DNA from: a bacterium
GTDB lineage: Bacteria; JAMCPX01
Direction: 5' to 3'
Length of the DNA: 5,597 nucleotides
Assembly (NCBI GenBank): GCA_021792615.1
Contig: JAJYUJ010000068.1
Coordinates: forward strand, 1-5,597
Positions 1 through 5,597 of this stretch are shown here, piece by piece. The translations under genes and the position numbers were made by a program. A model generated the notes under the pieces. The model was not told where the DNA came from, ran no database searches, and was given only the letters and a program-made list of their open reading frames with translations. How positions within the stretch are numbered: position 1 is the first letter of the stretch; every line of letters starts with the position of its first letter.

Positions 1-2929
1 CGTCGACCCAGCAGTATCGGGGATCGAGGGACAACCGGCCTTCCTTAAGCTGGAGGCACGTATCATTACCGGTCAGCAATCTCAATCTCTGCAATGTTGT
101 TGAAAAAGCACTGTGAGATTTGTCTCCCTCTGTATCCGGCCAGAGGGCATCGCTGATCATCTCTTCCCTGACATCTATTCCTCCATATGCGACCAATGCC
201 TTGAGCATATTCAGGGGCATTTTTTGGACCTTGCCGGAAAATCCCAATGTTTTATCGTCTTTCGTTAATAAAAAACCGCCGAGAGTATGGATTTTGAATG
301 TCCATGGCCAATTCTCGATATCAATGATATTCAGGGGATCCTGCGCATTACGCCTGTTCGACGCCGGGTTGCCTGGAACAAGTCCTCGTCTTTTAATAAG
401 CATCTGTACGTATGGTACCTCTATCCCGGCTTGAAGCGCCTTTATGCATAATGCGAGCATAATATCGGGCATCCATCGCCAGTGATTTATATAGCCCTGC
501 TCTCTTCCGATCTTCATACCATTGCGTAATTGTTCAATGCCTTCATGTTCATTGCCGCAGGCAAAATCCATCTGTGCCTCAAGCAGATAGCAATAGAACT
601 CCAGTATTACCGATCGCATCTCTTCGGCCGTATGTCTTGCCTGCACCAGGTTTTTACGGACATTATCATAATCCCCGTATGATACCTGGACCTGGGCCAG
701 CCCGAGTCTATTGATAGCTTCGGGAAACGGCGTGCCAGACTGAATCGCTGCTTGCAGTGCCTCTTCGCCATATTTCAGGGACACCGGCAGATTACCCTGC
801 AGATGGTTGAGATAGCTTCGCAGGTAATAATAGTGCGAGATGTCAAGCGTATGGCTGCTGTCCATATGAGTGTACATGCTGTTGAGATATTTCTCTGCTG
901 CGGGCAGAGCTCCGGTTGTCAGTGCATAATATGCTCCCTGGGCAAAAAACATGTGGTCCCACAAATGTACGCCATATTTGTTAGCCATCGCAAGACCCTC
1001 ATCGATAGCGGAAGGTGTATCCGGGGATACGGTAATCCAAAGGTAAATACATCGCATAACCTGACCCAGGATCATCTCCATCGGAGTGATCCCTTCCTGT
1101 TTGTTGTGATTTCTGTCCGGTGCGTCCGGATCTTGCAGAGCATTCAGTTCAGCCGGTTCATGCAAATCAAAAAGCACGTTCATTCTTGCAATGTCGCCAA
1201 TCCATGCGTTGTAAAGGAGGAGGTAGTTACTCAGCATTGCACGCGTACGCACATCAATGCGTTCTCCGTTTTTGGCCTGTACAAGAGCTTCGGCACGCAT
1301 TACCCACGGCGATATATTATTCTGCTGCGGCTTGCGGTAGATCAAGGACAGGAGCATGATGGAGATGAAGTGTGCTTCAATCTGCAGAGAAGAAAAAGGT
1401 ATGCGAGCGAGCACCTCCTGTATGATCTCGATCAAATGATCGAGCGGCATAAAGTTGTTCCATTCTATGCAGTATGTTCTTGCCGCGCCTGCCCATGACA
1501 AAAACAATCCATCCCCGTTGTTTTGGTCCTGTTGTCCCAGAAATAAGTCAAATGCCTTCTCAAGCTTTTTGCGGCTTTCGGTAAGGGAGAACGGCAGAAT
1601 TGCTACTCCATACCAATAGAGCAGCCATGGTGCCGTGTCAATGACCGTGGCGGGCAGCTGCCGCAGCCATTGGAGTACGATTTGATTTCTTCCCTGCATG
1701 ATGAGGGCCTGCGCATTATTGAGAATAATCCGGACAAGGGCATGCCAGTCTTTGCATGCATGGAACAGTTTTGCCGCCTCTTCAATCTCTCCGGACTGCT
1801 CCAGCAGTTCAGCAGCTTTTTTCTGTATTCCTTCTATTTCTTTTTCCGGGAATGATTTGTTTGCCTGTGCAAGGAGAAACTCGCGGAAGAGCGAATGATA
1901 ATGGTAGGCAGATTCAACGGCGGATATTTTTACGGTAAAATAATTGTTAAGATGCAGCCGCGCAAGCAAGTTCTCCGGATGGTCCATTCCGGTAAGTTTT
2001 TCTGCCATGGCAAAGGTTATCTTCGGCAAAAACGCCGTTTTCATCAAGAAGTCCTGTATGGTTTTATCAATCCTGTTAAAAATCTCATCGGCAAAATAGT
2101 TGAAGAATCTTTCCTCGAAGATCTCACTCTTTATAAGGCTGGCGTCTTCCTTCCTGTACTTTTCCATCAGCAAAACGAGACCTGCTGCCCAACCCTGTAC
2201 TTTATCATGGAACTGTTGAGCATCCTGATCGCTCAGATGTTTCAGTCCCCTCTTGCGAAGAAACAGCATGGTTTCATCCATGGAAAATTTCATGTCCGAA
2301 TCTGTCATAAATCCTATCTTCTCCCCGGTGCGAAGATGAAGGAATGCTGCAGGGGGATCGCTTTTGCTTATACAGATAAAGTGTATGCAGTGCTGAACAC
2401 ACCCGGACATCATGGATAATGCGACACTCATGGCCTTATGGAGTATTGAATCGGCGGGTATGTCCTGGTAATTATCGAATACAATAACAAACTTTTTTTG
2501 CTGCTCCAGGCAGTTGTAGAGTTCCTGAAAGAACAGACGTGTAAAGGCCGGGATGTCCAGGAGGTGTTCCGGCGTAAACAAGGGCAATGTTTGAGTGTAC
2601 CTTTTGGGAGCGCTCTTCTGGAATCTGGTTTGGGATCGGGGTTTTGATATAATATCTTTTGCTGCCATACCCAGATAATAAAAAAATGTCGATAACTCAT
2701 TATCCCCTTCATCCAGATGATAGTATATATAGGGTATTTTGCGGGTCTTAAGATAGTGAACAACAAATGTAGTCTTACCGGCCCCCGGCATACCGGATAT
2801 CCAGACAATGGGTTTTTTCAGGAGTTTATTCAATAATCGGAACAATCCCTTTCTATGAATAACGCCGGCCACCTCTGGTTTGCTTATTTTATAGATAGTA
2901 TTCGCTATGTTGTCAGTTTTAGATTTCAT
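1..2929 (-). CDS. MalT/STAND-type ATP-dependent transcriptional regulator with C-terminal SARP/OmpR-type DNA-binding domain (3' end off window)
   Basis: This is a large cytoplasmic signal-integrating regulator; 976 codons are visible and the frame runs off the left edge with no stop. The ATG at 2929-2927 is preceded directly by an in-frame TGA (2932-2930), so no earlier start exists; no clear Shine-Dalgarno is seen. Visible features in order: Walker A GMPGAGKT (residues 46-53); Walker B VIVFDN (148-153, Asp152); the GWAAGL motif (246-251) typical of MalT-like ATPases; a winged-helix segment ending in HSLFREFLL (from His345); about 500 residues of helical, TPR-like sequence; and from about residue 877 a winged helix beginning LGGF (883-886), with ALWPD (Trp930) and the QRLRLL and RLSLDP signatures of SARP/AfsR-type activators. 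A BTAD-type helical domain probably follows beyond the window. In MalT relatives, ATP and an inducer drive oligomerisation and activation. Here the usual LuxR-type helix-turn-helix is replaced by a SARP-like domain. The ligand is unknown. It is divergent from the radical SAM operon, so probably regulates it (inference). Confidence 0.9.
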   Translation of the reverse strand, partial: MKSKTDNIANTIYKISKPEVAGVIHRKGLFRLLNKLLKKPIVWISGMPGAGKTTFVVHYLKTRKIPYIYYHLDEGDNELSTFFYYLGMAAKDIISKPRSQTRFQKSAPKRYTQTLPLFTPEHLLDIPAFTRLFFQELYNCLEQQKKFVIVFDNYQDIPADSILHKAMSVALSMMSGCVQHCIHFICISKSDPPAAFLHLRTGEKIGFMTDSDMKFSMDETMLFLRKRGLKHLSDQDAQQFHDKVQGWAAGLVLLMEKYRKEDASLIKSEIFEERFFNYFADEIFNRIDKTIQDFLMKTAFLPKITFAMAEKLTGMDHPENLLARLHLNNYFTVKISAVESAYHYHSLFREFLLAQANKSFPEKEIEGIQKKAAELLEQSGEIEEAAKLFHACKDWHALVRIILNNAQALIMQGRNQIVLQWLRQLPATVIDTAPWLLYWYGVAILPFSLTESRKKLEKAFDLFLGQQDQNNGDGLFLSWAGAARTYCIEWNNFMPLDHLIEIIQEVLARIPFSSLQIEAHFISIMLLSLIYRKPQQNNISPWVMRAEALVQAKNGERIDVRTRAMLSNYLLLYNAWIGDIARMNVLFDLHEPAELNALQDPDAPDRNHNKQEGITPMEMILGQVMRCIYLWITVSPDTPSAIDEGLAMANKYGVHLWDHMFFAQGAYYALTTGALPAAEKYLNSMYTHMDSSHTLDISHYYYLRSYLNHLQGNLPVSLKYGEEALQAAIQSGTPFPEAINRLGLAQVQVSYGDYDNVRKNLVQARHTAEEMRSVILEFYCYLLEAQMDFACGNEHEGIEQLRNGMKIGREQGYINHWRWMPDIMLALCIKALQAGIEVPYVQMLIKRRGLVPGNPASNRRNAQDPLNIIDIENWPWTFKIHTLGGFLLTKDDKTLGFSGKVQKMPLNMLKALVAYGGIDVREEMISDALWPDTEGDKSHSAFSTTLQRLRLLTGNDTCLQLKEGRLSLDPRYCWVD

Positions 2930-2964
2930 TCAATGTATTTAATAAAAGGTAATATAAACAAGCT

Positions 2965-2989
2965 GTTATATTGTATTGTACAACAATAT
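2965..2989. promoter_or_regulatory. Inverted repeat ahead of the regulator gene, possible operator with weak minus-strand -10
   Basis: ATATTGT (2968-2974) and ACAATAT (2983-2989) form a perfect 7-bp inverted repeat around an 8-bp centre, which itself contains the palindrome TTGTACAA (2976-2983). The site lies about 40 bp upstream of the regulator start. On the minus strand, TATAAC (2970-2965) could be a -10 element for the regulator, overlapping the left arm; no good -35 accompanies it. Autoregulation or binding by another dimeric regulator would fit. The region is AT-rich, so chance symmetry is possible. Confidence 0.35.
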
Positions 2990-3041
2990 TGAAAACGATT
3001 ACACATGTCAAGCGCTAAAACAATCAAGGTATTTCAACATC

Positions 3042-3065
3042 AAAAAAGACCGGAGAAATGCCGGT
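3042..3065 (-). terminator. Weak intrinsic-terminator-like hairpin on the minus strand
   Basis: Read on the minus strand, ACCGG (3065-3061), a 7-nt loop and CCGGT (3053-3049) form a short GC-rich stem, followed by C and six Ts (3047-3042). This resembles a minimal rho-independent terminator. It would stop leftward antisense transcription before it enters the regulator gene. The stem is only 5 bp, so efficiency is doubtful; on the plus strand no U-tract follows. Confidence 0.35.
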
Positions 3066-3072
3066 GATAGCA

Positions 3073-3111
3073 GTTTGATTTGTAAACAAGTAATCTGTAT
3101 GATAATCAAAC
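3073..3111. promoter_or_regulatory. Inverted repeat GTTTGATT/AATCAAAC bracketing the rightward promoter
   Basis: GTTTGATT (3073-3080) and AATCAAAC (3104-3111) are perfect 8-bp inverted copies. Their centres are 31 bp apart, about three helical turns. The left arm covers the -35 element and the right arm covers the expected transcription start. This placement would suit an operator at which a dimer or oligomer controls the promoter. Function is inferred from position and symmetry alone. Confidence 0.4.
3075..3103 (+). promoter_or_regulatory. Predicted sigma70-type promoter of the radical SAM operon
   Basis: TTGATT at 3075-3080 (four of six consensus -35 bases), a 17-bp spacer, and TATGAT at 3098-3103 (five of six -10 bases). 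Transcription would begin near 3110, leaving an A-rich 5' leader of about 108 nt before the GTG at 3218. This is the best promoter match I see in the intergenic region. Confidence 0.55.
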
Positions 3112-3137
3112 AATCAATCGAAGAGCAGGTTAGAAGA

Positions 3138-3221
3138 ATGGATCACATAAGAAACAAAAACACAGAAGAAAACAAGATGATCGGTACTATCGGGAAAGAA
3201 AGGCAGGAACCAGGCCGGTGA
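3138..3221 (+). CDS. Possible 27-residue leader peptide, translationally coupled to the radical SAM gene
   Basis: An ATG at 3138 opens a 27-codon frame inside the predicted transcript. Its TGA (3219-3221) overlaps the GTG start of the radical SAM gene in a GTGA arrangement, the classic geometry of stop-start coupling. The peptide is charged and hydrophilic (begins MDHIRNKNTEENK), with no membrane segment, no cysteines and no run of one amino acid of the kind seen in attenuation peptides. A purine-rich stretch with GAAGA precedes the ATG, but a proper Shine-Dalgarno is weak. I do not recognise it. It may simply be untranslated leader that happens to be open. Confidence 0.22.
   Translation: MDHIRNKNTEENKMIGTIGKERQEPGR
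3201..3208 (+). promoter_or_regulatory. Ribosome binding site for the GTG-initiated radical SAM gene
   Basis: AGGCAGGA lies with its AGGA core (3205-3208) nine bases before the GTG at 3218. The frame is open upstream only to a TAG at 3131 and has no ATG in that stretch, so this site together with the MKVLLV opening supports GTG as the start. Confidence 0.55.
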
Positions 3222-4573
3222 AGGTCTTACTCGTGGCCACAAACAGACTCACGACCCCGTATCCTGTCTATCCTATAGGGTTGGACTATGTCGCCGGTGC
3301 AATCACCCCTTTGCATACCGTGGACATCATCGATCTTTGCTGTGACGGAAATGAACCGGATACACTCGAAACCAGGATAAAGGAATTTGCACCGGATATT
3401 GTGGGATTGTCCCTGAGAAACGTGGATACCTCTGATTCAATCAATGCACAGAATTTTCTGGATTATTATAAAGACGTCCTGGCGACGGTACGTCGGTCAA
3501 CGCATGCGCCTGTTGTACTCGGCGGGAGTGCCTTCAGCATATTTCCGGAGCAATTCATGCAGGCCTTGGGTGCGGAATACGGCATTGTCGGTGACGGTGA
3601 ACGTCTCGCACAACTCCTTGCTGCCCTGGAAAAAGGAGCTGATGCGGCTTCAGTGTCCGGGGTCATCGTACAAGGTAAAAAGATGAACGGGAATTTCACT
3701 TTGTGGGAAGGTGCCGTTACAAGGGCATTCGATAAACAACGTCCCCATCTGGCACGTTACCTGAAACAAGGGGGCATACTCAATCTTCAGACCAAGCGCG
3801 GGTGCCCGTTCAAGTGTATCTACTGTACCTACCCGCTCATAGACGGCAGTTTTATGCGGTGTTTTGAGCCTGAATCAGTCGGACGGATGGCACGGGAGCT
3901 TCAGGATGCCGGGGCGAAATTTATCTACATTACGGATTCTTCTTTTAATGCGGATGTCGACCACAGCATTGCAGTTGCCGAGGCTTTTGCCCGCAACAAG
4001 GTCGGCATTCCCTGGGGAGGTTTTTTTACGCCCAAGCGCCTGCCTGCGGATTATTTCCGCAGGTTGGCGGACTGCGGCCTGACCCATGTGGAGTTCGGCA
4101 CGGACTCCCTGTGCGATGCAACGCTGGCTTCTTATCATAAGCCGTTCAGGCTTGAACAGGCACTCGAGGCGCACCGCATGGCAGGCGAGGCGGGCTTGTA
4201 TGTTTCGCACTACCTTATCGTTGGCGGCCCCGGGGAGAACGAACAGACACTCCGCGAAACACTGGATAACGCCGAAAAACTCAAACATACGGTACTGTTC
4301 TTTTTTTTCAGGATGCGGATTTACCCGGGTACACTCCTGCATACCATCGCCCTGAATGAGCATAATCCCGAATACAACGATGTCTTCTCGCGCCAGGTGT
4401 TTTATCAGACCGACCCTCTTTGGAATGATACGATGGTGCGTATGGTAAGGGAACGATCACGGGGACGGGCAAACTGGATTACCGGATCCGGCGGGGAAAA
4501 TATGGAGAAGGTTATTTCCCGCATGTACAGCCGCGGATATACAGGGCCGTTATGGGAAAAACTGATCCAGTAG
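3218..4573 (+). CDS. B12-binding-domain radical SAM protein, possibly lipid-biosynthesis type
   Basis: A complete 451-residue class B-like radical SAM enzyme. Residues 1 to about 140 form a Rossmann-like cobalamin-binding domain: MKVLLVAT strand, VVLGGSAFS (99-107) and the GDGE motif (125-128). The radical SAM core, about 185-400, carries C196-x3-C200-x2-C203 for the 4Fe-4S cluster, YITDSSFN (237-244), VEFGTDS (291-297), the GGPGE loop (336-340) and RIYPGT (367-372). Such proteins cleave S-adenosylmethionine to a 5'-deoxyadenosyl radical; many use methylcobalamin to methylate unactivated carbon, others do cyclisations or rearrangements. The canonical DxHxxG cobalamin-ligand motif is absent: the matching place reads DLCCDGN (39-45), so B12 would bind without a lower His ligand. 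From memory, the overall pattern is close to the family named 'lipid biosynthesis B12-binding/radical SAM protein', associated with ladderane-like gene clusters; I could not test this. The start is GTG with a good AGGA site. It heads an operon and overlaps the next gene by 22 bp. Confidence 0.92.
   Translation: MKVLLVATNRLTTPYPVYPIGLDYVAGAITPLHTVDIIDLCCDGNEPDTLETRIKEFAPDIVGLSLRNVDTSDSINAQNFLDYYKDVLATVRRSTHAPVVLGGSAFSIFPEQFMQALGAEYGIVGDGERLAQLLAALEKGADAASVSGVIVQGKKMNGNFTLWEGAVTRAFDKQRPHLARYLKQGGILNLQTKRGCPFKCIYCTYPLIDGSFMRCFEPESVGRMARELQDAGAKFIYITDSSFNADVDHSIAVAEAFARNKVGIPWGGFFTPKRLPADYFRRLADCGLTHVEFGTDSLCDATLASYHKPFRLEQALEAHRMAGEAGLYVSHYLIVGGPGENEQTLRETLDNAEKLKHTVLFFFFRMRIYPGTLLHTIALNEHNPEYNDVFSRQVFYQTDPLWNDTMVRMVRERSRGRANWITGSGGENMEKVISRMYSRGYTGPLWEKLIQ
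4543..4546 (+). promoter_or_regulatory. Ribosome binding site inside the radical SAM gene for the downstream gene
   Basis: AGGG sits five bases before the ATG at 4552, within the last codons of the radical SAM gene. The downstream frame is open back to a TGA at 4426 and ATG 4552 is its first ATG, so this site decides the start and implies translational coupling. Confidence 0.5.
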
Positions 4574-5597
4574 TACTACACAGGGTAACGCTCTTTCCCC
4601 TTTCCATTGCACTTCTCGCAGGCATCGGTGCCGTTCAGATCGCAGTGGTCCTTTTTTTTGTATCACCGGATCTTGCGCTTATCCCGCTGATCCTCTTTGT
4701 CATTCTATGCCTCGTTGCCCCGTTTTTCCCGGGGTCATGGTTTTTCATGCCCGTCATTACCCATGGGAATAAACAAAAAAATGCCGTTGCGCTTACCTTT
4801 GACGACGGCCCGTCTCCGGAAACAACACCTCTCCTTTTGGAGATACTGAAAAAGTACAATGTCCCTGCAACGCATTTTGTGATAGGTGCGAAGGCAAAGG
4901 CGCATCCAATGCTGGTGGACAGCATGCTTTCCCAGGGGCATACCCTGGGCAACCACACCATGAACCATGATGTTTTTATCATGCTGAAGTCTTCCAAGAG
5001 ACTTGGGCAGGAGATTGAACAATGCCAGAAAGTGCTTGAGGCCCACGGCGTGCACCCGCTCATGTTCAGGCCCCCGGTCGGCATTGTGAACCCGAGGCTC
5101 TGGAGAGAGCTCCTTGTCCGGGGAATGTACTGCGTTATTTTCAGTATCAGGGCACGCGATATGGGAAACAGACGGGTAGCGGGCATTGCGTACCGGATCC
5201 TCAAAAAAGTGAGAGACGGGGACATCATCATCCTGCACGATCGCGCACTCAAGACAAATCAGCTGGTCGGTCCGTGGTTGAAAGAAATGGAGCAGGTGAT
5301 CGCCGGCATACAGGCAAAGGGGCTCAGGATCGTTCCGCTTGCCGATCTGATCGGAAAGCCGGTCATGAACACGGTTCAAGACGGGTTTGTGCGCGGACCG
5401 GTTGCTGCGTTCTATGACGGTATAGCAGGTTTTTACGACAAAGAGCAGGACTCAGGACTTATATCCGTTCCGCGCAGGGCAGAGCATGAGGCAGTGATCA
5501 AAAGGCTCCCGTCGTTTGTCCGGCGCCCGGACAGAGTGCTTGAGATTGGGTGCGGAACGGGACTTTACACACTTGAGCTCGCACGCAGGGCAAAAGA
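4552..5597 (+). CDS. Membrane-anchored NodB-type polysaccharide deacetylase fused to a SAM-dependent methyltransferase (3' end off window)
   Basis: 348 codons are visible and the frame continues past the right edge. Residues about 12-37 and 41-59 are two hydrophobic segments joined by a short SPD turn, a likely membrane hairpin. The NodB (carbohydrate esterase 4) domain follows with all motifs: TFDDGP (82-87, catalytic and metal Asp84/Asp85), HTMNH (135-139, metal His pair), FRPP (172-175), RARD (200-203) and ILHD (227-230, His229). Members remove N-acetyl groups from sugars in a metal-dependent reaction; some relatives hydrolyse other amides. After residue 284 a new domain starts with an FYDGIAGFYD segment and reaches motif I of class I methyltransferases, VLEIGCGTG (329-337), before the window ends. 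The two domains are in one frame with no stop between them. With basic residues at the N terminus and an even number of membrane spans, both domains would face the cytoplasm, where S-adenosylmethionine is available (inference). It overlaps the radical SAM gene by 22 bp, suggesting coupled expression. The substrate is unknown; the methyltransferase could act on lipid, sugar or acyl intermediates. Confidence 0.88.
   Translation, partial: MGKTDPVVLHRVTLFPLSIALLAGIGAVQIAVVLFFVSPDLALIPLILFVILCLVAPFFPGSWFFMPVITHGNKQKNAVALTFDDGPSPETTPLLLEILKKYNVPATHFVIGAKAKAHPMLVDSMLSQGHTLGNHTMNHDVFIMLKSSKRLGQEIEQCQKVLEAHGVHPLMFRPPVGIVNPRLWRELLVRGMYCVIFSIRARDMGNRRVAGIAYRILKKVRDGDIIILHDRALKTNQLVGPWLKEMEQVIAGIQAKGLRIVPLADLIGKPVMNTVQDGFVRGPVAAFYDGIAGFYDKEQDSGLISVPRRAEHEAVIKRLPSFVRRPDRVLEIGCGTGLYTLELARRAK

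Follow-up and report, generated by a model that had tools for sequence, protein, structure and literature searches.

The window (5597 bp) is an entire contig (G000:C60) of a 2.54 Mb MAG and ends within a gene in which a NodB-type polysaccharide deacetylase continues into a methyltransferase. The questions raised by this locus are whether the two domains truly form a single protein and, if so, which molecule is tailored by it. The original prediction described a bifunctional enzyme that deacetylates an intermediate at the membrane and then methylates it. The features of the window are the following:

3218..4573, + strand: B12-binding/radical SAM protein TIGR04072 (NCBIfam), overlapping the fusion gene by 22 nt
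4552..5595, + strand: NodB-methyltransferase fusion gene with an ATG start, truncated by the end of the contig after 348 of about 500 codons
4597..4725, + strand: membrane hairpin of two hydrophobic helices (residues about 16-58), from hydropathy and from the helices modelled by AlphaFold2 for the G007 homologue
4765..5361, + strand: CE4/NodB deacetylase domain, residues about 72-270, from Pfam PF01522, motifs and the fold match of a homologue
5395..5595, + strand: start of a class I SAM-dependent methyltransferase domain with FYDGIAGFYD and VLEIGCGTG, the remainder being lost at the contig end

The fusion gene and its domains

The fusion frame (4552-5595, + strand, 348 aa) is open from its ATG and terminates only owing to the contig end. 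FYDGIAGFYD and VLEIGCGTG share the frame of the NodB part, and one polypeptide with a membrane hairpin, a NodB domain and the start of a class I methyltransferase is present as predicted. The methyltransferase is complete in relatives; in the window it is cut after motif I, and its remaining part was identified on no other G000 contig. Hydropathy gives a single hydrophobic block at the N-terminus of the window protein and only an N-terminal block in most homologues. The AlphaFold2 model of the complete G007 homologue (mean pLDDT 86.7, pTM 0.75) contains helices at 19-37 and 43-58, the NodB domain to about residue 270 and the methyltransferase from about 283, so that hairpin, NodB and methyltransferase are all modelled and both folds are confidently predicted.

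The deacetylase matches Pfam Polysacc_deac_1 (PF01522) with 103.9 bits (cut-off 23.1) and carries TFDDGP, HTMNHD, FRPPVG and LHD, that is, four of the five motifs originally claimed. The Pfam match together with intact TFDD, HxxxH, RxP and LH metal/catalytic motifs places it among CE4/NodB-type enzymes, and these motifs are kept in most fused homologues with the exception of G302. A complete homologue reached 106.9 bits with the NodB equivalog TIGR04243 (chitooligosaccharide deacetylase), below its curated cut-off of 240. The best structural match of the NodB domain of the G007 homologue was Bc1960, a peptidoglycan GlcNAc deacetylase (Z 29.1).

The window protein alone gave no Pfam methyltransferase match, its methyltransferase part being too short, while that of a complete relative matched Methyltransf_25 with 71.5 bits. 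Assignment to the class I SAM-dependent methyltransferases is based on the complete homologues, which present a Rossmann-like fold, motif I (ExGxGTG) and the full domain, the window itself holding the first part only. Fold neighbours comprise many class I enzymes, among them DhpI (Z 23.4), phosphoethanolamine methyltransferase (22.7) and NodS (21.6), and mix N-, O- and other methyltransferases at similar Z; the predicted fold does not name the methyl acceptor. Pfam NodS was matched at 30.5 bits against 24, and by 8 of 9 members, with generic methyltransferase models scoring far higher, and neither profile nor fold discriminates a NodS specificity. ApeB was rejected as a relative, its similarity covering only 50 aa (28%).

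Distribution and evolution of the fusion

The phylum of the window comprises nine genomes from a single family, and seven of them match: five contain complete in-frame fusions of 493-502 aa with 65-76% identity to the window part (G002, G005, G006, G007 and G008), and in the window genome and G003 the gene is cut by contig ends. Outside this phylum, open fused frames were identified in L042 and L043 (Spirochaetota), L044 (Holophagaceae), L045 (Myxococcota) and L095 (labelled Proteobacteria). In phylum samples centred on the fused matches, with the seed genomes counted in, the same domain order was found as a full fusion in Spirochaetota (8 of 13 matching genomes, 247 searched), Acidobacteriota (3 of 4, 297 searched), Myxococcota (4 of 11, 195 searched), Desulfobacterota (3 of 29, 345 searched) and the Pseudomonadota-labelled phylum of the L095 MAG (1 of 1, 349 searched). 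A widespread distribution in Pseudomonadota was discarded since the seed genome alone matched among the 349. Plasmid records searched for fused copies gave none covering 80% of the query, mostly ordinary NodB proteins.

Because the in-frame fusion recurs in relatives and in other phyla, a hidden stop or frameshift between the domains, which the original prediction had named as a danger, is excluded, and its other concern, that homologues would consistently be two proteins, was not borne out. The distance from TFDD to ExGxGTG was 244-250 residues in every fused homologue measured, a constancy that makes the fusion more than chance. A second, partial copy of the methyltransferase end (L018, G005:C227 1-270; 65% identity) lies at a contig edge and has an internal TAG; it could represent a broken copy or a variant between strains.

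On a NodB tree of 90 rows six changes are required to explain the fusion label, and well-supported branches force three or more of them, which implies repeated fusion or loss of the methyltransferase. Among the fused rows, separate NodB and methyltransferase trees give the same main groups. To judge from these trees, an old fusion whose methyltransferase was lost later in places would fit, independent gain on more than one occasion being also conceivable. Relatives in Desulfobacterota are mostly NodB proteins lacking the methyltransferase, and methylation would thus be an optional tailoring step.

The gene cluster

The gene directly upstream of the fusion belongs to TIGR04072 (rSAM_ladder_B12; 382.2 bits over residues 2-451, cut-off 360), a family described as 'lipid biosynthesis B12-binding/radical SAM protein'. 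Overlaps of 22 or 4 nt between TIGR04072 and NodB genes are common to Spirochaetota, Myxococcota and Desulfobacterota, with NodB either fused or unfused. In G007, the best-assembled relative, the pair stands among homologues of ApeD, J, L, M, N, Q and R. Its neighbours are an alpha/beta hydrolase, a GT2 enzyme, an MMPL exporter fused to another methyltransferase, an LpxL-type acyltransferase, a second radical SAM protein, FabG, LolA, DUF3261, a ketosynthase (KS) and PlsC. Against the aryl-polyene (APE) genes of E. coli CFT073, GT2 and LpxL correspond to the two halves of ApeJ, MMPL to ApeM, LolA to ApeL, FabG to ApeQ, KS to ApeR and PlsC to ApeD, with DUF3261 (ApeN) matched weakly. With KS, KR, GT/AT, acyltransferase, MMPL exporter, LolA and DUF3261 all present, the G007 cluster is of the APE/flexirubin type, and the coupling of the fusion to TIGR04072 is found within it. 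The association of NodB with TIGR04072, KS, FabG, LolA and GT2 recurs across phyla. This context, missed by the original prediction, is more informative than the fusion itself.

In the window genome only GT2, MMPL-methyltransferase and LpxL were located among the cluster genes, on contig C76; both there and in G006 the radical SAM/fusion pair is apart from them, which counts against a role in this pathway. At the other end of the window (2-2929, - strand) a divergent protein of 976 aa is encoded, its frame being open where the contig ends. It matches an NTPase in its N-terminal part and, weakly, a MalT-like TPR, and its C-terminal part resembles a winged-helix/SARP-type region by eye; it is a candidate operon regulator. 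The MMPL exporter of this family (1033 aa), as in L008 (5104-8205) and L186 (3072-6161), has its own C-terminal class I methyltransferase, and several loci from Desulfobacterota show the MMPL-methyltransferase pairing immediately upstream of NodB.

Separability of the two domains

Four arrangements depart from the common one. In G374 (Spirochaetota) the methyltransferase subfamily is a separate gene of 226 aa beside an ApeD-like gene, in an APE-like cluster that also has NodB (the only CE4 gene of the genome), FabG, GT2, KS and LolA. In G415 the subfamily is fused to a PlsC/ApeD-like acyltransferase (L171 13674-15188, - strand, G415:C185) near a TIGR04072-like radical SAM gene, and the only CE4 gene is on a different contig with KS, LolA, FabG and GT2. 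In G302 (L123 / L175, G302:C2) the fused NodB is degenerate (TFDN, HSYSAS, LRDA), likely a pseudo-deacetylase from these motifs, and the methyltransferase motif is intact; additional CE4 genes exist, one near LolA and MMPL. Finally, in Myxococcota L162 (1033-2499) NodB is fused to an ApeG-like (COG4648) membrane domain with 46% identity to E. coli ApeG over 123 aa (E 4e-31), and the tail after NodB in L166, also from Myxococcota, resembles it. Taken together, these arrangements indicate that NodB and the methyltransferase belong to one pathway, yet are separable.

Proposed function

The best-supported reading is a two-step tailoring of the head group of an APE/flexirubin-like lipid. The cluster resembles those for pigment-like outer-membrane lipids, and the head group of such a lipid is the probable target of the fusion. 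Even chances are given to a bifunctional enzyme that tailors an outer-membrane lipid of type II fatty-acid origin, similar to aryl polyenes or flexirubins, in which the aryl part is putative. The hairpin would anchor both domains on the cytoplasmic face of the membrane, since the methyltransferase depends on cytosolic SAM and between the domains no other membrane segment is seen. The GT2 enzyme would add an N-acetylhexosamine, either to the lipid or to its polyprenyl carrier; the NodB domain would take off the acetyl of this head group, and the methyltransferase would then methylate the same head group, most economically at the freed amine. LpxL/PlsC-type enzymes would acylate the head group, and the MMPL exporter with LolA/DUF3261 proteins would carry the lipid to the outer membrane.

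This reading is favored by the fusion in many lineages with constant spacing, by TIGR04072 directly upstream with its short overlap at many loci of several phyla, by the homology of the cluster to E. coli APE genes, by the separate NodB and methyltransferase of one G374 cluster and the CE4 gene with KS, LolA, FabG and GT2 in G415, by NodB fused to an ApeG-like domain in L162, and by the published deacetylases FlxP, ArcN (with ArcM), Kuste3351 and HexD. Counting against it are the mixed acceptor types of the methyltransferase fold neighbours at similar Z, the lack of this domain in most Desulfobacterota relatives and its junction to an acyltransferase elsewhere.

Within it, transfer of the methyl to the freed amine is plausible by analogy with NodB followed by NodS. 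The stricter version, in which one membrane enzyme de-N-acetylates and then N-methylates the amino sugar of a polyene lipid to give a so far undescribed N-methylated aminoglycolipid, as a one-protein NodB plus NodS, is tentative and less likely than not. Of the mechanism originally proposed, itself reasonable, what holds is that the fusion is genuine, that both of its domains are plausibly active at the membrane and that they belong to one pathway, as in the G374 cluster. Action on the same atom, or an obligatory order of the two reactions, is conjectural, given NodB alone in most Desulfobacterota relatives, the methyltransferase-acyltransferase of G415 and the degenerate NodB of G302.

Two activities of the same pathway that are otherwise unconnected form the strongest alternative, with a smaller though appreciable chance: NodB would yield the amino sugar and the methyltransferase would methylate the aryl/polyene part, the role assigned to ApeB in E. 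coli, both being fused only for membrane placement. Among the tested proteins of the L008 cluster no convincing counterpart of ApeB emerged, the methyltransferase having only the short similarity noted above, and a ring methylase could therefore be wanted. Moreover, the methyltransferase occurs alone beside an ApeD-like gene (G374), joined to one (G415), or beside a degenerate NodB (G302). However, its partner in the fusion is a presumed head-group enzyme, the fusion recurs in several phyla with fixed spacing, and the further methyltransferase on the MMPL exporter could serve as ring methylase. Far less probable is an extracytoplasmic NodB domain acting on peptidoglycan or exopolysaccharide like PgdA/PgaB, with an incidental location in the lipid cluster; the Bc1960 match and the frequent secretion of CE4 enzymes speak for it, but the fused SAM-dependent methyltransferase requires the cytoplasm, most homologues have no further membrane segment between the domains, and the association with TIGR04072, KS, FabG, LolA and GT2 recurs across phyla. 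An artefact joining two neighboring genes, suggested by a short MAG contig that ends within the gene, has a negligible chance, being already refuted by complete in-frame fusions that occur independently in further genomes, genera and phyla.

Comparison with known systems

No NodB-methyltransferase fusion was found in the published literature searched. NodB-type deacetylases in flexirubin, arcuflavin and anammox lipid clusters are already published. The flxP deacetylase belongs to the flexirubin cluster of Chitinophaga pinensis, and the role published for it, export, is only a guess (PMC3992019). FlxP and its Dyadobacter relatives are, like the fusion, CE4 deacetylases accompanied by LolA, glycosyltransferase, acyltransferase, exporter and ketosynthases; unlike the fusion, the Dyadobacter proteins stop after the NodB domain. 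The arcuflavin cluster of Azoarcus sp. BH72 contains the adjacent arcM methyltransferase and arcN polysaccharide deacetylase (PMC3949708), which, likened by enzyme kind, are the same pair, consecutive in an aryl-polyene cluster, but two separate proteins. Kuste3351 (deacetylase) and Kuste2803 (B12-radical SAM) of the putative anammox ladderane cluster (PMC2649909) are, also likened by kind, counterparts of the proteins of the fusion locus in type II fatty-acid clusters, although as separate genes. HexD of Clostridioides difficile acts on a glycolipid amino sugar (PMC10128005); it is likewise a polysaccharide-deacetylase-type enzyme, required for an amino-sugar glycolipid, but has neither methyltransferase nor polyene cluster. 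In P. aeruginosa a glycolipid amino sugar is made by a COG3233 deacetylase (PMC12713373), and in E. coli APE synthesis ApeB is assigned as the aromatic methylase and ApeD/ApeJ as head-group enzymes (PMC8253772). Celluxanthene clusters were discarded as a parallel, the text naming none of the enzymes sought.

The deacetylases of the flexirubin, arcuflavin and anammox lipid clusters have so far no assigned role. Through the fusions to a methyltransferase and, in Myxococcota, to an ApeG-like domain, the deacetylase is connected directly with the lipid pathway, and a head group with an amino sugar, which may be methylated, is predicted; TIGR04072, a little-known B12-radical SAM family, is linked to the same pathway. 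The aryl-polyene lipid of X. doucetiae reportedly contains a galactosamine-phosphate-glycerol part. The rhizobial pair NodB and NodS combines the same two enzyme kinds as the fusion, deacetylation being followed by N-methylation of the freed amine, but they are separate proteins and their substrate is a soluble chitooligosaccharide.
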